From Desmonostoc muscorum LEGE 12446 (GTDB lineage Bacteria > Cyanobacteriota > Cyanobacteriia > Cyanobacteriales > Nostocaceae): 64,000 nucleotides of DNA. Below are positions 1 to 64,000 of the stretch, in pieces. The first letter of the stretch is position 1; each line of letters begins with the position of its first letter. Below the pieces are notes generated by a model. It worked only from the letters and a program-made list of their open reading frames with translations. It was not told the DNA's origin and ran no database searches. The stretch lies in the NCBI RefSeq assembly GCF_015207005.2, contig NZ_JADEXS020000001.1, forward strand, positions 4,970,001 to 5,034,000. The letters are read 5' to 3'. A program made the position numbers and the translations under genes.

Positions 1-793
1 AGTAATTATTTGGAAAAATCTAAAATTTCCTAAATCATTAGATTTACTTGTCAATAATTTATTAAATACTTGTCAACAAAAATCTAAAGATACTATAGAT
101 GATAAATTAAAACAATTATTTGATATTTTCACAGATAAAAAATGTTTAATTATTCTTGATGATGTGCAGAATATCTTTACTAATAGTGAATTTTCTGGAC
201 AATATCAACATGAATACAAAAATTACCAAACCTTTTTTAGCATGATTACAGAAATTGAACATCAAAGTCATATCATATTAATTAGTCAAGAACAATGTCC
301 AGAAATGGAATGTTTAGATGAGGAATTATATCCTATTAGATGTTTAGAATTATCAGGATTAGACAATACAGATATTTTAAAAAATACAGGATTACAAGAT
401 GAAGAAAGCTGGTTAAACTTTATCAATTTATATGAAGGTAACTTGATGTATTTTAAAACTATTATCACGTTAATTAACAAAAATTATGATGGTAAAGTAG
501 CGGATTTTTTAGCTGAGAATATTTTACATCTTCCCAATAAAATGCAGTCTCATTTTCAAGAGATATTTAACCATCTATCACCGACAGAACAAGAAATAGT
601 ATTACAATTAAGTAAATTTGAGCAATCTATTTCCAGGGAAGAATTAAGACAAAGTTTAAACTTATCGTCAGTTGATTTTAATAATGGTTTACAATCCCTA
701 CAACAAAGGTATTTAGTCACGAAAATAAAAAATGATAAAAGATTGTTTCAATTGTCTTCAGTTTTTAGGGAATATGTAAGAAATTATTGTTAA
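1..793 (+). CDS. STAND/NB-ARC-type ATPase, C-terminal part (5' end outside window)
   Basis: The frame is open from base 2 and has no stop back to the window edge, so the true start lies upstream; a GTG at 164 is internal. About 50 residues in is a Walker B-like strand (KCLIILDDVQNIF), the hallmark of NB-ARC/NACHT-type P-loop ATPases. A helical part follows, then a likely winged-helix segment near the C-terminus (about the last 80 residues). The protein ends without WD40 or TPR repeats, which often follow this core in cyanobacteria. Such proteins act as signalling or conflict switches; the effector would be in the missing N-terminus. Base composition is AT-rich compared with neighbours. Confidence 0.7.
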   Translation, partial: VIIWKNLKFPKSLDLLVNNLLNTCQQKSKDTIDDKLKQLFDIFTDKKCLIILDDVQNIFTNSEFSGQYQHEYKNYQTFFSMITEIEHQSHIILISQEQCPEMECLDEELYPIRCLELSGLDNTDILKNTGLQDEESWLNFINLYEGNLMYFKTIITLINKNYDGKVADFLAENILHLPNKMQSHFQEIFNHLSPTEQEIVLQLSKFEQSISREELRQSLNLSSVDFNNGLQSLQQRYLVTKIKNDKRLFQLSSVFREYVRNYC

Positions 794-1394
794 GATTGAT
801 GATATTTTTATCAAAAATATAGATCATTTTTAGAACGGACTGGGCTAGCACCCAGTACCATCAAAACAAACCTACGAAATAACTCTCTTGAGCTTACTAG
901 CAGTCTTGTCACGCTAGTAGGGTGCGTTAGAACGAAGTTCGTAACGCACCAAAAACCGGGGGAGGTGCGTTACGCAACGCTTTCACACCCTACTAATACA
1001 CTATTTTTAGTCTTGCTACGCCACTACGTGTATTTCAAAAATCAAATAGGAGTCCTATATTTAGCAATCTGATTTTAATTGTCAGAATTGAAATACGCAG
1101 ATCCCCAACTTCTTTAAGAAATTGGGAATTTTGTCGATCGCAAATGGTTCATAATTGTTAATTTATCCGAAGAACCAATTCTAATCACATCTCTACAGTA
1201 TCTTTGCATGTTTTTACTCTGCGTTCAGAAATTCTAAATATCCATTGCTGAGTTCTTTCACTGCGGTTTATATATCAAAACTACAACCCTGTAGCTCACA
1301 TCACAGCTAGGGGGTTTGAGTTTTATTGGCTCCAGCGAAAATTTAGGTTGCTGGCTGGCTTTACAAACCTGCAACCTAAATTGCTATCTGTAAG
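794..1394. other. Intergenic spacer with a repeat
   Basis: No convincing gene in this 600-base stretch. It holds the inverted repeat at 915-996. It also lies between the end of the ATPase gene (+) and the stop of the receiver-domain gene (-), so both flanking genes converge here. Confidence 0.6.
915..996. repeat. Imperfect long inverted repeat (GGTGCGTTA family)
   Basis: Outer arms read CTAGTAGGGTG and CACCCTACTA. Inside are two further copies of GTGCGTTA/TAACGCAC, one around a small palindrome (GAACGAAGTTC). A shorter relative (GTAGGGTGTGTTA ... TAACGCACC) sits at 26407-26438. It lies between convergent genes, so a terminator-like or mobile palindrome role is possible (inference). Confidence 0.6.
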
Positions 1395-1781
1395 TTACTT
1401 TTCCAAATTCCAGCCCAAGGCTACTGCTACTTGTTGAGCTAATTCTAGGGGATTGAAGGGTTTAGCGATCGCACTAATCATTCCTATCTGGGCATAGCGA
1501 CGGCGATCAGAAGCCTGGATTTTGGCAGTTAATAGAATTACCGGAATTGCTTTGGTTACTGGATTTGCTTGTAACTTTTCAAAGGTCGCAATGCCATCCA
1601 TATCTGGCATCATCACATCCAGTAAAATCGCGTCTGGTTGGTAAGTCTCGGCTTTAATTATGCCTTCTTCACCAGAACCAGCTGTCTCTACTTTCCAGCC
1701 TGCGACTGTTTCCAAGCAAATCTTGGCAACTTCTTGAATATATTGCTCGTTATCAACCACTAGAATTCGCTTTGTTGTCAT
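1395..1781 (-). CDS. CheY-like single-domain response regulator
   Basis: A stand-alone receiver domain of about 128 residues. Visible are the acidic pocket after the first strand (VVDNE), the phospho-acceptor aspartate in LLDVMMPDMDG (about residue 55), the switch threonine in ILLTAK and the conserved lysine in AKPFNP. No output domain follows. ATG 1781 is preferred over the adjacent GTG 1784 because GAGG lies about 9 bases upstream. The start overlaps the end of the large hybrid kinase gene by 29 bases, so the two are probably co-transcribed and translationally coupled. It is the likely final or shuttle receiver of that phosphorelay (inference). Confidence 0.88.
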   Translation of the reverse strand: MTTKRILVVDNEQYIQEVAKICLETVAGWKVETAGSGEEGIIKAETYQPDAILLDVMMPDMDGIATFEKLQANPVTKAIPVILLTAKIQASDRRRYAQIGMISAIAKPFNPLELAQQVAVALGWNLEK

Positions 1782-4700
1782 CACCGCTATCCTCTTGTTG
1801 GTTGTGAGTAATTCCTTGAAGTAACTGCATCACCCGTTGTTCAAATTCCTCAGTAGTCACGCGCCCTTTGGTCAAAAATTCTGTATGTCCTAACTTAAGT
1901 CGATTGTGTTCGGACTCATCCAAATCCCTAGCTGAGTAAACTAGTACAGGAGTATTACAAAGATGGTTGTGCTGCTGTAGCCAATCCACTACTGCAAATC
2001 CATCACTCTCTGGCAAGATCAGGTCGAGAATCATTAAGTCAGGATTCACTTCTTGACTCAGGCGGATTGCTTCCCGTCCAGTTTTGGCTAGGAAGGTTTC
2101 AATCTTATGCCTTTCAAACAGAGTCATGAGCAGTTGAGCTAAATCGGTATCGTCTTCAACAATTAGAACACGGACTCGCTTTGAAGATTTAGCTAACACC
2201 TGTCTGACTGACTCCAACAGATGCTTCTGTGAGAATGGTTTGTTTACCCAATTTACAAAATCTACATTAGGTTGATTACTTGTGATTGGTTTATGTCCGT
2301 AAATGATGGGAATCTTAGAATACTCCTGTAAATCAGTATTTTGGTAAGTCCTGAACAACGGCAGAGTGACGTAAAAAGTGCTACCCTCCCCTAACACACT
2401 TTCAGCCCAGATGCGTCCACCATGCTGTTGCATAATGCTTTTACAAATTGCCAAACCCAAACCAGTGCCATCATGATTCCGTGAATCAGAAGAGTCAACT
2501 TGTTGAAAGCGCTCAAAGATACTCTCAAGTTTGTCAGCTGGGATACCGCGTCCATTGTCTTTGACTGTTAACAAGACTTCATCCCCCTGTTGTTGTACTT
2601 GCAACCAAACCTTAGATCCAGCAGATGAAAATTTAATGGCGTTACTCAATAGGTTAGTTAAAGTTTGAACAATGCGATCGCAATCTACCCATACTTGACC
2701 GGAGACATCCGAAATGCATAGCGTCACTCCTGCTTTATCAGCCAGAGGTTGCATAACATTTACTGCTTGAGCGATTAAATCAACGATGTTGCAGATTTCT
2801 GGTTCCATCTTCCCCTTACCGGACTCGATGCGCTCAATGTCTAGGATGTCATTGATTAGGCGTACTAAACGTTCAGTGCTATCAGTGGCAATTTGTAGCA
2901 GGCGTTTTCCCTGTTCTGAGTCTGTGGGTAGCAAACCACTGGCTAGCATTCCTAGAGAACCGTGAATTGAAGTTAAAGGTGTGCGGAGTTCATGACTGAC
3001 AACAGAGATAAACTCATCTTTCATACGTTCGATTTGCTTACGTTCAGTTATATCTCGTAATATAACTGTATAAAATATTTCCTGACTCATGTCGATTTTG
3101 GAGATGGAAGCCTCTGCTGGAAATTCAGTCCCATCTTTGCGGCGACCATATATTTCCCGCCGTTCTCCCATGCGGCGGGCAAGATTAGGAGATTTGCCAA
3201 AGTCAACCACATGTTGACGATGCACCTGTGAAAAGCGGTGCGGCAAAAGTAAGTCAAGACCTTGCCCAATCACTTCCTCGGCAGAGTAGCCGAAAATTTT
3301 CTCTGCTCCTTGATTAAACAAGGTGATGCGTTGGAAGCCATTGATAGAAATAATTGCATCATCAGCAATATCTAAAATCCTTGCAAATCGCGCTTGGGAA
3401 AAGCGTAATTCTTCCTGTGTCCGCTGACGTTCATCAAGTTGTGACTGCAACTGTCGATTCACGGTAATTAACTCAGCAGTGCGCTCTGCTACTCTCAATT
3501 CTAATTCGTTGATAGCTTGGAGATTGGGGAATGAGGGAGATGAGGGGGATGAGGGAGTAATGGTAGTATTTTGTTCCCTTGCTTCCCCTGCTTCTCCTCC
3601 TTTGCCTACTCCCTTGCTCACCTGTGTCACGCGTCGTCCCAATTTTACCCGTTCTAAACGATTGACAATTCGGGTTACTAGTTCTGGCCCGACAATGGGC
3701 TTGCTAACAAAGTCATCAGCACCAACGCTAAACACTTGATTTACTATTTCGGCATCGTTATGCACTGTGAGGAAGAGGATGGGTAACTCACTCCAGTCTG
3801 GATTGTTACGTACTACTTGGCAAAGTTGAATACCATTTGTAAAGGGTAGTTCCACATCTAAAATTAGTAGATCTGGCGCAACCGCTTCCAAGGTTTCCCA
3901 AAACTGACGCGGATCTTCAAGAGCGATCGCTTTGAGTCCCCAAGGACTAAGTAAGGTTTGCAAAAATGCCTGAATTTGCGGATCGTCGTCCACAACCAAT
4001 ATTTTAGTTTCTGTGTCAGAGGAATTTTCCAGTAGCGGTGTCACCGTTTCTAATACTTGTGTGGTTGGCAGTGCAGATATTGCTGCTGCGTTCTTTTCTT
4101 GAATTTCCCGACGCAATAACTTTACCCAAGTTTCGAGGTTGGTGATTTCAGACTTACTTAAAATTTGAGTAGAACTGAGCAGCAACTCGATATTGCGTGC
4201 CCATTTTGAGCCAAGAGTCAAGCCAAAAGTACCTAAAGATCCTGCCAAGGTATGCGCCTCTTTGACAGCAAGGCTTTGAAATTCAGGATTTAGAGTATTT
4301 TGGTTTAAAGCTGCGATCGCTTGCTCCAGCACCCCCACCTGCTCGTCCACCCGCCCTTGAAATCGTTGCCAAATTTCGCCAACTGCCATTAATGTTTGCT
4401 GCTGCTGTGATTTGGGGGTGGGAATTGGGGACTGGGGATTGGGGACTGGGGATTGGGGACTGGGGATTGGGGACTGGGGATTGGTATTCTCCTGTGCCCC
4501 CCTACTCCCTGCTCCCTGCTCCCTGCTCGCTACTCCCTGTTCCAGTGGTTTCAAACGATAACCGATACCATAAACTGTTTCAATGAAATCAGTGGGCGCT
4601 CCTACAGCTTTGAGTTTGTGTCGTAACCCTTTGATATGGGTGCGAACAGCTTCTTCTTGTGGAGTATCTTCATAAGACCAAAGATGTTCTAAAATCATGC

Positions 4701-5214
4701 CGCAGCTAAACACCCGGTGATTATTTCGCAAAAATAGTTCCAATAGAGCATACTCTTTTGGGGTGAGTGGCAGCAGATTTCCAGCATAATTGACTTCACA
4801 GCTACTAGGATCTAGGCGCAAATCACCACGCTCTAGGACAGGTTGCAAGGTTACGCTTCCACGACGCAACAGCGCCCTGACACGAGCAACTAACTCTTCT
4901 TCGTCAAAGGGTTTAACTACATAGTCATCTGCGCCTGCATCTAATCCGATCGCTTTTTCATGACTACTATCGCGCCCTGTCAATAATAATATTGGCACTT
5001 GCAGACCATGAGACCGGATTTGCCGACAAAGACTAATGCCATCCAACTTGGGCAACATTACATCCAGGAGGATTAAATCAAAATCGCAAGTTTGGATAAA
5101 ATCCCAAGCAAGATCACCATCAGTGGCAACTTCAACGGCGTAGTTTTGGTTAGTTAAAACGGAAGTGAGTGCATAGGCATTGAACTCATCATCCTCTACA
5201 ACTAAAATTTTCAT
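1753..5214 (-). CDS. Hybrid phosphorelay protein: OmpR-type regulator fused to HPt, REC, PAS, histidine kinase and REC
   Basis: A 1153-residue protein with a complete relay in one chain. Order by residue: receiver 1-118 (Asp51, Lys101); OmpR-type winged helix about 125-224; Pro/Ser/Gln linker 240-275 encoded by short tandem repeats; HPt about 280-380 (His321 in KEAHTLAGSLG); receiver about 403-520 (Asp453); coiled coil 565-610; PAS 610-725; HisKA with His741 (SHELRTP); HATPase about 845-955 with N, G1 and G2 boxes (DNGRGIP, GTGLGLA); a partial receiver remnant 965-1008 that keeps only the NKPF end; full receiver 1013-1135 (Asp1064). An N-terminal DNA-binding regulator fused to its own kinase is unusual; DNA binding would be at the membrane-free N-terminus. 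No transmembrane segment is seen, so the sensor is probably cytoplasmic. The signal is unknown. Confidence 0.9.
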   Translation of the reverse strand: MKILVVEDDEFNAYALTSVLTNQNYAVEVATDGDLAWDFIQTCDFDLILLDVMLPKLDGISLCRQIRSHGLQVPILLLTGRDSSHEKAIGLDAGADDYVVKPFDEEELVARVRALLRRGSVTLQPVLERGDLRLDPSSCEVNYAGNLLPLTPKEYALLELFLRNNHRVFSCGMILEHLWSYEDTPQEEAVRTHIKGLRHKLKAVGAPTDFIETVYGIGYRLKPLEQGVASREQGAGSRGAQENTNPQSPIPSPQSPVPNPQSPIPTPKSQQQQTLMAVGEIWQRFQGRVDEQVGVLEQAIAALNQNTLNPEFQSLAVKEAHTLAGSLGTFGLTLGSKWARNIELLLSSTQILSKSEITNLETWVKLLRREIQEKNAAAISALPTTQVLETVTPLLENSSDTETKILVVDDDPQIQAFLQTLLSPWGLKAIALEDPRQFWETLEAVAPDLLILDVELPFTNGIQLCQVVRNNPDWSELPILFLTVHNDAEIVNQVFSVGADDFVSKPIVGPELVTRIVNRLERVKLGRRVTQVSKGVGKGGEAGEAREQNTTITPSSPSSPSFPNLQAINELELRVAERTAELITVNRQLQSQLDERQRTQEELRFSQARFARILDIADDAIISINGFQRITLFNQGAEKIFGYSAEEVIGQGLDLLLPHRFSQVHRQHVVDFGKSPNLARRMGERREIYGRRKDGTEFPAEASISKIDMSQEIFYTVILRDITERKQIERMKDEFISVVSHELRTPLTSIHGSLGMLASGLLPTDSEQGKRLLQIATDSTERLVRLINDILDIERIESGKGKMEPEICNIVDLIAQAVNVMQPLADKAGVTLCISDVSGQVWVDCDRIVQTLTNLLSNAIKFSSAGSKVWLQVQQQGDEVLLTVKDNGRGIPADKLESIFERFQQVDSSDSRNHDGTGLGLAICKSIMQQHGGRIWAESVLGEGSTFYVTLPLFRTYQNTDLQEYSKIPIIYGHKPITSNQPNVDFVNWVNKPFSQKHLLESVRQVLAKSSKRVRVLIVEDDTDLAQLLMTLFERHKIETFLAKTGREAIRLSQEVNPDLMILDLILPESDGFAVVDWLQQHNHLCNTPVLVYSARDLDESEHNRLKLGHTEFLTKGRVTTEEFEQRVMQLLQGITHNQQEDSGDDNKANSSG
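4417..4482. repeat. Heptanucleotide short tandem repeat inside a coding linker
   Basis: Tandem copies of GGGGATTGGGGACTG-type heptamers lie within the hybrid kinase gene and encode its Pro/Gln/Ser linker (NPQSPIPSPQSPVP). The same motif recurs in the spacer at 10198-10227 and in coding linkers near 34690, 44930 and 46485. It matches the STRR class known from heterocystous cyanobacteria. Confidence 0.8.
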
Positions 5215-5811
5215 TTTAAAAGCTTTCCAGACAGGAAGGGGTAGAGCAAATAACCAGCAAAAAATTTAAATAGCAAAATAATTAATATCAAAGTTGAATT
5301 TTAAAGCATTTTCTACAACTTTTATCTTTAAGGTTAATACTCATTAATAAATATCAATATTGATTTATTTTCAATATAATCTTTTTTACCTGCTTACTTA
5401 GCAGCAAATACAATGCTTCCAAGAAACGTTTCGCCAAGGTTAACTTCATGGTAACCTCTGGATTCTTCTACTGTAATACCATTTTAGGAAATACCTGATT
5501 ATGTAGGGGGGGTACAGCTGTACCTCCCTACAGTGTATTTATCTATTGCAAAGATTTTGGAAAATGGTACGATTTTGTGCTTTGCTAATTACTTGTATTA
5601 AAAAACGAAACCTAACAGGTTTCAAGTTGTTGAACCCAATCTGGAAAGCTAGATTTAATTATTAAATATTCATCAGAACCTATTATAGGTATATATCTTA
5701 TGGTAGATGACATAAAAATAAAAGTATGCAATTTCATCGAACTGATTAATCATCTTTTAAGTCATAAAACTCTGAGTACGCTACAACAGAAACAAAGCCT
5801 CTGCTAAACCT
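5215..5811. other. Intergenic region between divergent genes
   Basis: AT-rich spacer between the kinase gene (-) and the ferredoxin gene (+), so it should hold promoters for both. It contains the palindrome at 5503-5531. No gene was recognised; the minus-strand frame at 5746-5934 overlaps the ferredoxin start and looks spurious. Confidence 0.5.
5503..5531. repeat. GTAGGGG-type palindrome (divergent member)
   Basis: An imperfect 29-base palindrome beginning GTAGGGGGGGTACA and ending TGTACCTCCCTAC. It has the same GTAG/CTAC ends and size as the palindromes at 13518, 28197, 31639 and 42886, but with different arm sequence. Confidence 0.6.
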
Positions 5812-6216
5812 GTGAAAAAACGAGTAACCCTCACCTTCCCAAAACGCGCTGTGCAAATGCCAGTCACTTATGTACTGGCTAAAGAGTTCAATGTCGCTGC
5901 CAATATTATCCGTGCCCAAGTTGCCCCAAATCAAATTGGCAAACTGGTATTGGAACTATCGGGAGATATTGATCAATTAGATGCAGCGATCGAGTGGATG
6001 CGATCGCGCCATGTTAATGTTTCTCATACCTTAGGGGAAATTGCGATCAATCCAGATGTCTGTGTCCACTGTGGTTTGTGTACTGGGGTTTGCCCTACGG
6101 AAGCCCTCACACTCAACCCAGAGACATACAAGTTAACGTTCACGCGATCGCGTTGTATCGTCTGCGAACAGTGTATCCCCAGCTGTCCTGTACAGGCAAT
6201 CTCTACAAATCTTTAA
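5812..6216 (+). CDS. NIL-domain ferredoxin, 2 x [4Fe-4S]
   Basis: 134 residues. The N-terminal about 75 residues match the NIL fold, a ligand-binding domain also found behind methionine ABC transporters. The C-terminal half carries two complete cluster motifs, CVHCGLCTGVCP and CIVCEQCIPSCP, so it should bind two [4Fe-4S] clusters. The GTG at 5812 is the only usable start because an in-frame TGA lies at 5773. This NIL-ferredoxin fusion is conserved in cyanobacteria; a role in electron transfer linked to sulfur or methionine metabolism is suggested by the domains, but the partner is not visible here. Confidence 0.88.
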   Translation: MKKRVTLTFPKRAVQMPVTYVLAKEFNVAANIIRAQVAPNQIGKLVLELSGDIDQLDAAIEWMRSRHVNVSHTLGEIAINPDVCVHCGLCTGVCPTEALTLNPETYKLTFTRSRCIVCEQCIPSCPVQAISTNL

Positions 6217-6262
6217 CAATCCAAAATCCAAATCGCGCTGTCAGCCCACCAAAGGTGTGAGC

Positions 6263-6290
6263 TAAAATCCAAAATCCAAAATCCAAAATT
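6263..6290. repeat. AATCCAA heptamer tandem repeat
   Basis: Four near-perfect copies of the heptamer ATCCAAA between two convergent genes. This is a low-complexity repeat typical of these genomes, with no other visible function. Confidence 0.7.
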
Positions 6291-6294
6291 GATA

Positions 6295-7362
6295 TTACCC
6301 CAGCCCAAACACATCTGCTATTACACCACCATTACCCACCAGCCTACTTTTTGCTGGAGAGTCATAAACTACTAATAGCGAAGGTATGCCAGTGACATCG
6401 TGAAAAAGTGTAATTCCTTCAGCGTGATCTTCCCGGTTTCCATAGGGAATATCTTGTACAAAATCTGGATTGCTAAAAACATTTTCTGGCAAATTTACAC
6501 CGTTTATCCAGCGATAAAGTTGCACAGGCCCATCTAAATCCATTGTTGGCCCGGCTAAAATTAACAAGTCTTTTCCATCTACATACAAATCCCGAATTCC
6601 CAAACCATTTAACCAAATAAAATGCTTTTTATACACTTCATTTACTTCGCCAACTTGCCTCAGTTTCAGAAGTCCAGGGCTAGAATCTTCTAACTCTATT
6701 TCTAGGACTACAGCCCAACCCCGCAATACAGGACCGCGCAAACCTAGAAAAATTCGATTTTGATAAATACCTATGCCTTCAATATCAAAGCCATTATCTT
6801 TTCCGGGAATTGCTGCTTTAATAAATATGCCTAAATGAGAGTCTTCTGCCAAAGCTGTCATCAGCAAATTACCCTGGTTTGTCACCTCTAATTTAGCAGC
6901 ATTCAACTGCACATCTGGCTTTTGGGGGTGTGGGCAAGATGAGAATAATTTCCCCTCTATTAAAGGAATCCTTCCTAAGAGGTAACGGTTGGGTTCTGAT
7001 TCAATTTTTGCGAGTCTTTTGAGGTTTTTTGCATCGGTATTATCTGGTTTGGGTTTTTTGCGTTTGTAGCTGTGAGAACCGATAAACCATAAATAATAAT
7101 CGCTGTAAGCAAGTCCTTCTATATCAATTTCTTGGTCTTCTGGTGCAGGTAAGCTGATAAATTCCGCTACTCTAAATTGTTGGTGGTCTGTAAATTTCTC
7201 AGCATCAACCAAAGACAGACGTTCAATCGTTGAAGTTTCATCTGACCCGAACCACAAATACTTCTGGTGTGTTAGTAACACCGCAGATAAGTCTTCTCTG
7301 TGTTCTTTAAAATTATCTACAAAAGTCAATAAAACTTGATTAAGCAAATCTGAGTTTGGCAT
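6295..7362 (-). CDS. DUF3616 domain protein
   Basis: 355 residues, no signal peptide. Recognisable DUF3616 signatures include the IDIEGLAYSDYYLWFIGSHS segment near residue 78 and a second FDIEGIGIYQNRIFLGLRGP segment near residue 192. Such repeated [D]IEG blade motifs suggest a beta-propeller related to esterase-like/phytase-like folds. The C-terminus carries another HAEGITLF motif. Biochemical function is unknown. The ATG at 7362 starts just after an AT-rich spacer, and the gene converges with the ferredoxin gene. Confidence 0.75.
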   Translation of the reverse strand: MPNSDLLNQVLLTFVDNFKEHREDLSAVLLTHQKYLWFGSDETSTIERLSLVDAEKFTDHQQFRVAEFISLPAPEDQEIDIEGLAYSDYYLWFIGSHSYKRKKPKPDNTDAKNLKRLAKIESEPNRYLLGRIPLIEGKLFSSCPHPQKPDVQLNAAKLEVTNQGNLLMTALAEDSHLGIFIKAAIPGKDNGFDIEGIGIYQNRIFLGLRGPVLRGWAVVLEIELEDSSPGLLKLRQVGEVNEVYKKHFIWLNGLGIRDLYVDGKDLLILAGPTMDLDGPVQLYRWINGVNLPENVFSNPDFVQDIPYGNREDHAEGITLFHDVTGIPSLLVVYDSPAKSRLVGNGGVIADVFGLG

Positions 7363-7808
7363 TTTAAATTATCTTTATGGTTGCGAAAATATTAATCATG
7401 TTATTATAATCTGTAATTTAATGTCTGTAAAAAATATCCAAAAACTACAGTTTATAACTGATTAAGTAAAATTAATTATACCTGCTTCAACGAAACTCAC
7501 GAGGGAAAGGAGAAAGTAAAAGTCTTAGCTGTGGCTAGGAAATAAAAGTTGAAATTTGCAACCAGGTATTACTTCCCCTTTGGTTTCGTCTAATTAATTA
7601 TGCCAAAGGACTTAATCGAATCGTAAGGATAAATCTGCTGCTTAGACCTTGGATAGATATTGCATATTTTTATAAAAAAATACAACTATCTAAAGACCAT
7701 AAAAATATTTTACAATCATCATTTCATAAAAAAATCTCAAAAGTAGATGCAAATTTTTAACTAATGTTATTATGAATAACCTGATTAGGTATCCCATTAA
7801 GATCAATT
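7363..7808. other. Intergenic region between divergent genes
   Basis: AT-rich, about 445 bases, with no gene or repeat family recognised. It must contain the promoters of the divergent DUF3616 and CHAD genes. A weak CCTTTGG/CCAAAGG inverted repeat is present near 7576-7608. Confidence 0.45.
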
Positions 7809-8792
7809 ATGAAATTAGCCACACAGCCCACAGTAAAGACTCTAGGTGACTACGCCTACCAAGCGATTCAAAAACACTTTAAGAAAACCTTGAAGTGGGA
7901 AAAATCAGTGAAGAAAGATGAAGATCCAGAAGCACTGCACCAAATGCGAGTCGCAATGCGTCGTCTACGCACGGCTGTAACTAGGTTTGGGGTAGCGGTA
8001 GATTTGCCCAAACCAGTCAGCGATAAAAATATCGGAAAAATAGCTCGTCGTCTTGGTAGTCTGAGAGATTTAGACGTACTCAAAGAAAGTTTGGAAAACA
8101 ATTACAAACCAAATTTACCCCGCAAAGAGCAGGAATCTCTACAAACAGCTTTTGCAGCTTTGGCTAAACAACGTGAAGACGTACTCTCAAGTGTGCAGAA
8201 AACTTTAAAGGATGAACCTTACAAGTCTCTGAAAGAAGGATCAGAAAAATGGTTGGAGAAACCCAGTTATCAACCTTTGGCAAATGTGAGTATTGGGCAA
8301 GTGCTACCAGATTTACTTTTACCTGAAGTGAGTAATTTCTTACTGCATCCAGGTTGGCTAATTGGCACCGAATTTGTGGAATCAGAGGTGAAAATCCGGA
8401 AAAACTGGGAACGAGAAAAGATAGAACAACAATTGACAACTGAAGGTGAAATTCTGCATAGTTTGCGAAAAGAAGCTAAACGTATACGCTACCAGATGGA
8501 GTTATTTACCGACTTATATGGCGAGTCTTACGCGGCTTACGTTACAGAAGTAAAAAATATCCAAGAAATTTTGGGTATCATGCAAGATAGTGTGGTTTTA
8601 GGTGACTGGCTTGGAGATATCTTCAAGTCAGAAATTCAAACTCAGCTACCCACCCTTGCTAATTTGTTAACTGAAAATCGTTACCAGTCCTGGCAGCAGT
8701 GGCAACCCTTACAAGAAAGATATCTGAAAACTGAAACCAGACATAGCTTTCATTTAACAATACTGCATCCACTTTCGGGAGTAATAAATTAA
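7809..8792 (+). CDS. CHAD domain protein
   Basis: 327 residues, all helical. The N-terminus carries the conserved histidine-containing signature ALHQMRVAMRRLRTAV (about residues 43-58), and a second half-signature, LHSLRKEAKRIRYQMELF, lies near residue 218. Both are typical of CHAD domains, which bind inorganic polyphosphate through conserved His/Arg/Lys residues. No CYTH (triphosphatase) domain is fused and none is adjacent. It probably associates with polyphosphate granules (family knowledge). ATG 7809 follows a long leader. Confidence 0.88.
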   Translation: MKLATQPTVKTLGDYAYQAIQKHFKKTLKWEKSVKKDEDPEALHQMRVAMRRLRTAVTRFGVAVDLPKPVSDKNIGKIARRLGSLRDLDVLKESLENNYKPNLPRKEQESLQTAFAALAKQREDVLSSVQKTLKDEPYKSLKEGSEKWLEKPSYQPLANVSIGQVLPDLLLPEVSNFLLHPGWLIGTEFVESEVKIRKNWEREKIEQQLTTEGEILHSLRKEAKRIRYQMELFTDLYGESYAAYVTEVKNIQEILGIMQDSVVLGDWLGDIFKSEIQTQLPTLANLLTENRYQSWQQWQPLQERYLKTETRHSFHLTILHPLSGVIN

Positions 8793-8821
8793 AAGTTAGT
8801 TTTTGTTCGGTAAGGATTGGA

Positions 8822-9466
8822 CTAACGAGCAGGCAATTGAATAGGTGCCTCTAGGGATAAAACATAAACACTGCTTTGGGGAATCTGGACAATCCGGATA
8901 TTTTCAGCAGAACGCAAGCCAGAAATCAATCCAATAGTGCTTCCTAGCATTGCTCCCCGGTCAAACTGGTCGGGATCACCTTGGCTTAAATAACCTGATA
9001 TGCCTCCACCAATCCTGCCCCAAACAGAGCCATTTTCAACAGCTTTGTCATTAGCTCGCATCTGGGTAATGGTAGTACCGGGAATCATTTGACTTGAGGC
9101 TTTAATTGAGACAATTCGACCCTTGACAACTAATGACTGTGCAACAATTTTAGCGCCGCCATTAGTGGGTTTGAGGATAATAGTTACTGGAGTATTTTCT
9201 GGCGCTACAACGTTACCTTGACTATCTTGAATAGGGCTAGCTAAAGGAAGTGTCAGAGGATAGTCCTTTTTTTGACCGACATCTACGGTAACAGACGCCG
9301 GAAATGAGACAATAATTGCTGTGTCTTGAGGAATGTTAATCTCTTGACTAACTGCTTGAGTTGGTTGAAGCGGTTGAATGGTTACTGGTTGGGCGCTAGC
9401 TGGGAGGATGATGGAACCCAACACAGATATAGAACAGGCGAGACTCAAGAATATTTGGGTTTTCAT
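8822..9466 (-). CDS. Exported hypothetical protein
   Basis: A start at 9466 gives a clean signal peptide (MKTQIFLSLACS ... ASA) with AAAGGA upstream; the longer frame to 9517 adds 17 residues with no export signal. The mature part of about 190 residues is beta-rich, with a Gly-rich segment (GRIGGGISGYLSQG) and a possible glycine-zipper stretch (GAMLGSTIGLISGL) near the C-terminus. That suggests an envelope or periplasmic protein. I do not recognise a named family. It converges with the CHAD gene. Confidence 0.7.
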   Translation of the reverse strand: MKTQIFLSLACSISVLGSIILPASAQPVTIQPLQPTQAVSQEINIPQDTAIIVSFPASVTVDVGQKKDYPLTLPLASPIQDSQGNVVAPENTPVTIILKPTNGGAKIVAQSLVVKGRIVSIKASSQMIPGTTITQMRANDKAVENGSVWGRIGGGISGYLSQGDPDQFDRGAMLGSTIGLISGLRSAENIRIVQIPQSSVYVLSLEAPIQLPAR

Positions 9467-9647
9467 GACAGTTTTTCCTTTGATGTAAGTAGGTTTTTGA
9501 GGATTGAATCCCTTCACTCAATCAATAGGTTTGGGGTTATGGATTTATGCAGCAGTCTGTATGGGGGGTGGGGAGATGGGGAGTGAGGGATAAGAATTAA
9601 TAACCAATGCCCAATGCAGTATACTTGTGTCAAAAATGGATGAGAAG

Positions 9648-10172
9648 ATGAGATTGCGCTGGATTGCTGTTGGCTTGGGTATAACGATATCAATAATATG
9701 CAGTGTATTTACAGTGGTTAATCCCGCCCAAAGCAAAGTACCCCAGTTAAATAATGGAGAAACTACTGGAAACGAATTGGAAATAGTCAAAACACGTGCT
9801 GATTTAGTTCGTCTGAATGGTCAAAAGGTCAAACTCATTGGACGTTACATATCCAGAAGTTGGAAACCCGATCCCAAATTTACGGGAATTCCAGGTTTTC
9901 AAGGACTTTATATCAAAGCGCATATTATACTTGAAGATGGCGTGGAGGTGAACATTTTTCCATCTTGGAATAAACAATCGTTGCGATCGCCAGAGGAAGC
10001 AGAGGAATATAATCATCAAATGGTTGAAGCAGTTGGCGTGGTGCAGTTTGAAGCCACACTGACTCCAAATTCCCAAATCCGCGAATCGTTCATTAACTTA
10101 GCTCAATTAAGGCCGCACCTACAGGAAACTAAGACCAATTCGCTAAAAGACGGCTATAGCAATCCGATTTGA
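9648..10172 (+). CDS. Exported hypothetical protein, OB-like
   Basis: About 174 residues from ATG 9648, chosen because a typical signal sequence (MRLRWIAVGLGITISIICSV) begins there and GGATGAGAAG precedes it; GTG 9627 and ATG 9636 are alternatives. The mature region contains LNGQKVKLIGRYISR and VGVVQFEATL, resembling a small beta-barrel that recurs in cyanobacterial periplasmic proteins. No catalytic motif seen and no family named with confidence. The gene is oriented away from the exported protein at 8822-9466. Confidence 0.6.
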   Translation: MRLRWIAVGLGITISIICSVFTVVNPAQSKVPQLNNGETTGNELEIVKTRADLVRLNGQKVKLIGRYISRSWKPDPKFTGIPGFQGLYIKAHIILEDGVEVNIFPSWNKQSLRSPEEAEEYNHQMVEAVGVVQFEATLTPNSQIRESFINLAQLRPHLQETKTNSLKDGYSNPI

Positions 10173-10529
10173 TTTGGAGAATCACTCGTAGAGGTAAGGG
10201 ACTGGGGACTGGGGACTGGGGACTGGGAAGAAGGAATAAAGGTGTACCTAGCTTCCCAAAAATCAAATATGAGTCCTATATAGATGATGATACTTTGATG
10301 CGGCGATAGCAAATCGTAATACTTATTGTTATAAATTCTTCAGCAGAGTACTCGTATTTTCCACAAATTTGCTGTATTGTATTTATTCTGTCCAATTTTT
10401 CAGTACTCAACTCTATCACAGCATCCTATAGATCTGGCTGAACCTTGTTGAAAGGCTACATCAGCTTCTCAAAGAATCAGCGTTCAGATTCTCTTTTTTT
10501 ATGACCACTTTTCCAAACCTTTAGCAGAC
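10173..10529. other. Intergenic region with short tandem repeat
   Basis: Holds the GGGGACT heptamer repeat at 10198-10227 (about four units). The rest is AT-rich and shows no gene. Confidence 0.5.
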
Positions 10530-10793
10530 ATGAAAATCATCAAAAAATCTGAAAAGCTGACCCTGAAGAAGATGAAGGAAATGGAAGAAGCCGAAGACCA
10601 GATTCTTCAAGGTGAAACCGTTGATTTTTCCGAACTCGTGGTTGAAGAAAAAGCAGTAATCGCTCCGGAGTATAAAGAACCTAATTATATTCCACTGCGT
10701 GACAATCCTTTAGTTCAATCTGTTGGTAACTCAGGCTGGCAGCCTTCTGATATTTGGCGCGAAATGAGAGTAGATAATTTTTATGATGGATAG
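10530..10793 (+). CDS. Small hypothetical protein
   Basis: 87 residues, strongly charged at the N-terminus (KKSEKLTLKKMKEMEEAEDQ, probably a helix or coiled coil) and ending in SGWQPSDIWREMRVDNFYDG. It has no signal peptide or membrane segment. Composition and codon use look coding. I do not recognise the family. No operon partner is visible. Confidence 0.5.
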   Translation: MKIIKKSEKLTLKKMKEMEEAEDQILQGETVDFSELVVEEKAVIAPEYKEPNYIPLRDNPLVQSVGNSGWQPSDIWREMRVDNFYDG

Positions 10794-10816
10794 AGGAGTG
10801 CTTCCCCAGCAAACAA

Positions 10817-10990
10817 CTATGCAGTATCCTTATCCAATTGGCTAACTTTTAAAAAGGCTGTTTCTGATTGATGCCCAATAGCTACTGATGTAGTCTGCAA
10901 TATTTCATCAGCTTGTTGCTCTAAGTGCTTTACATACTCTGTAAAGCCTGCATTTCTCCATAGCTGTGAAAACTCATTGTAGGGCATCAT
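10817..10990 (-). CDS. Possible small protein, 57 residues
   Basis: An open frame from tandem ATGs at 10990/10987 to TAG at 10817. The product begins MMPYNEFSQLWRNAG and contains EYVKHLEQQADEIL, a plausible amphipathic helix. It lies just downstream of the aspartoacylase gene on the same strand. Its composition is protein-like, but there is no clear ribosome binding site; it may be a real small gene or a fragment of a longer one. Confidence 0.35.
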   Translation of the reverse strand: MMPYNEFSQLWRNAGFTEYVKHLEQQADEILQTTSVAIGHQSETAFLKVSQLDKDTA

Positions 10991-11045
10991 ATCTGGTAAT
11001 TGCTAACCTTGATTACAAGCCACAAAAAGCAGTTGCTTGAATTAG

Positions 11046-11930
11046 TCAAATTTTTAATTGCTGCTTCTGAGTCAAAGCCATTGCAATTCCTTTTTCGTAG
11101 TAAGCTGCCTCATTAATAAAAACAGGCCAAACGGTAGACTCACCTTGATAAACAATTGTTTGATTATCAAAAGTTATAAACATTGGATCTCCTAGATTCA
11201 ATGCTTGATAATCTTTGTCTTGAAGCTCTGGGTGAATCATGCCAAAGATTGTACCATCCTGTTTTTTTGGGTAGTCTACAACGGATAAATGGTGGTAGAG
11301 AGTTAATGTTTTGTTAGTTGCTGGAATTTCACCCTGGTTAAATTGTTCTAGATAGTCTAGAACGGCATGAATCAGTTCCTCCGTTTGTTGGAACAAGGTT
11401 GCTTTTAAAACACCTTGGGCAATGGGGCCAATCTCGATCGCAAAACCTAATTCACACAAAGAATTCACAAATGGATTTTCTGCAACTGATTTAAAATCGC
11501 ATGAATAAACCTTAACTAAAGGGTTAATCTCGCTCAGATAAGCAGCCAGCTTCAAGTTAAAGGGATTAGTATTTACTAAAATAATTGTCAGATCCATATT
11601 AGCTGTAGTGCTGTGCAAGTCTAAGATGAAATCTGCCTGTTTATCCCCATTTAATGCTAGGCTATTTTGAATTGATTTAGCTTGCAATTCTTCGTAACTA
11701 TTAAGAGCCGGATTTTGTAAATCTTGTCGCAGAAAACAGCGATTTAAATCTTTTTCTAGATATCGCCTTGCTGCTGCAAAAGCCTGAGGATTTGCTAACA
11801 GAGTGACTGTCTCAAAACTTGGTCTAGTAATCAAGTCCGGAAACTGGGCAAATTTTTGGATTAAATAAGCGCCTGTAAACTCATTACCATGAGTTCCACC
11901 AACAATTGCAACTCGATTAATTTGGTTCAC
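11046..11930 (-). CDS. Probable aspartoacylase (AstE/AspA family zinc hydrolase)
   Basis: About 294 residues. Zinc-binding carboxypeptidase-type motifs are visible: GGTHGNEFTG (His and Glu ligands) near the start and LDLHSTT further in. An IEIGPI strand in the C-terminal half carries the likely catalytic Glu. The family deacylates N-acetyl-aspartate or related N-acyl amino acids in the cytoplasm. GTG 11930 is preferred because homologues begin close to NQINRVAIVGG; a TTG at 11975 would add 15 residues. The gene follows the GST gene on the same strand and may be co-transcribed with it. Confidence 0.8.
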   Translation of the reverse strand: MNQINRVAIVGGTHGNEFTGAYLIQKFAQFPDLITRPSFETVTLLANPQAFAAARRYLEKDLNRCFLRQDLQNPALNSYEELQAKSIQNSLALNGDKQADFILDLHSTTANMDLTIILVNTNPFNLKLAAYLSEINPLVKVYSCDFKSVAENPFVNSLCELGFAIEIGPIAQGVLKATLFQQTEELIHAVLDYLEQFNQGEIPATNKTLTLYHHLSVVDYPKKQDGTIFGMIHPELQDKDYQALNLGDPMFITFDNQTIVYQGESTVWPVFINEAAYYEKGIAMALTQKQQLKI

Positions 11931-11981
11931 GATCGCACCAACTTTATTATGCAGCCATCGAGGTATTTTTCTCAATGTAAC

Positions 11982-13037
11982 TTATAAAGCATTCACTTTG
12001 CTGATGCGATCGCGATTATGTGGTTGATTAAGATAGGACATATCAGGGCCATCGGGAATAATTCCGCCAGGGTTGAGTGGAAACAAGTTACCGTAGTAGT
12101 CCCGTTTCACACTTTCTACGTCGCAGGTGTCAGCAACACCTGGAAGTTGATATAAATCTCTTAAGTAAGTTCCCAGGTTTTGATAGTCTTGAATGCGTCG
12201 CCGATTACACTTAAACAAGCTGTAATAGACACTATCAAAGCGAAATAACGTGGTAAATAAACGCACATCTGCAAGTGTGAGATTGTCGCCGCAAAGATAT
12301 CGATTAGTTTGCAATGCAGTGTCAATCTCATCGAGAGTTGTGAACACTTCATTACATGCTTGACTATACGCTTCTTGGCTTTGGGCGAAACCGCAGCGAT
12401 ACACGCCGTTATTTACCGCGTGGTAAATTTTCTCATTCCACCAGTCAATTTTTTCTTTGAGTTCTTCTGGATAAAGATCCAATGTTGGGTTATTGGCGAA
12501 CTCGTTAAATTGAGAGTTGAGGATGACAATAATTTCTGAACTCTCATTATTGACGATGGTTTTTGTTTGATTATCCCACAGGATTGGAACTGTAACCCGT
12601 CCGCTGTAGCCAGGTTCTACCCGCTGATAAAATTCAACTAGGGTGCGACAACCTTGTTCTTCTTCGTTGAATATCCAACCGCCTTCAATGGGAGAAGGAG
12701 AGACGATACATACTGATATTACTGCTTCGAGTTTTTTAAGCGATCGCACTACTAAAGTTCGGTGCGCCCAAGGACAACCCAACCCAACATAAAGTTTATA
12801 ACGTCCCGCTGCTGGTTGGTAAGGGTTTCCCTCTTCGGTGCTGATAAAGTTGCGAAATTGGCTACTAGGACGAATATATGCTCCCGACTTATTGGTAGGA
12901 GCAAGCTTTGACATCATTATCCGCCAAAGGGTCGTCCAGACAAACATTCCCAACCAAATAATCAGCTTTGGAGGGAGTGAGCGACCTTTCTTTTTGGGGA
13001 CAGTTGTATTGTCATCTAATGGAGTTGAGTTGCTCAT
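11982..13037 (-). CDS. Glutathionyl-hydroquinone reductase-like GST (Xi class, ECM4/YqjG type)
   Basis: 351 residues from ATG 13037. The thioredoxin-like half carries the active-site motif GCPWAHRT, with the catalytic Cys typical of Xi-class enzymes that reduce glutathionyl-hydroquinones. The helical GST C-terminal domain follows (LTLADVRLFTTLFRFD). A hydrophobic stretch near residues 24-42 (KLIIWLGMFVWTTLW) is unusual for the family and may tether it to a membrane. The frame stays open to 13112, but that upstream part reads through the end of an IS605-like remnant, so it is not used. Confidence 0.85.
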   Translation of the reverse strand: MSNSTPLDDNTTVPKKKGRSLPPKLIIWLGMFVWTTLWRIMMSKLAPTNKSGAYIRPSSQFRNFISTEEGNPYQPAAGRYKLYVGLGCPWAHRTLVVRSLKKLEAVISVCIVSPSPIEGGWIFNEEEQGCRTLVEFYQRVEPGYSGRVTVPILWDNQTKTIVNNESSEIIVILNSQFNEFANNPTLDLYPEELKEKIDWWNEKIYHAVNNGVYRCGFAQSQEAYSQACNEVFTTLDEIDTALQTNRYLCGDNLTLADVRLFTTLFRFDSVYYSLFKCNRRRIQDYQNLGTYLRDLYQLPGVADTCDVESVKRDYYGNLFPLNPGGIIPDGPDMSYLNQPHNRDRISKVNAL

Positions 13038-13054
13038 GGCGACAACCTTGCTTT

Positions 13055-13410
13055 TTGACACTCCCCAGCCTAAAAACGTGGGGATTCTTGGGCTGAATCT
13101 CGCCTCCACCAAGCAAACTTGATTTTGGTCTTACAGTTTCATATTTAGTCCGACTACACCTTTCGGCAAGCCCCTAAAGGACTACTCCCCAAGCGTAAAT
13201 TCGGGTATGCCCTACCCTATTTAATTTTGTCCTCTCCCACCTATGCCATACTTTTTAGAGGGCAGTGAGGTATTGGGGCAACCCACTTGGGATTGGTGAC
13301 ACTAGCCTTTTTACAACGGTCAGTTCGCGTGCCACGACTACACATCTGGTTTTCCGCTTATGTTCAATCATATCAGAAAGCCGTCCTAAAAGGACGGGGT
13401 TTTAAACCCA
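13055..13410 (-). mobile_element. Non-autonomous IS200/IS605-like element (both ends, no transposase)
   Basis: One end has the hairpin CCGTCCTAAAAGGACGG (13381-13397) followed by GGGTTTTAAACCCA, as seen at left ends of cyanobacterial IS605 elements. The other end has CCCCAGCCTAAAAACGTGGGG with GGATTCTTGGGCTG (13062-13094), as at their right ends. Between them is about 280 bases resembling the tnpB 3' region that encodes the omega guide RNA, without tnpA or tnpB coding. It lies directly upstream of the GST gene and probably displaced its promoter region. Confidence 0.6.
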
Positions 13411-13517
13411 AGTTTTCGATAACATCTTATATAGAAATACGGTTTAGTTAAAGTTTATTGGCAGAGATAACTGATTTTTCAGAGGCGATTCATGGTGTCT
13501 CTACATGAATAATTTTA

Positions 13518-13545
13518 GTAGGGGCGCAAAGCTTTGCGCCCCTAC
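13518..13545. repeat. Perfect 28-base palindrome, GTAGGGG family
   Basis: Arms GTAGGGGCGCAAAG and its exact complement, 14 bases each with no loop. It ends 53 bases downstream of the stop of the ureidoglycolate lyase gene (-). Sister copies are at 19536, 28197, 31639, 42886, 60470 and 63474. Confidence 0.85.
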
Positions 13546-13598
13546 GTTCGCGGAGCATCCCCCAGGGATGGAATGTTTTTTTAATTGGAAATCCCTTA

Positions 13599-14093
13599 CT
13601 ATATCATTTCAAATTCCAACTGATGACTTTTGAGAAAATCATGAGTGAAATGATCTACCAAATTTGTATCAGCTAGTTCTAAATTATAAAAATCCACAGC
13701 TTCATGTTCAAAATATGGCCCAGCGTGCCAAGTTCCTTCATGTAATTTGATAAAACAATTTCCGGGAATGCGGAAAGCAGCAATTTTCTCTAACGCTGGT
13801 TCATTCACATCATTATTCGGTGGACAAACTGCAATTAACCAATCTTTTCCTGACAATGAACCCAAACATTGAGTACATTGCACGTGGCGAGTAATTTTAT
13901 GAAACTTTCGCCCCCTTTTATCCAACCGCATAATATAAAATCGCGGAATTCCGTTTTGTAAGTTTAACTTGGCATCTTCGACATCATAAGCTTTGCCATC
14001 TTGACTGGCAAAAATGACCTGTCCGTAAGGTGAAAAGTTTTGTGGCGTCACCCATTGCGCCTGCAATTGTTCTACTGTTTGTGAACTGCTCAT
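13599..14093 (-). CDS. allA: Ureidoglycolate lyase
   Basis: 164 residues, the usual length for AllA-type cupins. Visible motifs include the N-terminal TPQNFSPYGQVI, HVQCTQCLGSLSGKDWL in the barrel, and HEGTWHAGPYF followed by DFYNLELADTNLVDH, which match the ureidoglycolate lyase signature. The enzyme splits ureidoglycolate into glyoxylate and urea, the last step of allantoin degradation. No other purine-catabolic genes are nearby in this window. It starts at ATG 14093. Confidence 0.85.
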   Translation of the reverse strand: MSSSQTVEQLQAQWVTPQNFSPYGQVIFASQDGKAYDVEDAKLNLQNGIPRFYIMRLDKRGRKFHKITRHVQCTQCLGSLSGKDWLIAVCPPNNDVNEPALEKIAAFRIPGNCFIKLHEGTWHAGPYFEHEAVDFYNLELADTNLVDHFTHDFLKSHQLEFEMI

Positions 14094-14109
14094 ATCAAAT
14101 TTTTTGATG

Positions 14110-14286
14110 TTCAGAATTCAGGAGTCAGAATTCAGAATTCAGGAGTCAGAAGGCTTGGATACCCAAGCTTGATAATTTGAACAAAATCAAGCAGGTATAC
14201 AAACATTAATTTTTCAACCATTCTGAATTCTGTTAGCGCAGCGGGGCGTAGCCCATTCTAAGTTGGTGAATTCTGACTCCAAAACA
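14110..14286. repeat. AGAATTC/GAATTCTGA repeat region with CTTGGATACCCAAG palindrome
   Basis: Short direct and inverted copies of AGAATTCAGGAGTC flank a 14-base near-palindrome CTTGGATACCCAAG at 14154-14167. The same set of motifs, including GGGCTACGCCCCGCTACGCTAAC, recurs in inverse order at 63390-63545. This is a dispersed repeat cassette. Confidence 0.65.
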
Positions 14287-14289
14287 ATC

Positions 14290-15309
14290 TCAGCTAGCTA
14301 GATAACTACGTACTTGTTCCTTTTGACGCCTCAGAAGACTGAGGGCTTTTTGCTCTATCTGACGCACGCGTTCTCGACTAATACCCATGCGATCGCCAAT
14401 TTGTGCTAAAGAAAGTTCATGTCCATCTGTCAGACCAAAACGCAAGGTTAATATTTCTCGTTGCTGGGGAGACAGTTTTGACAACAAGTTTTGTAAGTCT
14501 TGGTGCAAGGATTCTTCAGCGGCGTAGTCTTCGGGAGAAAGTCCGTCATCTTGCAATATGTCTTGCAATTCTGTATCCTGTTGTTCACCAACTCGCGCTT
14601 CTAGGGAGAAGGGTTGACGGGCTAAATACAAACACTCACGAATCTGGGTGGGTGTCAAAGACAACGCTTCGGCAATTTCAGCGGTAGTGGGAACGCGACC
14701 CAATTGTTGAGATAATTCTCGCTGTACCCGCTTAATTTTATTCAGTTTTTCAAAGATATGAATTGGTAATCTAATTGTACGTCCTTGCTGAGCGATCGCT
14801 CGTGTGATTCCTTGACGAATCCACCAGTAAGCATAGGTAGAAAACTTATAACCAAGAGCGGGATCAAATTTATCTACCCCTCGCTCTAAACCTAAAGTAC
14901 CCTCTTGGATTAAATCCATAAATTCTAAGTTGCGGTGCTGGTATTTTTTCGCCACAGCTACCACTAATCGGAGATTAGCTTGAATCATTTTCTGCTTGGC
15001 TTGCTGTCCTTGATTTAGCTGTTGCTCCAACACCTCAACACTTAACTCCATCCGATCTGCCCATTCTTGCAGCGTGGGTTCATGATTTAGTTTCACAGCC
15101 AATTCTTCTTTAGCTGCTAATAAATTCATCATCTGCTGCACTTTTTGGGCAAAAAGAATCTCTTGCTCACGAGTCAACAAATCTACACGCCCGATCTCTT
15201 GCAGATAAATACGCACAATATCATCTGTAGTTCGAGCTTTTTTATCTGCAACTAAACTTTTTTTCTTCGTTTTTTGAACTTCGGTTTGTGGAGATGTTAA
15301 GTTGCTCAT
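14290..15309 (-). CDS. Group 2 sigma-70 factor (SigB/C/D/E type)
   Basis: 339 residues. Region 1.2 is present (DDIVRIYLQEIGRVDLLTREQE), as are regions 2.1-2.4 (NLRLVVAVAKKYQHRNLEFMDLIQEG and YKFSTYAYWWIRQGITRAI), region 3, and the region 4.2 helix-turn-helix (LSLAQIGDRMGISRERVRQIEQKAL). It lacks the long acidic N-terminus of the primary sigma, which marks it as a non-essential group 2 factor for stress, nitrogen or carbon responses. The exact subgroup cannot be set by eye. It has a long AT-rich leader, suggesting regulated transcription. Confidence 0.92.
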   Translation of the reverse strand: MSNLTSPQTEVQKTKKKSLVADKKARTTDDIVRIYLQEIGRVDLLTREQEILFAQKVQQMMNLLAAKEELAVKLNHEPTLQEWADRMELSVEVLEQQLNQGQQAKQKMIQANLRLVVAVAKKYQHRNLEFMDLIQEGTLGLERGVDKFDPALGYKFSTYAYWWIRQGITRAIAQQGRTIRLPIHIFEKLNKIKRVQRELSQQLGRVPTTAEIAEALSLTPTQIRECLYLARQPFSLEARVGEQQDTELQDILQDDGLSPEDYAAEESLHQDLQNLLSKLSPQQREILTLRFGLTDGHELSLAQIGDRMGISRERVRQIEQKALSLLRRQKEQVRSYLAS

Positions 15310-16406
15310 GGTTATTCACTCCTATGTAACCTTCTGAATTTATTGGTATCAAGTCTATATACTCAGACTTATAGCCCTTTCACACAGCTAATCTATCCAT
15401 TGGCAAGACTAATGAATTTTCGTCTCTGACACATTAAAAGTCAATTATTGAAAATAATCAACCCAAAATCAACTACCCCCTAATATTACCATCTTTAACA
15501 CTGACAAATCAATTACCAAAAGTATCATTCAATATCTGAGCTTAAGCAGTCACACTCCTTTAGGAATAAGTGATTCTTGCATATCCTCAAGTTTATTCAA
15601 TATAAAATCAGCGATTTTTATCTCTAATTTATCATGAATTAATCTAATTAAATACTAAATAATTAGGTAAGCATAATTAAAGAGAAAATAAGATCCTAGT
15701 TTTTAGTGAGTGATTCATTCGTAATTCAGTATTTTCAAGATTACTGCCCTGACTATAAAGTTTGATTTATTTTTGTCTAGCTACTTAAAAACATAAAAAT
15801 AAAATTGGCAATATTTGCTCTATATGGGTGATGAATTTAAAAGTATGTAAGCTGTTTTTACAGTTATTTTTTTGTAAAATTTCCCAGTGGTCATTACGCA
15901 ACATAGATCTAGATTGCATAGTCAGTTACATAACATTAACTTTAAAAAGATTTGAGATGCCAAAAAAACAGCCGCGTATGTGTGACAATTGCGCTTGTGC
16001 CATATTCCACGCAGACATCTGCATCAGGTCTGGTATTATGGGTGTAACTGCTAGTAATGACATTTTTTAAACTAAAAGTAGTAACAGTGGTCACATTAAC
16101 ACCAAGGTTAATACTTGGCAAGACAGCAACACCCACGATCGCCATTAAGATCCTCCCAAAGCAAAAAGATGCGCCTTTAGAGCTGGGTGCTGGACTGCTA
16201 TGCAGCATAAGTAATAGTTTTTCCCAAAATACTCACCACAGATAGATGACTAGGAACGCCAATCTATACGCCCCCACAATTGATTGATATCATGTCCAGT
16301 CCAAGAGTTATTAATTAGTGGCACCTAATACGAATTTTTGTAAAGATTGTTTAAATATCTTAAAATCTCCCTATAGTATTACCATAGCTAATCCTCTCTT
16401 CAAGCA
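15310..16406. other. Long intergenic region upstream of the sigma factor gene
   Basis: About 1.1 kb without a recognised gene. The first 500 bases form an AT-rich leader upstream of the sigma gene. Short frames at 15828-16070 (+), 16057-16245 (+) and 15942-16208 (-) overlap one another and have no recognisable motif. They look like chance frames; a small gene or non-coding RNA here cannot be excluded. Confidence 0.45.
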
Positions 16407-16835
16407 TCATCTAAATAGATATTGGTTCAGAAAATCGCCTACTTCATTGGCGCATAACCCCACATGAACTATCTTCCCTGCTTTTCTAAGAATGTCTAAT
16501 CCTTGACCATTATTGCGGGGATCTGGATCGATCATAGATACATATATCTCATGTATACGAGGATCTTTGGCGATCGCTAAAGCACATGCGGGTGTGCGTC
16601 CATGAAAAGAACAAGGTTCAAGGGTGACGTACATTTTTAAGTAATCAAAAGCTTGAACTTGAATCTGATTAAGTGCGTCAGCCTCAGCATGATGTTTGCC
16701 TGGGGCGTGGGTGTATCCTTGAGCTACTATCTTTTGAGCATCTACAATTACACAGCCCACTGGTGGGTTTGGTAAACATTCAGGCAAAGCTTTTCTGCTT
16801 TCGTTCAAAGCAGCCAGCATAAATATCTCATGCAT
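16407..16835 (-). CDS. RibD-type deaminase domain protein
   Basis: 142 residues, covering only the zinc deaminase domain. The motifs are PNPPVGCVIVD, HHAEADAL (His ligand and catalytic Glu) and LEPCSFHGRTPACALAI (two Cys ligands), closest to the diaminohydroxyphosphoribosylaminopyrimidine deaminase half of RibD. The reductase half is absent, so it either works with a separate reductase or acts on another substrate such as a modified pyrimidine. Starts at ATG 16835; it is 30 bases from the next gene on the same strand. Confidence 0.8.
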   Translation of the reverse strand: MHEIFMLAALNESRKALPECLPNPPVGCVIVDAQKIVAQGYTHAPGKHHAEADALNQIQVQAFDYLKMYVTLEPCSFHGRTPACALAIAKDPRIHEIYVSMIDPDPRNNGQGLDILRKAGKIVHVGLCANEVGDFLNQYLFR

Positions 16836-16865
16836 TTTTTCGCGTAAATTATCAGACTTTGTGTA

Positions 16866-17261
16866 TTAGAACTGAGTAACTGTCAGTTTAATGCCAGAAT
16901 CAAGTTTAGGAACCTTGAAATACTCAACTGGCTCAGAATTTTGATTTCTTTGAGCATTTGTTTGCTGCGGACATTCCTTGAAGAAAGACTCTGGGTTATT
17001 GAGGATTTCCAGCGGCTTTATTTTTTTACATTCTTCGTCTTGGACTGCTGAAATTGATTGAGAAGTTGGTCTTAGATTAATAGTCTGCCCGCTAAAATTC
17101 CTCCATTTAGTATTTATAGTGGCTGGTTCGGTCAATAAAGCTTGAGCCTCATTGCGATCGCCTGTTGCATTTGGGGTATTCTCTTGGTTACCATAGGCAC
17201 TCTGGGGGAGAGCGAGTGCGCTCATCGCAACGATTAAGGGGATAGAAAAGTATTTCATCAT
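16866..17261 (-). CDS. Small exported hypothetical protein
   Basis: About 131 residues from ATG 17261. The signal peptide is clear (MMKYFSIPLIVAMSALALPQSAYG). The mature part is polar and Gln/Asn/Pro-rich, with three cysteines-bearing short segments (EECKKIKP, FKECPQQ). It ends in LDSGIKLTVTQF. I do not recognise the family. It precedes the RibD-like gene on the same strand and may share its transcript. Confidence 0.6.
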   Translation of the reverse strand: MMKYFSIPLIVAMSALALPQSAYGNQENTPNATGDRNEAQALLTEPATINTKWRNFSGQTINLRPTSQSISAVQDEECKKIKPLEILNNPESFFKECPQQTNAQRNQNSEPVEYFKVPKLDSGIKLTVTQF

Positions 17262-17482
17262 TATATTTCTCAAGCTTGTCAATTTAATAATTACAATTTG
17301 CTAGATACGGATACCGAAAAATAGGAGCCGAGTTTTAATACTTCTTAAAGCATATACAAATTAAAAGTAATCGTCATGCACTGAATGGGTGAAAATTGGC
17401 ATCGGACATGGGATATTGAGATGCGTTCGCCCTGGAGTAAGGTTAGATTGTTTTGGAATGAAATTAGTAAAGACTAGATCTG

Positions 17483-18574
17483 ATGAGCATTTTTGTAATT
17501 CTGAGCAACCGTAGGCAGCTGCTACGTTTACTTGTTATTGTCATAAGTATTGTAGTCACTCTTAGTCTTCACTATTCACCTACTTCCAGTCAAACCGTGA
17601 CGCGAGACAAGTTTCTGTGGCCTTTTTCATCTAAATCGCCTTGGAATATGCCTATTGGCTCAAATGCTCGTTACATCAGAGCGAATATTGAGAAGGCGCA
17701 GAATATTGGCATCGATGAAGAATACTTTTACAAAATTAATCCCAACAATCCATTACGTCCAGTTTATGCTCCTGGTGCTTGGGGTCAAGGACGCTGTACA
17801 GGCACTCAATCAATGAACATTTATTTACCGATACCAGATACATTGATTATTCCAGATGCCACACAATATCCATACTACACACCTAACAATGCTTCAGCCT
17901 TTTTGATGCCAGATGGTAAAACTCTAGTGCAGCTTGAACCTTTGACTCGTTGCCAAAAAGGAGGTTCAATCTATGGTTGGCGTTACTATCCCGATGTGAA
18001 TATTTATGGAGAGGGAATAGGCGGCGCACATTTTGGCTCTGGTCTTTCTTCTATTGGTGGTTCTATTCGCAAAGGTGAACTTACCAACAATCAACCCATT
18101 CGCCACGCATTAAAAGTTCTGCTGTGGGCCAAAAAATATCTTTACTACACAAATTCTATTCCTGGGTATCGTTGGCCTGCAAATCGTGCTGATAACTATG
18201 CAGCTCGAGTTTATGGTGGTAAAAACCCTGCCCTTGTACAAGGAACCTTATTAGCCATTGCGCCAACACTAAGTCCCTATACTCTCAACTTGCAAACACC
18301 CGCAGCTAAAAAAATCTTTCATGCACTACAAGATTATGGTGCTTATGTAGTTGATGATTCAGCATGGGACTCTCATGACATTGCAGTTGAACAAGGAGTT
18401 AATAAAGAGTTTCGTCAAATCTATGGCTACGATTTGAATGATAAAAGTGGCAAGTTCTATGAGGAATTGATGAGACTATTTCAAACACTTTCTATTGTTG
18501 ATAACAACAGTTCAAATAGCATTGGTGGTGGTGGTATTCCGCGTGTAGCTCTGGCTCCACCTATTGGTAACTAA
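17483..18574 (+). CDS. Exported protein of unknown function (SPWNMPIG family)
   Basis: 363 residues. An N-terminal hydrophobic signal (LLRLLVIVISIVVTLSLHY) is followed by a mature domain starting KFLWPFSSKSPWNMPIGSNA. Conserved-looking aromatic and Gly-rich segments follow (GAWGQGRCTGTQ, GEGIGGAHFGSGLSSIGGSI) and a C-terminal DYGAYVVDDSAWDSHDIAVE with several acids and His that could form an active site. Proteins with this opening occur in bacteria as uncharacterised secreted proteins, possibly acting on polysaccharide (inference). It ends in a strong hairpin. Confidence 0.65.
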   Translation: MSIFVILSNRRQLLRLLVIVISIVVTLSLHYSPTSSQTVTRDKFLWPFSSKSPWNMPIGSNARYIRANIEKAQNIGIDEEYFYKINPNNPLRPVYAPGAWGQGRCTGTQSMNIYLPIPDTLIIPDATQYPYYTPNNASAFLMPDGKTLVQLEPLTRCQKGGSIYGWRYYPDVNIYGEGIGGAHFGSGLSSIGGSIRKGELTNNQPIRHALKVLLWAKKYLYYTNSIPGYRWPANRADNYAARVYGGKNPALVQGTLLAIAPTLSPYTLNLQTPAAKKIFHALQDYGAYVVDDSAWDSHDIAVEQGVNKEFRQIYGYDLNDKSGKFYEELMRLFQTLSIVDNNSSNSIGGGGIPRVALAPPIGN

Positions 18575-18581
18575 TCCATTA

Positions 18582-18612
18582 GGTATTGAGCCGAAATCCA
18601 CGGCTCAATACC
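18582..18612 (+). terminator. Stem-loop terminator candidate
   Basis: A perfect 12-bp stem, GGTATTGAGCCG with CGGCTCAATACC, and a 7-base loop, 8 bases after the stop of the exported protein gene. It lacks a long T-run (AAAAGTT follows), so efficiency is uncertain. It could serve both convergent sides. Confidence 0.55.
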
Positions 18613-18616
18613 AAAA

Positions 18617-18791
18617 GTTAAAACTCTCCGGCTAAGGCTGCAACACAGCGATCGCAAATTAGCGGATGTTCTGCTGATTCTCCCACGTGGGTGGAGTAGT
18701 TCCAACAGCGATCGCATTTTTCTCCGTCAGCATTCACTACTGCAATTACCCAATCTTCTGTCTGCGCTATATATTTTAATCCTTGCAGCGC
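18617..18791 (-). pseudogene. Duplicate fragment of the ileS 3' end
   Basis: This 175-base segment matches 19598-19772 (the real ileS 3' end) with about 10 differences, i.e. about 94% identity. It contains the stop and the last roughly 56 codons, with the Cys pairs of the zinc finger region. Beyond 18791 similarity stops abruptly. The copy is in direct orientation with ileS and the toxin-antitoxin pair lies between the two copies. Confidence 0.88.
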
Positions 18792-18895
18792 ATTGGTACT
18801 GAATCATACTTGCCAATAGACTCAGAATCAACTTTGCACTTGATTTTTAGCCTACAATGTACATTACAAATAAAGCAAAGCTAAATGCAAAGTCT

Positions 18896-19084
18896 ATGGA
18901 TAGACTAAACATCAAAGAAGAAGCCCGAAAGTTGGTTGAAAAATTACCAGAAAATTGTACATGGGATGACCTAATGTACGAGATTTACGTCAGGCAAGTG
19001 ATTGAGTCTGGACTGGCTGACAGTGATGCTGGTAGAGTAACTTCTGTGCAAGAAGTTAGGGCAAAATTTGGATTACCAGAGTGA
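18896..19084 (+). CDS. Antitoxin-like partner of a RelE/ParE-family toxin
   Basis: 62 residues from ATG 18896 (an upstream ATG at 18857 would add 13). The product starts MDRLNIKEEARKLVEKLPEN and continues CTWDDLMYEIYVRQVIESGL, a small helical antitoxin found before RelE/ParE toxins in cyanobacteria. Its stop overlaps the toxin start by four bases (GTGA at 19081), the usual TA coupling. It may neutralise the toxin and repress the pair (family knowledge). The downstream toxin is broken, so the antitoxin may be a relic. Confidence 0.75.
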   Translation: MDRLNIKEEARKLVEKLPENCTWDDLMYEIYVRQVIESGLADSDAGRVTSVQEVRAKFGLPE

Positions 19085-19370
19085 AAGTTTTTTGGACACA
19101 AACAGCAGTAGAAAATTTATCTGCAATTTATACTTACATTGCCCAAAACTCTCCGCAATATGCAGATCGGATAGTTGACCGAATTACAAGAGTTCGGAAC
19201 AAATTGCTAATTTTCCTTTTTCGGGTCGAATTGTACCAGAATTTGAAACCGAGCAAATTCGTGAAATTATCGAAGGCTCGTATCGAATTATTTATTACAT
19301 CAGGTCTGAACAGATAGAGGTGTTAGCTGTCATACATGGTTCACAACAAATATCTACCTCAGAAGAATAA
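19081..19370 (+). pseudogene. RelE/ParE-family toxin, frameshifted
   Basis: The first frame encodes MKVFWTQTAVENLSAIYTYI and continues to about residue 38 (VDRITRV). The downstream part, SEQIANFPFSGRIVPEFETE through EGSYRIIYYI to a TAA at 19370, continues in the -1 frame. Loss of one base near 19190 explains it. Repaired, the protein would have about 96 residues, the normal family length. As it stands the frame runs into an unrelated tail and stops at 19317. A non-functional toxin is inferred; a sequencing error cannot be excluded. Confidence 0.8.
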
Positions 19371-19535
19371 GTAACGTTCCTTCAGACAGCTATAAAATCG
19401 TAGATATGCAACTTGAAAAGACAGCGATCGCTCGAATGCAACGAATGTTCACGCTGGACTGCACCTAACTATCCACTACTTAACCAAGTTGAGCGTTTTA
19501 CGTTTACAGCTATTTTCAGGTAAATAGACCACGCG

Positions 19536-19564
19536 GTAGGGGCACAGCATTGCTGTGCCCTTAC
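19536..19564. repeat. GTAGGGG-family palindrome
   Basis: 29 bases, arms GTAGGGGCACAGCA and TGCTGTGCCCTTAC with one mismatch, 34 bases downstream of the ileS stop. The spacer from 19371 holds nothing else recognised apart from a short stretch (19502-19526) that recurs with one indel beside the IS982 element at 57411. Confidence 0.8.
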
Positions 19565-19598
19565 GAAACTTTGTTTGTAGGTGGGGAGTTTTAGTCTG

Positions 19599-22481
19599 TT
19601 AAAACTCTCCAGCTAAAGCTGCAACACAACGATCGCAAATTAGCGGATGTTCTGCTGATTCTCCCACATGGGTGGAGTAGTTCCAACAGCGATCGCATTT
19701 TTCGCCGTCAGCATTCACTACTGCAATTACCCAGTCTTCTGTCTGCGCGGTATATTTCAATCCTTGCAGTGCCTCAGCAGAATCTAATAATTCCACTTGG
19801 GAAGTCAGCAATAAATACCGCAGTTCGTCAATCCCGTTACCCTTAACTGGGTTCAAGGCTTTAATTGCATCACCTAACTGTTTGTGAGGGATATGAATTA
19901 AAGCTTTCGCCTCTAGGGAAGAACCAATGAGTTTTTCTATCCTGGCTTGTTCTAACACCTTGTTAACGTCGGTGCGGAGTTTTCGCAACGCTTCCCAAAA
20001 TTCCGCTAATTCTTCATTCCGCCACTTTTCGTCCACCTGCACCCAACCAGATTCAAACACTGATTTGTAAGGTGTTTTGTAGGGGAGATATTGCCAGATA
20101 TCTTCGGCGGTGTGGCATAATACTGGAGCGATCGCTTTTGCTAAATTCTCTAAAGCAATCTTCAGCACTGTTTGACAACTGCGACGGCGGAAAGCATTAG
20201 TAGCACTGATGTACAGTCTATCTTTGGCAACGTCTAAATAAAAGTTGGATAAATCCACCACGCAGAAATTCTGCACTGTTTGGAAGAAACGGAAGAATTG
20301 GAAACTCTCAAAGGCTTCCGTCACTTCTGCAAACACCTCAAGGATGCGGTGCAGCATGTATTTATCAAGTTCTGGCAATTCCTCAAAAGGTACTGCGTCT
20401 TTTTCTGGGTCAAAATCATCGAGGCTACCCAACAAAAACCGCGCCGTATTGCGAATCTTCCCTCTGACATCATTCAATTGCTTGATGATGTTTTTACCAA
20501 TGCGGACATCACCTGAGTAATCTACCGATGATACCCACAATCTTAAGACATCTGCACCGTAGGCAGGTTCTACTTTTTGATTTTTCCCGCCTTGAATGAT
20601 TATATTTGGGTCAACCACATTTCCTTCTGACTTACTCATTTTCCGGCCTTGTTCGTCCAAAGCAAAGCCGTGAGTCAAGACAGTTTTATAAGGCGCACAG
20701 TCATTCACCGCCACACTGGTGAGCAAACTTGATTGGAACCAACCGCGATGTTGGTCGGAACCTTCCAAGTATATGTTCACGGGGTAGGATAACTCTGGAC
20801 GTTGTTTAGCCACAGCTGCCCAAGAGGAGCCAGAATCAAACCATACATCCATTGTGTCTGTACCTCTGCGGTAAGACTTGCCATTTTGAAGATAGGATGC
20901 TGGTAATAACTCTTCAACTGCAAGTTCCCACCAAGCATCGGAACCTTTTTCGGCGATAATTCCTTGGACATGGTTGATAATTTCCTCGTTCAGCAACGGT
21001 TCCCCGGTGGCTTCATCGTAGAAAACGGGAATGGGTACACCCCAAGCACGTTGACGAGAGATACACCAATCAGAACGTTCCGCCACCATTGGCGTGATGC
21101 GATTTTCACCTTGGGCTGGAATCCATTTTACAGTGGCGATCGCCTTTAGTGCTTCCTCCCTAAATCCCTCCACCGAAGCAAACCATTGTTCAGTAGCGCG
21201 GAAAATCGTCGGCTTTTTCGTCCGCCAATCATAAGGATACTTATGTTGATAAGGTTCTTCCTTCAACAAAGAACCAGCCGCCGCCAACGCATCAATCACC
21301 GCCTGATTCCCGTCACCCAGCACATTTAACCCAGCAAACTCTCCCGCCTCTTGGGTAAAATTCCCGTTATCATCCACCGGTGCAAGGATAGGCAAACCAT
21401 AACGCTGACCAACAATGTAGTCTTCTTGACCATGCCCAGGAGCAGTATGTACCAACCCAGTACCCGACTCAGTAGTAATATAATCCCCACCCACCACAAT
21501 CGGACTTTCCCTGTCAAACAAAGGATGACGATAAGTCGTATATTCCAAATCCCTCCCCTTAACCGTAGCTTTCACCGTCAACTCCACCCCCAGCGTCGCA
21601 GCCAACCTCTCCACCAACTCCGCCGCCACAATCAAGTATTTAAAATTACTTTGCGCCTTTGCGTCTTTGCGTGAGATTTCCACCACCGCATAATCCAAAT
21701 CCCCATTCACCGCCACCGCCAAATTCCCCGGAATCGTCCAAGGCGTAGTCGTCCATACAGCCACACCCAAATCCGGCAAATATTCCGCCAACGATGATTT
21801 TACCCCTTCCCCAAGACCTGTAACCGCGAACGCCGCATAAATACTCCGGGAAACGTGACCTTCCGGATATTCCAACTCAGCCTCCGCCAAAGCCGTTTTC
21901 GAGCTAGGACTCCAGTGAACAGGCTTCAAACCGCGATAGATGTAGCCTTTTAAGAACATCTGACCAAAAACGCCAATTTGAGCCGCTTCATATTCCGGCT
22001 TCAGCGTCAGATAAGGATGATCCCAATCACCCCAAACACCGTAGCTTTTAAAACTTTGGCGTTGGTCATCTACCGCAGCTAGGGCATATTCTTTGGCTTT
22101 TTGTCGCAGTTGTAAAGGCGTTAAGTTTTGCCGTTCTGCTGACTTCATGTTTTGCAGAACTTTCAACTCAATGGGCAATCCGTGACAATCCCAACCAGGC
22201 ACGTAGCGAACTTTACGCCCTTGTAGCAGTTGGTAGCGATTAATAATATCTTTAAGAATTTTATTTAAGGCATGACCGATATGAAGTGAGCCATTAGCGT
22301 AGGGAGGCCCATCGTGCAGTATAAATAATTCGCCGGGGTTATTTTCAGAGAGGCGATCGTAAATTTTATTATCTTCCCAGAATTTCTGGATTTCCGGCTC
22401 GCGCTTGATGGCGTTTGCCCGCATCTCAAAGTTAGTCTTGGGTAGGTTTACAGTATCTTTGTAGTTTCCTGATTCGGTCAC
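19599..22481 (-). CDS. ileS: Isoleucyl-tRNA synthetase
   Basis: 960 residues, the normal length for the cytosolic class I enzyme. The HIGH motif is in PPYANGSLHIGHALNKILKD, the KMSKS loop in DEQGRKMSKSEGNVVDP. The editing domain lies between them, and a C-terminal zinc finger has paired cysteines (CDRCWNY and CDRC). The enzyme charges tRNA-Ile and edits valine. It starts with GTG at 22481. Its 3' end is duplicated at 18617-18791 next to a toxin-antitoxin pair, suggesting insertion at this gene end. Confidence 0.97.
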   Translation of the reverse strand: MTESGNYKDTVNLPKTNFEMRANAIKREPEIQKFWEDNKIYDRLSENNPGELFILHDGPPYANGSLHIGHALNKILKDIINRYQLLQGRKVRYVPGWDCHGLPIELKVLQNMKSAERQNLTPLQLRQKAKEYALAAVDDQRQSFKSYGVWGDWDHPYLTLKPEYEAAQIGVFGQMFLKGYIYRGLKPVHWSPSSKTALAEAELEYPEGHVSRSIYAAFAVTGLGEGVKSSLAEYLPDLGVAVWTTTPWTIPGNLAVAVNGDLDYAVVEISRKDAKAQSNFKYLIVAAELVERLAATLGVELTVKATVKGRDLEYTTYRHPLFDRESPIVVGGDYITTESGTGLVHTAPGHGQEDYIVGQRYGLPILAPVDDNGNFTQEAGEFAGLNVLGDGNQAVIDALAAAGSLLKEEPYQHKYPYDWRTKKPTIFRATEQWFASVEGFREEALKAIATVKWIPAQGENRITPMVAERSDWCISRQRAWGVPIPVFYDEATGEPLLNEEIINHVQGIIAEKGSDAWWELAVEELLPASYLQNGKSYRRGTDTMDVWFDSGSSWAAVAKQRPELSYPVNIYLEGSDQHRGWFQSSLLTSVAVNDCAPYKTVLTHGFALDEQGRKMSKSEGNVVDPNIIIQGGKNQKVEPAYGADVLRLWVSSVDYSGDVRIGKNIIKQLNDVRGKIRNTARFLLGSLDDFDPEKDAVPFEELPELDKYMLHRILEVFAEVTEAFESFQFFRFFQTVQNFCVVDLSNFYLDVAKDRLYISATNAFRRRSCQTVLKIALENLAKAIAPVLCHTAEDIWQYLPYKTPYKSVFESGWVQVDEKWRNEELAEFWEALRKLRTDVNKVLEQARIEKLIGSSLEAKALIHIPHKQLGDAIKALNPVKGNGIDELRYLLLTSQVELLDSAEALQGLKYTAQTEDWVIAVVNADGEKCDRCWNYSTHVGESAEHPLICDRCVAALAGEF

Positions 22482-22973
22482 AGTGTCATGCCTAAATTAG
22501 TTGAGCAGATTTTATCAATTATAGAAGATGAGATGAAGACCAAAAAATCAACTTGACAATTGGTTGGTAAGTTATGATACGGGTTGCGGCGGATAACGTG
22601 CCAAAATCCTCGGATTACGGAACGCCGACGAGCGCAAAGGATTATGAGTACTGCTTTTATAAAACTATTTACAGTCAACTTATGGTAGAGTTTCAACTTA
22701 AAGCGATCGCTACAGAAGAAGAATGCGATCGCGCTTTAGAAACTAGTTGCCAAGTTCAAAAAATATACTATACTAAGTGTTTCAAATGGTACTTAAGAGA
22801 ATACAATAAAAACTCGTTGATGCACTTGAAACTCCAGTGATATAGCGGTTTTCACTTGAGTGAGAGATAATCAAATGTACTATAGAGATCAAAGAAGTAA
22901 AATTTGTCACTTTAAAGAATAAATTATTCAACCGATTGTTAATATGTAAGTACGCCACGTACATACCTTAAAT
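22482..22973. other. Intergenic region with a possible antitoxin fragment
   Basis: AT-rich. A short + frame near 22683 reads MVEFQLKAIATEEECDRALE, which resembles the start of HigA-type antitoxins but then diverges and ends at 22840. It is most likely a fragment or chance similarity. Nothing else was recognised. Confidence 0.35.
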
Positions 22974-23315
22974 ATGAGCAGCTCTTACAACATTCGTAGT
23001 ACCAAAATTGGTAACAGTGCAGGCTTTAGGCTACCATCTGAGTTTTATCAAGAGCATCCTCAGTTCGCCAATGCAGATGGCTGGATAGAAGTATTATCAC
23101 CGGATACTGCAATTCTGCGGATTGTGCCTCAATCAGATGATGATGAAGATGCAGAAGATTCAGTATTAATGCGGCTATTTCTCGATTTTGCAATAACAGA
23201 ATCGCTGAAAAACAAGACTCTACAACCTTATACAACTGAAATGTCTGAGGCTGCCCATAAACTGATTGCAGATGTAGAATTAGCCGATGAGTCATCAGAA
23301 GATGGCGCAGTTTAA
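22974..23315 (+). CDS. PrlF-family antitoxin (AbrB-like)
   Basis: 113 residues. The N-terminal half resembles a swapped-hairpin AbrB/MazE fold (STKIGNSAGFRLPSEFYQEH). The C-terminal half is acidic (DDDEDAEDS), suited to binding a basic toxin. It is followed with a 14-base overlap by a YhaV-type toxin, the standard prlF-yhaV order. It should repress the operon and block YhaV (family knowledge). Starts at ATG 22974. It remains intact although its toxin has been disrupted. Confidence 0.78.
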   Translation: MSSSYNIRSTKIGNSAGFRLPSEFYQEHPQFANADGWIEVLSPDTAILRIVPQSDDDEDAEDSVLMRLFLDFAITESLKNKTLQPYTTEMSEAAHKLIADVELADESSEDGAV

Positions 23316-23890
23316 GAGTAATGGCTGGGAAGTTTACTTTCATCCGCAATTATTTGGCAGACAGTATCAAGAATTATTTGAGCGCGTTTCCCGTTTGCAG
23401 GAACAGTTACCGGAGGGTGCATATAAAACTCATGCAACAGTAAAGTTATTTGCTGCCATTACTGTTGCAATTGAGACGAAGATTACCTCTGATATCATGT
23501 CCGGCTAATTAGTTATGATTCCCGAATCTATGCACAAACCCAAAAACCCTGCCCCTCTGCCCCTCTGCCCCTCTGCTGCCTTAATGATAAGTCTTTAACC
23601 GGACATGATATGACCCATTTGCGAGTCATTTTGCCTTGACAGGGGCGTTAAAACGCTATGGACGGGTGAAAAAGATGGGCTTACCAGAACGGTATCGGTT
23701 ATTTTTTCGCGCTTTTGATACAGAAAATTTGAAAGCGATTGTAATTTTGTGGTTAGGGTTTCCACGTAAAGAGGGGGCAAAGGATGACTGCTACCAGGTG
23801 TTTACTAAGATGATTGAACGAGGAACATTTCCAGACAGTTTGGATGAGTTACTAGCAGATTGTCAGGTGACGGAGAAAGAAGCAGAGTGA
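23302..23890 (+). pseudogene. YhaV-family toxin split by a MITE
   Basis: The 5' part encodes MAQFKSNGWEVYFHPQLFGR through EGAYKTHATVKLFAAITVAI and ends in a premature stop (MSG*) inside the inserted element. The 3' part continues HFALTGALKRYGRVKKMGLP to the stop at 23890. Removing 23493-23610 plus one TGA duplicate joins them in frame (…TSDPFASHF…) to 155 residues, the usual YhaV length. YhaV is an mRNA-cleaving ribosome-associated toxin. Insertion probably inactivated it; no frameshift has accumulated in either half. Confidence 0.9.
23493..23610. mobile_element. MITE, copy 1 (118 bp, TNA target duplication)
   Basis: Terminal inverted repeats TATCATGTCCGG ... CCGGACATGATA flank a core of CCCCTCTG tandem repeats. 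Target duplication TGA lies on both sides (23490-23492 and 23611-23613). Copy 2 is at 58705-58830 with duplication TTA. No coding capacity. The 3-base T-N-A duplication is typical of some IS5-family groups, so mobilisation by such a transposase is likely (inference). Confidence 0.92.
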
Positions 23891-24174
23891 ATTTGGATCG
23901 CGCAGAGGACAAACTGCAACATTCATTAGTAAAAATGCCCTAAATAATTGCAGAATAAATGCAGTTCGTCATTATTATTACCTGGAAATGCCGACTACAC
24001 TTGCTGACGCACAAAATTTGCTTTCTGATCTCATTGCCCGTTACTCAGAGCGTGTAGATTATCTGATGATTCGCCTTGAAGAAGCAGAAGGGACTGATAT
24101 CTTGTTGCGTGGCGACAAGGTAGAAACCCTGAGTGAAGGCATCTCAATTGGTGGACATATTCGCGCTTGTTATA

Positions 24175-25110
24175 GAACCCATTTGACATCTTGTGAGGTT
24201 TTGAATTAAGGTACTCCTCAGCATCTAAAATCCAATACTAATGGCGTATTCCAGCAACCTCACTGATGCAGAATGGGAAATTTTTGAACCCTTATTGCAA
24301 GAGATATTACCGACTAAGAAGCAGACTCGACCGACCAACTGGCCAAAGCGAGATATCTTCAATGGAATTCTCTATCAACTAAAAAATGGATGCAATTGGC
24401 AAGACTTACCTAAAGACCTCCCCCCTTATTCCACTGTATATTGGCACTACAAACAGTGGCGAGCAGCCGGGGTATTTGAGGAACTGATGAGTGTCTTACA
24501 TGGACAAGTGCGTGAACAGGTAAAAAAAAAACCGCACTGGACGACATTGATCATCATTGACTCCCAAGCAGTGAAAAATACCTGCAACGCCAGTGTGGAG
24601 TCGAAAGGTTTTTGCTTCTACAAAGCCACCAACGGTATTAAAAGGCATTTGGCTATTGACACCCTTGGGTTTCCCTTTTTTACGCTCTGTACTCGCGCCA
24701 ATGTCTCGGATGATGCCGGATTAATTGAGATGTTTACTCTCAACATCGACTACTTCAAGTCAAAACCTATCGATATTCCCAAGATTACTATCCTGCTAGA
24801 TCATGGGTATCACCCAGAATATTTGACTCAGGAGTTAGAGCGAATTTACCCAGAGATCATGACCAAAATTCAGTTTCAACTTTCTACGAAACCCTCAAAA
24901 CAAGAGAAAGCGGCACAAGGAAAATCTGGATTTGTTCCGGCAATAGCTAGATGGGTGATCGAACGCTCCAATGCTTGGATGGAGCGCTGTAAAATTCTGG
25001 TTAAGAACTTTGAACGAACCCTGGTTAGTGCCACTGCCAAACTCAATATCTGCTTCATCAGGCTAATGATTAAGAGGCTTGCAGCACCTTCTTAGATGTC
25101 AAATGGGTTC
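24175..25110 (+). mobile_element. IS5-like insertion sequence (936 bp)
   Basis: Terminal inverted repeats of at least 17 bp, GAACCCATTTGACATCT and its exact complement, flanked on both sides by TATA (24171-24174 and 25111-25114). It carries one intact transposase gene and sits within tldD. Perfect ends, intact coding and a precise empty site suggest recent activity. Confidence 0.92.
24241..25095 (+). CDS. IS5-family transposase
   Basis: 284 residues, full length. The N-terminal DUF4096-like helical domain (LTDAEWEIFEPLL, FNGILYQLKNGCNWQDLPKD) is followed by a DDE nuclease domain with Asp in IIIDSQAVKN, Asp in LLDHGYH and Glu in VIERSNAWM. It catalyses cut-and-paste of the element around it. 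The gene is intact, and its ends do not match the MITE ends, so it is probably not the MITE mobiliser (inference). Confidence 0.93.
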   Translation: MAYSSNLTDAEWEIFEPLLQEILPTKKQTRPTNWPKRDIFNGILYQLKNGCNWQDLPKDLPPYSTVYWHYKQWRAAGVFEELMSVLHGQVREQVKKKPHWTTLIIIDSQAVKNTCNASVESKGFCFYKATNGIKRHLAIDTLGFPFFTLCTRANVSDDAGLIEMFTLNIDYFKSKPIDIPKITILLDHGYHPEYLTQELERIYPEIMTKIQFQLSTKPSKQEKAAQGKSGFVPAIARWVIERSNAWMERCKILVKNFERTLVSATAKLNICFIRLMIKRLAAPS

Positions 25111-26322
25111 TATAAAGGTGGATGGGGGTTGAGTTGCTTTAACCAGTTGTCCACAATTCAGGATCGGATCGAAGAAGCGATCGCTGCGGCGCGGATGGTT
25201 GGTGATGAAGAAACTATACTCGCACCCATTGACCCGGTGCAAGTAGTATGCAGTCTGCCGATCATTGGCACCGATCCGCGAAAAATTCCACTTTGGCAGA
25301 AAAAAGAATTATGCGATCGCTACACACAATTACTCAAAACCGTCGATCGCCGGATTACCACTACCTCGGTGCGCTATGGAGACAGCGCCCAAAGAGTGAT
25401 CATCGCCACCTCAGAAGGCACTCTCATTGAGCAATCTTGGGTGGATATGGAAATGCGCTTTGCCGCCACCGCCAAAAATGGCGAAACTGTGCAAACTGGC
25501 AGAGAAACCACTGGTTCTCGCAAAGCCTACGAAGATTTAACGAATTTGGATGAACAAGTCCAAAGTGCAGCTCAAAGAGCGATCGCAGCCTTATCTCTGC
25601 CATCAGTCAAAGGCAATACCTACACCGTAGTCATTGATCCAGTTCTCACCGGTTTGTTTGTCCACGAAGCCTTCGGACACCTTTCTGAAGCTGATATGGC
25701 TTACGAAAACCCCGATTTGCTCGAAGTCATGACCATTGGACGACGATTTGGCCCAGAAGAACTGCAAATTTTTGATGGTGCTGCCCCCGAAGGGCATCGC
25801 GGTAGCTATTTTTACGACGATGAAGGCACCCCAGCCACCACTACTCAACTCATTAAAGATGGTGTGTTAGTTGGACGTTTGCATTCTCGTGAAACCGCAG
25901 GCAAATTAGACGAAACACCTACGGGTAATGCCCGCTGTCTCAACTACCATTTTACCCCCATTGTGCGAATGACAAATACCTGGATTGAACGGGGTAAAAC
26001 AGCAGTGGAAGACTTATTTACTGATATCAAAGAAGGAGTATATGCCCGCAATTGGTTGGGTGGAATGACGAATGGCGAAATGTTCACCTTCAGTGCTGGG
26101 GAAGCATGGATGATTAGAAACGGTAAAATTGCTGAACCTGTTCGGGATGTGACACTTTCGGGAAATGTATTCCAAACTTTAGCCGATATTGAAGCAATTG
26201 GTAATGACTTTTATTGGGATGAATCTGGCGGTTGTGGTAAGGGAGGGCAAAACGGCTTATCAGTGGGTTGTGGTGGTCCAAGTCTCCGAATTCGAGATGT
26301 AGTCGTTGGTGGCGAAATATAA

Positions 26323-26714
26323 CAATTATCAGCTGAGAAAAAAGCCTTCTTGGAAAACACGATAATTACCGTTTACGGATTTCCAACAAATAAATTATCA
26401 AATTTTGTAGGGTGTGTTATGCCATAGGCTAACGCACCTTTAACTTAAGATTTATCGACACTCTACGATACGCTGCACGTTTACCTAGAGAAGAGTGCCA
26501 AGAGGATAAACAGAAAAATTCATAAATCATTTGGGAATGTTATTTGCTTATTAAATGCATATTTGCTTTATATATTCTAATATCCTACATCTTAAATTTA
26601 AAGATAACTAAAGATAACTATTGATTATTGTGAATTTCGCCAAGATAAACGAGAAATGAGTTTCACAAAACTGTATGCTGTTACTCAGCCTTCTCATGTA
26701 GAGAAATTTGTTAT
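26323..26714. other. Intergenic region with GGTGTGTTA repeat
   Basis: Holds a short inverted repeat at 26407-26438 (GTAGGGTGTGTTA ... TAACGCACC) related to the element at 915-996, followed by an AT-rich leader for the next gene. No gene recognised. Confidence 0.5.
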
Positions 26715-28118
26715 ATGGATAAAACTTCAGCGAAGGAAAAAAGTGCAGACTTTTCCCTGCTTGGCAAAAAGAATTTTAGAGTTACAAAAAAACAGATTTT
26801 ATTTAGTAGTCTCATTCTATTCTTTGGTTTGCTAGGATTGGGTGGTTTCTGGTTTCAATCCAGATATAAATTTGATAATAAGATGACCGTAAAATTACAA
26901 GAATTATCTAATGTCGATTATCCAGCCAATCCCGCCCCATTAGGCAAAAACTTTCAAAGATATACCAACCGCAAATTAACAATTATCAAGAGAGATGAGA
27001 CACATTTCGATTTTGTGCTGGAGCCAACAGACAAAAAAACAGCAAAAATAGTTATCAAAAATGTTGATTTAGAGCTATTAGTTCCCAAAGCACCTGCATG
27101 GGTTAAAAAAGATGAAGGTTTAGAAGTAATCGCTTTGACAGATAGGGAATGGAACAGACAACAAGTTAGTTTTCCGGCAAATTCACAAAATATAGAAATT
27201 GTTGGAGGAGATGGTTTTGAAAAGCAAAATATCGTTGAAATTGCTTTAGCTAACAATTGCTTAAATGCAGGATATTGGGAAATTTTACTATTTACTAAAG
27301 AGGATAGTAATAAAACCCTTTATTATCAAAGTTGGTTTACCTTCCCGATGGGACATTATAAAAATATTTTTGAAAAAATTAATAATATTTCTTATTGGCG
27401 GCACTGGTGGAGATTAGAACATTGGCAAGATCCAAACGGCACAATAGTCAAGACCGATCTTCTGAGAAATGTAATCGATGAAAAAGAAGTAGCAAGTCAA
27501 TTTCCATTAGATGAAAAGATCATCGTGACGGGAGAGCAAAGTAGAAAAGTTAGAACTACCTTAGCGAAAAATATCACAACTTGGAGAGATTTTTACGATA
27601 ACAACAATGAAATCAAATTCGCCAGTTTTCGTCCGCCGGGATTCTACGATCAAAATAAGCCCTGGGGAAATCAATACTGGAGAATAGGTAAATTTGAAAA
27701 AGCGATTTTCAGGAACATTAAACCGATTGGTGTTGAGCCAAATTTACAAGAAGTTGAGTTAGTATTCAAAGACACTAAGAATGGTGAACAAAATAGATTA
27801 TTCATCAGTGGTGTTAATCTCAAAAAGCTTCCTCAATTGCCTGTAGAAGACTACTCTAAAGGCTTATATATGCCAATGGGAATTGGCATACCTCCGTTTT
27901 ATCAAAGCTACGAAGAATTAACCAAGAATCATCCAGATGTTAGCCCCTTCTTTAGTGTGTTACTAGATCCACAGGATCGGTGGATAGATCATCATCACTT
28001 AGCAGTTGATGGTTCAGTGATGCACCTTGATAAACAGAACCCAAATCTGTTGCATATTTACTTGTTATCCTACGAAAGGAATACTTTAATAGCTCATTTC
28101 TTGCTTAATTTGGAATAG
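26715..28118 (+). CDS. Membrane-anchored protein of unknown function
   Basis: 467 residues. A basic cytoplasmic start is followed by one transmembrane helix at about 27-47 (ILFSSLILFFGLLGLGGFWF). A large extracytoplasmic domain follows, rich in Trp and Tyr (YWRHWWRLEHWQDPNG) and including HHHLAVDGSVMHLD near the C-terminus. The histidine cluster could bind metal. AT-rich and lysine-rich compared with neighbours, possibly acquired. I do not recognise the family. Confidence 0.6.
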   Translation: MDKTSAKEKSADFSLLGKKNFRVTKKQILFSSLILFFGLLGLGGFWFQSRYKFDNKMTVKLQELSNVDYPANPAPLGKNFQRYTNRKLTIIKRDETHFDFVLEPTDKKTAKIVIKNVDLELLVPKAPAWVKKDEGLEVIALTDREWNRQQVSFPANSQNIEIVGGDGFEKQNIVEIALANNCLNAGYWEILLFTKEDSNKTLYYQSWFTFPMGHYKNIFEKINNISYWRHWWRLEHWQDPNGTIVKTDLLRNVIDEKEVASQFPLDEKIIVTGEQSRKVRTTLAKNITTWRDFYDNNNEIKFASFRPPGFYDQNKPWGNQYWRIGKFEKAIFRNIKPIGVEPNLQEVELVFKDTKNGEQNRLFISGVNLKKLPQLPVEDYSKGLYMPMGIGIPPFYQSYEELTKNHPDVSPFFSVLLDPQDRWIDHHHLAVDGSVMHLDKQNPNLLHIYLLSYERNTLIAHFLLNLE

Positions 28119-28196
28119 ATGCATCAGAATTCAGGAGTCTGAATTCTGAATTCAGGAGTTATACTATTTCACTTTAATAATGATACAAACACGTGG

Positions 28197-28225
28197 GTAG
28201 GGGTTTAGCAGTGCTAAACCCCTAC
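28197..28225. repeat. GTAGGGG-family palindrome between convergent genes
   Basis: 29 bases, arms GTAGGGGTTTAGCA and TGCTAAACCCCTAC, perfect. It lies 57 bases downstream of the coaE stop (-) and 79 bases after the stop of the membrane protein gene (+). AGGAGTCTGAATTC direct repeats lie just before it (28124-28160). Confidence 0.85.
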
Positions 28226-28281
28226 GAAAAATCTATGCGTATCAGGATTTTCGTAAAATGCTATCAGGAGTCAGAAGTAAA

Positions 28282-28878
28282 TTAGTTTAGACTTGGATTT
28301 TTTAGGGCTGCATCTACCTGTTTTAGTAGTGCTTTTAGAGTAGAAGAGTTATCTAAAACCACATCTGCACGAGCCACTTTTTCTGCGATAGATAATTGAC
28401 TATTGATGCGAGCTTGTGCTTGTTCTTTATTTAAATGATTTCGTTGGATCAATCTTTGTAGTTGTTGTTCTTCGGAACAATGTAGTACCCAAATTTCTGT
28501 AACCAAATCAGTCATTCCAGCTTCAAATAACAGAGGCACAACTAACACCAGTGTTTGTGAAGAAGACTGAGTAATTGCTTGCAAAAAGCGATCGCGCACA
28601 TCAGGATGAATCAAACTCTCTACCCAGTTACGTTCATCTTCACGATTAAAGATAATTTCGCCTAGCTTTTGGCGGTTGAGGTTGCCATCTGGTAGTAAAA
28701 TTTGTTGCCCGTAACGTTTGGCGATCGCACCCAGAATAGGCGAACCTACAGATACCGCCTCTCTAGCATAAATATCTGCATCCAAAATCGGCAGATTATA
28801 AGTGCTAGCTAAATAATTTGTGACAGTGGTTTTGCCTGTAGCAATACCTCCAGTTAAGCCGATTATCCGTTTTGTCAT
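28282..28878 (-). CDS. coaE: Dephospho-CoA kinase
   Basis: 198 residues. Walker A GLTGGIATGKTTV at the N-terminus, the substrate-binding DADIYAREAV and the LID-like arginine region (RLIQRNHLNKEQAQARI) match CoaE. It phosphorylates the 3'-OH of dephospho-CoA, the last step of coenzyme A synthesis. Start ATG 28878. It precedes the cobA-hemD gene's end on the same strand after a 160-base repeat-rich gap, so co-transcription is uncertain. Confidence 0.93.
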   Translation of the reverse strand: MTKRIIGLTGGIATGKTTVTNYLASTYNLPILDADIYAREAVSVGSPILGAIAKRYGQQILLPDGNLNRQKLGEIIFNREDERNWVESLIHPDVRDRFLQAITQSSSQTLVLVVPLLFEAGMTDLVTEIWVLHCSEEQQLQRLIQRNHLNKEQAQARINSQLSIAEKVARADVVLDNSSTLKALLKQVDAALKNPSLN

Positions 28879-29040
28879 TTGTCATTTGTTATTTGTCATT
28901 GGGCATTGGGCATGGGGCATGGGGCATTGGAAGTGTGGGAGGTGTGGGAGGATGGGGAAGAAATCTTTCCCCCCTCTCTCCCCACACTCCCCCATCCCCC
29001 TTATCCCTCTCATCTCCCCATCTCCCCACTCCCTGCTCCC
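28879..29040. repeat. Low-complexity heptamer repeat spacer
   Basis: Composed of TTTGTCA, GGGCATT/GGGCATG and C-rich CTCCCCA/CTCCCTG runs. Several overlapping frames open on both strands here only because of this low complexity. Confidence 0.75.
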
Positions 29041-30636
29041 TCATCTCCCTGCCCACATTATCAATGCTTCGGTTAAACCATCTAAAGTATATTCTTGGGC
29101 TTCGACATCTGTGCGTCCGAATAAAGAATGGCAAGTTTGGGAGGTTTGAGGGCCAATAGAAGCAATACAAACACCATCTAAGAAATGACTATTATTAGAG
29201 TTACTCGGAAATATCTTATTAGTAAGTTGGCAGAAAAATTGCACAGTTTTAGAACTGGCAAAGGTAATTACATCTATCTTGCGATTTTGCAGAGCTAATT
29301 CTGCCGCAGCGGGGATACTGCTAGGACAACAAGATTGATAGGCGGCAACTTCTATAACTTCTGCTCCTTTGGCAGTTAATTCTTTAACTAAAATTTCTCT
29401 ACCGCCGCTTTCAACTCTGGGAAATAAAACCTTTTTACCAGACAATTCTTCTGGAAAATTTTCCACTAAAGAATCGGCGACAAAGTTGGGGGGAATAAAA
29501 TCTGGTTGCAGAGAATATTGTTTGAGACATTGCGCTGTTTTTTCACCAACAACAGCAATTTTCACACCAGCTAATGCACGGCTATCTTTACCTTGGGCAA
29601 TTAGTCTGGTAAAAAAGTAGTCTACGCCATTGCCAGAAGTGAGAATTAACCAGTTGAAGTTAGATAAATTAGCGATCGCATGATCTAAACCTTCCCAACT
29701 CGAAGGCGGGCCAATTTCTAAGGTAGGCATTTCGATGACAGTTGCACCCAAGGACATGAGGCGATAGCTAAATTGATTCGACTGTCCCACTGAACGTGTC
29801 ACCAGAATTGTTTTGCCAGCAAGGGGAAGGGGAGATGAGGGAGAGGGGGGGAGGTTGGTTGACATAGGGTGGGCTATGGGAATACTGGCGTGACTTTCTC
29901 TATATATATTCTCAGGTTGCAAGTACTTGCGTAGCCCAACAACTTCGCCAATTACAATTACGGCTGGGGAAAGAGATAATCCAGTGATTTGTTCGGAGAT
30001 ATTGCCCAGTTGTGCTATCCAAATTTGTTGCTGTGGAGTTCCTGCCCAACGGATGATGGCTATGGGTGTTAAATGCGATCGCCCGTATCGCAACAGCTGA
30101 TGTACAATTTCCCCTAGATGTAGTCCTCCCATCAAAATTACTAGTGTTTCTAACCGCGATAGCGCCTCCCAATCTAAAGCCTCTGGTTCGTGAGCTGTAA
30201 ACACTGCAAAAGTGCGACTTAAAACCGGATCTGTTAGGGGAATTCCTGCCAACAACGGTGCTGCAAGGGCTGAGGAAATTCCTGGTACTAGTTCAAAATC
30301 ACAACCAGATGCGATCATTGCTTCCATTTCCGAAGTGCAACGCCCAAAAATCAAGGGATCGCCTGATTTGAGCCGTACAACTTGTTTCCCTTCCTGGCAG
30401 TACTTTACCAGTAACTTGTTAATTTGTCCTTGGCTTGTGCTGGGTTTACCAGCACGTTTGCCCACATCTAATTTCAAGCAATCAGCTGGTACACACTGCA
30501 ATAATCGAGCATCTACCAAAGCATCGTAGACTAACACCTCAGCAGTGGCCAAGAGATTGTAAGCTTTTACCGTCAGGTACCCCACATCTCCAGGCCCAGC
30601 ACCTACAAGGTAGACTTTGCCTCTGTCATTTGTCAT
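29041..30636 (-). CDS. cobA-hemD: Uroporphyrinogen-III C-methyltransferase fused to uroporphyrinogen-III synthase
   Basis: 531 residues from ATG 30636 (MTNDRGKVYLVGAGPGD). The first about 250 residues are a CobA/SUMT methyltransferase: VGAGPGD (SAM loop), VVRLKSGDPLIFGR, VPGISSALAAP. After a Pro/Ser linker made of low-complexity DNA comes a HemD domain of about 245 residues (KTILVTRSVGQSNQFSYRL to the end). HemD makes uroporphyrinogen III; CobA methylates it towards sirohaem and cobalamin. The frame is open upstream to 30681 but that part is repeat-derived. Such fusions are known in other bacteria. Confidence 0.92.
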   Translation of the reverse strand: MTNDRGKVYLVGAGPGDVGYLTVKAYNLLATAEVLVYDALVDARLLQCVPADCLKLDVGKRAGKPSTSQGQINKLLVKYCQEGKQVVRLKSGDPLIFGRCTSEMEAMIASGCDFELVPGISSALAAPLLAGIPLTDPVLSRTFAVFTAHEPEALDWEALSRLETLVILMGGLHLGEIVHQLLRYGRSHLTPIAIIRWAGTPQQQIWIAQLGNISEQITGLSLSPAVIVIGEVVGLRKYLQPENIYRESHASIPIAHPMSTNLPPSPSSPLPLAGKTILVTRSVGQSNQFSYRLMSLGATVIEMPTLEIGPPSSWEGLDHAIANLSNFNWLILTSGNGVDYFFTRLIAQGKDSRALAGVKIAVVGEKTAQCLKQYSLQPDFIPPNFVADSLVENFPEELSGKKVLFPRVESGGREILVKELTAKGAEVIEVAAYQSCCPSSIPAAAELALQNRKIDVITFASSKTVQFFCQLTNKIFPSNSNNSHFLDGVCIASIGPQTSQTCHSLFGRTDVEAQEYTLDGLTEALIMWAGR

Positions 30637-30684
30637 TTGTTTTTCTTTGCGTCTTTGCGTCTCCTCATCGCCACTCCCCACTCC

Positions 30685-31806
30685 CTACTCCCCACTCCCC
30701 TTAATTTTTTCAATTAGCTGATCAATTCGCTCAACCATCTCATTATTTTCCTCAGCTTGGAATAATTCTCTGGCTTTTTTGAAATTAACGATCGCTTCTT
30801 CTATTTGTTGTTCTCTTCCCAGACTGATGCCGAGATTATAGTAAGCGTATGCATAATCGGGTACGAGGCTAATGGCTTTTTTATAATGTGCGATCGCTTC
30901 TTGAGGCTTACCTTGATCGTCCATAGCGTTTGCCAAACCCGTATGAGCTTGTGCATGTTTGGGATCGAGGCGAATTGCTTGGGTATAGTCGGCCACTGCT
31001 TCGGCTAACTTGCCTTGAGCGTAAAAAGCACTTGCTAAATTATAGTGAGCGTCTGCATCTTGGGAATCAATGCTAATGGCTTGTTGATACTGGGCGATCG
31101 CTTCTTCTAGTTTGCCTTCAGCATATAGAACATTTCCCAAGGCATTATAACTTGCGGCATTTTTCGGTTCAAGGCGAATGGCTGTTGTATATTCTGCCAC
31201 AGCTTCTGCTGGCTTTCCTTGAGCATATAAAGCGTTTCCTAAGTAATAGTGAGCTTCTGCATGTTTGGGATCAAAGCTAATAGCTTGTTTGTATTCGGTA
31301 ATTGCTTCTGGAAATTTGCCTTGAACGTAGAGAGAATTTCCTAAATGAAAGTGGGCTTTGGCAGATTTAGGATCGAGGCTGATGGCTTTTTGATATTGTG
31401 CGATCGCTTCTTGTAATTTACCTTCATCGTCGAGAGTATTTCCCAAAGCCACATAAGCTTCTACAAATTTTGGTTCCAGTTCAATTGCTTTCCGAAAAGC
31501 CGCTTCTGCTCCTTTTAAATCCCCTTGTTTGTAGAGATTAGTTCCTTGTTCAAAGTTAGTAACTGCCTTTTTATTCTGAGGAACTGCGGCTTGAGCAGAG
31601 TTTTGAACTATTGCTAGTAGCGTTTCCCGAGCTACTGAGTAGGGGCACGGCACTGCCGTGCCCCTACACCTGGTGATATAATGTCGTACCGCATCTGAAT
31701 GGGAACCGCTAAAAACAACCCCAACATCTTTACCAAAAGCACTATTCGCATTGCTCAAACACCCGAAAATAATAGCTACTGCCAGTAGATTCTTACTTTT
31801 TAGCAT
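30685..31806 (-). CDS. Exported TPR protein
   Basis: About 373 residues from ATG 31806, which gives a signal peptide (MLKSKNLLAVAIIFGCLSNA ... FG). Eight TPR units run from about residue 85 to the C-terminus, each with the A/G/F/P spacing (for example GKLQEAIAQYQKAISLDPK). The segment RCRGTAVPCPYSV just after the signal region is encoded by a GTAGGGG-family palindrome (31639-31667). A scaffold role in the periplasm or lumen is likely; partner unknown. Confidence 0.82.
   Translation of the reverse strand: MLKSKNLLAVAIIFGCLSNANSAFGKDVGVVFSGSHSDAVRHYITRCRGTAVPCPYSVARETLLAIVQNSAQAAVPQNKKAVTNFEQGTNLYKQGDLKGAEAAFRKAIELEPKFVEAYVALGNTLDDEGKLQEAIAQYQKAISLDPKSAKAHFHLGNSLYVQGKFPEAITEYKQAISFDPKHAEAHYYLGNALYAQGKPAEAVAEYTTAIRLEPKNAASYNALGNVLYAEGKLEEAIAQYQQAISIDSQDADAHYNLASAFYAQGKLAEAVADYTQAIRLDPKHAQAHTGLANAMDDQGKPQEAIAHYKKAISLVPDYAYAYYNLGISLGREQQIEEAIVNFKKARELFQAEENNEMVERIDQLIEKIKGSGE
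31639..31667. repeat. GTAGGGG-family palindrome inside a coding region
   Basis: 29 bases, arms GTAGGGGCACGGCA and TGCCGTGCCCCTAC with one centre base. It is the only family member seen within a gene rather than downstream of one and adds about ten residues in frame. Confidence 0.85.
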
Positions 31807-32214
31807 TTTTGTTATTTTAATTGCTGAATTTACAAGTAACTGTAATTGAATATAATTTTCCATTTTTACACACTTGATTCAATTATTTAGATATTGCAAA
31901 AACAATTCATTTGTTAGTTTTTATATTTCTATTAATACAATGTAAATAAAATGTAAAATTACTATACTTCATTATACCTATTTGAGAAACTCAGAGATTA
32001 GTTCAAACAAATTATTACATATCACAAATTGACGATATATACAAGATTTATTTTTGATATAAAGATTGCATAAATTTGAATTATAAATATTGTGCTGATT
32101 TGAAAACTAATGTTAAAATCCGCTCGTAAAAGTTTCAGACGATTGATTAATAAACCTAGACCTGGCGAGGTTGAGGCAGAATCTTATCTGTCTGATTACA
32201 CATGCAATTTTTTT
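31807..32214. other. AT-rich region between divergent genes
   Basis: Should contain promoters for the TPR gene (-) and the PEP-CTERM gene (+). The + frame is open from 32110, but the extra 35 residues it would add do not look like a signal peptide. No repeats or other genes recognised. Confidence 0.5.
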
Positions 32215-33297
32215 ATGCTCAACAACATTTTTAGTCACAAGTTTAACACTCTTGTTCGGACAGTTGCAGTAGTTAGTATAGGTTTCGCAACAACCTGGGG
32301 AGTTGCGATGGATTCTGCTAAGGCTGTAGGATTCACTGTGGATTCCGTAACTCTCGGATCTCTAACAGATGGTTCAGACTCAACTGTTAATGGTGTTACC
32401 TATTTGAATCAGTCATTGCCAATCACTGGTTTGAGTGCAAACTCTACTAATTGGACACCAGATATATTTGCTTCCCCTGTTATAACTCTCAGAAGAGGTG
32501 GTTATGCAGCAACAGACAACTTCGGTAACTTCAATAATAGACAAATAGCTTGGGGTGAGCGATTACCAGGAGATCCAGATTCAATTGTCCGAATTCCCCA
32601 ACCAACAAATACTCAGGCAGTGTTGAGCCAAAATAATATTCTTCAAGGTAGTGACAACGTATTCGTCAATACTGGTTACATTAATGGCATCCAAACTGAC
32701 ATTGAACGAGTTGATTTTGTATTCAACACAGAAGTTGAGACTTCTGACAAACAAGCAATTACTATTTTTGATCGAGGTCTTAATACCGCGCACGACTCAT
32801 TCCAAATCGCTCCTATTTTGAGCGTTGATAGTGCTGGAAATCCCACAATTTATGGCTCTTTGATTTCAATTGCTGCTGGCTGGGGACAAACTAATCTAAG
32901 ACCTGGTGGTGCTGCTGACAATAATGTGAATTCCACAGTTCTGACTGACAGCACGGGTGCTTTCGGCAATGTTTTAAGCGTTACTCAACAAGTTGGTGGC
33001 TTGCTAATTCCTCTTTCTGAATTGGCAACAACAGGTAGCAAAATCTACGGCTACTCACTATTTTCTCCAGATGTAAATGATGGAGGTAATCCAATTAACC
33101 TGCTTGATTGGACAAATGCATCTGTATTTCCTCAAGATACTCCTAACAGTGTCGGCGGTATTGACTTAGTAGCGACTAATTTAGGTGTTGTGAAGGCTGT
33201 TCCAGAACCATCATTTGTAGCTGGCGTGCTTCTATTTAGCACCTTTGTAATTGCTGGCAAATTGAAAAACAGAGGTCATAAAAATAGCAACGCTTAA
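32215..33297 (+). CDS. PEP-CTERM anchored exported protein
   Basis: About 360 residues from ATG 32215 (MLNNIFSHKFNTLVRTVAVV); an ATG at 32110 is possible. The N-terminal signal is followed by a beta-rich, Asn/Thr/Gly-rich domain. The C-terminus is a PEP-CTERM sorting tail: VPEPS, a hydrophobic helix and a short basic end (KLKNRGHKN). Such proteins are processed by an exosortase and sent to the envelope or biofilm matrix. The domain resembles other choice-of-anchor proteins; its target is unknown. No exosortase gene is in the window. Confidence 0.8.
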   Translation: MLNNIFSHKFNTLVRTVAVVSIGFATTWGVAMDSAKAVGFTVDSVTLGSLTDGSDSTVNGVTYLNQSLPITGLSANSTNWTPDIFASPVITLRRGGYAATDNFGNFNNRQIAWGERLPGDPDSIVRIPQPTNTQAVLSQNNILQGSDNVFVNTGYINGIQTDIERVDFVFNTEVETSDKQAITIFDRGLNTAHDSFQIAPILSVDSAGNPTIYGSLISIAAGWGQTNLRPGGAADNNVNSTVLTDSTGAFGNVLSVTQQVGGLLIPLSELATTGSKIYGYSLFSPDVNDGGNPINLLDWTNASVFPQDTPNSVGGIDLVATNLGVVKAVPEPSFVAGVLLFSTFVIAGKLKNRGHKNSNA

Positions 33298-33313
33298 TCT
33301 CATATCTTGCACT

Positions 33314-33442
33314 AGGCGACTGGAAGTCGCGGCTACACAGACAAAACCCGCCTACGCGGGTTAAAAGCCTTGATTTTCTGTTAGTCCGCGTAGGCCGACT
33401 TCCTTTGTGTGCAAGATGAACCGCGATTTTTAATCGCTGGGC
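33314..33442. repeat. Long dispersed repeat (copy A): CGCGGCTACACA ... AACCCGCCTACGCGGGTT
   Basis: About 125 bases with two nested inverted repeats: AACCCGCCTACGCGGGTT (hairpin) and GTCCGCGTAGG..., plus outer GCGGCTACACAGAC/TTTGTGTG arms. Copies B and C are at 38964-39086 and 55640-55770. The hairpin AACCCGCcTACGCGGGTT changes in pairs between copies (AACCCACCTTCGTGGGTT; AACCTGCCTACGCAGGTT). Confidence 0.8.
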
Positions 33443-33453
33443 TAGGTGCTGAG

Positions 33454-33915
33454 TTACTTAGTACTAATTTTATCTAACAACTGAGCGATTCTTGCAGCTT
33501 TTTCAGGTTGCCGTTGTTTTTGTAATAACTCTTTGGCTTGTAGCAGATTATTTTTAGCTTCTTCTGGTTTCTCTTGTTGCATTAAAATATTCGCCAGACG
33601 CAAATAAGCATCAGGATTTTTTGGGCTGCGGCGAATCACTTCGGAAAATAATTCTGTTGCCTCTTCTACTTGGCCTTGCTGCTTTAAAACATCTCCCAGA
33701 AATAAGCGCACCACATCATTAGTAGAGTTGAGAGAAATAACTTTGCGAAAAGCTGCTTCTGCACCTTGGTAATCTTTTGCTTGAGCAAGATTGATTCCTT
33801 TTTGAAATAACTCTGAGGTAATCAAAGTTTTCCAAGCGAAATATCCAAGGATTCCCAGACTGAAAGCAACTATGCTCCCAGCGATAATAGAATTAATTGG
33901 CAAGGTTTCTAACAT
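33454..33915 (-). CDS. Small membrane-anchored TPR protein
   Basis: 153 residues with one N-terminal transmembrane helix (IIAGSIVAFSLGILGYFAW) followed by about three TPR units (DYQGAEAAFRKVISLNS, QVEEATELFSEVIRRSPK, KPEEAKNNLLQAKELL). It lies 3 bases downstream of the phytyltransferase gene on the same strand, so it is very likely co-transcribed and translationally coupled. A scaffold for membrane-bound assembly is plausible (inference). Confidence 0.78.
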   Translation of the reverse strand: MLETLPINSIIAGSIVAFSLGILGYFAWKTLITSELFQKGINLAQAKDYQGAEAAFRKVISLNSTNDVVRLFLGDVLKQQGQVEEATELFSEVIRRSPKNPDAYLRLANILMQQEKPEEAKNNLLQAKELLQKQRQPEKAARIAQLLDKISTK

Positions 33916-33918
33916 TAT

Positions 33919-34887
33919 CTAAGCCAAAAGACAGGCGATAGGAAAAATCAGATATTCGATGAAAAAGAGTTTCCAGATAAATTGATAAAACTGAGCGATC
34001 GCACTTTTATCTTCTAAGTCTACCGCCAAACTCCGCAACCACATCCAAACGAGCAATCCTAAATGAGTAATTACCACAAATATTGGGTTAACCGAGGCGA
34101 CGGGTAGCACAGCAACTAGAATTATGCCCACATAGCAGACAGTTATCACCCAAAGAGCGAGATTAAACACAGCTGGGGCGCCGAGTTGGATAGTGAAAGT
34201 AGAGATATTGTAGAGGCGATCGCCTTCCATATCTGGGATATCCTTAAAAATGGCGATCGCAAACGTAAACACCAAAATAAATAACGTCAACGCCCACACC
34301 GCAGGTACAATAGCTTGACTTTGTTGGAACGCCCAACTGTAGTGCAGATACAGTCCTAGATTCACAATCGTACCGCGCACCGAAAAAATACACAGCGCCG
34401 CCCAAAAGGGAAACTGCTTCAAACGAATAGGCGGTAAAGAATAAGCAGTACCAATGGTCAAACTAATTGCCACCATCCCCAACAAAAACGGCCCAGTTAG
34501 CCACGCCACAACTAGCGCCAAAATCCCAGTAATTCCTACAATTAATTGCCCAGTTTTACGGGAAAATTCCCCAGAAGCTAACGGTAAATGAGGCTTATTA
34601 ATCTTATCAATTTCAACATCTTCTAATTGATTCAGCCCCACAATGTAGACATTGCCACACAAACAAGAAATCCATGCGGCGAAGAGGGGGAGTAGGGAGT
34701 GGGGAGTAGGGAGTGGGGGAACAGTAGGATTACTAACGGCAATGGCAATTAAATATAAACCCAACACACTGAGACTTGTACCAATAATCGTGTGTGGGCG
34801 AGAGAATTTCCAGAAAGCATACAACCAATCAAAAGAAAATGGAATGGGTTTGCTTGACAAAGGGCTATTTTCAGAAGTCTGGCTCAT
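33919..34887 (-). CDS. hpt: Homogentisate phytyltransferase
   Basis: 322 residues, UbiA family, about eight or nine transmembrane helices. The two Asp-rich prenyl-diphosphate motifs are visible: NQLEDVEIDKINKPHLPLAS and KDIPDMEGDR. It joins homogentisate and phytyl diphosphate to make 2-methyl-6-phytylbenzoquinol, the first committed step of tocopherol synthesis. A short insertion (NPTVPPLPTPHSLLP) is encoded by low-complexity repeat. A tocopherol-type methyltransferase is 4 kb away at 39090, with an accessory island between. Also possible is another UbiA prenyltransferase, but length and motifs favour Hpt. Confidence 0.88.
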   Translation of the reverse strand: MSQTSENSPLSSKPIPFSFDWLYAFWKFSRPHTIIGTSLSVLGLYLIAIAVSNPTVPPLPTPHSLLPLFAAWISCLCGNVYIVGLNQLEDVEIDKINKPHLPLASGEFSRKTGQLIVGITGILALVVAWLTGPFLLGMVAISLTIGTAYSLPPIRLKQFPFWAALCIFSVRGTIVNLGLYLHYSWAFQQSQAIVPAVWALTLFILVFTFAIAIFKDIPDMEGDRLYNISTFTIQLGAPAVFNLALWVITVCYVGIILVAVLPVASVNPIFVVITHLGLLVWMWLRSLAVDLEDKSAIAQFYQFIWKLFFIEYLIFPIACLLA

Positions 34888-35078
34888 GAGTAGGTTAGAT
34901 ACACTATTCTGGCTTGTTGTTAATCATTGTCACAGAATTTGGTCATTAGTCATTTGTCATTAGTCATTTGTTTTTCTTTGCGTCTCCCCACGCCCAATGC
35001 CCAATGCCCCATCCCCAAATTTGTGCGATCGCCTTTATCAGTGGGAATCATAACAAAAATTATCACGGTAAAGATCCG

Positions 35079-35555
35079 ATGGCTTACCAAAACATTACCG
35101 CCTCCCTTTCCCCAGCAGATATCCAAGAAATTAAAGCTGCCTTTGCGACTATCCAAGCAAAATTACCTTTTCTCGTGACTCTGAGTGCAGAAGAACGACG
35201 CAACTTATTTAAGATGGGCGATAAAAGACTAGCTTTTGTCAACACTAGCCTGATTGCTGCCCAATCTAACCGAGACATTTTACCAGCCAGTTTTGATTTA
35301 GATGAATTTGTGCGGGATTATCAACTAGCTGCTAACCTCACCGAAGTTTTGATTGGACTGCGACAACTGACAGAACAGGTAGATGATACCCTAATGGCAG
35401 TCGGTAGCGAAGCAATGGGTAGCAGCTTGACAGTTTATGATTACGTCAAGACAGCTGCTAAGAAAACTCCAGGTTTAAAAACTATTGCTGAACAATTAGG
35501 CGATCGCTTTAAAGCTATAAAGAGTAAACCAGCTAAAGTTGCTGTCGATTCTTAA
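35079..35555 (+). CDS. Conserved hypothetical protein
   Basis: 158 residues from ATG 35079; the open frame reaches 34968 but that part is low-complexity DNA. All-helical, starting MAYQNITASLSPADIQEIKA with SAEERRNLFKMGDKRLAFV and ending basic (GDRFKAIKSKPAKV). Similar proteins of unknown function occur in cyanobacteria and Bacteroidetes (recollection). No signal or membrane segment. Sits at the left edge of the accessory island and may mark its boundary. Confidence 0.6.
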   Translation: MAYQNITASLSPADIQEIKAAFATIQAKLPFLVTLSAEERRNLFKMGDKRLAFVNTSLIAAQSNRDILPASFDLDEFVRDYQLAANLTEVLIGLRQLTEQVDDTLMAVGSEAMGSSLTVYDYVKTAAKKTPGLKTIAEQLGDRFKAIKSKPAKVAVDS

Positions 35556-35597
35556 AGAATTTTTTAAAAGCCTTTAGTGATGTAGCCAATACTTTGA

Positions 35598-35843
35598 GAT
35601 CCCCCTAAATCCCCCGATAAATTGGGGGACTTTAATTCTAGTTCCCCCCTTCTTTAAGGGGGGTTAGGGGGGATCAAAACGTTAACTAAACCCTATTACC
35701 TTAAAAACGGTGACTTTAATTCTAGTTCCCCCCTTCTTTAAGGGGGGTTAGGGGGGATCAAAACGTTAACTAAACCCTATTACCTTAAAAACGATGCCTT
35801 TAACTCCAGTTCCCCCCTTCTTTAAGGGGGGTTAGGGGGGATC
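35598..35843. repeat. GATCCCCC palindromic repeat cluster, 84-bp tandem array
   Basis: A full element (35598-35675) opens with GATCCCCCTAAATCCCCC and closes with GGGGGGTTAGGGGGGATC. Two more copies of its right half follow at 84-bp steps (35726-35759 and 35810-35843), carried on a tandem unit with GTTAACTAAACCCTATTACC. After each outer copy comes TCCAATGACTATGCACC, also present after the elements at 36270 and 36411. All elements begin and end in GATC. Confidence 0.85.
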
Positions 35844-35904
35844 TCCAATGACTATGCACCAAAACCTACGCAGTATTGGGTAGGGGGTATAAACACTCTT
35901 AACT

Positions 35905-36291
35905 ATGACAAACAAACTCAATAGCAGCAATCTCCATCTACCTTACAATCCAAAGCTTGTAGAAAGAGCGAAAGAACTTCGTAAAAATATGACCCCAGCC
36001 GAAAAAAAGCTGTGGTATGAATATTTGAGAAATTTTCAATATCGGGTTTTAAGACAACGACCGATTAATCATTTCATAGTTGATTTCTACTGTCCTACTT
36101 TACAAACAGTGATTGAAATTGATGGGCATAGCCATTTTACAAATGAAGGTCAAGATTATGATCTGGAGAGAACAAACATTTTAGAAGGCTATGGTTTAAA
36201 GATTATTAGGTTTACAAATAGTCAAGTTTTAAATCACTTTGATAGTGTGTGTGAGCAGATACAGCATCTGATCCCCCCTAACCCCCCTTAA
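35905..36291 (+). CDS. DUF559 endonuclease-like protein
   Basis: 128 residues. The DUF559 family shares the Vsr-like PD-(D/E)XK fold. Visible are the ARG/KELRKNMTPAEKKLWYEYLR start, RPINHFIVDFYCPTLQTVIEID (Asp and Glu of the nuclease core), GHSH and RTNILEGYGLKIIRFTN. It should be a metal-dependent DNA nuclease, perhaps nicking (family knowledge). It is flanked by palindromic GATC-bounded repeats on both sides and takes its last residues (IPPNPP) and stop from the next repeat (36270-36346). Confidence 0.82.
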   Translation: MTNKLNSSNLHLPYNPKLVERAKELRKNMTPAEKKLWYEYLRNFQYRVLRQRPINHFIVDFYCPTLQTVIEIDGHSHFTNEGQDYDLERTNILEGYGLKIIRFTNSQVLNHFDSVCEQIQHLIPPNPP

Positions 36292-36488
36292 AAAAGGGGG
36301 GAACCGGAATTAAAGTCCCCCTTCTTAAGGGGGATTTAGGGGGATCTCCAATGACTATGCACCTTAGAGGTTGTTTAAAAAGTGGTTGGCTGTGATTTTA
36401 GACACTTCTAGATCCCCCCTAACCCCCCTTAAAAAAGGGGGGAACCGGAATTAAAGTCCCCCTTCTTTAAGGGGGATTTAGGGGGATC
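36270..36488. repeat. Two full GATCCCCC palindromic elements (36270-36346, 36411-36488)
   Basis: Each is 77-78 bases: GATCCCCCCTAACCCCCC, AAAAAAGGGGGGAACCGGAATT, then AAGTCCCCCTTCTTTAAGG and GGGATTTAGGGGGATC. Both are followed by TCCAATGACTATGCACC. The 36369-36410 spacer (GTTTAAAAAGTGGTTGGCTG) recurs at 38650 upstream of another element. The first element contains the 3' end of the DUF559 gene. Confidence 0.85.
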
Positions 36489-36566
36489 TCCAATGACTAT
36501 GCACCTTAACCGAATCGTATTGAGGTCTCCTGATTTGCAAAACGAGATGTATTTATTTTGTAAATG

Positions 36567-36818
36567 AACCTCAAAGCATCGTCAATGAACCTCAGAGCTT
36601 CGTCAATAAACCTCAAAGCTTCGTAAATGAACCTCAGAGCTTCGCCGATGAACCTCAGAGCTTCGCCAATAAACCTCAAAGCTTCGTCAATAAACCTCAG
36701 AGCTTCGCCGATGAACCTCAGAGCTTCGCCGATGAACCTCAAAGCTTCGCCGATGAACCTCAGAGCTTCGCCGATGAACCTCAAAGCTTCATCAATGAAC
36801 CTCAGAGCTTCGTTAATG
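36567..36818. repeat. Minisatellite, 12 x 21 bp
   Basis: Twelve units of AACCTCAGAGCTTCGCCGATG with substitutions at a few sites (A/G, C/T, ATG/ATA ends). The 21-base period keeps all frames open, so apparent proteins on both strands (RFIGEAL and NLRASPM repeats) are probably artefacts. No spacer sequence, so not CRISPR. It sits 110 bases upstream of the HEAT-repeat gene. Confidence 0.85.
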
Positions 36819-36853
36819 AGTCTTTAATACTCGTGGGCGAGTATTAAAGACTC
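36818..36853. terminator. Perfect 16-bp stem-loop directly after the minisatellite
   Basis: GAGTCTTTAATACTCG and its exact complement with a 4-base TGGG loop. No T-tract follows, so it might be a protein-binding palindrome or structure rather than a simple terminator. It begins at the last base of the last 21-bp unit, so the two may be linked. Confidence 0.6.
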
Positions 36854-36928
36854 ACAATCAGGAATTAGGAATTGCAAGGTTGTTGTTATACTCATAACCG
36901 CGTGCAATCTGCCGCCTTGCCCTGATTT

Positions 36929-38629
36929 ATGCTCATAACTCCCCGCCACACTAACAAGCTCTCGCTCTTTTTCCTTTTCTGTTTCACCCTACTCCTGACT
37001 TTCCTCCTCTCTCTAACTTGGGTAAACGCCAAAGAAACCCCCAAACTCAAACCCCAAGATTGGCAGATTAACGGTATATCAGCAGCCCTTGATGATGGAT
37101 ACGACCAAGTTAAGGAATATGCTCTGCTCAATTTAGTTGGATATGATCTCAAAGATTTAAAATCCTTGGGCAATAAACCAGAGGAAATTGCTCAAAAAGC
37201 TGCCAATATCCTCAAGGATAAATCCGTTGACTCAACTGTTCGTAACCGTGCAGCAGACGCATTGGGAAATCTGGGGGAGGCAGCCAAACCTTACGTCAAA
37301 GACATCCTCGACATCCTCAAGGATAAAACCGTTGATTCTGATGTTCATTTCGGTGCAGCATCGGCATTGGTAAGTCTGGGGGAGGCAGCTAAACCCTACG
37401 TCAAAGATATCCTCGACTTCCTCAAGGATAAAACCGTTGACCCTTTTGTTCGTAACCATGCAGCATGGGTATTGGGAAATCTGGGGGAGGCAGCCAAACC
37501 CTACGTCAAAGACATCCTCGACTTCCTCAAGGATAAAACCGTTGACTCAACTGTTCGTTCCGGTGCAGCATCGGGATTGGGAAATCTGGGGGAGGTAGCC
37601 AAACCCTACGCCAAAGACATCGCTGACATCCTCAAGGATAAAACCGTTGACTCAACTGTTCGTTACGGTGCAGCAGAGGCATTGGGAAGTCTGGGGGAGG
37701 CTGCTAAACCCTACGTCAAAGACATCCTCGACATCCTCAAGGATAAAACCGTTATCCTTTTTGTTCGTAACCGTGCAGCATGGGTATTACGAAATCTGGG
37801 GGAGGCTGCCAAACCCTACGTCAAAGACATCCTCGACATCCTCAAGGATAAAACCGTTGACTCCGATGTTCGTTCCGGTGCAGCATGGGCATTGGGAAAT
37901 CTGGGGGAGGCTGCCAAACCCTACGCCAAAGACATCCTCGACTTCCTCAAGGATAAATCCGTTGACTCCCTTGTTCGTTACAGTGCAGCAGACGCATTGG
38001 AAAATCTGGGGGAGGCTGCCAAACCCTACGTCAAAGACATCCTCGACATCCTCAAGGATCAAACCGTTGGTTCTGATGTTCGTTTCCGTGCAGCAGACGC
38101 ATTGGAAAATCTGGGGGAGGCTGCCAAACCCTACGTCAAAGACATCCTCGACATCCTCAAGGATAAATCCGTTGACTCAAATGTTCGTTACAATGCAGCA
38201 CGGGCATTGATAAACATAGAACAACTCAACCTGAATAATATTCTTGTAATTCTGGATAGCATTTATTACGCAGACCAATCAGAATTTCCACGTTGGCGAT
38301 TTTTAACCTATTTCCTGGGTGGCGGCACTGATGAAGTAAAAACCTTACTGACATGGCTGGGTTTTCCTAACACTAAAACAATTCCTGCTCAAATAAGCCA
38401 CGATCGCGGTGAGAAAACTCTCAAAATATTTGCCCAAGCATGGGAACCCAGCCAAGGTTTAGGACGATTACAGGAAGACTTAGCAAAGCAAATTGCTGTA
38501 GTTGCGAAAAAAGTCTCTTGGCAACCAAACGATATTATTCTGTTAGAAACTCATTACAACAACCTCAAAAAAGCTGGTTCCAACGAAGCTGATTCACTGC
38601 AATCAGTCATAGTTAAGCTCAAGGGTTGA
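36929..38629 (+). CDS. HEAT-like repeat protein with near-identical 35-residue units
   Basis: 566 residues. An N-terminal hydrophobic signal (LSLFFLFCFTLLLTFLLSL) is followed by about ten units of 35 residues, DILDILKDKTVDSDVRSGAA... ALGNLGEAAKPYVK. The units keep DILKDK and LGEAAKPY almost unchanged at the DNA level but vary at positions 12-13, 16-18, 21 and 24. The C-terminal 150 residues are different (FLTYFLGGGTDEVKTLLTWL). The protein is probably exported and its concave HEAT surface is a binding platform (inference). Downstream lies a decayed membrane-protein tail. Starts at ATG 36929. Confidence 0.85.
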   Translation: MLITPRHTNKLSLFFLFCFTLLLTFLLSLTWVNAKETPKLKPQDWQINGISAALDDGYDQVKEYALLNLVGYDLKDLKSLGNKPEEIAQKAANILKDKSVDSTVRNRAADALGNLGEAAKPYVKDILDILKDKTVDSDVHFGAASALVSLGEAAKPYVKDILDFLKDKTVDPFVRNHAAWVLGNLGEAAKPYVKDILDFLKDKTVDSTVRSGAASGLGNLGEVAKPYAKDIADILKDKTVDSTVRYGAAEALGSLGEAAKPYVKDILDILKDKTVILFVRNRAAWVLRNLGEAAKPYVKDILDILKDKTVDSDVRSGAAWALGNLGEAAKPYAKDILDFLKDKSVDSLVRYSAADALENLGEAAKPYVKDILDILKDQTVGSDVRFRAADALENLGEAAKPYVKDILDILKDKSVDSNVRYNAARALINIEQLNLNNILVILDSIYYADQSEFPRWRFLTYFLGGGTDEVKTLLTWLGFPNTKTIPAQISHDRGEKTLKIFAQAWEPSQGLGRLQEDLAKQIAVVAKKVSWQPNDIILLETHYNNLKKAGSNEADSLQSVIVKLKG

Positions 38630-38687
38630 CAGTAGTTTTTTAAGAGGATGTTTTAAAAGTGGTTGGCTGTAATTTTAGGCACTTGTT

Positions 38688-38763
38688 GATCCCCCCAACC
38701 CCCCTTAAAAAGGGGGGCAAATTCTCTAAAAGTCCCCCTTTTTAAGGGGGATTTAGGGGGATC
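38688..38763. repeat. GATCCCCC palindromic element
   Basis: 76 bases with GATC at both ends, same architecture as 36270 and 36411 but diverged inside. Preceded by the shared GTTGGCTGTAATTTTAGGCAC segment. It lies 59 bases after the HEAT gene stop. Confidence 0.8.
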
Positions 38764-38801
38764 TAAAAAGTTAGGAGGCTAAACGAGCAGTTTGAAAACA
38801 C

Positions 38802-38960
38802 GCCCTAGCCCTGATCTTTGCCTACCCCAAATTTCCCCAAATCCAAGCCATCTTCTTCTGGAACCCTTAGGTACACCGTATTCTCGGCGTCGGCTATGTG
38901 GGCTTTCTCCTCACCTGGTTTCCACCCTTGCGCCGCAAATTATTTGAACCCCGTTTCTAG
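38802..38960 (+). pseudogene. Decayed C-terminal tail of a membrane protein
   Basis: One frame reads LALIFAYPKFPQIQAIFFWN, an in-frame stop, then RILGVGYVGFLLTWFPPLRR ending in KLFEPRF and stop at 38960. The aromatic/hydrophobic pattern resembles the end of cyanobacterial NACHT/HEAT-type proteins, where a membrane helix precedes a basic end (recollection). No upstream coding remains, so this is a relic of a larger gene. Confidence 0.6.
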
Positions 38961-38963
38961 TTA

Positions 38964-39086
38964 ACTGGAGTTTAGAAACCGCAACTACACAGGCAAAACC
39001 CACCTTCGTGGGTTTCAAAGCGTATATTTTTTATTAGCCCACGCAGGTGGGCTTCGTTTGTGTAGCCGCGAATTCCATTCGCCCTG
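38964..39086. repeat. Long dispersed repeat (copy B)
   Basis: Same architecture as copy A (33314) and copy C (55640): GCAACTACACAGGC, hairpin AACCCACCTTCGTGGGTT, GCCCACGCAGGTGGGC and TGTGTAGCCGCGAATTCCAT. It abuts the stop of the methyltransferase gene (-). Confidence 0.8.
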
Positions 39087-39089
39087 GCT

Positions 39090-39938
39090 TCAGGAATACT
39101 TATTCCCGCACAACAACCCAAACCGAACTAACCCACGCTCGTAACCCCGACGCATCAACCCCAATGATAACGCCCCTTGAATAGTACTCCAACCCGCATT
39201 TAGTAAACCCCAAAGCGCCTGCGGAGTGAACGCCGAATCAATCACCACATTCCAAAATGGCGCAACAGCCTGCGACCAGTCAGCAGTACGAACATTGTTT
39301 AATGGAAGTTGACGTGCTATGCCTTCATACTCTGGCAAAGAAATCACATAAGGCAAACAATACACCCGATAAATATCCTGCAAATGCTTTTCCTCATCCG
39401 CCGTCAACGGTGACTCATCAGTTGCTCGATGGCACCAAGTCACCATAATAAACACACCACCAGGCTTTAACACCCGATAACACTCCTGCATAAACTTGGT
39501 TTTATCCGGCATATGTTCGCCACTTTCCAGCGACCAAACCAAGTCAAAAGAATTATCAGCAAAAGGCATTCCTTGAGCATTCGCCACCTGAAATTCTGTT
39601 CTTTGACTCAAATTCGCCTCTAAGGCGCGTTCCGTTGCTCTCGCGGCTTGCACAGGACTCAAAGTAATCCCTGTGGCGTGAGCATTAAACTTTTGAGCCA
39701 AGTATAAAGAACTGCCCCCAATGCCACAACCCACATCCAGAATATTTGACGCCGCCTCTACCCCCGCCCAAGTCAGTAATTCTTCAATCAAATCAATTTG
39801 CGCTTGACGACGGTCTTTTTTCTCACTACCATCAGCCCCGTAGTAGCCGTGGTGCATATGTTCCCCCCAAATCTGTTCCCACAGACCAGAGGAAGCATCG
39901 TAAAATTGTTGAATTTGCTGGTAAAGTGTTGCACTCAT
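39090..39938 (-). CDS. Gamma-tocopherol methyltransferase-like SAM methyltransferase
   Basis: 282 residues. The start is MSATLYQQIQQFYDASSGLW followed by EHMHHGYYG, a signature of tocopherol and related prenol methyltransferases. The SAM site is LDVGCGIGGSS, and motif II, AQGMPFADNSFDLVW, follows. It likely methylates gamma- to alpha-tocopherol in membranes. Also possible is 2-methyl-6-phytylbenzoquinol methyltransferase; EHMHHGYYG favours the former. It accompanies hpt (33919), 4 kb away. The island of repeats between them ends right at this gene. Confidence 0.8.
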   Translation of the reverse strand: MSATLYQQIQQFYDASSGLWEQIWGEHMHHGYYGADGSEKKDRRQAQIDLIEELLTWAGVEAASNILDVGCGIGGSSLYLAQKFNAHATGITLSPVQAARATERALEANLSQRTEFQVANAQGMPFADNSFDLVWSLESGEHMPDKTKFMQECYRVLKPGGVFIMVTWCHRATDESPLTADEEKHLQDIYRVYCLPYVISLPEYEGIARQLPLNNVRTADWSQAVAPFWNVVIDSAFTPQALWGLLNAGWSTIQGALSLGLMRRGYERGLVRFGLLCGNKYS

Positions 39939-40206
39939 GAAAAAGCAGTCTCAAGAGAGAGCAGAGTTCAAAAAAACATACTCGTAGGCTACCATGTATG
40001 TTTTTAATTAAATAAGGGTATTTTTGTTCCAGAGAACGTAAACCATGATGTATCCTCCTGGGAAAAAACTTTGCAGTTTTACCTCAATAAACTGTTATTG
40101 CTCGAATTTATACCAATGATTCCAAAGAGGGCTACAGATTTAAGCATGTGCCAACCCATATTAAATCTGGTTTTCTGAATTTTGAATTTTGAATTTTGAA
40201 TTAATT

Positions 40207-41541
40207 ATGACTGTTGCTCGGACAATTTGTTTGGGATTTCTGGCTGTCATCGCGATAGGAACTATCTTATTGATGATGCCTTTTTCAACTAGCGGTGGTA
40301 CGTGGAATAACCTGATTGTGGCACTATTCACTTCTACATCCGCAGTTTGCGTCACAGGTTTATCAGTAGTTGACCCTGGTACTTATTTTTCTTTCTGGGG
40401 TCAATTGTTTATTGCCCTATTAGCTCAGATTGGCGGATTGGGTTACATGACAACCACCACATTTCTGATTTTGCTAATAGGACGTAAGTTTGATATGCGG
40501 CAAAAAATCGCAATTCAACAAGCTTTAGACCGACCGGGAATGAGTGGTAGCGCCCAAGTTATCCGCTCAATTATTGCCACAACATTGATTTTTGAAATTA
40601 CTGGTGTATTTTTACTTTTGCCCGCCTTTGTTCCCGATCATGGTTGGAAAAATGGACTGTGGTTAGCGATTTTTCATAGTATCAATGCTTGGAATAATGC
40701 TGGATTTAGTTTGTTTAAAGATAACTTGATTAGTTATCAGTCATCTTTTTTAGTGGTCTTCACTATCACAATGTTGATTATTTTTGGGGGAATTGGCTAT
40801 CAGGTAATTTTGCAGATGTATATTTGGTTGCGCGATCGCCTTCTCAAAAAAACTACTGCCCAATTATTTTCTCTAGACTTTAAAGTTGCCACCAGCACAA
40901 CAATTATCTTGCTAATTCTAGGAACAATTGCCTTTTTCTGTATAGAAATTAGAAATCCTGCAACATTTGGTTCATTAAGTTTATATGACCAGATATTAGT
41001 AGCTTGGTTTCAATCAGTCACACCGAGAACTGCTGGCTTTAACACCATTGATATTGGCAAAATGACTACGGCTGGTTTATTTATTACGATTGCGCTGATG
41101 TTTATTGGTGCAAGTCCAGGTGGTACGGGAGGCGGCATGAAAACAACAACCCTGAGAGTCTTGACAAGTTGCACCAAAGCAATTCTTCAGGGCAAAGAAG
41201 AAGTTTTATTATATGAACGCAAGATAGCAATATCTTTAATTTTGAAAGCTGTGGGTGTGTTGGTGGGTTCAGTAGCGACCGTGATTTTAGCGACTATTTT
41301 AATTAGTCTCACAGATCCGACATTGGATTTTATTCAGATTTTATTTGAAGTGGTATCAGCCTTTGCCACTGTGGGGCTTTCCACAGGCATCACAGCAACT
41401 ATCACCACAGCAGCCAAGCTTGTCTTAATTATCACCATGTATGTTGGACGAGTAGGTGTTTTACTGCTGATGTCCGCTGTATTAGGAGACCCCCGTCCTA
41501 GTAGAATTCATTATCCTGAAGAAAACTTACTTGTGGGATAG
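40207..41541 (+). CDS. ktrB: TrkH/KtrB-family potassium uptake channel subunit
   Basis: 444 residues from ATG 40207 (MTVARTICLGFLAVIAIGTI); the heptamer repeat ATTTTGA stands just upstream. Four pore-like MPM repeats are visible, including STSAVCVTGLSVVD, FHSINAWNNAGFSLF, SVTPRTAGFNTIDIG and FEVVSAFATVGLSTGIT, each with the selectivity glycine. It forms the Na+-dependent K+ translocating pore. It is followed 216 bases later by the ktrA regulator. Imports K+ for osmoadaptation. Confidence 0.92.
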   Translation: MTVARTICLGFLAVIAIGTILLMMPFSTSGGTWNNLIVALFTSTSAVCVTGLSVVDPGTYFSFWGQLFIALLAQIGGLGYMTTTTFLILLIGRKFDMRQKIAIQQALDRPGMSGSAQVIRSIIATTLIFEITGVFLLLPAFVPDHGWKNGLWLAIFHSINAWNNAGFSLFKDNLISYQSSFLVVFTITMLIIFGGIGYQVILQMYIWLRDRLLKKTTAQLFSLDFKVATSTTIILLILGTIAFFCIEIRNPATFGSLSLYDQILVAWFQSVTPRTAGFNTIDIGKMTTAGLFITIALMFIGASPGGTGGGMKTTTLRVLTSCTKAILQGKEEVLLYERKIAISLILKAVGVLVGSVATVILATILISLTDPTLDFIQILFEVVSAFATVGLSTGITATITTAAKLVLIITMYVGRVGVLLLMSAVLGDPRPSRIHYPEENLLVG

Positions 41542-41757
41542 GTAGGGGAGATGAGGGAGATGTGGTTCGACTTCGCTCACCAACCGGGAGATGAGGAAGA
41601 TGAGGGAGAATAATAACTCCTAATTCCTAACTCCTAACTTCTAACTCCTGACCAAACTGATAAAATATACAATCTAAGGCAAAAATAAAATTTTTAATTC
41701 AAGCGGGATAACCGTTTTTTGCCCTAAATACAGGGAGCCATAATAAGGATAACAACT

Positions 41758-42453
41758 GTGAATCTGTCATCGTTAGGTTTTTTTCGCAGTTTACGTAGAG
41801 ATAACCACCAATTTGCGGTAATTGGCTTAGGTCGTTTTGGTAGATCTGTTTGTTCGACATTGCACAATTTCGGTTATCAAGTGCTAGCAACAGATATTGA
41901 TGAAAAACGAGTTTCCGAAGCGTTGACTGAGGAAATAGTTGGTCATGCTTTGCAACTAGACTCTACCGAACCAGCTGCACTCAAAGAAGCTGGAGTTTTT
42001 GAATTTGATACTGTAATTGTAGCGATCGGTAACTACGTTCAAGAAAGCATCATAACCACTCTCAATGTGAAAGAGGCTGGTGTACCTCATGTAGTTGCCA
42101 AAGCTTCTAGTGAAGTTCACTGTAAACTGTTGCGGCGAGTCGGAGCAGATCACGTTATTTTTCCTGAATACGAAGCGGGTTGTGCCCTAGCACGTACACT
42201 CACCAAACCGTCAATTCTAGATCGGTTTGACCTCGATCCAGATAATAGTATTGTAGAAATAATCGTGCCTGATGAATTTCACGGCAAAACGATTACCGAA
42301 CTTCAACTTCGTAACCGCTACGGTTTGAATTTGCTAGCGGTGAGTCAGGGTGGTAAATTTCAAATTAATCCTGACCCCACTAAGCGTTTAGAACGCGGTT
42401 CAGCAATGGTAGTTATTGGCTGTAACAAAGATATCAATCGTTTGCCGATTTGA
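41758..42453 (+). CDS. ktrA: KtrA/TrkA-type potassium channel regulator (RCK)
   Basis: 231 residues from GTG 41758. The N-terminal Rossmann domain binds nucleotides (FAVIGLGRFGRSVCSTL, DIDEKRVSEAL); the C-terminal RCK-C domain is from about residue 145 (SIVEIIVPDEFHGKTI). It gates the KtrB pore in response to ATP/ADP or NAD(H) (family knowledge). It follows ktrB in the same direction, so the pair is functional as a unit. Confidence 0.92.
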   Translation: MNLSSLGFFRSLRRDNHQFAVIGLGRFGRSVCSTLHNFGYQVLATDIDEKRVSEALTEEIVGHALQLDSTEPAALKEAGVFEFDTVIVAIGNYVQESIITTLNVKEAGVPHVVAKASSEVHCKLLRRVGADHVIFPEYEAGCALARTLTKPSILDRFDLDPDNSIVEIIVPDEFHGKTITELQLRNRYGLNLLAVSQGGKFQINPDPTKRLERGSAMVVIGCNKDINRLPI

Positions 42454-42714
42454 ATGAGTTGGGAGTTGGGAGTTGGGAGTTAGGAGTTAGGAGTTAACAT
42501 ATCGCGGAAGTCCCCACCAGAAGACTCTTAGTAGGGTGGGGATTGTGAGCGGGGGGTGAGGATTGCATCTGATATTGATTAAATGCACGACTCAAAAACA
42601 AATATCAGATGTATGACGAATCCCCAGCATTTTCTGGTAGGATAACTAATGTCTTGACCATCAATGCCATAAGCGAAAACCAAGCTAATAGGTATATGTT
42701 GCAAGAAAAAAATT

Positions 42715-42850
42715 TGGGTCTTGGGAACCAGGACTCCTGCCCTTGGAGGGAATGTAAGACTTTCTAGTACTACGAAGTTCTGGAGGCTATTTCCGATGAA
42801 TTGGGAAGCCCCGTCCGTCTTACGGCGGGGTAGTTCACACTTATCACTTA
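42715..42850 (+). mobile_element. IS605/TnpB right-end remnant (omega-RNA-like tail)
   Basis: The sequence CTCCTGCCCTTGGAGGGAAT, TTCTGGAGGCTATTTCCGAT and the terminal hairpin AGCCCCGTCCG...CGGCGGGG, ending in TAGTTCAC, match the 3' end of cyanobacterial tnpB elements that encodes the omega guide RNA. No tnpB frame remains. Confidence 0.6.
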
Positions 42851-42885
42851 CAGCAGATTGCAACAGGCGTGAGGTACAGATAATC

Positions 42886-42913
42886 GTAGGGGCACAACAT
42901 GTTGTGCCCCTAC
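42886..42913. repeat. Perfect 28-base palindrome, GTAGGGG family
   Basis: Arms GTAGGGGCACAACA and TGTTGTGCCCCTAC, perfect, between convergent ktrA (+) and the TPR gene (-), 71 bases downstream of the latter's stop. Confidence 0.85.
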
Positions 42914-42984
42914 CTGTGTACTTCATTTAGCTGAATCCACACTAATCTATTCTGAATTCTGAATTCTGAATTCTGACTTCTTCT

Positions 42985-44106
42985 TCATTGTCCGGAACTC
43001 GTTGAACTGGACTGTGGTTCAACTGAAATAGGTACATCACTGGGGCTGGCGGGTGTTTCGGTAGGAGTTTCTGGTTGGTTTTGCGTCTGTGGCACAGATG
43101 TTTGTTCTACATTACTTGTAGAATCTGGAGTCTGGGAGGGAGTAGCAGTTTGACTGGCTTGAGGTTGCTGTTGCTCTCTTTTTTGGCCAATTTGCTGCAT
43201 TAGCTGTTCAATTTTTTGGGCTTGTTCAATATTGCCTTGCTGACGATATTCGTTATGGGCACGTTTAAATGCTCCATTGGCTTTTTTAATGTCGCCCTGG
43301 TTATATAAAGTTACTCCCAAGTTATAGTAAGCTGAGGCATTTTTAGGATTTTGGCGAATAGCTTGCCGATAAACGGAAATGGCCTCAGCAGGTTGACCAT
43401 GAATTGCTAGCAAACTTGCCATATTGTTGTAGGCTGTGGCATTTTTTGGATCTAGCTGTAAGACTTGACGATAAGTTGCGATCGCCATTTCTATATTTCC
43501 TTGTTGTTGCAAGGCGATCGCTAAGTTAAAATAGGCGTTGGCTTTGCTGTTATCAAGATTAATTGCTTGTTGATATGCAGCGATCGCTTCCTGTAACTGT
43601 CCTTGTTCATACAGTACCAAACCCAAATTATACAAGGTTGTGGCGTTTGTGGGATTAATTACCAAGCTTTGGCGATAAGCAGTAATCGCAGCTTGTTTTT
43701 CTCCTTGTCGATGCAACACTAATCCCAAGTTGTAATAAGCTTCACTAAAATTGGGACTAATCTTAATCGCTTCTGCATATTCTTGCACAGCCTCATCCAG
43801 GCGATTTTGCTGCAAGAATATATTGCCTAGATAGTTCCGTGCTGCACTCAGGTTAGGATCTTTCTCCAATCCTTGGCGAAAGGCGTATTCTGCACCCTGT
43901 AAATCGTTGCGGTTATAGCGCATGACTCCCTGTTGGAAAAAGCTTGCTGCTTCTAAGTCTTGAGAAATGGCGTTTTCTGCTAGCAGCTTGCTTCCTGGGT
44001 AATTAGTAATTGTTGGTGCAGCCAAAACCACAAACGCAGAACAACCAGAGAGTGTCACTTGGAAAAATAAACGTAACCACTGAGAAAATAGGTATTTTTC
44101 AGACAT
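42985..44106 (-). CDS. Exported TPR protein with Pro/Gln/Ser tail
   Basis: About 373 residues from ATG 44106 (MSEKYLFSQWLRLFF). A hydrophobic signal (VTLSGCSAFVVLAAP) contains a lipobox-like LSGC, so it may be a lipoprotein. Seven TPR units follow (for example LGNIFLQQNRLDEAVQEYAE) and then a 70-residue Gln/Thr/Pro/Ser-rich tail likely disordered. A scaffold or assembly factor in the cell envelope is inferred; no partner is known. Confidence 0.8.
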   Translation of the reverse strand: MSEKYLFSQWLRLFFQVTLSGCSAFVVLAAPTITNYPGSKLLAENAISQDLEAASFFQQGVMRYNRNDLQGAEYAFRQGLEKDPNLSAARNYLGNIFLQQNRLDEAVQEYAEAIKISPNFSEAYYNLGLVLHRQGEKQAAITAYRQSLVINPTNATTLYNLGLVLYEQGQLQEAIAAYQQAINLDNSKANAYFNLAIALQQQGNIEMAIATYRQVLQLDPKNATAYNNMASLLAIHGQPAEAISVYRQAIRQNPKNASAYYNLGVTLYNQGDIKKANGAFKRAHNEYRQQGNIEQAQKIEQLMQQIGQKREQQQPQASQTATPSQTPDSTSNVEQTSVPQTQNQPETPTETPASPSDVPISVEPQSSSTSSGQ

Positions 44107-44204
44107 GAATACCAGACCTGTACTTATTTTTAACTCCTCATAAGTCAGAGTACCCACCACGCCAAAAAAAATTCCAAATTCTCAATATTTAACTCCCTAC
44201 TCTT

Positions 44205-44232
44205 GTAGAGACGCGATTAATCGCGTCTCTAC
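44205..44232. repeat. Perfect 28-base palindrome (GTAGAGACGCG family), at the queA stop codon
   Basis: Arms GTAGAGACGCGATT and its exact complement. It overlaps the queA stop: TAG of the gene is the CTA of the palindrome at 44229-44231. Same size and ends as the GTAGGGG family but different arm sequence. Confidence 0.85.
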
Positions 44233-45446
44233 CCCACACCTTCCGGTAAAATTAGCATGGCATCACCGAAGGAATAGAAACGATACCGAGAAGCGATCGC
44301 TTCGTGATATATATTCAACAACCTTTGTCTACCAATGAGCGCACTCACCAACATCAGCAAACTCGAACGTGGCAAGTGAAAATTCGTAATTAAACCATCA
44401 ACTACTCGCCATTGGTAACCCGGATAAATAAACAAGTCTGTCTTACCACAAAATGGTTCTAAATGACCAGATTCAGCCGCCCCTTCTAAAGCCCGTACTG
44501 CTGTTGTGCCTACAGCAATAATCCGACCGCCAGCGGCTTGAGTGGCGCGGATTTGCTCTACTGTGGTGGCGGGAACTTCAATCCATTCTTCATGCATTTG
44601 GTGGGTAGTTACGTCCTCCACTTCCACGGGGCGAAATGTGCCCACACCAACATGTAGCGTTACAAAAGCTTGATTAATTTGGCGATCGCGCAACTTTTGT
44701 AATAATTCTGGGGTAAAGTGTAATCCTGCCGTCGGAGCTGCGATCGCTCCTGGCTTTTGGGCATAAACTGTTTGATACTGTTCATCAGCAGCTTCGGAGG
44801 CCGTAATGTAAGGCGGTAACGGTACTTCACCAAAAACCTCTAACAATTGCACCAAAGATTTTCCCTCAGGCACATCAAATTGCAACAAACGCCCCCCAGT
44901 TGCGGCGTCTGTTTCTAAAACCGTAGCTGTGAGTTGGGGACTGGGTACTGGGGACTGGGAACTAGGGGCTGGGGAAGATTCTTCCCAATCCCCAATCCCT
45001 AATCCCCAATCCCTAATCCCTAATTGCCTCACTTCAAAAAAAATCCTCGATCCCGGTTTAAAGCGTTTTCCTGGCTTAACTAAAGCTAACCAACAGTTAT
45101 GTTGCCTCTCTTCCAGCAGCAATACCTCGATTTGGGCACCAGTAGACTTATGACCATAAAGCCGCGCTGGAATAACTTTTGTATTATTCATCACCAACAA
45201 ATCACCAGACCGCAACAGTGCAGGTAAATCACGGAAAATGTGGTTTAGAGGTGCTGTTTCAATGCCTGTAGTGGGAGAATTAACCACCAATAACTGGGAG
45301 CTATCTCTAGGAAACGCTGGGTTTTGGGCAATTAGTTCTGGAGGTAGTTCATAGTCATACCCAGCTACCGAACAATCTAATTCCAAATCTTTTGTTTGTG
45401 AACTAAAGTTGTTGTTACAATTAAGTCGTGATATTTTTTGCTTCAT
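44229..45446 (-). CDS. queA: S-adenosylmethionine:tRNA ribosyltransferase-isomerase
   Basis: 405 residues. QueA motifs are clear: [76 protein letters not shown]. It transfers and rearranges ribose from SAM onto preQ1 in tRNA to form epoxyqueuosine. ATG 45446 adds about 25 residues before the usual start; a TTG near residue 21 is possible. A 25-residue insertion ([20 protein letters not shown] and on) is encoded by STRR-type repeats at 44930-45030 and should form a loop. Confidence 0.92.
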
Positions 45447-45693
45447 TTATTAGTATTTATACTGCTTGAAAAAAATTGGTTTGAGCTTACGCTTATAAGC
45501 AACTCCATGACATCACTGCTTAATTTTATTTGTACACCAGAAGATAGATACTATTAGGTAACACGCAAAAATCAACATAAAAATTGGGTAAACCTCCCCA
45601 TCCAAAAACGGGGGCTTTTACCCTACCGGGAACAGGCATAGGTTTACGAATATAGATATGTAGGATTGGCTTTGATCCCAAGCACCAACAAAC

Positions 45694-46083
45694 ATGGAAT
45701 ACTTGTATTATTTGGCTAATGCCAGTCTAACCCTGAGGGTCGTTCAACATCTGCACGCTAGACCCCAAACACCTGTTTCGTTCGTCACCGTAATTCATCA
45801 AATTGATGGCTGGGTGGTTAGGATCAAACTCAGAGGTCAAGTCTCGGCTCAAGAAGATGGTGACTTTCGGGCTTTTCTAAATGAATTAGGAATTAGCTAC
45901 GAGCCACCAATGAGAGTGCAAATGGCACTTTGGAGTTTGGAAGCGGGACAGTGCCCTGTGGATGTGATGCGTCGCTATCAAGTAGCGATCGTCTCTCATG
46001 GTAGCCCAGAGAGAGATGAAATCGAGGCTTTCCGGCAACAGTTTGTCCGGGGCTTAGGCTATTGTCCAGAAACTTTGGCGTGA
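45694..46083 (+). CDS. Conserved hypothetical protein
   Basis: 129 residues, no signal peptide. Begins MEYLYYLANASLTLRVVQHL and has a central beta-strand segment (VRIKLRGQVSAQEDGDF) and a charged C-terminus (ERDEIEAFRQQFVRGLGYCP). Similar short proteins are conserved in cyanobacteria but unnamed (recollection). No operon partner is clear. ATG 45694 has no overlap with neighbours. Confidence 0.6.
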   Translation: MEYLYYLANASLTLRVVQHLHARPQTPVSFVTVIHQIDGWVVRIKLRGQVSAQEDGDFRAFLNELGISYEPPMRVQMALWSLEAGQCPVDVMRRYQVAIVSHGSPERDEIEAFRQQFVRGLGYCPETLA

Positions 46084-46169
46084 ACCGATGTGGTTGTCAC
46101 GCTACCACAAAATTATTGGTCATTGGTAATCAAAATATTTTATCCATTACCGATTAACCATTGTCATTA

Positions 46170-46679
46170 TCAATTAATACAGTCGAAAGCTGCCAGAATG
46201 TATTCTTGCAGCCTAAACTCATATCCGGCTGCTGATGAACTAGCGAGAGCTTCTTGAGTTGCTGTAACCCCAGTCGTCTTTTTTGATAACTCCTGACAGT
46301 AGACAATAGCAACATCAAATCGACAGGGGTAATCTGCTTTTTCAGGGTACTGGGCTAAAAATATTCCAGCTGTACGCGAAATTTTTGCTTGCTTTTGTGG
46401 GGTAACTGCGCTTCTTCCCCCTGTATCCCAACTGCCCGAACTGCGGGTTTTAACTTCAACAAATGCCAAGATTGGTAAGGGAGTGGGGAGTAGGGAGTGG
46501 GGAGTGGGGTATTCTGCTTTGCTCTTCTGTTCTTCCCCAGATTCTCTATGATGTTCGGCGATAATATCGATTTCTCCCCAGCGGCAAGAAAAGCGACGAT
46601 GGAGAATTACCCAACCTGTAGATTGCAACCATTGGGCTACTAGGTCTTCTCCAAATTGACCACTATTTGGACAATGCAT
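46170..46679 (-). CDS. YraN-family (UPF0102) endonuclease-like protein
   Basis: 169 residues. The YraN core is visible: GEDLVAQWLQSTGWVILHRRFSCRWGEIDIIA (start of a PD-(D/E)XK fold with the E of GEID) and, after an insertion, LAFVEVKTRSSGSWDTG (catalytic ExK). The insertion EQKSKAEYPTPHSLLPTPLP is encoded by CTCCCCA-type repeats. Predicted to be a Holliday junction resolvase-related nuclease involved in DNA maintenance. Starts at ATG 46679. Confidence 0.86.
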   Translation of the reverse strand: MHCPNSGQFGEDLVAQWLQSTGWVILHRRFSCRWGEIDIIAEHHRESGEEQKSKAEYPTPHSLLPTPLPILAFVEVKTRSSGSWDTGGRSAVTPQKQAKISRTAGIFLAQYPEKADYPCRFDVAIVYCQELSKKTTGVTATQEALASSSAAGYEFRLQEYILAAFDCIN

Positions 46680-46764
46680 ATAGATTTTAGTATTCTCGTT
46701 TATTTATTCAATAGAAAAATAAGAGTTTCTCGCAGTTATCCGAAATGATACTTCCATGATGTGC

Positions 46765-47280
46765 TTATTCTTCCCTGAATGGCGTAGCATTCCCAACAGT
46801 CAAATTGAAGTGAACATAATTGGGGTAAATATCCATATAATAGTGATGCTCGACATATATGCCACCACCGCATTCCAGAAAAGTGATAAATGGCTCATAA
46901 GGGTCAGGAATACCATTCGCCGGGACTGCATCGAATTCCCGTAGACGACACCAAAATAAGTAATTAGATACCCCTAGCACAACATAGATTTTGCCACGGA
47001 CAAATGGTATCCGGTTGCTATTGTATAATTCGTCCACCCATTGCGTTAGGGGAGATGGGAGTTCAATGTCAGGACGAATCTGGAGAGCAAGATTTTCAAA
47101 AATATGCTTCTGTCCACTCTGTAAAAACTTTGCCCATTGTCTTACCCTCGACAGAAATTCTAACATCAGTTCTGTAAGTGTTTCGTCTTTCTCCCCCATT
47201 CCCAGGGTATCCCACTGAATAGCCTGAAGTCGTGCCAAGGCAATGTTCAAATCGTCGGATGAATTTGAATTAGTATTCAT
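46765..47280 (-). CDS. Hypothetical protein
   Basis: 171 residues from ATG 47280; an ATG at 47313 would add 11. Acidic, with LARLQAIQWDTLGMG and CGGGIYVEHHYYMDIYPNYV near the C-terminus. The many Tyr/Trp/Phe residues and acidic charge resemble immunity or nuclear-transport-like folds, but I see no diagnostic motif. It lies back to back with the pentapeptide gene. Confidence 0.5.
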   Translation of the reverse strand: MNTNSNSSDDLNIALARLQAIQWDTLGMGEKDETLTELMLEFLSRVRQWAKFLQSGQKHIFENLALQIRPDIELPSPLTQWVDELYNSNRIPFVRGKIYVVLGVSNYLFWCRLREFDAVPANGIPDPYEPFITFLECGGGIYVEHHYYMDIYPNYVHFNLTVGNATPFREE

Positions 47281-47334
47281 AAAAATATTTTTAAAGGATT
47301 TTTGCGCTAACATCTCTGACTCAAGGATAATGAG

Positions 47335-47877
47335 ATGGAGGAGGATTCGCCATTGGCTAAAAATAGCATGAATTCTAAGTTAAGCACCCGGATTGTGGCA
47401 AGCATACTCAGCTTTTTCCTGTGGGGAATAGTTGGCATCACAGCAACCGTGGGTTTCGCTCCCACAGCTTTTGCACTCGAATATAATAAGGAAATTTTGA
47501 TTGAGGCTGATTTCTCCGGACGTGATTTAAGAGATTCCAGCTTCACCAAAGCTAATCTTCGCCAGAGCAACTTCAGCCACACTAATTTAAGCGGTGTGAG
47601 TTTCTTTGCAGCAAATTTGGAGTCTGCGAATTTGGAAGGCTCTGACTTGAGAAATGCAACTCTAGACTCAGCTCGCCTAATCAAAACAAATTTGACAAAT
47701 GCATTATTAGAGGGGGCGTTTGCTGCTAACGCCAAGTTTGATGGTGCAATCATTGACGGAGCAGATTTTACCGATGTGCTGCTGCGTCCAGATGAGCAAA
47801 AAAAATTGTGCAAAGTTGCCAAAGGAACTAATCCAATTACAGGACGAGATACCCGTGACACGTTGTTTTGTCCGTAG
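47335..47877 (+). CDS. Exported pentapeptide-repeat protein
   Basis: 180 residues. Signal region STRIVASILSFFLWGIVGIT ... AFALE, then about ten A(D/N)LXX repeats (DFSGRDLRDSSFTKANLRQS, ANLESANLEGSDLRNATLDS) forming a right-handed quadrilateral beta-helix. A short C-terminus with two Cys (KKLCKVA, TLFCP) follows. Likely in the thylakoid lumen or periplasm, as for other cyanobacterial lumenal pentapeptide proteins. ATG 47368 is an alternative start. Confidence 0.82.
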   Translation: MEEDSPLAKNSMNSKLSTRIVASILSFFLWGIVGITATVGFAPTAFALEYNKEILIEADFSGRDLRDSSFTKANLRQSNFSHTNLSGVSFFAANLESANLEGSDLRNATLDSARLIKTNLTNALLEGAFAANAKFDGAIIDGADFTDVLLRPDEQKKLCKVAKGTNPITGRDTRDTLFCP

Positions 47878-47965
47878 GGAGTAGGGAGTAGAGAGTAGGG
47901 AGTAGGGGGAGATGAGGGAGAATAACTCCTAACTCACCACTCACCACTCCCCACTCCCCATTCCC

Positions 47966-48367
47966 CTACCAACCACGAGCGCCAATCTGTTCACAGACAA
48001 ATTGCATTCCTTTGCCTGGTGAAGAATCTGCTACAAAAGGTATTTCTCCTTTTTCTTTATCCTCTTGAAGTAGCTCTCCCCCGGAACCGTAAATGGCAAT
48101 GCTATTGAGAAAAAGCCGCGATTCTGTACACGATGCATCGAATGTTGTCTCGAAGATGCCATCTCCATACATGCCGTAAAGCTTGTATGTTGTGCCCTTA
48201 ATACTTTTTGTGTCTAGAGCTATGCTGTTTCCTAACTTATCGTGACCTACAGTGATATACCTTTGTGCATCTTCGGCGATGGCTGCGCCAACACCTCCGG
48301 TGAACGCTGCGCCACTGGTCAACAAAATAGCGATCGCTCCCACAATCCCGCCTATTTTAATAGACAT
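47966..48367 (-). CDS. Small exported protein (surface-adhesin-E-like)
   Basis: 133 residues with a signal peptide (MSIKIGGIVGAIAILLTSGA ... AIAE). The mature domain includes YITVGHDKLGNSIALDTKSI, one Cys pair (ASCTESRL, FVCEQIGA) and GGELLQEDKEKG, which resembles the surface-adhesin E domain. Assignment is tentative. Converges with the pentapeptide gene across a short repeat-rich spacer. Confidence 0.55.
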   Translation of the reverse strand: MSIKIGGIVGAIAILLTSGAAFTGGVGAAIAEDAQRYITVGHDKLGNSIALDTKSIKGTTYKLYGMYGDGIFETTFDASCTESRLFLNSIAIYGSGGELLQEDKEKGEIPFVADSSPGKGMQFVCEQIGARGW

Positions 48368-48530
48368 AAACTTTAAAAATATAAGATTTCATATATTTCT
48401 ATCCGCAATCAAAGCAGTTCTGGCAGGGTAAAAGCACTGAAATCAAGATATAGCAAGGTGTTATATTAATTCGTAATACCTGATGGGAACCGTAAAGCAC
48501 TAAATAAATAGCTGCAATACTTTTCAAAGT

Positions 48531-49331
48531 ATGAGTGAAACACTTGCTGATATTGGCATACCGCCTCAGTTTCCCGATCACACTCAACTACCAGAGTCTG
48601 ATGGTACGTTTGTGAAAAATTTTCAAGAGCATCCCCAAACCGTCATTTTGACAGACTCAATTGCTCAAGTTTTGCAGCGCCTACATCCAGATGGACAGTA
48701 TTGCATTGGTCAAGATTGTGGTATCTATTGGCGAGAGACTGAACCACCAGAAAAAGGAGCAGCAGCACCGGATTGGTTTTATGTCCCTGGTGTACCACCA
48801 AGGCTAGATGGCAAAAACCGCCGCTCCTATGTTTTCTGGCGGGAATACATACCGCCATTGATTGCTGTAGAACTAGCTAGTGGTAATGGCGATGAAGAAC
48901 GAGATGTCACTCCTTTACCTCTCGCTGGTAGTCAGGAAGGCGCAAAACCCGGTAAATTTTGGGTATATGAGCGAATAATCCGAATTCCCTACTATGCCAT
49001 TTATGAAATTAGTAATGGCAAACTGGAAGTTTATCACCTGGTAGATTTTTCATACCACAAAATGCAGCTTAATGAGCGAGGCCACTACCCAATTCCTCCT
49101 TTAGGAGTAGAACTAGGGTTATGGCAGGGAAGCTACTTGAATAATCCTGAGCAATTTTGGTTGCGCTGGTGGGATTTAGAGGGAAATCTGTTACTGATTG
49201 GTCAAGAAGAAGCCGAGTTGCAAAGACAAAAAGCCCAGCAAGCAGAACGAAGAGCCGAGCAAGCAGAACGAAAAGCTGCACAATTAACAGAACGGCTCAG
49301 GACAATGGGTATCGATCCAGATGTAGAGTAA
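48531..49331 (+). CDS. Uma2-family (DUF820) endonuclease-like protein
   Basis: 266 residues. The Uma2 core has PDWFYVPGVPP (Pro-Asp) and LIAVELASGNGDEERD (Glu/Asp) followed by PGKFWVYERIIRIPYYAIYE, matching the PD-(D/E)XK-like Uma2 family common in cyanobacteria. A C-terminal coiled coil (RQKAQQAERRAEQAERKAAQ) and LRTMGIDPD end it. Function is unknown; nuclease activity is predicted. ATG 48531. Confidence 0.85.
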   Translation: MSETLADIGIPPQFPDHTQLPESDGTFVKNFQEHPQTVILTDSIAQVLQRLHPDGQYCIGQDCGIYWRETEPPEKGAAAPDWFYVPGVPPRLDGKNRRSYVFWREYIPPLIAVELASGNGDEERDVTPLPLAGSQEGAKPGKFWVYERIIRIPYYAIYEISNGKLEVYHLVDFSYHKMQLNERGHYPIPPLGVELGLWQGSYLNNPEQFWLRWWDLEGNLLLIGQEEAELQRQKAQQAERRAEQAERKAAQLTERLRTMGIDPDVE

Positions 49332-49342
49332 TATCTACTAAG

Positions 49343-49557
49343 TTATGGCAAGCCCAAAAACTTAGTAATCACAGGCAAAAGCTTACTACAGACTTCAACT
49401 AGCTTCACCGTAGTAGGTAAATCAGCGATGTCTACGACGGGCTACGCCAACGCACCTTTCAATAACTTGAGGGCTGTTTTTGCTATCTTCTGCATGGCTC
49501 CATCTTCTGGGTTTGGCAATGAGGCTATCGCATCTGATGCCCTAATTTGACTTTTAA
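49343..49557 (-). pseudogene. Possible gene remnant (frameshifted)
   Basis: Two short minus-strand frames adjoin through a GGCTACGCC...GTCTACGACGGG repeat: SLPNPEDGAMQKIAKTALKL with LKGALA*, then DIADLPTTVKLVEVCSKLLP ending ITKFLGLP*. They look like one protein segment (helical, charged) broken by a repeat. No family identified; a chance resemblance is possible. Confidence 0.3.
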
Positions 49558-49658
49558 ATCACTTGCTGTAATCGGATTTCTTAATATTTCTTTAAATACT
49601 AAACTTTCACTTGAGTTGGGGAATACTAAAACTGTGTATTACTTTTTATACTTTCTAT

Positions 49659-50549
49659 ATGCGTCCAACTTTATGTGACACTTTCAGAAGCCGTGCCTTG
49701 TGGACATGGGATATGCTCGACAAAGGACGTTCTATCAATTGTCAAATTGGAGAAGAAACTTTAACAGATTTAAATATTCTTGAGCTAAAAATTAGGCACT
49801 CGGCTGAAATTTGCAGCATAACATTTAATAAAATAGACGAAGGAACAAACGGTGCGGATTGGGAATGGTGGTTTACTAATTCCAGTGAAAACAAATGGAT
49901 AGGATTTCGAGTACAGGCTAAAGTTATAAATATTAAAAAGCAATGTTTCGAGCATCTTTATTACAAAAACTCAAACAATTCATTACATCAATGCGACATT
50001 CTCATAAATGATTCTTTAGCCAAACCAGATCCGCGAATTCCTTTGTACTGCCTTTATTCAAACTGGAGTAATTCAACTGAACTACCTTTAGACTATCAGA
50101 ACTACTACAGCTTAAGGGAGATTTATGGCTGTTCCATACTTCCTGCATTTGCAGTTCGTTTTTTACGCTGCAAGAATAAAAAGCCAAAACATCTAAAACA
50201 TTTGCTTCAATATATGCGCCCTTGGCATTATTTAGTATCTTCTGGCAAAGATAAATCAGGTGAATTACCGCAGAGAGTTTATGATTATTGGGCGAATTTT
50301 ATCCATCCAATAGAGAACTTGATTCTTGAAGAACTTGATGAGAATATTCGTGGGGAACTAAATGAATGCCTAAATAAATATTTAGAATATAATAAAATCT
50401 GCTTAGTAGATAAACCACCCCAAGAAGTAATTAAGTTAATGAATAACGAACTAGTAGATCGCCCTGATCAAAATTTGCGAACGATTACTGTTTTTAAGGA
50501 ACGAGACAGAGGATGTGAGCAACTAGAGGAGTTCATAAGTAACCTTTAG
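49659..50549 (+). CDS. DUF6615-family protein, possible PD-(D/E)XK nuclease
   Basis: 296 residues from ATG 49659 (MRPTLCDTFRSRALWTW). Contains GTNGADWEWWF and, 12 residues later, IGFRVQAKVI, the DUF6615 signature, with a D...(Q)xK pattern like a PD-(D/E)XK active site. The rest has C-rich and aromatic regions (FEHLYYKNSNN). No signal peptide. It lies in an AT-rich small accessory cluster with Uma2 and toxin-antitoxin remnants. A defence role is inferred only. Confidence 0.65.
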   Translation: MRPTLCDTFRSRALWTWDMLDKGRSINCQIGEETLTDLNILELKIRHSAEICSITFNKIDEGTNGADWEWWFTNSSENKWIGFRVQAKVINIKKQCFEHLYYKNSNNSLHQCDILINDSLAKPDPRIPLYCLYSNWSNSTELPLDYQNYYSLREIYGCSILPAFAVRFLRCKNKKPKHLKHLLQYMRPWHYLVSSGKDKSGELPQRVYDYWANFIHPIENLILEELDENIRGELNECLNKYLEYNKICLVDKPPQEVIKLMNNELVDRPDQNLRTITVFKERDRGCEQLEEFISNL

Positions 50550-50653
50550 AAATCAATTAATTCTAACCTTTAGTATTTAGTAAAATTAAACAACAAATTT
50601 AAAACAGTTTATTAACGTACTGTTCTACGTTGGCACGCTTAACTCGCCAACTT

Positions 50654-50821
50654 TTACCTATTATAACCTCGTCGGATCACAGATTGAGAACGATCGCCAC
50701 GTTGTTTGATTTCAGCGATCTTAGCAGCAAAATCTTCAGGTGGTTGTGCTAGGATCTCATCCTCAAGAGGAGAATCGGGCGGAGTGTGTGCTTGCTCTAA
50801 AGATGCCAGAATCGATCGCAC
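50654..50821 (-). CDS. Small ORF, possible C-terminal remnant
   Basis: 55 residues from GTG 50821 (MRSILASLEQAHTPPDSPLE) to SQSVIRRGYNR. Polar and protein-like, but no recognisable family. It is next to DUF2283 on the same strand and may be a leftover of a gene that once followed it. Confidence 0.3.
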   Translation of the reverse strand: MRSILASLEQAHTPPDSPLEDEILAQPPEDFAAKIAEIKQRGDRSQSVIRRGYNR

Positions 50822-50908
50822 TCCACCAACGACCCCTTAATCAATCCGCTAATTTAGCAGAGCGATTAATGTTTCAAAACCAGACTTTCTATGGCTTCAA
50901 GCTGCCGT

Positions 50909-51127
50909 TCATACAATCTGAAATGGGATATTCTCTAGAACAACTTGTGGCAACTGACCCGATCCAAGAACCTCTTTTGCATCAAGAATTTCTACACCAA
51001 CTAAAACTTCACCCGCACCAATATTTAGTGCTATTTCATCATTTAATCGCAAAATACGACATTCATGATATCCATCGACTAGGCGAATATAAAGTGAGTC
51101 AGTTTCTTGGTCATAACTAATTTTCAT
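50909..51127 (-). CDS. DUF2283 protein
   Basis: 72 residues starting MKISYDQETDSLYIRLVD, exactly the DUF2283 opening, with GVEILDAKEVLG further on. DUF2283 genes often lie beside DUF4258-type toxins and may be antitoxins (association from other genomes). No DUF4258 gene is seen here. It overlaps spurious + frames. Starts at ATG 51127, 13 bases after the truncated antitoxin's stop at 51141. Confidence 0.85.
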   Translation of the reverse strand: MKISYDQETDSLYIRLVDGYHECRILRLNDEIALNIGAGEVLVGVEILDAKEVLGSGQLPQVVLENIPFQIV

Positions 51128-51140
51128 AGCGCCACTTTTC

Positions 51141-51302
51141 TTAAAAATGAAGCTTTATTTGCTTAGGTTCTAGCGGTTCAATTAGAGACAAGCACAGACA
51201 GTCGAATTCACGCAATATAGTCTGATCCATCAGTCCAGCCCTGTGCAGCCCCGTAGCCGTTTCGTGAACGGCTTCAAGAATCGCTGATTTCTTCTTCGGC
51301 AT
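51141..51302 (-). pseudogene. Truncated XRE/HigA-type antitoxin N-terminus
   Basis: 53 residues: MPKKKSAILEAVHETATGLH, then RAGLMDQTILREFDCLC and PLEPKQIKLHF*. This is the start of XRE-type antitoxins (NadS/HigA relatives), where PxxIKxIRE should continue into a helix-turn-helix. It stops there, so the DNA-binding domain is lost. DUF2283 follows immediately on the same strand. The AUG is at 51302. Confidence 0.65.
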
Positions 51303-51413
51303 TGCAAATTACCTCTATCAATAAAAGCTTGAACAAAGACCGATCGCAACATTGAGCAGAAACCAGCTAAAAAATAGCGATCGCACTCCCCCAAATACAA
51401 TGAGTCTCAAAAT

Positions 51414-53243
51414 TTATTTCACACTCCTAAACCACTCAGTAATCCCAAGAGCGATCGCATTTGCCATTTTCTTCTGTTCTTCTGGATCTACCACCTGCTC
51501 AAATTCATCAGGATTACTCATAAAACCCAATTCCAGTAATACCGATGGCGCAGCAGCCGGACGTGTCAGCGCCAGGTTATCCCAAAACACACCATAGGAA
51601 GGTTTACCGAGGCTTTTGACTACATAATTTTGTAAAAATATTGCCAGGTTGTGGGCTTGGGGTTGATACCAAAAAGCGCCGAATCCCTTGGTTTTTTCGG
51701 CATCGCCATCATCGGGTAGAGAATTGTGATGTATGGAAAGAGCGATCGCAGGTTCTTCTTGACTAATAATTGCTTGACGTTCTGCTAAAGAAACTTCCCT
51801 GTCGTCCTCCCGCGTCATCACCACCGTCGCCCCTCGCTTCACCAACTCGTCCCGCAGCAACTTCGATATCACCAAATTGACATCTTTTTCTAAATATCCA
51901 GTTGGGCCACTGGCACCAGATTCTTTACCTCCATGCCCTGGATCTAGTACAATCTTGAAATTAGCTAAAAGCTTTCGTCTTGTGTTCCCAATTTTAGGCG
52001 GATGACGCAAAGCCAAAACCAGGGTGGTACCGTCGTATCTCAGCTTATATCCCCACTGTTGAGCTTTTTTGAGGTTAAAGGTGTATTTTACTCGTTCTGG
52101 TGTCTCCTGTTGCCAATCTAGGCGATAAATTAGGGGGTCATCGTCCAGGCGAATAATGTCCGTTTGGGCAGTAGTATTGTAGAGAGTGAGAGTCAAAGCG
52201 CGATCGCTCTGTTGCACGCTCACAGGTACGGGGACTTGTAAGGGGAAAGCCATCTCTGTCACACCAGAGAGTTGACGGTATCCGACACTGCGAATTATTG
52301 TTTGTGGCGGAACTGCACCGGGTAAAGTGCGGGTTTCCTGACTATTAATCCAAGCTCCATAGTCTAGGCGCAACCATTCACCTTCTTTACCTGTAACTGC
52401 TGCTCGTGTGCCTTTGGGCAGTGGTGTGAGTCGAGAATAATCGGTACTTGGGCCAGTGCGTGCTACACCTGCGTCTACCGTCACCTCAGCAACTGGTAAG
52501 TTTGCTCTTGAGAGGATTTGAACTTTACCATTTCCTGGTTGAGTTATCGTCTTGCCATTGAGCGTCAGTTTAAACTGAGGTTGCCCCAAATCTACCTCTT
52601 GACTTGAGTCTGGAACAACAGCACCAGAGATGATGTTGTTGCCGTAAATTAGGCTTAAGGAATTAGTATCAGGTTGTTGCAGTGTAGTGCAACCCTCATA
52701 CTTACCTACGCTAGACTGGCCATGAGGCTGATTTTGCCCCGTCAAAGCTGCCAAATTAGTTGGTAGTTGGGCTTGCTGGGGTTGGGGCAAAAGGGTAACA
52801 GTTTGATTAGCCAGGTGGACAGATACGCTGGCGTTAGGGGGTGCGATCGCGCTAAAACAAATAAGTTCTCCCGGTAGTCTGGCAATGTCAGCAGCCGGAG
52901 TGAGGGAATCTTTTGCAAAGGCCAACCCCTGTGGAAGTTCAGGCACAGTGGCAAGCCTTGTCACCTTGATCTGGAGTTCTTGATTGCGGTGACGCACAGT
53001 AAACAGATTCTCTCCCAACCCCAAAGGTAAACTCGGAGAAAAATGACCAGCTTTGCTGCGGGTAATTGGCTTACCATTGATAGAAACTTGTCCATCGGGA
53101 GGTGCTGTGCCCAGAAAAAAGATTTTTTGGGCACTTGTTTGGTAGTTTGTCTGGGGAAAAACGACTATAAGAGATGGCTCTGCCAAGGCTACGGAGGAGG
53201 TGAGAATACAGCCTAATATTACTAATCCTAAGAGGTTTTTCAC
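51414..53243 (-). CDS. N-acetylmuramoyl-L-alanine amidase with SH3-like and AMIN-like regions
   Basis: 609 residues from GTG 53243 (MKNLLGLVILGCILTSSVAL), which gives a signal peptide; a TTG at 53285 would add 14. The N-terminal half has carbohydrate-like and SH3_3 segments (VDAGVARTGPSTDYSRLTPL) and an AMIN-like part. The C-terminal zinc amidase_3 domain has DPGHGGKESGA (His), GYLEKDVNL (Glu), SIHHNSLPD (His) and LLELGFMSN (Glu). It cleaves peptidoglycan in the periplasm and in filamentous cyanobacteria such enzymes drill septal nanopores for cell-cell communication (AmiC-type, family knowledge). Confidence 0.9.
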   Translation of the reverse strand: MKNLLGLVILGCILTSSVALAEPSLIVVFPQTNYQTSAQKIFFLGTAPPDGQVSINGKPITRSKAGHFSPSLPLGLGENLFTVRHRNQELQIKVTRLATVPELPQGLAFAKDSLTPAADIARLPGELICFSAIAPPNASVSVHLANQTVTLLPQPQQAQLPTNLAALTGQNQPHGQSSVGKYEGCTTLQQPDTNSLSLIYGNNIISGAVVPDSSQEVDLGQPQFKLTLNGKTITQPGNGKVQILSRANLPVAEVTVDAGVARTGPSTDYSRLTPLPKGTRAAVTGKEGEWLRLDYGAWINSQETRTLPGAVPPQTIIRSVGYRQLSGVTEMAFPLQVPVPVSVQQSDRALTLTLYNTTAQTDIIRLDDDPLIYRLDWQQETPERVKYTFNLKKAQQWGYKLRYDGTTLVLALRHPPKIGNTRRKLLANFKIVLDPGHGGKESGASGPTGYLEKDVNLVISKLLRDELVKRGATVVMTREDDREVSLAERQAIISQEEPAIALSIHHNSLPDDGDAEKTKGFGAFWYQPQAHNLAIFLQNYVVKSLGKPSYGVFWDNLALTRPAAAPSVLLELGFMSNPDEFEQVVDPEEQKKMANAIALGITEWFRSVK

Positions 53244-53304
53244 AGCAAAATCGCGGAAGATTTGACCACAGTCACTATGGCACAATGACGGGATGTATTT
53301 TTAG

Positions 53305-54960
<1,656 letters not shown>

Positions 54961-55089
54961 AAAATCATAATTCATAATTCAAAAAATTAATTTGATTTTG
55001 AATTAGCGCATAGCAACATTAACTTAGGGCTTGGGTACATTTGACATACAGGGTGCATCATTCATAAATTTCGGACTTGAGGAGATGTT

Positions 55090-55512
55090 GTGACGTACTG
55101 GGTGAAAATCCTTTACGAGAGGAAAGAATATGTAGTAAATTTTGAGCGTGTCCATGCTTTTTGTTATGAACGAAATGGCAGGGTTACTTTTTGGTTACCT
55201 GATAGTGCCATTCCCATAGTAATTAACCCACAAACTAACCTAGAAGACTATCAAAAGGTTCTTGATTATATAGAATGCGTTACGGAATTGAAATTAAATC
55301 ATGCCTACTGGGTGAAAATTATTTACGAAAAAAATGAATATGTAATTAACCTCGACTGTGTTAGTTCCTTTTGTCATGAACCAAACGGTAGGATAACTTT
55401 TTGGTTACCAGATGGCACTATTCCCATCATCATCAACCCTGTGAGTAATCCTGAATCTTATGAAAAAGTTGTGAAATACGTTGAGAAGGCAACAGGATAT
55501 TCTTTGTCTTAG
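55090..55512 (+). CDS. Small protein with internal duplication
   Basis: 140 residues from GTG 55090, preceded by GAGGAGATGTT. The two halves are copies: YWVKILYERKEYVVNFERVH... and YWVKIIYEKNEYVINLDCVS..., each followed by NGRVTFWLPD/NGRITFWLPD and IPIVINPQTN/IPIIINPVSN. So each 70-residue half is a unit, probably a small beta fold. No family name recognised. A recent tandem duplication of one domain is inferred. Confidence 0.75.
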   Translation: MTYWVKILYERKEYVVNFERVHAFCYERNGRVTFWLPDSAIPIVINPQTNLEDYQKVLDYIECVTELKLNHAYWVKIIYEKNEYVINLDCVSSFCHEPNGRITFWLPDGTIPIIINPVSNPESYEKVVKYVEKATGYSLS

Positions 55513-55639
55513 TATTAACTAATTCGTAATTCGTAATTAATTAGGAAAATCAGTAATTAATTAATAATTAATTAAGGCTACAGAGCAACTAACTTCAGTT
55601 ATTGAAGTCCTAAGAGACCATTTATAAAGTCAACTTAAC

Positions 55640-55770
55640 GCGAAACGGGCGGTTATAAACCGCGTCTACACAAACAAAACCTGCCTACGCAGGTTTCAAA
55701 ACCCTTAATTTTCTGTTAGTCCGCATAGGCGGACTTTGCCTGTGTAGCCGCGAATTCCATTCGTCCAGGC
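55640..55770. repeat. Long dispersed repeat (copy C)
   Basis: Same elements as copies A and B: CGCGTCTACACAAACAAAAC, hairpin AACCTGCCTACGCAGGTT, GTCCGCATAGGCGGACTTT and TGTGTAGCCGCGAATTCCAT. A half-copy of the GTAGGGG palindrome (GCATTGCTGTGCCCCTAC) follows at 55789-55806 directly before the truncated haemagglutinin-like gene. Confidence 0.8.
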
Positions 55771-55813
55771 AAAAGTAGACACGTATGAGCATTGCTGTGC
55801 CCCTACGGCAGAT

Positions 55814-57381
55814 GTGGTTCAAATAAATGAAAACTGCTGTAATACAGGGTCACTTTCAATCACTAACGGTGCAGGCATTTCTGCATTAACAGGTGGGCAG
55901 GGAAATGGAGGCAATATCACCATCAACACCCGCGATACAGTAACTTTTGATGGTGGGGAAAATGGTTTATCTACTTCCATAGACACTGCTGCGGCAAGCA
56001 ATAGCATGGGTAACGCTGGGAATATCCGCATCAACGCCAGAGAATTATTTGTAAAAAATGGTGCTACACTCAACGCTAATACTTGTACTGATGCTCAAGG
56101 TAATGCTGGTAATATCTTTATCGATACGCGCGATGATGTTACCTTTGACGTAACCAATGGTAAAAATTCGCTAACTGGGGTATTTACTTATGCTAGAGGT
56201 GTTGGCAAAGGTGGGGATATTCAAATAACAACCGATTCCTTAACACTAAGCAACGGCGCAATACTTCTTGCTAGCAGTTTTGGTAAAGGTAATGCTGGTG
56301 AAATTATAGTTAATGCTGGCGATGCTATTCGTATTGATGGTGTCGGTAGGAATGGAATTTCAAGCGGTGTTTCTACTACCTTACGACGTGGAGCTGAAGG
56401 TAGGGGAGGCAATATTAACCTGACAACAGATTCTTTATTTTTAACCAACGGTGGAATAGTCAATGCTAGTACTTATTCTAGAGGCAATGGGGGTGATATT
56501 ACCATTGATGCACGCGATCGCATTTTAATTGATGGTGTTGGCACTACAGATTTTTCTAGCGGTATTTTTAGTGCAGTTAGTTCAGAAGGTGTAGGCAATG
56601 GAGGTAATATTAACCTGACAACAGATTCTTTATTTTTAAATCGTGGGGTAATCAGTTCAAGCAGTGTGGGGCAAGGCAAAGCTGGAGATATTAATATTAA
56701 TTCTGATTCCACAAAATTGACAATCAAGGAATTATTGCAGCAATAACCAACTCTGATGATGGTGGAAATATCAATTTAACTGTCGATGATCTTTTACTAT
56801 TGCGTCGCGGTAGCGGAATTTCGACTACCGCAGGTACAGCACAATCAGGTGGCGATGGTGGTAACATCAATATCAATTCTAGATTTATCGTCGCTATCCC
56901 CCAAGAAAACAGCGACATCACAGCCAACGCCTTCACAGGAACAGGTGGAAACATCGAAATTAACTCGCAAGGTATCTTTGGTATCGAGTCGCGTCCAAAA
57001 CCAACCGAAAAAAGTGATATTACTGCGAGTTCGGAACTAGGATTTGCAGGTGTGATTACCATTAAAATACCTGACAATAGTTCCATCCAAAACAGCTTTA
57101 CCGAATTATTCCCATTCATCGACACCAACGCACTTATCGCCAATAGTTGCATTTCATGGGGCACAAAGCGACAAGAAAACTCTTTTACCATCACAGGTTC
57201 TGGTGGTTTGCCTAGTAGTCGTCCTGGTGTTTTGTTGGTTTCTACCTACGCAACTAGTGAGGTGAGAGGTGTCGAAACTACATCCCGTCCTTGGAAGAAA
57301 GGCGACCCAATTATCGAACCACAAGGTCTATATCGGCTGAATAATGGGCAGTTGCTATTGAGTCGAGAATGTTCTAATTAA
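55814..57381 (+). pseudogene. Filamentous haemagglutinin/S-layer-like protein, 5'-truncated and frameshifted
   Basis: The frame from 55814 encodes parallel beta-helix repeats (GQGNGGNITINTRDTVTFDG, GGNINLTTDSLFLTNGGIVN). It breaks near 56725: DSTKL should continue DNQGIIAAITNSDDGGNINL, found in the -1 frame, so one base is lost. The C-terminus (to 57381) has the RLNNGQLLLSRECSN ending typical of these cyanobacterial exoproteins. The N-terminal secretion domain is missing and repeats abut the break point. It was once a large surface protein exported by two-partner secretion. Confidence 0.85.
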
Positions 57382-57436
57382 TGATAACTATCTGTTAACA
57401 AACTTCGGCAGGTTTACAGCTATTTTCAGGTAAATA

Positions 57437-58421
57437 ACCTGAGTTCGGGATAAGGAAAGGGACAGGTAGTAAGCTGAAAATAGCGTTAAATCCAGCAACC
57501 TGTCCTATGTTTAGTTTAGATGCTTTGTTTTGCCATGTAGATGATTTTTGTCAAGCATTTGAAGCACAATGGTACAAAAAGCTGTTAAATCATGGAAGAA
57601 TCAAACGTAATCGGGCAAAAAGTCTATGTTTGAGCGAGATGATGACGATACTGATTGCATTTCATCAGAATCACTACCGAAATTTCAAGTATTTTTATTT
57701 GAATCAAGTGAAAAAATATTGGAGTGATGCGTTTCCAAGTCTCCCCAGCTATCAAAGATTTATCGAATGGATACCATCAACCTTGATACCTTTATGCGTC
57801 TATCTCAAGCATTGTTTTGGCAAATGTACGGGTATCGGTTTTATCGATTCAACTAGCTTAAAAGTCTGCCATAATCGTCGGATTTGACGACCGAAGGTGT
57901 GTTTAAAGGTTTAGCCAACCGTGGCAAGACTTCTGTGGATTGGTTTTTTGGTTTCAAGTTGCATCTTGTCGTCAATGAGTTTGGTCAACTCTTAAATGTA
58001 ACTATCACTCCTGGTAATGTTGATGACCGTCAACCTGTACATGATTTACTGAGTGGTCTGTTTGGCAAAATTTTTGGCGTTAGCGAAGCTTACCGAAGGT
58101 ATCGCGGTTATGTCTGCCAAAAACTCGCTTCTCAACTTTTACAAGACTTCGGTATTGAATTTTTTGCTAAACCACGCCGCAACATGAAGAATAAGTTGAT
58201 GCGTCTTCACGACAAGCTTTTGTCCCGTAAACGCTCCATCATTGAAACTATCAACGACAAACTCAAAAATATTTCCCAAATTGAACATTCCAGACATCGT
58301 AGTCCCGTTAATTTTTGTGTTAATGTTCTATGCGGATTAATTGCTTATTGCCACCAACCTAAGAAACCTAGCCTTCAACTTGAGTGGCTTTTACCTTAAG
58401 ATGTTTAACCCGAACTCAGGT
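57437..58421 (+). mobile_element. IS982-family insertion sequence, inactivated (985 bp)
   Basis: Perfect 13-bp inverted repeats ACCTGAGTTCGGG at both ends. It encodes a frameshifted transposase. No clear target duplication is visible. It lies 55 bases after the haemagglutinin-like stop. The left flank (57411-57436) resembles 19502-19526 with one indel. Confidence 0.88.
57507..58399 (+). pseudogene. IS982-family transposase, frameshifted
   Basis: The N-terminal frame (MFSLDALFCHVDDFCQAFEA) reaches the first catalytic Asp (GFIDSTSLKVCHNRRI) and stops at 57887. The rest (TTEGVFKGLANRGKTSVDWF to the end) is in the -1 frame from about 57880; the family reads HNRRI-x-RH-x-VFKGL there, so one base was lost. 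Both halves otherwise look complete (about 295 residues). Confidence 0.88.
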
Positions 58422-58704
58422 GATTTAGGATTTTCATCAAAAAACCTGAACCAAACCGCATTGTAAACGATCGTGATTTTGGAAAAAATGAGGAACCTCC
58501 AGTCAGATACTTCTTATCCCTCTTCCATCACTCTAGGCAACGCAAAATTTTAGACCTTTATTTAACAAGGGTTTTGGCGATTTATTAATGTTTGAAAATG
58601 TTCGCCACATTTTGTTAGTAATAAAATGTTCAAACCTTTACCAGATCTGGATTTCAATATTAGGGAATTATTTTTGTGATTCCCAGAGTGATTGAAGAGG
58701 GTTA

Positions 58705-58830
58705 TATCATGTCCGGCTAATTAGTTATGATTCCCGAATCTATGCACAAACCCAAAAACCCTTCCCCTCTGCTCCCCTGCCCCTCTGCCCCTCTGCTGCC
58801 TTAATGATAAGTCTTTAACCGGACATGATA
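58705..58830. mobile_element. MITE, copy 2 (126 bp)
   Basis: Same ends TATCATGTCCGG ... CCGGACATGATA as copy 1 (23493-23610), with a slightly longer C-rich core (CCCCTCTG and TCCCCTG units). Target duplication TTA (58702-58704 and 58831-58833); the right TTA is the stop codon of the protease-TPR gene. The element does not change the coding sequence. Confidence 0.92.
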
Positions 58831-60357
58831 TTACCCTTGAAGCTTCTTAATTAACTCCAACAGTTGTTGATAATCATCTGTTTTGCCTTGTTCTAAATTG
58901 AGATTAGCTGCTTTTTGTAAATCGGCGATCGCCCCTTGTTTATCTCCCAATTGATAACGGGCAATTCCCCGCCCAGTATAGGCTGGAGCAAAGTTAGGAT
59001 TAAGTCGCAAAGCCTGGTTAAAATCAGTAATAGCCCCCTTTTTATCTCCCAAGTCAAAGCGGGCAATTGCTCGACTAGCGTAGGGTGGGGCAAGGTTGGG
59101 GTTAATTCGCAAAGCTGTAGTAAAATCAGCGATCGCTTTTTGTTTATCTCCCAATTGATAATAGGAAATACCCCGTCCAGTGTAGGCTTCGGCGTAGTTG
59201 GGATTAATTTTTAATGCTTGATTAAAATCTGCGATGGCGCTTTTGCTATCATCCAAGCTATTACGAGCAATGCCTCGGTTATTGTAGGCGAAGAGATAGT
59301 TGGGATTAATTTCTATAGCTCGATTATAATCTGCGATCGCACTTTTTCGATCTCCCAAGGCAGAACGAGCCAAACCCCGATTATTGTAAGAATCGGCGTC
59401 TTGAGAGTTAATTTTCAGGGCTTGGTTAAAGTCGTCAATTGCCCCTTGGAAGTCTCCTAAGTTATAACGGGCAAGGCCGCGATTATTGTAAGCATTGAGA
59501 TATTTAGGATTCAGGCTAATTGCTTTAGTATAATCGGCGATCGCACCTTTAAAGTCTCCTTTATCGTACTTATCGCCACCTTGAATATAAAAGTCGTCTG
59601 CTTTCGGTGCCTTTGCTGTCGGGATACTGGGAGGAGTAACACCTAAATCTACCCCAGCCTGAGTTGATAATCTCAAAAAGGTATTAATGGGAATGCCTAA
59701 ATTAAAACCTGATTTGACATAAGCAACTGTGGAATTGATTTTCGACGTTTCTATGTCTGCTTCGTCTCCTCTACCATGAATTCCTACCAATTCACCTTTG
59801 TCATTCAACACCGGGCCGCCACTCATACCCGGTAAGGTAACATTGCTGTAGACTAAAGCATAGCCATCACGCAAAGGCTTAGAGGCATTAGCAGTAATCC
59901 GCCCATCAGTAAAATTGTAAATTGTGCTAGAAATTGCTGCCGTCGCTTGGGGAAAACCAGCCACATAAGCTGTAGTACCTTCTGTGGTTGCATTTGAGTT
60001 GCCGATTTTAGCAACGGTGTAATTTTGACTGCTGGTAAACTGCACAACGGCTAAATCTACTTCTGGCAGTTTTTTTACAGTGTCGTAATTTAATTGATAG
60101 CGTTGATTATCTGGGGTGACAATTTCATATTTAGCTTGAGTTTCAATTACATGTTTAGCAGTGATAACCGTGTAAGTATTATCTTTTCGTTGAATAATTA
60201 CCCCAGTCCCGGAACCATTTTTATTGTCAATGAGTACTGTGATTGCTTTAGCGATTTTACCCACTTCAGTTGAGGATAGTGCCGTAGCAAATTGCGGTTG
60301 TATAAGGGTGATTGTTATTCCGATAATTGCTGGCGTAAGCAGATAATCAAATTTCAT
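58831..60357 (-). CDS. Exported trypsin-like serine protease with C-terminal TPR repeats
   Basis: 508 residues. Signal-like start (MKFDYLLTPAIIGITITLIQ), then an S1-type protease domain about 30-240: catalytic His in TVITAKHVIE, Asp in EVDLAVVQFT, Ser in LPGMSGGPVL. Seven TPR units follow (GDFKGAIADYTKAISLNPK and on). Lies in a cluster with another protease and a COP23 protein, all minus strand. Probably a periplasmic or lumenal protease with protein-binding TPRs. Confidence 0.9.
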   Translation of the reverse strand: MKFDYLLTPAIIGITITLIQPQFATALSSTEVGKIAKAITVLIDNKNGSGTGVIIQRKDNTYTVITAKHVIETQAKYEIVTPDNQRYQLNYDTVKKLPEVDLAVVQFTSSQNYTVAKIGNSNATTEGTTAYVAGFPQATAAISSTIYNFTDGRITANASKPLRDGYALVYSNVTLPGMSGGPVLNDKGELVGIHGRGDEADIETSKINSTVAYVKSGFNLGIPINTFLRLSTQAGVDLGVTPPSIPTAKAPKADDFYIQGGDKYDKGDFKGAIADYTKAISLNPKYLNAYNNRGLARYNLGDFQGAIDDFNQALKINSQDADSYNNRGLARSALGDRKSAIADYNRAIEINPNYLFAYNNRGIARNSLDDSKSAIADFNQALKINPNYAEAYTGRGISYYQLGDKQKAIADFTTALRINPNLAPPYASRAIARFDLGDKKGAITDFNQALRLNPNFAPAYTGRGIARYQLGDKQGAIADLQKAANLNLEQGKTDDYQQLLELIKKLQG

Positions 60358-60469
60358 AAATTTATTTTTTAATAGTTGTTATCATCTGTTATGAATTTTT
60401 ATTGCGCTATGGCAGTCCTATTTTAGTTGTGATACCAGTTCACGAAAACTTTGATACAGATGATTTCTC

Positions 60470-60496
60470 GTAGGGGCACGGTACTGCCGTGCCCTA
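60470..60496. repeat. GTAGGGG-family palindrome
   Basis: Arms GTAGGGGCACGGTA and TGCCGTGCCCTA with mismatches. It lies 16 bases downstream of the second protease gene's stop (-). Confidence 0.75.
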
Positions 60497-60511
60497 AACA
60501 ACTTCGTCTTA

Positions 60512-61294
60512 CTAATAATCATTTGTATTTACAAAAGACAAAGAAGAAATCATATATGTTTTAATTGGCACAGCCCAACTGAGGCGAATAATCATTTTAT
60601 GTAATTGTTCATCTGCTTTCATACCATCTTGAAACACAGAAGGTGCATCCCACAGAGGATAAGCCTGCATCCCATTTACGCCTACAACTTCGCCGCGACG
60701 ATTTAATAGTGCGCCGCCACTCATACCGTTTTCCAGATTATTAGTGTGTCCGAGTTGATAACCTCCTTCTAAAGGGTTGGGTAGCACCAAGGAAATTTTA
60801 CCTGTATTCAAGGCCAAGCTTTTTACCTGGGTTCCATCTTCAGCCACAGGAAACCCCGCAGCAAACACTTCATCCCCCACAACTGGAGAATTACCAAGGG
60901 ATGCCACAGCATAAATAGCGCCTTGGCTGTGGAATTGTAATAAAGCTAAATCATTTTTACCAAAGTTCAAATTTTCAGGTAAATTAGCTGCATAGATGTT
61001 ACCATCTGGTGTTTGAATGCGATAGGGGCGATCGCCTGCTTCTAACACATGAGCATTAGTCAAAACTGTATAATTAAGACCTTGCTTTTGCAGCAGAATT
61101 CCTGAGCCTAAGAAATCTGCTGCTAAAATTTTCACCGTGATAGACTGTGCTTGCTGGTAAAGTTTTTGCGACACAAAAGTGTTGCAACCAAAGCTTTGAC
61201 ATTGAGGAGAAACACTGATAACTGGTGTCGATGCTGACAGTATTATCGATAAACTGCCAATCGAAATAACCAGTGTCAATTTACGCCAATCCAT
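60512..61294 (-). CDS. Exported trypsin-like serine protease
   Basis: 260 residues. Signal region TLVISIGSLSIILSASTPVI. Catalytic His in VLTNAHVLEA, Asp in GKNDLALLQF, Ser in ENGMSGGALLN, so all three are intact. Similar in sequence to the protease half of the neighbouring protease-TPR protein; the pair may have arisen by duplication. It lies 68 bases downstream of the COP23 gene on the same strand, so co-transcription is likely. Confidence 0.88.
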   Translation of the reverse strand: MDWRKLTLVISIGSLSIILSASTPVISVSPQCQSFGCNTFVSQKLYQQAQSITVKILAADFLGSGILLQKQGLNYTVLTNAHVLEAGDRPYRIQTPDGNIYAANLPENLNFGKNDLALLQFHSQGAIYAVASLGNSPVVGDEVFAAGFPVAEDGTQVKSLALNTGKISLVLPNPLEGGYQLGHTNNLENGMSGGALLNRRGEVVGVNGMQAYPLWDAPSVFQDGMKADEQLHKMIIRLSWAVPIKTYMISSLSFVNTNDY

Positions 61295-61362
61295 GTGAGT
61301 TTACAGGTAATATAAAATTGCTGGCATAGGCGGTAGCCCGTCGGATAAACATTACCTGAATC

Positions 61363-61914
61363 TTAATTTGACTCACTATTTAGCTCATCTGTAGCGTTGT
61401 TCAGGAATTCATCAAAATCGATATTTACCGTGTCTTCACTAGTTTCATTCAACACATTCCCAGCTACCAATCCCCGACGATTTAATAGCCTTCGCATAGT
61501 CAGCTTAGCATTACTACCACGCTTGAGAGTGAATAACAAAGTGCTATCTGTACAGGTGGCATTTTGGTTAGCAGCCGCGCATACAACTGTTTCTCCTCTA
61601 AGCGTTCCAGTTTTGATGTACTTTAGCGTACCATTATCATAGCTCCTTTGAAATCTGCGAGATACCTCTTTACAACGGCGTTCATTTGTCCATTCTTTGG
61701 GGAAGTAATCTTGAGAACTCCATTTAATCATTGGCACGTTTCTTCGATTTTGGGTACGCGCAAATGTTACAGGTACACCCTTGCTCTTTCCACAGTAAAA
61801 AGTTGTACCTCCAGCATAGCTAGGCTCATTCATGGTTGCAGTTGTGGTAAATGCACTCAGCGAAGCTATGACAATCCCTATCAATCTTTGCTCAAATAAC
61901 TTGACTTTCATCAT
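61363..61914 (-). CDS. COP23 domain protein
   Basis: 183 residues with a signal sequence (RLIGIVIASLSAFTTTATMN). The mature part has the COP23 pattern: GTTFYCGKSKGVPVTFAR, CKEVSRRFQRSYDNGTLKYI and VVCAAANQNATCTDS with two disulfide-forming Cys pairs. COP23 was described as a circadian-oscillating membrane protein in cyanobacteria; function unknown. Here it is upstream of two trypsin-like proteases, suggesting a joint role in envelope proteolysis (inference). Confidence 0.85.
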   Translation of the reverse strand: MMKVKLFEQRLIGIVIASLSAFTTTATMNEPSYAGGTTFYCGKSKGVPVTFARTQNRRNVPMIKWSSQDYFPKEWTNERRCKEVSRRFQRSYDNGTLKYIKTGTLRGETVVCAAANQNATCTDSTLLFTLKRGSNAKLTMRRLLNRRGLVAGNVLNETSEDTVNIDFDEFLNNATDELNSESN

Positions 61915-62118
61915 TTTGCTTAGGATGCTGATACGGTTGAGTTGAGAACCCTGGAAAATCGATCTTTGGCTGTACCTACTCCTTTAATAGGTGTACAATC
62001 AAAATAACAGATTTAGCTAATAAGTGTTGGGTAATAGTTAATAATGTCTTTCACTAAATATTACTCATTATTAATGCTTAGTTAAATCTGTAAATATTGT
62101 AAACTAATCATATATATA

Positions 62119-63381
62119 ATGAAAAAGTCATTCGCAGACAGGGCAGAATTACTTTATCAAAAGCTGAAAGAATATTTGCGATCGCCCAACCGTTGGTTTT
62201 TAGATACACCAGAAAGGTCGCTTTTAGAAGCTTACCAAGCGGCTCAGAGAATTAAAAATATTGAAACTGAACATTTTGATGGGAATAAAATCTCTTCAGC
62301 TTCAGGAAAATATACTGAAAATGTCATGTCTTATTGGCAAGTATATCTTGATAAAAACTTAACTATTATCAAAATTAGACTGGCAGAATTCACACTGAGT
62401 CGGACAATTATCGATATCTCCGATTCTGTATTGCTAGAAAAATTGCAGGTTATTGATGAAGTTGTAGAAAAGTACGGCATCAAAAACCAACTTAATAATT
62501 CTCAACCCTTAGAAATTAGCCAGCGCAAAATCAACAAACAGCCAAACTCCTCTAACATCAATGATATTAAAACTACATCTCCCTTTGAAAAAACTGGAGT
62601 CTTTCCTGGGTCTATTGGCAGAAGCATTAATGTAATTAAAGGAGATTTTTCACCCCATGCAGAAGAAAATTTTGCCAGAAATTACCGATTGTCTAGAAAT
62701 AGGACAAGAATTGCTCTCAGATTTTTTCTCATTCTAATTCTTGTACCTCTTTTAACTCAGCATTTATCTAAAGAATTTTTAGTAAATCCCATAGTAGAAA
62801 GAATGAGGGGAGACAATACAACTCAAATTTTCATCAATTCTGATATGGAAAAAGAGGCTCTCCATGAATTACAGAATTTTCAAGCAGAACTCAGGTTTGA
62901 ATATCTACTGAATAAATCCCCACAACTATCATCAGAGGCAGTACAAGAAAAGATCAAAGACAAAGCATTTGAGATTGCTGAACAATTTCGCTTTAAAAGT
63001 AACAGCAGTATTAGTAATGTTATTGCCGACTTAATATCATTAATTTCTTTTGCCTTAGTTATCAGTCTGAGCAAAAGAGAAATTGTAGTTGTTAAGTCAT
63101 TTATAGATAATATTGTCTATGGTCTTAGCGATAGTGCTAAGGCATTTTTAATTATTCTTGTTACAGATATATTTGTAGGATTCCACTCACCGCATGGGTG
63201 GGAGATTATTCTAGAAGTATTGGCAGAACATTTAGGTCTGGCAGCAAATGAGAGTGCAATATATTTATTTATTGCTACATTTCCTGTAATGTTAAATACC
63301 ATCGTTAAATACTGGATATTCCGCTATCTCAGTCGTTTATCTCCGTCGGCATTAGCTACATTAAAAGAGATGGATGAATAA
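62119..63381 (+). CDS. pcxA: Proton extrusion protein
   Basis: 420 residues. Starts KKSFADRAELLYQKLKEYLR and has PcxA/CemA features: a charged N-terminal half (150 residues) and a C-terminal membrane region with FLILILVPLLTQHLSKEFLV, a DNTTQIFINSDMEKEAL segment, ISFALVISLSKREIVVVKSF and later helices. It supports light-dependent Na+-driven H+ extrusion and CO2 uptake (family knowledge). ATG 62119 follows an AT-rich leader. Length agrees with the family. Confidence 0.93.
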   Translation: MKKSFADRAELLYQKLKEYLRSPNRWFLDTPERSLLEAYQAAQRIKNIETEHFDGNKISSASGKYTENVMSYWQVYLDKNLTIIKIRLAEFTLSRTIIDISDSVLLEKLQVIDEVVEKYGIKNQLNNSQPLEISQRKINKQPNSSNINDIKTTSPFEKTGVFPGSIGRSINVIKGDFSPHAEENFARNYRLSRNRTRIALRFFLILILVPLLTQHLSKEFLVNPIVERMRGDNTTQIFINSDMEKEALHELQNFQAELRFEYLLNKSPQLSSEAVQEKIKDKAFEIAEQFRFKSNSSISNVIADLISLISFALVISLSKREIVVVKSFIDNIVYGLSDSAKAFLIILVTDIFVGFHSPHGWEIILEVLAEHLGLAANESAIYLFIATFPVMLNTIVKYWIFRYLSRLSPSALATLKEMDE

Positions 63382-63473
63382 CTTAATCAGAATTCAGAAT
63401 GGGCTACGCCCCGCTACGCTAACAGAATTCTGAATTAATAATACTTGGATACCCAAGTAAATGAAGTACACGG

Positions 63474-63501
63474 GTAAGGGCACAACATGTTATGCCCCTA
63501 T
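63474..63501. repeat. GTAGGGG-family palindrome (diverged)
   Basis: Arms GTAAGGGCACAACA and TGTTATGCCCCTAT, mismatched, 92 bases after the pcxA stop. Nearby (63390-63545) are the AGAATTCAGAATGGGCTACGCC repeat and CTTGGATACCCAAG palindrome seen at 14110-14286. Confidence 0.75.
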
Positions 63502-63606
63502 AATTATCTGTACTCCTGAATTCTGACTCCTGAATTCTGAATTATTTTGACGCCTTTGCACCTGATTCGCTACGCTATGTATATCCTGGTTCTTCTAAGG
63601 CGTGCT

Positions 63607-64000
63607 ATGGATTTTGAAAGCAAAGCCAAGGCTCCAACTGCTACAGATAATATAGATTTTGCTCAACCAACTACTCGTAAGCCACTAGAACTCCTGCGAG
63701 ATACTGAGGCTTTGTTACGCCGCCCAACTGTAGCAACACTAGTGCCGATTTTACCACCAAAACTCAGTAATAGATTACAAACAACTTCATCTTTAGCAGA
63801 TGACTCTTTTAAAGAACTGTCAGAAATTGACCTAGACAATATTAGTGATTTTGAACTGCGACCTGCACGAATTGGTGTTGGCTTAAGCTTTATTGGTTTT
63901 GGAGCGCTGATGATATTGGTGTTGCTGTTATACTTAAACACCTTGCATCCAGAACTGAATGCACTAGAGCAGATGCACCAATACTGGTATCAATATGTTT
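63607..64000 (+). CDS. Membrane protein of unknown function, 3' end outside window
   Basis: Open to the window edge from ATG 63607 (MDFESKAKAPTATDNIDF). A polar, Pro/Leu-rich start (LRRPTVATLVPILPPKL) is followed by one transmembrane helix at about residues 87-109 (GVGLSFIGFGALMILVLLLY) and then a His-rich region (LEQMHQYWYQYV). It starts 225 bases after pcxA in the same direction. The remainder is not visible, so no family assigned. Confidence 0.55.
   Translation, partial: MDFESKAKAPTATDNIDFAQPTTRKPLELLRDTEALLRRPTVATLVPILPPKLSNRLQTTSSLADDSFKELSEIDLDNISDFELRPARIGVGLSFIGFGALMILVLLLYLNTLHPELNALEQMHQYWYQYV

Follow-up and report, generated by a model that had tools for sequence, protein, structure and literature searches.

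DUF559 nuclease genes of Cyanobacteriales and their clade-specific palindromic repeats: a candidate two-component selfish system

Genes encoding DUF559 (PF04480) proteins in Cyanobacteriales are closely associated with short C-tract/G-tract palindromes, the flavour of which differs according to the clade of the encoded protein. The number of these palindromes in a genome tracks the presence of the cognate DUF559 clade, with many exceptions. With moderate confidence, the DUF559 nucleases and the palindromes adjoining them are interpreted here as a two-component selfish system. The locus under study lies within a 64-kb stretch of the genome of Desmonostoc muscorum LEGE 12446 (C1:4970001-5034000, hereafter the window), which has relatives in Nostoc and other cyanobacteria and for which an initial annotation had likened a DUF559 gene and its neighbouring repeats to RAYT transposases and REP sequences.

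The DUF559 locus of the window

The DUF559 gene occupies positions 35905 to 36291 on the forward strand and encodes a protein of 128 amino acids, assigned using Pfam, an AlphaFold2 model and Foldseek. Direct reading identified four full palindromic elements, all listed on the forward strand and all with GATC at both ends: a 78-bp element at 35598-35675 (left half 35602-35629, right half 35644-35670), a 77-bp element at 36270-36346, a 78-bp element at 36411-36488 and, 3' of a HEAT-like gene, a 76-bp element at 38688-38763. The last codons of the DUF559 gene (IPPNPP) and its TAA stop (36289-36291) lie inside the 36270 element. The initial annotation, which had described a gene among GATC-ended palindromes with its stop codon inside one of them, two full elements downstream and another copy at 38688, was borne out on each of these points. 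Its account of the 5' region as a tandem array of half-elements held in so far as palindromic halves are present in tandem; the array in fact comprises one full element and two further right halves, forming an 84-bp tandem repeat of 2.6 copies (35628-35843, forward strand, by repeat detection) in which the right half-element GGGGGGTTAGGGGGGATC closes each unit. The shared sequence that it had seen after several GATC ends was read as TCCAATGACTATGCACC, a tag present on the forward strand at 35844-35860, 36347-36363 and 36489-36505, in each case after GGGGGATC.

The 64 kb of the window contain ten detected half-elements, of which eight fall at 35602-36484 and the other two at 38692-38759. The elements possess terminal inverted repeats, GATCCCCC...GGGGGATC, the ends of which are also part of the pattern used in the element search. 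Single-strand DNA folding yielded z scores of -3.8 (35598-35676), -2.8 (36270 element), -3.2 (36411 element) and -5.3 (38688 element). A 45-bp flank at 36366-36410 (forward strand) is repeated to the left of the 38688 element at 38643-38687 (family D5, 84% over 75 nt). This left flank adjoins two of the window's GATC elements, and some copies may therefore belong to a longer composite unit. A 21-bp tandem repeat of about 12 copies occupies the intergenic region at 36563-36819, and related arrays are found at the same place in relatives. The ORF at 36929-38629 contains 9.5 copies of a 105-bp repeat at 37208-38209 and by eye resembles a HEAT-like repeat protein.

The only other PF04480 match in the genome, at C1:2493869-2494189 (loci L001 and L174), is interrupted by an in-frame TAA. 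This second copy also ends in a palindrome, of a different flavour: a ACCCCACCCTAACCCTCCCC-hairpin, itself dispersed in the genome with 68 matches at no more than 3 mismatches, whereas its reversed pattern has no match. The exact sequence GGGGGATYTAGGGGGATC occurs ten times in the 9.6-Mb genome, four of these in the window locus, and its reversed pattern is absent; the core GGGGGATTTAGGGGGATC likewise has ten exact genomic copies, four of them at the window locus. At up to 3 mismatches, half-element matches numbered 51 genome-wide compared with 12 for the reversed control. Only 9 of the 51 lie in the window locus, which places the majority far from either DUF559 gene. No half-elements were detected in 40 loci after mononucleotide shuffling, against 252 in the real sequences. 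The palindromes at the window locus are not the product of chance.

A repeat with ends like GCTACGGTGTACACAC appeared by eye to be inserted in the hairpins of GATC elements at five loci (L325, L326, L244, L246 and L252), and at L325 this repeat, again by eye, itself encloses another GATC element. The window's genome contains 33 matches to it at no more than 1 mismatch.

Family and predicted fold of the DUF559 protein

The window protein matched PF04480 with 98.4 bits, well above the curated cut-off of 20.6, and is a member of the DUF559 family. No other Pfam entry exceeded its cut-off, MTES_1575 falling below its own. The AlphaFold2 model (pLDDT 86) has a nuclease fold: Foldseek matched it to NGO0050 (3hrl, E 2e-5) and to the catalytic domain of the homing endonuclease I-Bth0305I (3r3p_B, E 9.2e-4, prob 1.00), with a weak match to Vsr (1cw0, E 0.039). 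A sequence search against structures found only 3hrl. Residues invariant across 20 homologues include E33, D60, E71, D73 and H77, a pattern that would fit the expectation for an active metal-dependent nuclease. By both Pfam family and fold the enzyme is distinct from the Y1 HuH tyrosine transposases.

In the available text of PMC9403480 a DUF559 gene has already been called an EDxHD homing endonuclease, and in that of PMC12907096 a DUF559 protein of Caulobacter, VsrA, is placed as Vsr-like, with a proposed role as a nuclease of mismatch repair that is linked to a cytosine methylase. No link between DUF559 and palindromic repeats was found in literature searches covering excerpts of open-licence papers.

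Association of DUF559 genes with palindromes in Cyanobacteriales

Among 148 genomes of the order, PF04480 was present in 99. From the matches listed, 140 stretches with flanks of at most 6 kb contained 145 DUF559 ORFs from 87 genomes, 128 of them short (240 aa or fewer) and 17 longer. Half-elements were detected as a succession of C-block, C-arm, loop and G-arm. Before removal of redundancy, 116 of the 128 short genes had a half-element within 200 bp; removal of genes more than 80% identical left a non-redundant set of 89 short genes. A palindrome lay within 200 bp of 79 of these 89, compared with 15/244 for other short ORFs and 51/556 for other ORFs at the same loci, which contradicts the possibility, considered in the initial annotation, that DUF559 genes usually lie far from such repeats. 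Extending the distance to 600 bp gave 80/89. Half-element density was 13.9 per kb at 0-50 bp from the gene against 0.09-0.25 per kb beyond 1 kb. Loci of HNH genes in the same genomes contained any half-element within approximately 3 kb in 1 of 30 cases (3 of the 30 loci being incomplete); this whole-locus count supersedes an earlier one of 1/17, for which 17 of the 30 loci had been delineated. A reversed-pattern control was dropped from one test, as the reversed pattern matches the elements themselves.

Elements were present on both sides within 300 bp in 50/89 genes, and for 9/89 no element was detected within 300 bp. A test independent of flavour, requiring that the 250-bp flanks on both sides share a perfect 7-nt hairpin arm, was positive for 34/89 DUF559 genes and for 1/244 other short ORFs. 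The terminus of the element faced the gene in 49/70 upstream and 47/60 downstream cases, the loop end in 21/70 and 13/60 respectively. This preponderance of facing termini favours an arrangement in which the gene lies between palindromes over one in which it lies inside a single palindrome. In 30/89 genes the stop codon either fell inside a half-element or lay no more than 8 nt from one; tight packing may have produced such overlap as a by-product. No gene was a constant neighbour, the commonest family within 2.5 kb occurring at 7/89 loci.

Correspondence of palindrome flavour and copy number with DUF559 clade

Half-elements upstream and downstream of one gene resembled each other more closely (mean similarity 0.80) than they did half-elements from another genome chosen at random (0.45), elements being present on both sides in 83/145 genes. 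In genomes with at least two DUF559 genes (40 genes), the gene's own flavour gave the better match in 28 cases and that of the other gene in 10, with 2 ties (p=0.005). The flavour correlation used 134 genes, the 11 of the 145 without any element having been dropped. Between different GTDB families, DUF559 identity correlated with element similarity (Mantel r=0.384, equalled in 0 of 999 permutations), species relatedness being controlled only in part. Mean element similarity was 0.38-0.42 below 50% DUF559 identity, 0.51 at 50-60% and 0.72-0.78 above 60%, and for 119/134 genes the more similar palindrome accompanied the nearest DUF559 of another family.

When a gene was counted for every tag borne by any of its elements, 42/43 of the window's clade carried ATCCCC. 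In the GC clade 18/22 carried GCCCC and 4/22 also or instead ATCCCC. The tallies for other clades were 12/13 (ACCCC), 10/13 (ACCCC/CACCCC), 12/12 (CCTCTCC), 10/11 (CCTCACC) and 6/6 (CACCCC); since tags overlap and a gene may have several, these smaller clades are less cleanly separated.

Across the 148 genomes the GATC-type repeat GATCCCCCTAAATCCCCC was commoner where the window clade was present (40 genomes, median 6.5 vs 0, p=2.5e-5) and was not associated with presence of the GC clade (p=0.63). The GC-type repeat GCCCCCTAAATCCCCC was more abundant in the 22 genomes with the GC clade (median 4 vs 0, p=2e-8) and was also weakly associated with the window clade (p=0.005); in all of these p values species are not independent data points. 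The initial annotation had asked whether repeats occur equally in genomes without DUF559. Statistically they do not, being commoner with the cognate gene, but by eye 36 genomes held at least 10 GATC copies and 18 of these 36 had no window-clade gene among the matches listed, some of the assemblies being drafts. Nine genomes similarly had at least 5 GC copies and no GC-clade gene among the matches listed. Repeat-rich genomes of this kind could reflect loss of the gene, a gene beyond the matches listed, or independent spread of the repeat.

Occupied and empty sites, in-frame insertions and element borders

The window's site bears the gene with varying numbers of elements in N. punctiforme NIES-2108 (L243), in the relatives L325-L327 and in the more distant L331. 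At L328 the site contains, without the gene, one 43-bp palindrome whose ends correspond to those on the outside of the window array. The same site is bare in L330 and L332, having neither gene nor palindrome. An attempt to polarise L328, as loss or as a pre-insertion state, using a tree of the upstream gene was dropped because the deep forks were left open.

L244 and L245 share a unit (96.7% identity over 452 bp) but differ in its immediate flanks. Interpretation of this as one unit at two unrelated places was rejected, since 1.1 kb of upstream DNA is common to both loci at different distances from the gene, and rearrangement explains this as well as movement does. An analysis of shared blocks in 197 locus pairs sharing the gene and little else (up to 12 kb) was given no weight: at least one of the pairs (L100/L102) proved to be an 8-kb syntenic block, and there was no control gene.

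Palindromes are also inserted in frame within protein-coding genes. In seventeen long stop-to-stop ORFs DUF559 is accompanied by one or more detected half-elements, and by eye the nearest half-element is within 60 residues of the DUF559 domain in 16 of them, L143 being the exception. Six of the 17 were scanned and proved to be MmeI-type (L128, L087), type ISP (L120), Eco57I-like (L143), DUF1156 (L148) and an N6/N4 methylase (L145). In L145, DUF559 occupies an intein-like insert of the N6/N4 DNA methylase, with a match to intein_Cterm of 21.9 bits (cut-off 15.6) and one to Intein_splicing of 23.6 bits, which is under its cut-off of 35.8. DUF559 apparently likewise lies inside an intein-like insert in L144, and both L144 and L145 have half-elements in frame.

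At one MmeI site (HGNALQIDW...FGNPPFVG) 20 loci were read. Four homologues were empty (10-11 residues), one had a GATC palindrome alone in frame, four had DUF559 with palindromes, two had another repeat and nine did not have the anchors in one frame. The unrelated in-frame repeat at this insertion site (SQRRKGAKE in L365, SQRHKDAKE in L367) indicates that the MmeI site accepts several repeat families.

Among 53 distinct full GATC elements, a target-site duplication of at least 3 nt was seen in 1/53, with 1.1 expected (shuffled mean), and there was no excess. Direct repeats of 2 nt at the borders numbered 12/53 (shuffled mean 6.3, maximum 13). Outside the GATC ends there was a tendency to TTTA and TAAA.

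DUF559 loci in other phyla

A scan of named genomes from many phyla provided 80 loci (L243-L322), the best 80 of 567 confirmed, to which 7 plasmid loci were added from 33 plasmid records with a match. The first detector found an element within 200 bp at 66 of these 87 loci. In the named genomes the same hairpin arm was present on both sides of 38/80 DUF559 genes (best 80 of 567) and of 0/136 other short ORFs. Clostridia first seemed negative (1/12) because the first detector was too narrow; their designation as a negative group was rejected, the flavour-free hairpin test being positive at 10/12 loci. The corresponding counts were 2/12 by the same-arm test versus 10/12 by the first detector for Bacteroidota, and 1/7 and 9/12 (with plasmids) respectively for proteobacterial loci; the same-arm test requires identical arms and hence undercounts. 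At L278 (Ktedonobacteria) neither element nor hairpin was found near the gene. Four clostridial loci (L276, L277, L282 and L286) have DUF559 genes between CTCTCCC hairpins and encode proteins ending in PLSHLR, which at L276 is read from a CCTCTCAGTCACCTACGG stretch adjoining the hairpin.

Proposed mechanism and alternative explanations

In the two-component system proposed here, each nuclease clade would recognise one palindrome flavour, set by the clade-specific outer bases (ATCCCC for the window's clade and GCCCC, ACCCC, CCTCTCC or CCTCACC for others), and would cut or nick DNA at the palindrome ends. New sites might then acquire a copy, through repair or recombination, either of the palindrome alone or of the gene together with the palindromes on its flanks, so that the nuclease would be the cause of their spread. 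Gene-less palindromes would represent non-autonomous copies and gene-bearing copies would sit between palindromes. Insertion could occur in frame within genes, the methylases of restriction-modification systems in particular.

The main rival to this mechanism is homing into pre-existing palindromes. The palindromes would then be the target of the nuclease and not its cargo; their spread would have a different cause, and free-standing homing endonucleases, one for each DUF559 clade, would insert next to or into their own flavour. The fold likeness to I-Bth0305I, the homing-endonuclease position of DUF559 in the intein-like insert of L145 and the single gene-less palindrome of L328, its ends matching the outer ends of the window array, are all consistent with homing. 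However, the gene is more often found between palindromes with their termini facing it (49/70 upstream, 47/60 downstream) than in a split palindrome, and repeat abundance rises with the cognate clade, which would not be expected of a pure target; homing is regarded as a serious but rather unlikely explanation. Less likely again is that gene and palindromes are both passengers of an unlinked transposase or recombinase, in the manner of MITEs, with DUF559 as cargo or stabiliser. Such a transposase would need to track DUF559 clades in order to produce the matching of flavours across GTDB families, there is no constant neighbour gene (at most 7/89 loci, considering linked genes only) and no excess of target-site duplications of 3 nt or more, even though the inverted termini and the TTTA/TAAA tendency outside GATC resemble transposon ends and most copies are gene-less.

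The palindromes might instead serve the gene, as a terminator or an expression-damping hairpin, with DUF559 acting as a repair enzyme like VsrA of Caulobacter. Strong folding (z -2.8 to -5.3), the frequent overlap with the stop codon (30/89) and the Vsr-like placement of a DUF559 protein in the available text of PMC12907096 are in keeping with such a role. A terminator or damping hairpin would account poorly for palindromes on both sides of 50/89 genes, for dispersed copies far from the gene that share the flavour of the gene's own, and for palindromes in frame inside large ORFs, and this explanation appears highly improbable. That repeat-rich intergenic regions simply gather small genes by chance can be virtually discounted: genes and repeats are both mostly intergenic and mobile-looking, yet the matched short ORFs (15/244), the HNH loci (1/30) and the specificity of flavour all contradict such an artefact.

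Comparison with known systems

The two-component reading recalls REP/RAYT, a palindrome and an enzyme thought, in the excerpts of PMC3733652, to spread together. As described there, and as in the present case, the palindromes are short and dispersed, the enzyme gene is flanked by its own clade-specific type and a genome may have several pairs. RAYTs are, by the same excerpts, tyrosine (HUH) transposases acting on GTAG-tagged REPs, whereas DUF559 has an unrelated nuclease fold and its palindromes are tagged GATC (window), GC, AC and others by clade, GTAG not having been encountered among them. The DUF559 system is therefore not a REPtron, lacking both HuH and GTAG, though it would be REPtron-like in its working. 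The parallel drawn in the initial annotation is strongly supported as far as genomic pairing is concerned, since the genes lie close to the repeats, flavour is specific to the clade and copy number covaries with it; movement of the palindromes by the nuclease is something we still infer. No observation pointed to the other role suggested in that annotation, protection of the nuclease by the palindromes or the reverse. REPs of the CGTC type are said in the excerpts of PMC3733652 to be without a dedicated transposase. DUF559 was considered as their missing partner and rejected: when CGTCAT[TC], one narrow pattern, was sought at the 87 DUF559 loci, a hairpin was seen by eye only at L266, and the window elements differ in ending in GATC.

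DUF559 resembles the EDxHD homing endonucleases such as I-Bth0305I in its fold match and its intein-like location at L145, but differs from those described in the excerpts of PMC3943268 and PMC9403480 in being linked to clade-specific families of palindromic repeats and usually free-standing. Like the Rickettsia palindromic elements (RPE), DUF559 palindromes occur in frame in protein genes, at cyanobacterial loci other than the window; they are unlike RPE in being tied to a nuclease clade, the available text of PMC10969869 mentioning no nuclease partner of RPE. VsrA of Caulobacter belongs to the same Pfam family, and DUF559 has a weak fold match to Vsr, but the available text of PMC12907096 mentions no repeat association for VsrA. 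Terminal inverted repeats are shared with classic MITE and IS elements, from which the GATC family differs in lacking any excess of target-site duplications of at least 3 nt.

A broader proposition, for which the chances appear evenly balanced, is that DUF559 serves as the dedicated enzyme for a class of palindromic repeats that spans phyla, and is a non-homologous counterpart of RAYT. The nuclease family and its flavours, from the cyanobacterial GATCCCCC to the clostridial GCTCTCCC, would then all belong to one ancient system of two-part selfish replicators, with many of the C-rich palindromes in bacterial genomes as its non-autonomous progeny.

Bacterial genomes commonly contain short palindromic repeats, most of which, apart from those of the REP/RAYT pair, have no known source. 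If DUF559 drives the repeats described here, a Pfam family still titled as being of unknown function would gain a role, and many interspersed palindromes would gain a candidate enzyme, open to study with a protein of 128 residues and an oligonucleotide of 80 bases. It would also follow that replicators composed of a repeat plus an enzyme had evolved repeatedly, on the basis of unrelated enzymes. The matched pairs constitute ready sets of nuclease and target site with which the evolution of recognition may be studied.
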